Source: Actinomycetota bacterium
Lineage (GTDB): Bacteria; Actinomycetota; Actinomycetes; Streptosporangiales; Streptosporangiaceae
Direction: 5' to 3'
DNA length: 5,889 nt
Assembly: GCA_003168295.1 (NCBI GenBank)
Contig: PMST01000629.1
Coordinates: 1-5,889, forward strand
The stretch's first letter is position 1, and the number at the start of each line of letters is the position of its first letter. The notes beneath the pieces were generated by a model, which did not search any database, was not told the origin of the DNA, and worked only from the letters and a program-made list of their open reading frames with translations. This document shows positions 1 to 5,889 of the stretch, piece after piece. Position numbers and translations under genes: made by a program.

Positions 1-339
1 GACCAGTTGCCGAGGATCAAGGACGTGACCCGCTCGCTGGCGGTGAACCCGGACACGGTGATGAAGGCCTACCGCGAGCTGGAGTTGCGCGGCATCGCGG
101 CCGGCCGCCCCGGCGTCGGCACGTTCATCACGCAGGCACCAGCCGTCGTCGGCCTCAAGCAGATGGCCGCGCTGCAGAAGAAGCTCACCACGTGGCTGGC
201 CGAGGCGGCCGAGAACGGCGTGGACGAGCTCGGCATGAAGGCGCTGTTCACCGCGGCACTGCGGGATTTTAGCGGCGGGGGCGCCGCGTCCCGCCTTCCC
301 GGCCGCGCCGGAGCGCGCCGGGAAGGCGGGGCGGCATGA
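1..339 (+). CDS. GntR-family (YtrA-like) transcriptional regulator, 5' end missing
   Basis: The frame is open from the first base, so the gene begins upstream; 112 codons and a TGA stop are present. The first ~45 residues are the second half of a GntR winged helix-turn-helix: a helix starting LPRIKDVTRSLAV, the recognition helix NPDTVMKAYRELE, and the wing GRPGVGTFIT. After it comes only a short helical stretch (about residues 53-90) and no large effector domain, which is the layout of the small YtrA subfamily, usually around 125 residues. About 20-30 N-terminal residues are therefore probably missing. YtrA-type proteins typically repress their own operon with adjacent ABC transporter genes, and an ATPase gene follows directly with a 4-bp ATGA overlap. 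The last ~20 residues are low-complexity Gly/Ala/Arg, encoded largely by a strong inverted repeat (287-333). The family call is secure; ligand and target are inferred only from context. Confidence 0.9.
   Translation, partial: DQLPRIKDVTRSLAVNPDTVMKAYRELELRGIAAGRPGVGTFITQAPAVVGLKQMAALQKKLTTWLAEAAENGVDELGMKALFTAALRDFSGGGAASRLPGRAGARREGGAA
287..333 (+). promoter_or_regulatory. Large RNA hairpin over the ATPase ribosome-binding region
   Basis: The arms CCCGCCTTCCCGG (290-302) and CCGGGAAGGCGGG (318-330) are perfectly complementary over 13 bp. They extend outward by a T289-G331 wobble and two more pairs (288/332, 287/333). Inside, after bulged C303, 304-308 pair with 313-317 around the tetraloop CGGA. 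The structure ends 2 nt before the ATG at 336. The only purine-rich Shine-Dalgarno candidate for the ATPase (GGGAAGG, 320-326) is buried in its 3' arm. The inferred role is translational coupling: ribosomes finishing the GntR frame, which stops at 339, would open the stem and expose the downstream start. There is no U-tract, so a conventional intrinsic terminator is less likely. The base pairing is seen directly; the function is inference. Confidence 0.6.
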
Positions 340-1211
340 ACGTCATCCAGACGGACGGCCTCGGCCAGCGTTACCGGCAGACCTGGGCCCTGCGAGACTG
401 CCGTCTCACCGTTCCGGCCGGCCACGTGGCTGCCCTGGTCGGACACAATGGCGCGGGCAAGACCACCCTGCTGCGCATCCTGGCTGGTGTAGTGACCCCG
501 ACGGCGGGCACGGCCACCGTACTTGGCTATACACCTGGCAGCCAGCAGGCCCGCGACGCGGTGTCCGCCGTCGACCAGACGGTGCCGCTCTACCGCCACC
601 TGCGGGTCCGCGACCAGGTCGCCGCCGCACGGGAACTCAACGACCAGTGGGACACCGATCTCGCCGTACAACGCCTGTCCTCGTTGAACCTGATGACGTC
701 CGGCAAGGTCGGCAAGCTCTCGGGCGGCCAGCAAGCCCAGCTCGCGCTCACCCTCGCCCTCGCCCGCCGCCCCCGGCTGCTGTTGCTGGACGAGCCGCTG
801 GCCAGCCTGGACCCCCTGGCCCGGCAGGAGGTGCTGGGCTGGCTGATGACCTGCGTGGCCGAGGACGGCCTGTCCGTCGTGTTCTCCTCGCACGTCATCA
901 CGGAACTCGAACGCGTCGCCACGTACCTGGTGGTGCTGTCCCAGGGACAGGTCCAGGTCGCCGCGACGGTCGACAGCCTGCTCGACTCGCATCTGGCGCT
1001 AACCGGCCCGGCCGCCGACGCCGGCCAGCTGGCCGGCCAGGTGCCCGTCATTACCGCCCAGCGGACCGGGCGCCAGGCCCAGGTGCTGGCCAGGACCGAC
1101 ACGGCGCCGCCCGGCTGGGCGGCCCGGCCGGTCACGATGGAGGAACTCGTGCTCGGTTACCTGCGGGAGCCGGCCGCCCGCGTGCTGCCCCCACTGGAGG
1201 CGGCGCGATGA
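336..1211 (+). CDS. ABC transporter ATP-binding protein
   Basis: This 291-residue cytoplasmic ATPase should power the permease encoded immediately downstream. All nucleotide-binding motifs are intact: Walker A GHNGAGKTT (residues 36-44), Q-loop Gln81, signature LSGGQ (128-132), Walker B LLLLDEP (148-154) with catalytic Glu153, D-loop SLD (157-159) and H-loop His186. The NBD fills about residues 1-205. The remaining ~85 residues form the short accessory C-terminal region common in single-NBD ATPases of drug or peptide export type. The start is set by the ATGA overlap with the GntR stop, and the stop overlaps the permease ATG in the same way (1208-1211). The order GntR-ATPase-permease is a common actinobacterial arrangement. 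Substrate and direction of transport cannot be read from the sequence, although export is usual for YtrA-linked systems. An 18-bp palindrome sits inside the C-terminal coding part (1020-1037). Confidence 0.93.
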   Translation: MNVIQTDGLGQRYRQTWALRDCRLTVPAGHVAALVGHNGAGKTTLLRILAGVVTPTAGTATVLGYTPGSQQARDAVSAVDQTVPLYRHLRVRDQVAAARELNDQWDTDLAVQRLSSLNLMTSGKVGKLSGGQQAQLALTLALARRPRLLLLDEPLASLDPLARQEVLGWLMTCVAEDGLSVVFSSHVITELERVATYLVVLSQGQVQVAATVDSLLDSHLALTGPAADAGQLAGQVPVITAQRTGRQAQVLARTDTAPPGWAARPVTMEELVLGYLREPAARVLPPLEAAR

Positions 1212-2239
1212 CCGCGCGGGCCATCAAGGCGATCAGTGTGCCGAGGATGGCGCGGGTCACCTGGTACAAGCACCGGGCCTCGGTACTCGGAATCCCCGGC
1301 ATGTTCCTGCTGGCCGCCGCGCTGCTAGTCCTTGACAGCCTGCTGCAGCGGCACTGGATCAGCTCGCATCACTTCACCTACTGCCTGGCCTACGGGGACA
1401 ACTCCACCTCGAGCCGGTGCCTGACCCAGGACGCGCCGTACCAGCTGGGGGTTTTCGCGGAGTTCGTCAACTACTGGCGGACGGAAGGCACCGTGCTGGC
1501 GGTATTCCTGCTGGCCGCGGCGGCAGGCTTGTTCGCCGGCGTGCCGTGGGTGGCCCGCGAGTTCGAGGGCGGCGGCTTCCGGTTCACCTGGACCCAGAGC
1601 GTCAGTCCGCGTCGCTGGCTGCTCGGCACGTTCGGACCACTCACCCTGCTCGCCGCGGCAACCGCCGTGATCTGCGGTGTCGCCGCGCACTGGTGGTTCC
1701 AGGTGGCGCAGTTCCGGCTTGACGGCGGAACCACCCCGTGGGGCTGGGAATCAATCGAAATGACCCCGCTGTCCATGGTGAGCTGGACGCTGCTGGCGAT
1801 GGCGCTCGCCCTGCTGCTCGGCGTGACGATCCGCCGCGTGCTGCCGGCCATGATCACTTTCGCCGTGATCTTCGGCGGGTGCCTGGTGCTCGCCCGGACC
1901 TGGCTGTCCACGTTCCTGTTCAGCGTCGGCGACATCCCGTTGCGGGTCAACTACGTCAACCCCGTGTACCCCAGCGGCAGCTACGTCGCGCAGACGTGGT
2001 TCGCCCGTCCGGGCGGCCCCAAGCTCAGCCCGATGACCCTGTACGCGCAGCTGCTCAACGTCCCGCAGCCGCAGCAGGCTCGCTGGCTCGCGCAGCATCA
2101 TCTCACCGAATGGATCGCCTACCAGCCGCACAGTCACCTGGTCTGGCTCGCGCTCGCCCGCAACGGCATCCTCGTCGCGGTCGCCGCCCTCGCCGTCCTC
2201 GCCTCGGTCTGGTGGCTCCGCAAGCACCCGGCCGAATAG
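1208..2239 (+). CDS. ABC transporter permease, six membrane segments
   Basis: The protein has 343 residues with the start at the ATGA overlap with the ATPase gene; the same frame is open further upstream, but that part lies antisense-free inside the ATPase gene and is a reading-frame shadow. Hydrophobic segments lie at about 27-47, 93-115, 137-162, 189-208, 213-239 and 311-336. Basic residues in the N-terminus (RVTWYKHR), after TM4 (Arg209-Arg210) and at the C-terminus (RKH) favour both ends inside. The loop between TM2 and TM3 contains AREFEGGGFRFTWTQSVSPRRW-type residues (about 116-137). I recognise this stretch from actinobacterial permeases paired with GntR/ATPase genes; it is a likely coupling segment to the ATPase. 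Two large external loops stand out: residues 48-92 with Cys59 and Cys71, which could form a disulfide, and 240-310. With one permease and one ATPase gene, the transporter is probably a dimer of each. Substrate unknown. Confidence 0.85.
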   Translation: MTARAIKAISVPRMARVTWYKHRASVLGIPGMFLLAAALLVLDSLLQRHWISSHHFTYCLAYGDNSTSSRCLTQDAPYQLGVFAEFVNYWRTEGTVLAVFLLAAAAGLFAGVPWVAREFEGGGFRFTWTQSVSPRRWLLGTFGPLTLLAAATAVICGVAAHWWFQVAQFRLDGGTTPWGWESIEMTPLSMVSWTLLAMALALLLGVTIRRVLPAMITFAVIFGGCLVLARTWLSTFLFSVGDIPLRVNYVNPVYPSGSYVAQTWFARPGGPKLSPMTLYAQLLNVPQPQQARWLAQHHLTEWIAYQPHSHLVWLALARNGILVAVAALAVLASVWWLRKHPAE

Positions 2240-2248
2240 GCGGCCTGG
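2227..2248. terminator. Possible bidirectional GC-rich stem between convergent genes
   Basis: GGCCG (2230-2234) and CGGCC (2241-2245) pair around a 6-nt loop that holds the permease TAG. Two more C-G pairs (2227/2248 and 2228/2247) lie beyond one mismatch. It sits exactly where the permease (ends 2239) meets the convergent IclR gene (ends 2251). There is no T-tract on either side, and short GC stems are common in such DNA, so termination is only a position-based guess. Confidence 0.3.
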
Positions 2249-2250
2249 CG

Positions 2251-3045
2251 TCAGCCCAGCAGGTCGCCGAGTTCGGTCGCGACGCTCTGCAGGGCGGTCG
2301 CGAACCGGTTCTTGGCCGCGGCCGTCATGCGGCTCACCGGAACGGAGACGTTGATGGCGTAGCGCGCGTCGCCGTGAGCCGGGACCGGAACAGCCACCGA
2401 CGCCACGCCGTCCTCGTTCTCCTCGGCGCTGGTCGCGTAGCCGCGCCGCCGGATCCGGTCCAGGTCCACTTCGAGTTCCGTGCGTGTCGCGATGGAGTTC
2501 TTGGTCATCGTGTCGAGCCGCTCATCGGGGAACAGCTTGTGCAGTTCCTCGGCGGAGAGCTCGCTGAGCATCGCTTTGCCCGTCGAGGTGCAGTTGGCCG
2601 GCATCACCTGGCCGGCCCGCGATATGACGCGTACCGTCTGGGTCCCCTCGATCGAGTCGATGAAGTTGACCGTCCGGCCTTCCAGGCGGCCCAGGGTGAT
2701 GGTCTCGTTGAGATCGACGTTGAGCTTCTCGAGCACCGGGCGGGCCCGCGCCCGGGCGTCGCTGCGCCGGTTGATCGAGGCAGCGATAACGGTCAGGGCC
2801 ACCCCAGGAGCGTAGGCCTTGGTCGCCGGATCCTGCCGGACGAACCCGCGGTACTGCAGCATGGCCAGCAGCCGGTGCGCGGTCGAAGCGGCGACGCCGA
2901 GGTAGCCGCTGGCATCGGTGAGCCGGACGACCGGTTGCTCGGAGAACAGCAGCAGCAGCTTTAGGGCGTTGTCTACCGACTCGATCGGATACTGCGGGGG
3001 AGTCGCGGAGTCCGGACCCGCCGCCCGGGTCCTAGGCTTCGCCAT
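2251..3045 (-). CDS. IclR-family transcriptional regulator
   Basis: The 264-residue length is typical for the family. The N-terminal winged helix-turn-helix (about 20-80) begins IESVDNALKLLLLFSE, with the recognition helix in VAASTAHRLLAML (51-63) and the wing ending TKAYAPG. The C-terminal IclR effector-binding domain (about 85-262) shows the family landmarks CTSTGKAMLSEL (151-162) and GYATSAEENEDGVASVAVP (202-220). IclR proteins bind small, often aromatic, acids and repress or activate nearby catabolic genes. Here the gene lies downstream of an SDR on the same strand (79-bp gap) and beside a divergent ring-hydroxylating oxygenase. It probably controls those genes and, if co-transcribed with the SDR, itself. 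The ATG at 3043-3045 has no good Shine-Dalgarno; TAGGCT 6 nt before it could be a -10 for a leaderless transcript, but no -35 matches. Family secure; target and ligand inferred. Confidence 0.95.
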   Translation of the reverse strand: MAKPRTRAAGPDSATPPQYPIESVDNALKLLLLFSEQPVVRLTDASGYLGVAASTAHRLLAMLQYRGFVRQDPATKAYAPGVALTVIAASINRRSDARARARPVLEKLNVDLNETITLGRLEGRTVNFIDSIEGTQTVRVISRAGQVMPANCTSTGKAMLSELSAEELHKLFPDERLDTMTKNSIATRTELEVDLDRIRRRGYATSAEENEDGVASVAVPVPAHGDARYAINVSVPVSRMTAAAKNRFATALQSVATELGDLLG

Positions 3046-3124
3046 TTGTCCAGCCTATCTGGTGGTCGGCACCGGGCGCCGGCTCGCTGGCCCGCATCGG
3101 GATGCCGAGTAGCTCTGCTGACAT
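3032..3124 (-). other. Candidate 30-codon small ORF bridging the SDR and IclR genes
   Basis: Directly after the SDR stop, TAAATG gives an ATG (3122-3124) that opens a 30-codon frame beginning MSAELLGIPMRASEP and ending at TAG (3032-3034), 14 nt inside the IclR gene in a different frame. The frame fills the whole SDR-IclR gap. It could be a coupling leader that carries ribosomes from the SDR to the poorly equipped IclR start, a decayed gene remnant, or chance. No clear Shine-Dalgarno precedes it. I do not recognise the peptide with confidence. Confidence 0.22.
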
Positions 3125-3895
3125 TTAGCTGGCGAGCTTGCCGCCGTCGATCACCAGCACCTGACCGGTCATGTAGGACGCCTCGTCGCTGGCCACGAAC
3201 AGCACCGCGTTGGCGATGTCGCTCGGCTCACCATGGCGGCCGACGTGGATCCGCTGCATCATCGGGCCCACGTGGTCAGGGTTGGCGAAGACCGGCGCGG
3301 TCGCCGGGGTGTTGATCAGGCCTGGACTGACGGCATTGCAGCGGATCCCGGACGGACCGTAGTCGACGGCGATCGAGCGGGTCAGCGCCAGCACGCCGCC
3401 CTTCGCCGCGGTGTAGGCGGCGAAGGCCGGACCAGAGGCATGAGCTGCCGTGGAGGTCGTGTTGACGATGACGCCGCCGCCGGCCGCGGTCATCTGCGGG
3501 ATCGCGAACTTGCAGCCGAGGAAGACACCGGTCAGCGTCACGGCGATGGTCCTGTTCCACTGCTCGAGCGTGGTCTGGGTCAGCGTGGTGCTCAGCGGCG
3601 CCCAGTACGCGTTGTTGTGCAGCACGTCCAGCCGGCCGTATGCCGCTATCGTCTCGGTGATCATCGATTCGACCGCGGCCGGATCCGATACGTCAGTCAC
3701 CGAGTCCCTGGCGTCGCCGCCCTCGGCCTGGATCAGCGAGACGGTGTGCTCGGCCCCCTCGGCGTCGATGTCGGCGACGACGACACGGCCTCCTTCGCGA
3801 GCGAACTGAACGGCCGTCTGCCGGCCGATGCCGGACCCGGCGCCGGTGACGATGACCGCCCTGCCCTCGAACCTCGTGCCGCCGCGTTCACCCAT
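3125..3895 (-). CDS. Short-chain dehydrogenase/reductase (SDR), candidate dihydrodiol or alcohol dehydrogenase
   Basis: The protein is a 256-residue classical SDR, a soluble NAD(P)-dependent oxidoreductase. The Rossmann glycine motif TGAGSGIG spans 17-24. Asp42 at the end of the second strand (VVVADID) favours NAD over NADP. Catalytic Ser148 (VNTTS) and Tyr161/Lys165 (YTAAK) are present, followed by the PG motif (191-192) and the C-terminal TGQVLVIDGG. Two usual residues differ: NNAG is NNAY (Tyr97), and the Asn of the catalytic tetrad (usual NLTG) is Thr120 in VTLTG. The frame is open up to 4174, but the ATG at 3893-3895 is chosen because it gives the normal SDR N-terminus, 16 residues before the glycine motif; extra codons upstream would cross the divergent promoter region. 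Its Shine-Dalgarno is weak (GGCGGCGGA). Divergent pairing with a ring-hydroxylating dioxygenase suggests oxidation of the cis-diol or a related alcohol. This is inference; the substrate is not visible. Confidence 0.9.
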   Translation of the reverse strand: MGERGGTRFEGRAVIVTGAGSGIGRQTAVQFAREGGRVVVADIDAEGAEHTVSLIQAEGGDARDSVTDVSDPAAVESMITETIAAYGRLDVLHNNAYWAPLSTTLTQTTLEQWNRTIAVTLTGVFLGCKFAIPQMTAAGGGVIVNTTSTAAHASGPAFAAYTAAKGGVLALTRSIAVDYGPSGIRCNAVSPGLINTPATAPVFANPDHVGPMMQRIHVGRHGEPSDIANAVLFVASDEASYMTGQVLVIDGGKLAS

Positions 3896-3918
3896 CGGAC
3901 ATCCGCCGCCGATCCTGT

Positions 3919-3943
3919 TTCTGCTAGGCAGATAGTGATTCTG
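3919..3943 (-). promoter_or_regulatory. Predicted IclR-type operator A, SDR side
   Basis: On the minus strand this reads CAGAA-N5-ATCTG-N5-CAGAA, three five-base half-sites centred at 3941, 3931 and 3921, exactly 10 bp apart. On the plus strand, TCTGC-TAG-GCAGA (3920-3932) is a perfect palindrome within it. It ends 23 nt before the SDR start and lies just downstream of a plausible -10. The same arrangement recurs in the opposite direction at 4033-4057. Binding by the adjacent IclR protein is inferred. Confidence 0.5.
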
Positions 3944-3944
3944 T

Positions 3945-3973
3945 ACAGTAACCGCCGCCAGCGGCCCCGGCAA
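3945..3973 (-). promoter_or_regulatory. Possible SDR promoter
   Basis: Minus-strand TTGCCG (3968-3973) and TACTGT (3945-3950) are separated by 17 bp and resemble -35 and -10 boxes of a housekeeping sigma factor. The predicted transcription start (about 3938) falls inside operator A, so a bound regulator would be expected to block initiation. Box matches are only partial. Confidence 0.35.
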
Positions 3974-4014
3974 GATGCGTGCCGGACTTTCCCCGCGACC
4001 GTGACCACCGGCGC

Positions 4015-4044
4015 TAGACTTTTTCTTTAAATCAGAAATAAGTT
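4015..4044 (+). promoter_or_regulatory. Possible dioxygenase promoter in a local A+T-rich patch
   Basis: TAGACT (4015-4020) and TAAGTT (4039-4044), 18 bp apart, are partial matches to -35 and -10 boxes. They lie in the only clearly A+T-rich stretch of the window (about 4015-4055). The -10 overlaps operator B. Alternative -10 boxes are TATACG (4049-4054) and TATGTT (4065-4070); the exact start cannot be decided by eye. Confidence 0.35.
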
Positions 4045-4057
4045 CTGATATACGGAA
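4033..4057 (+). promoter_or_regulatory. Predicted IclR-type operator B, dioxygenase side
   Basis: The sequence is CAGAA-N5-TTCTG-N5-CGGAA with half-site centres at 4035, 4045 and 4055, exactly 10 bp apart. The first two half-sites form a perfect 7-bp-arm palindrome, ATCAGAA-N5-TTCTGAT (4031-4049). The second and third also form GTTC-N9-GAAC (4042-4058). It ends 28 nt before the dioxygenase alpha ATG and mirrors operator A. The layout resembles the three-repeat site known for PcaU of the IclR family. Protein binding is inferred. Confidence 0.55.
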
Positions 4058-4075
4058 CGCCAGGTATGTTACCAA

Positions 4076-4081
4076 GGGAGG
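4076..4081 (+). promoter_or_regulatory. Strong Shine-Dalgarno of the dioxygenase alpha gene
   Basis: GGGAGG lies 4 nt before the ATG at 4086 and fixes the start of the oxygenase alpha subunit. It is the best ribosome-binding site in the window, unlike the weak sites of the SDR and IclR genes, and suggests high expression of the oxygenase. Confidence 0.75.
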
Positions 4082-4085
4082 CTGG

Positions 4086-5447
4086 ATGACAGCCAACGGT
4101 GCCGGCGGCTCAGCCGAGGCCGCCGTGGCCGGCATTGTCGGCAATGTCCGCAACGGGATGATCCCGGCGCACATCTACAACGACCGTGCTGTCTTCGAAC
4201 TGGAAGCCGAGAGAGTCTTCGGGCGGTCCTGGATATTTGCCGGCCATGAGTCGGAGATCCCGGCGCCCGGCGATTATGTCGTCCGGCGCGTGCTCAAGGA
4301 TTCATTCATCGTGGTCAGGGACGAAGCGGGCCAGGTCCGGGCTCATTTCAACATGTGCCTGCACCGGGGCATGCAGGTGTGCCGGGCCGAGATGGGCAAT
4401 GCGTCGCACTTTCGCTGCCCGTATCACGGCTGGTCCTACCGCAACGACGGCCGGCTTGTCGGGCTGCCGTTCCACCAGGACGCCTACGGCGGCGAGGCGG
4501 GCTTCCGGCGCAAGAGCCAGCGCCTGCTGCCGGCCCCGAAGCTGGACACCTACAACGGGCTCATTTTCATCTGCCTGGATCCCGATGCCGAACCGCTGCC
4601 GGATTTCCTCGGCGACTTCCGCTTCTACCTGGACTACTACACCAAGCAGAGCGCGGCCGGGATCGAGTTGCGCGGCCCGCAGCGCTGGCGGATCAAGGCC
4701 AACTGGAAGATCGGCGCCGAGAACTTCGCCGGCGACATGTACCACACGCCGCAAACGCATGCCAGCGTGGTGGAGATCGGGCTGTTCCGGGAGCCGAGGG
4801 CCGAGAAGCGCAAGGACGGTGCCACCTACTGGACCGGCAGCGCCGGCGGCACCACGTACAAGCTGCCGCCGGGAGGCTTTGACGAGCGGATGCGCTATGT
4901 CGGCTACCCCGACCAGATGATCGAGCAGATGAAGCAGTCCTGGTCGGCCGACCAGCAGCGGGTCATCGGCGCGGACGGCTTCATGATCTCCGCCGCCTCG
5001 TTGTACCCGAACATGAGCTTCGTGCACAACTGGCCGCGCGTTGGCACGTCCGAGGACGTTCTCCCGTTCATCTCGATCCGGCAGTGGCAGCCGGTGAGCG
5101 AGAACGAGACCGAGGTGCTGTCCTGGTTCGCGGTCGACGCCGGCGCGCCGGAGGAGTTCAAGAAGCTGTCCTATAAGGCCTACCTGATGTGCTTCGGCAT
5201 CTCCGGCATGTTCGAGCAGGACGACGTCGAGAACTGGGTATCGCTGACCAGCACGGCGGCCGGCTCACTGGCCAGGCGGCTGCTGCTCAACAGCCGGATG
5301 GGCTTGCTGGAGGACGGCACGGAGGTCGTCACCGCCCTTTCCGCCGCGCAGTTCGCCGGCCCCGGCAGTGCCCGGGTCGGCTACAGCGAGCACAACCAGC
5401 GCGCGCTGCTGAACCGGTGGGCCAGCGACATGGAGGTGCCGGCATGA
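4086..5447 (+). CDS. Rieske ring-hydroxylating dioxygenase, alpha (large) subunit
   Basis: This 453-residue protein has the usual length and both metal centres of the catalytic subunit of Rieske non-heme iron oxygenases, which add both atoms of O2 to an aromatic ring to form a cis-dihydrodiol. The N-terminal Rieske domain has Cys91-x-His93-x17-Cys111-x2-His114, ligands of the [2Fe-2S] cluster. The catalytic domain has ENFAGDMYHTPQTH, giving His220 and His225 as iron ligands and Asp217 as the bridge between the centres. The third ligand is expected in FEQDDVENW (Asp379 or Asp380). Nothing looks truncated. The stop overlaps the beta-subunit ATG (ATGA, 5444-5447), fitting an alpha/beta hexamer. 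The enzyme needs electrons from a ferredoxin and reductase not present here. Substrate class cannot be assigned with confidence; benzoate-, phenylpropionate- or biphenyl-type families share these motifs. Confidence 0.96.
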   Translation: MTANGAGGSAEAAVAGIVGNVRNGMIPAHIYNDRAVFELEAERVFGRSWIFAGHESEIPAPGDYVVRRVLKDSFIVVRDEAGQVRAHFNMCLHRGMQVCRAEMGNASHFRCPYHGWSYRNDGRLVGLPFHQDAYGGEAGFRRKSQRLLPAPKLDTYNGLIFICLDPDAEPLPDFLGDFRFYLDYYTKQSAAGIELRGPQRWRIKANWKIGAENFAGDMYHTPQTHASVVEIGLFREPRAEKRKDGATYWTGSAGGTTYKLPPGGFDERMRYVGYPDQMIEQMKQSWSADQQRVIGADGFMISAASLYPNMSFVHNWPRVGTSEDVLPFISIRQWQPVSENETEVLSWFAVDAGAPEEFKKLSYKAYLMCFGISGMFEQDDVENWVSLTSTAAGSLARRLLLNSRMGLLEDGTEVVTALSAAQFAGPGSARVGYSEHNQRALLNRWASDMEVPA

Positions 5448-5889
5448 CCAGCCGGGAAGCGGGCCACGCGGTCCTGGGCGGATCGGCGCCGGCGCAGCAG
5501 CGGACGGGCCGGCCGCTGCCGTTTGGCGATGAGCGGCATTTGCAGGCCCACCAGTGGCTCGTGGATGAGGCCTACCTGCTCGACTCGCAGGAGTACGAGG
5601 CCTGGCTGGACCTGCTGACCGACGACATCCACTATCACATGCCCGTCAGGGTGACCACGGCGCTCGGCGCCGGCTTCGACACCGCCCCGGGCATGGCGCA
5701 CTTCGACGAGGACAAGTACTCGCTGTCCCGGCGGGTCGCGCGGTTCATGACCGAGCATGCCTGGACCGAGGACCCGCCGTCGCGGCAGCGTCATTTCGTC
5801 ACGAACGTAAGGACATTCGCGACCCAGGACGCGGATCACATCGTCGCCGAGTCGGCGGTGCTGCTGTTCCGCAGCCGGGGCGACGTCAA
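5444..5889 (+). CDS. Ring-hydroxylating dioxygenase, beta (small) subunit, 3' end missing
   Basis: From the ATG overlapping the alpha stop, the frame is open for 148 codons to the window end. Family features are DEAYLLDSQEYEAWLDLLTDD followed by IHYHMPV (41-68), HFDEDKYSLSRRVARF (86-101), and PPSRQRHFVTNV (111-122), the most recognisable stretch of ring-hydroxylating beta subunits. These have an NTF2-like fold, carry no metal centre and stabilise the alpha3beta3 oxygenase, sometimes influencing substrate range. The family is usually about 160-190 residues, so roughly 20-40 residues are likely missing. The first ~30 residues are a Gly/Ala/Gln-rich extension before the conserved core. The 4-bp overlap implies coupled, near-stoichiometric translation with alpha. 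Confidence 0.93.
   Translation, partial: MTSREAGHAVLGGSAPAQQRTGRPLPFGDERHLQAHQWLVDEAYLLDSQEYEAWLDLLTDDIHYHMPVRVTTALGAGFDTAPGMAHFDEDKYSLSRRVARFMTEHAWTEDPPSRQRHFVTNVRTFATQDADHIVAESAVLLFRSRGDV

Follow-up and report, generated by a model that had tools for sequence, protein, structure and literature searches.

A conserved lattice of alternating CAGA/TCTG boxes as the predicted operator of an IclR-family regulator in actinobacterial phthalate-type gene clusters

The locus and its genes

Which protein controls a pair of divergent catabolic genes, and through which sites, is the question raised by a stretch of 5,889 nucleotides of high-GC DNA of actinobacterial type (the window), in which an SDR-family dehydrogenase gene and a ring-hydroxylating dioxygenase operon face away from each other across a 190-bp intergenic region. 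An earlier note on this DNA had read two triple repeats in that region as operators of the IclR-family regulator encoded behind the SDR gene. The regulator, of 264 amino acids (2251-3045, minus strand), carries both domains that define its family, with 50.7 bits to PF09339 (HTH_IclR; cut-off 22) and 141 bits to PF01614 (IclR_C; cut-off 24), and at 114.1 bits it falls short of the cut-off of 284.75 for TIGR02431, the model of the PcaU/PcaR/PobR subfamily. It is 58-59% identical to the IclR proteins of the Arthrobacter keyseri 12B and RHA1 clusters and 79-98% identical to metagenome relatives. The SDR gene (3125-3895, minus strand; Pfam adh_short) is the first gene of the left arm. The right arm begins with the alpha subunit of a Rieske ring-hydroxylating dioxygenase (4086-5447, plus strand), phthalate 3,4-dioxygenase-like by its Pfam match and the names of its relatives, followed by the beta subunit (5444-5889, plus strand; Pfam Ring_hydroxyl_B), which runs off the window. 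At the far left, a GntR-like regulator fragment, an ABC ATPase and a hydrophobic-looking protein without a Pfam match (1-2239, plus strand) apparently form an unrelated operon.

The alpha subunit is 75.3% identical to the plasmid enzymes of Rhodococcus jostii RHA1 and Rhodococcus sp. DK17 and 76.5% identical to that of A. keyseri 12B, which we take to be the pad, oph and pht phthalate enzymes; their database records say only ring-hydroxylating or Rieske protein. Orthologous alpha and beta subunits together with an IclR gene, the make-up of the pht, pad and oph clusters, are present in the window. Among the 120 alpha relatives listed, four bear the name phthalate dioxygenase (P0126, P0136, P0196 and P0209; 78-89% identical), and the other named relatives are mostly phenylpropionate dioxygenase-like or plain Rieske proteins. 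No NCBIfam model reaches its cut-off with the alpha subunit, and the beta subunit reaches that of one subfamily model, 3-phenylpropionate/cinnamic acid dioxygenase beta. Of 360 genome loci that encode the alpha subunit, the best 80 (74-81% identity) make up the comparison set for this study. Within the locus DNA examined, SDR homologs at 60-65% identity occur in just four of the 80 (L010, L031, L038 and L078), and the SDR protein of the window is merely 25% identical to a dihydrodiol dehydrogenase-like protein of RHA1. The SDR relative sits between ABC ATPase-like genes and the dioxygenase in L038 and L078.

Predicted operators in the intergenic region

The predicted right-arm operator (4023-4057, plus strand) reads TTCTT-N5-CAGAA-N5-TTCTG-N5-CGGAA, with boxes starting at 4023, 4033, 4043 and 4053, and was assigned from sequence, matrix score and conservation. 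Its left-arm counterpart (3919-3953, minus strand), predicted from sequence and matrix score, consists of CAGAA (3943-3939), ATCTG (3933-3929) and CAGAA (3923-3919), preceded by a degenerate GGTTA (3953-3949). Both triple repeats of the earlier note are there letter for letter, as TTCTGCTAGGCAGATAGTGATTCTG on the plus strand at 3919-3943 (CAGAA-N5-ATCTG-N5-CAGAA when read on the minus strand) and as CAGAAATAAGTTCTGATATACGGAA on the plus strand at 4033-4057, and its distances are correct, namely 23 nt to the SDR ATG (3895), 28 nt to the dioxygenase ATG (4086) and 79 bp between the SDR and IclR genes. Its boxes stand, but not their number or their core: in place of three half-sites built on CAGAA, the unit comprises four alternating boxes in the order R-F-R-F, with the core CAGA/TCTG and box starts 10 bp apart, the fourth right-arm box (TTCTT, 4023-4027) having been overlooked. 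The two copies do point in opposite directions, as had been claimed, but the lattice itself is near-palindromic, so that their orientation means little.

At least three alternating boxes about one turn apart are found on both arms (4023, 4033, 4043 and 4053 on the right; 3943, 3933 and 3923 on the left), and because the left arm has three good boxes, tandem palindromes occur on the right arm only. The box registers of the two lattices are 104 bp, or about 9.9 turns, apart, and as a matter of speculation one tetramer could bridge them. A weight matrix that started from the lattice and was refined with 65 distinct sites, from which the window, L038, L052, L074 and L078 were left out, scores the left arm at 22.0 on the minus strand and the right arm at 32.1; most of its information lies in the boxes and far less in the spacers. 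Several features count against reading these sites as operators, in that the left arm is without a recognisable fourth box, the last of the four right-arm boxes is CGGAA, and the -35 elements of the window are imperfect. None of 2000 dinucleotide shuffles of the 190-bp region held two triple matches with up to 2 mismatches, and the best single triple match, with 3 mismatches, appeared in 5 of the 2000. The pattern used for these shuffles was taken from the window sites themselves, and it is therefore conservation that provides an independent test.

Conservation upstream of the dioxygenase

For each of the 80 loci, the sequence preceding a fixed alpha residue was taken, over at most 330 bp, and a lattice was called from AGA/TCT cores in the order R-F-R-F with at most one mismatch in the 12 core bases. 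At the 10-bp spacing such a lattice is found in 66 of the 80 loci (55 of 66 once near-duplicates are removed), as against none at 6-9, 11 and 13-15 bp and three at 12 bp, so that the 10-bp spacing of half-sites noted earlier proves to be conserved among orthologous intergenic regions (0-3 loci at the nine other spacings). Exact F-R-F triples behave alike, with 61 of 80 loci at 10 bp and 0-2 at the remaining spacings; when one mismatch is allowed, the contrast between spacings shrinks, with 73 of the 80 loci matching at 10 bp while 12 bp yields 23 and 8 bp yields 20. Two dyads come out on top when trinucleotide dyads are counted over 78 regions (77 loci and the window) with no motif set in advance, AGA-N7-TCT in 52 regions (2.0 expected) and TCT-N7-AGA in 63 (3.6 expected). 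In mononucleotide shuffles of 40 loci, none of 942,730 positions scores above 12 with the matrix, nor does any of 333,948 positions in coding stretches of alpha, beta, IclR and SDR homologs, where the maximum is 9.4.

The literal GAA-N5-TTC of the earlier reading matches in 16 of the 80 upstream regions, which at first seemed a refutation; the dyad count gave AGA/TCT as the core. At up to 1 mismatch in 12, the lattice upstream of alpha is absent from 14 of the 80 loci. L038 has a weaker lattice (19.7) before an ABC substrate-binding-like gene that lies upstream in the same direction, L052 has a three-box form elsewhere in the cluster (score 10.0), and no convincing lattice was found in L078, where the best score is 10.3. 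The IclR proteins of these three loci are 60-65% identical to that of the window and among the closest in the set; that of L002, at 63% identity, accompanies a strong lattice (30.7).

Linkage of the lattice to the IclR gene

That the neighbouring IclR gene travels with the lattice, as the regulatory reading would have it, was examined in 394 genomes of one class, by means of a strict pattern (TCTN6CAGAN7TCTGN5CAGA, which the window's own arms would not match) and a call of IclR orthologs at E <=1e-65 with up to 6 candidates scored per genome. Orthologs were found in 15 genomes, the centre genome included, and the strict lattice in seven, all of them among the 15 (Fisher p 2.3e-11, uncorrected for relatedness). 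Each of the seven strict lattices has an alpha homolog (at least 71%) within about 4 kb. In all 15 ortholog-bearing genomes the IclR gene has a lattice with a score above 15 no further than about 12 kb away; in the eight non-strict genomes the scores run from 15.1 to 43.1, with degenerate lattices in G341 (15.1), G001 (19.7), G070 and G224 (both 20.0) and G259 (23.2). At L143 in G070, the IclR ortholog is accompanied by ABC transporter-like and N-carbamoylsarcosine amidohydrolase-like genes and by a degenerate, overlapping lattice, and no dioxygenase alpha match is present in the 20 kb read.

A looser 12-base lattice occurs in 16 of 19 genomes chosen for holding loci, at 18 places. Sixteen of these places were examined, of which 14 lie beside alpha, one beside IclR and one (in G015) beside neither; the remaining two are both in G016, and one has the letters of the L003 array. 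IclR is the sole regulator among 10 recurrent gene families examined. Across 77 of 81 IclR sequences (those with at least 50% identity being kept and four below dropped), the HTH is strongly conserved, with the consensus LGVASSTAHRLLAMLQYRGFVRQD and a mean top-residue share of 0.83 versus 0.64 in the ligand domain.

A control pattern made by reading the lattice backward matched 3 of the 19 genomes and 9 of the 394, the latter more than the seven of the strict lattice. In those nine genomes, of 5.2-7.5 Mb, the matches have the look of another tandem site, mostly of the AGACT-N3-RGTCT type; IclR is also present in four (G068, G188, G198 and G233), with the matches on other contigs or more than 1 Mb away, and there is no IclR match in the other five. 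With those nine traced to what looks like a separate tandem site, the backward-read pattern cannot serve as a clean null, whereas the shuffles, the coding stretches and the spacing comparison can. The AGACT-N3-RGTCT-like tandem itself (L151-L159) has a repeat distance of ~20 bp, occurs once or twice per genome and looks like the site of a separate regulator.

Promoters and a proposed mechanism

Hexamers place a putative dioxygenase promoter at 4001-4029 on the plus strand, with a -35 of GTGACC (4001-4006), a 17-bp spacer and a -10 of TCTTTA (4024-4029) that overlaps box 1. From hexamers and spacing only, a putative SDR-IclR promoter can be drawn at 3945-3973 on the minus strand, with TTGCCG (3973-3968) and TACTGT (3950-3945) again 17 bp apart and the -10 next to a CAGAA box. 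The wider set agrees with this placement. Of 56 non-redundant array-bearing loci, 49 have TTGAC in the 45 bp that precede box 1 (counted without a null), and in 45 of these it is 20-29 bp away, with 20 cases at 22-23 bp and 13 at 27 bp; the GTGAC of the window stands at 22 bp. With TTGAC mostly at this distance, the -10 would fall on or beside box 1 and the lattice would run downstream, and the comparison supports the proposal of matching predicted operators in both arms over the likely -10/start region.

The reading we favour, with a probability of roughly 80%, is that the repeat clusters are operators of the adjacent IclR (2251-3045), a tetramer of which would block both promoters until phthalate or an early metabolite relieves the block. 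Alternating CAGA/TCTG boxes one helical turn apart would present themselves on a single face of the DNA, where a dimer of dimers could read each lattice. Each lattice probably overlies its own promoter between the -10 hexamer and a point near +25, and bound IclR would therefore exclude RNA polymerase at both divergent promoters, repressing the dioxygenase operon and, by autoregulation, SDR-iclR. Phthalate or an early metabolite would then release or reconfigure the protein, such that both arms are induced together; it is the gene content that narrows the likely ligand to these compounds.

Alternative explanations

PcaU and PobR act as activators, and the same protein on the same operators might likewise activate, or do both. 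According to PMC8222616, the PcaU site has three boxes of which the third is required for binding, and in PMC13040137 TphR is an activator that also keeps its own gene repressed. An activator's site would be expected further upstream, however, whereas the lattice begins at or beside the likely -10 and extends downstream, as judged from TTGAC in the 45 loci mentioned above; activation by this IclR is thus unlikely, though it is the best of the competing accounts considered in this section.

Binding of the lattice by a regulator encoded elsewhere, in place of the neighbouring IclR, is a good deal less probable still. It would be suggested by the 16 of 80 loci in which no IclR homolog lies within the locus DNA examined, yet several of these are on short contigs, and the eight that were tested, all lattice-bearing, come from genomes that in every case contain an IclR ortholog. 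Moreover, in the 379 class genomes without a detected ortholog (up to six candidates scored in each) the strict lattice is nowhere found, and L018, L020 and L147 have lattices close to iclR itself. As for chance, boxes of 5 bp are short and the intergenic patch looks A+T-richer than its surroundings, but neither the 2000 shuffles nor the spacing comparison (66 of 80 loci at 10 bp against 0-3 elsewhere) leaves this account any appreciable weight, and conservation across orthologous loci refutes it.

Comparison with known IclR systems

Alternating and tandem IclR sites have already been published, and the kind of operator is therefore known. Suvorova and Gelfand 2021 (PMC8222616) predict alternating sites of three boxes for 32 groups of IclR proteins and, for 94, tandem sites separated by 18-22 nt, with the printed consensuses GKTYCRYW3-4RYGRAMC or TGRAACAN1-2TGTTYCA. 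The present lattice shares with these the alternation of boxes, a distance between tandem palindrome centres of 20 (18-22 nt in theirs) and, for group 1 (W3) and group 2 (N1), a 10-bp step as counted from the printed consensuses; it differs in having four equally spaced boxes and in its core, CAGAR as opposed to YGRAM, one base apart when matrix and consensus are compared. The window thus offers, with good support, a further switch of a kind already described. No earlier description of a CAGA/TCTG lattice was found in the open-access literature searched, and the orthologous group may already be listed in the supplementary tables of PMC8222616. The likeness to PcaU of Acinetobacter drawn in the earlier note survives in geometry and fails in sequence. 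As given in PMC8222616, PcaU binds three boxes, two palindromic and the third a direct repeat required for binding; here too the boxes alternate at 10 bp and the third repeats the first, whereas the PcaU core is of the GTNCG/CGNAC type, the pathway genes are others, and a fourth box is present here. The model of the TtgV-operator tetramer (Lu et al. 2010, as cited in PMC8222616) likewise has a pair of dimers approaching the same side of the DNA at a distance of about two turns, the arrangement proposed here.

A close parallel is the pDK2 locus of DK17, presumably the oph operon, where an IclR gene lies beside the orthologous dioxygenase with a lattice (33.9) between them. The OphR site of DK17 listed in Table 1 of PMC8222616 (from Choi et al. 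2015) is CGCGTACGCG. The intergenic region of DK17 has a single copy (L083:7851-7860), upstream of the -35, and RHA1 (L082) has one at the same place; in the 330-bp stretches upstream of alpha, none of the 80 loci has an exact copy and three match with up to one mismatch. Thirty palindromes of equal half-composition, CGCGTACGCG included, match a mean of 2.8 loci (range 0-11), and CGCGTACGCG, being not above its peers, was rejected as a rival conserved site. In DK17 and RHA1, the published site is thus upstream of the -35 and is not conserved across the 80 loci, whereas the four-box lattice (L083:7894-7928 in DK17) is downstream of it and conserved. A tentative extension, more likely wrong than right, is that the actinobacterial phthalate regulator, with OphR of DK17 and the regulator of RHA1 included, truly acts through the lattice and not through the published OphR site, and that the IclR tetramer, since all neighbouring box pairs are equally spaced, can occupy alternative dimer registers between which a ligand would shift it from blocking to permissive or back.

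A wider set of lattices

RHA1 and DK17 each carry two lattices, the first separating alpha from the IclR gene and the other preceding ABC transporter genes, and DK17 has in addition a two-box copy, TTCTGCATAGCAGAG, that overlaps the iclR start as annotated. A. keyseri (L081) has lattices before alpha and about 400 bp ahead of an annotated ABC substrate-binding gene. PatDABC of RHA1 is an ABC importer of phthalic acid and monoalkyl phthalates, according to PMC10973024, and the transporter genes behind the lattice are probably patDABC. A lattice also lies between divergent iclR and an ABC substrate-binding lipoprotein-like gene, identified by eye, in L018. Divergent regions with two lattices, as in the window, are found in L048, L076, L022 (second lattice 17.5) and L059 (second lattice 14.3), and L147 has two between iclR and alpha (23.2 and 17.0). 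Extra lattices near or before other genes by phthalate-type clusters (L129:8017-8051; L130:8145-8179 and 15194-15228; L131:8157-8191 and 2551-2585) hint at what may be a larger regulon.

Implications

The lattice recurs before phthalate-type degradation genes in many actinobacteria, and it offers a testable definition of operator and regulon for actinobacterial phthalate breakdown in which two laboratory model strains are included. The published OphR site of DK17 is thereby called into question. A uniform lattice of four boxes is also a clean substrate for testing how an IclR tetramer chooses among alternative box pairs, and the promoter with its predicted operator is a possible part for phthalate biosensors.
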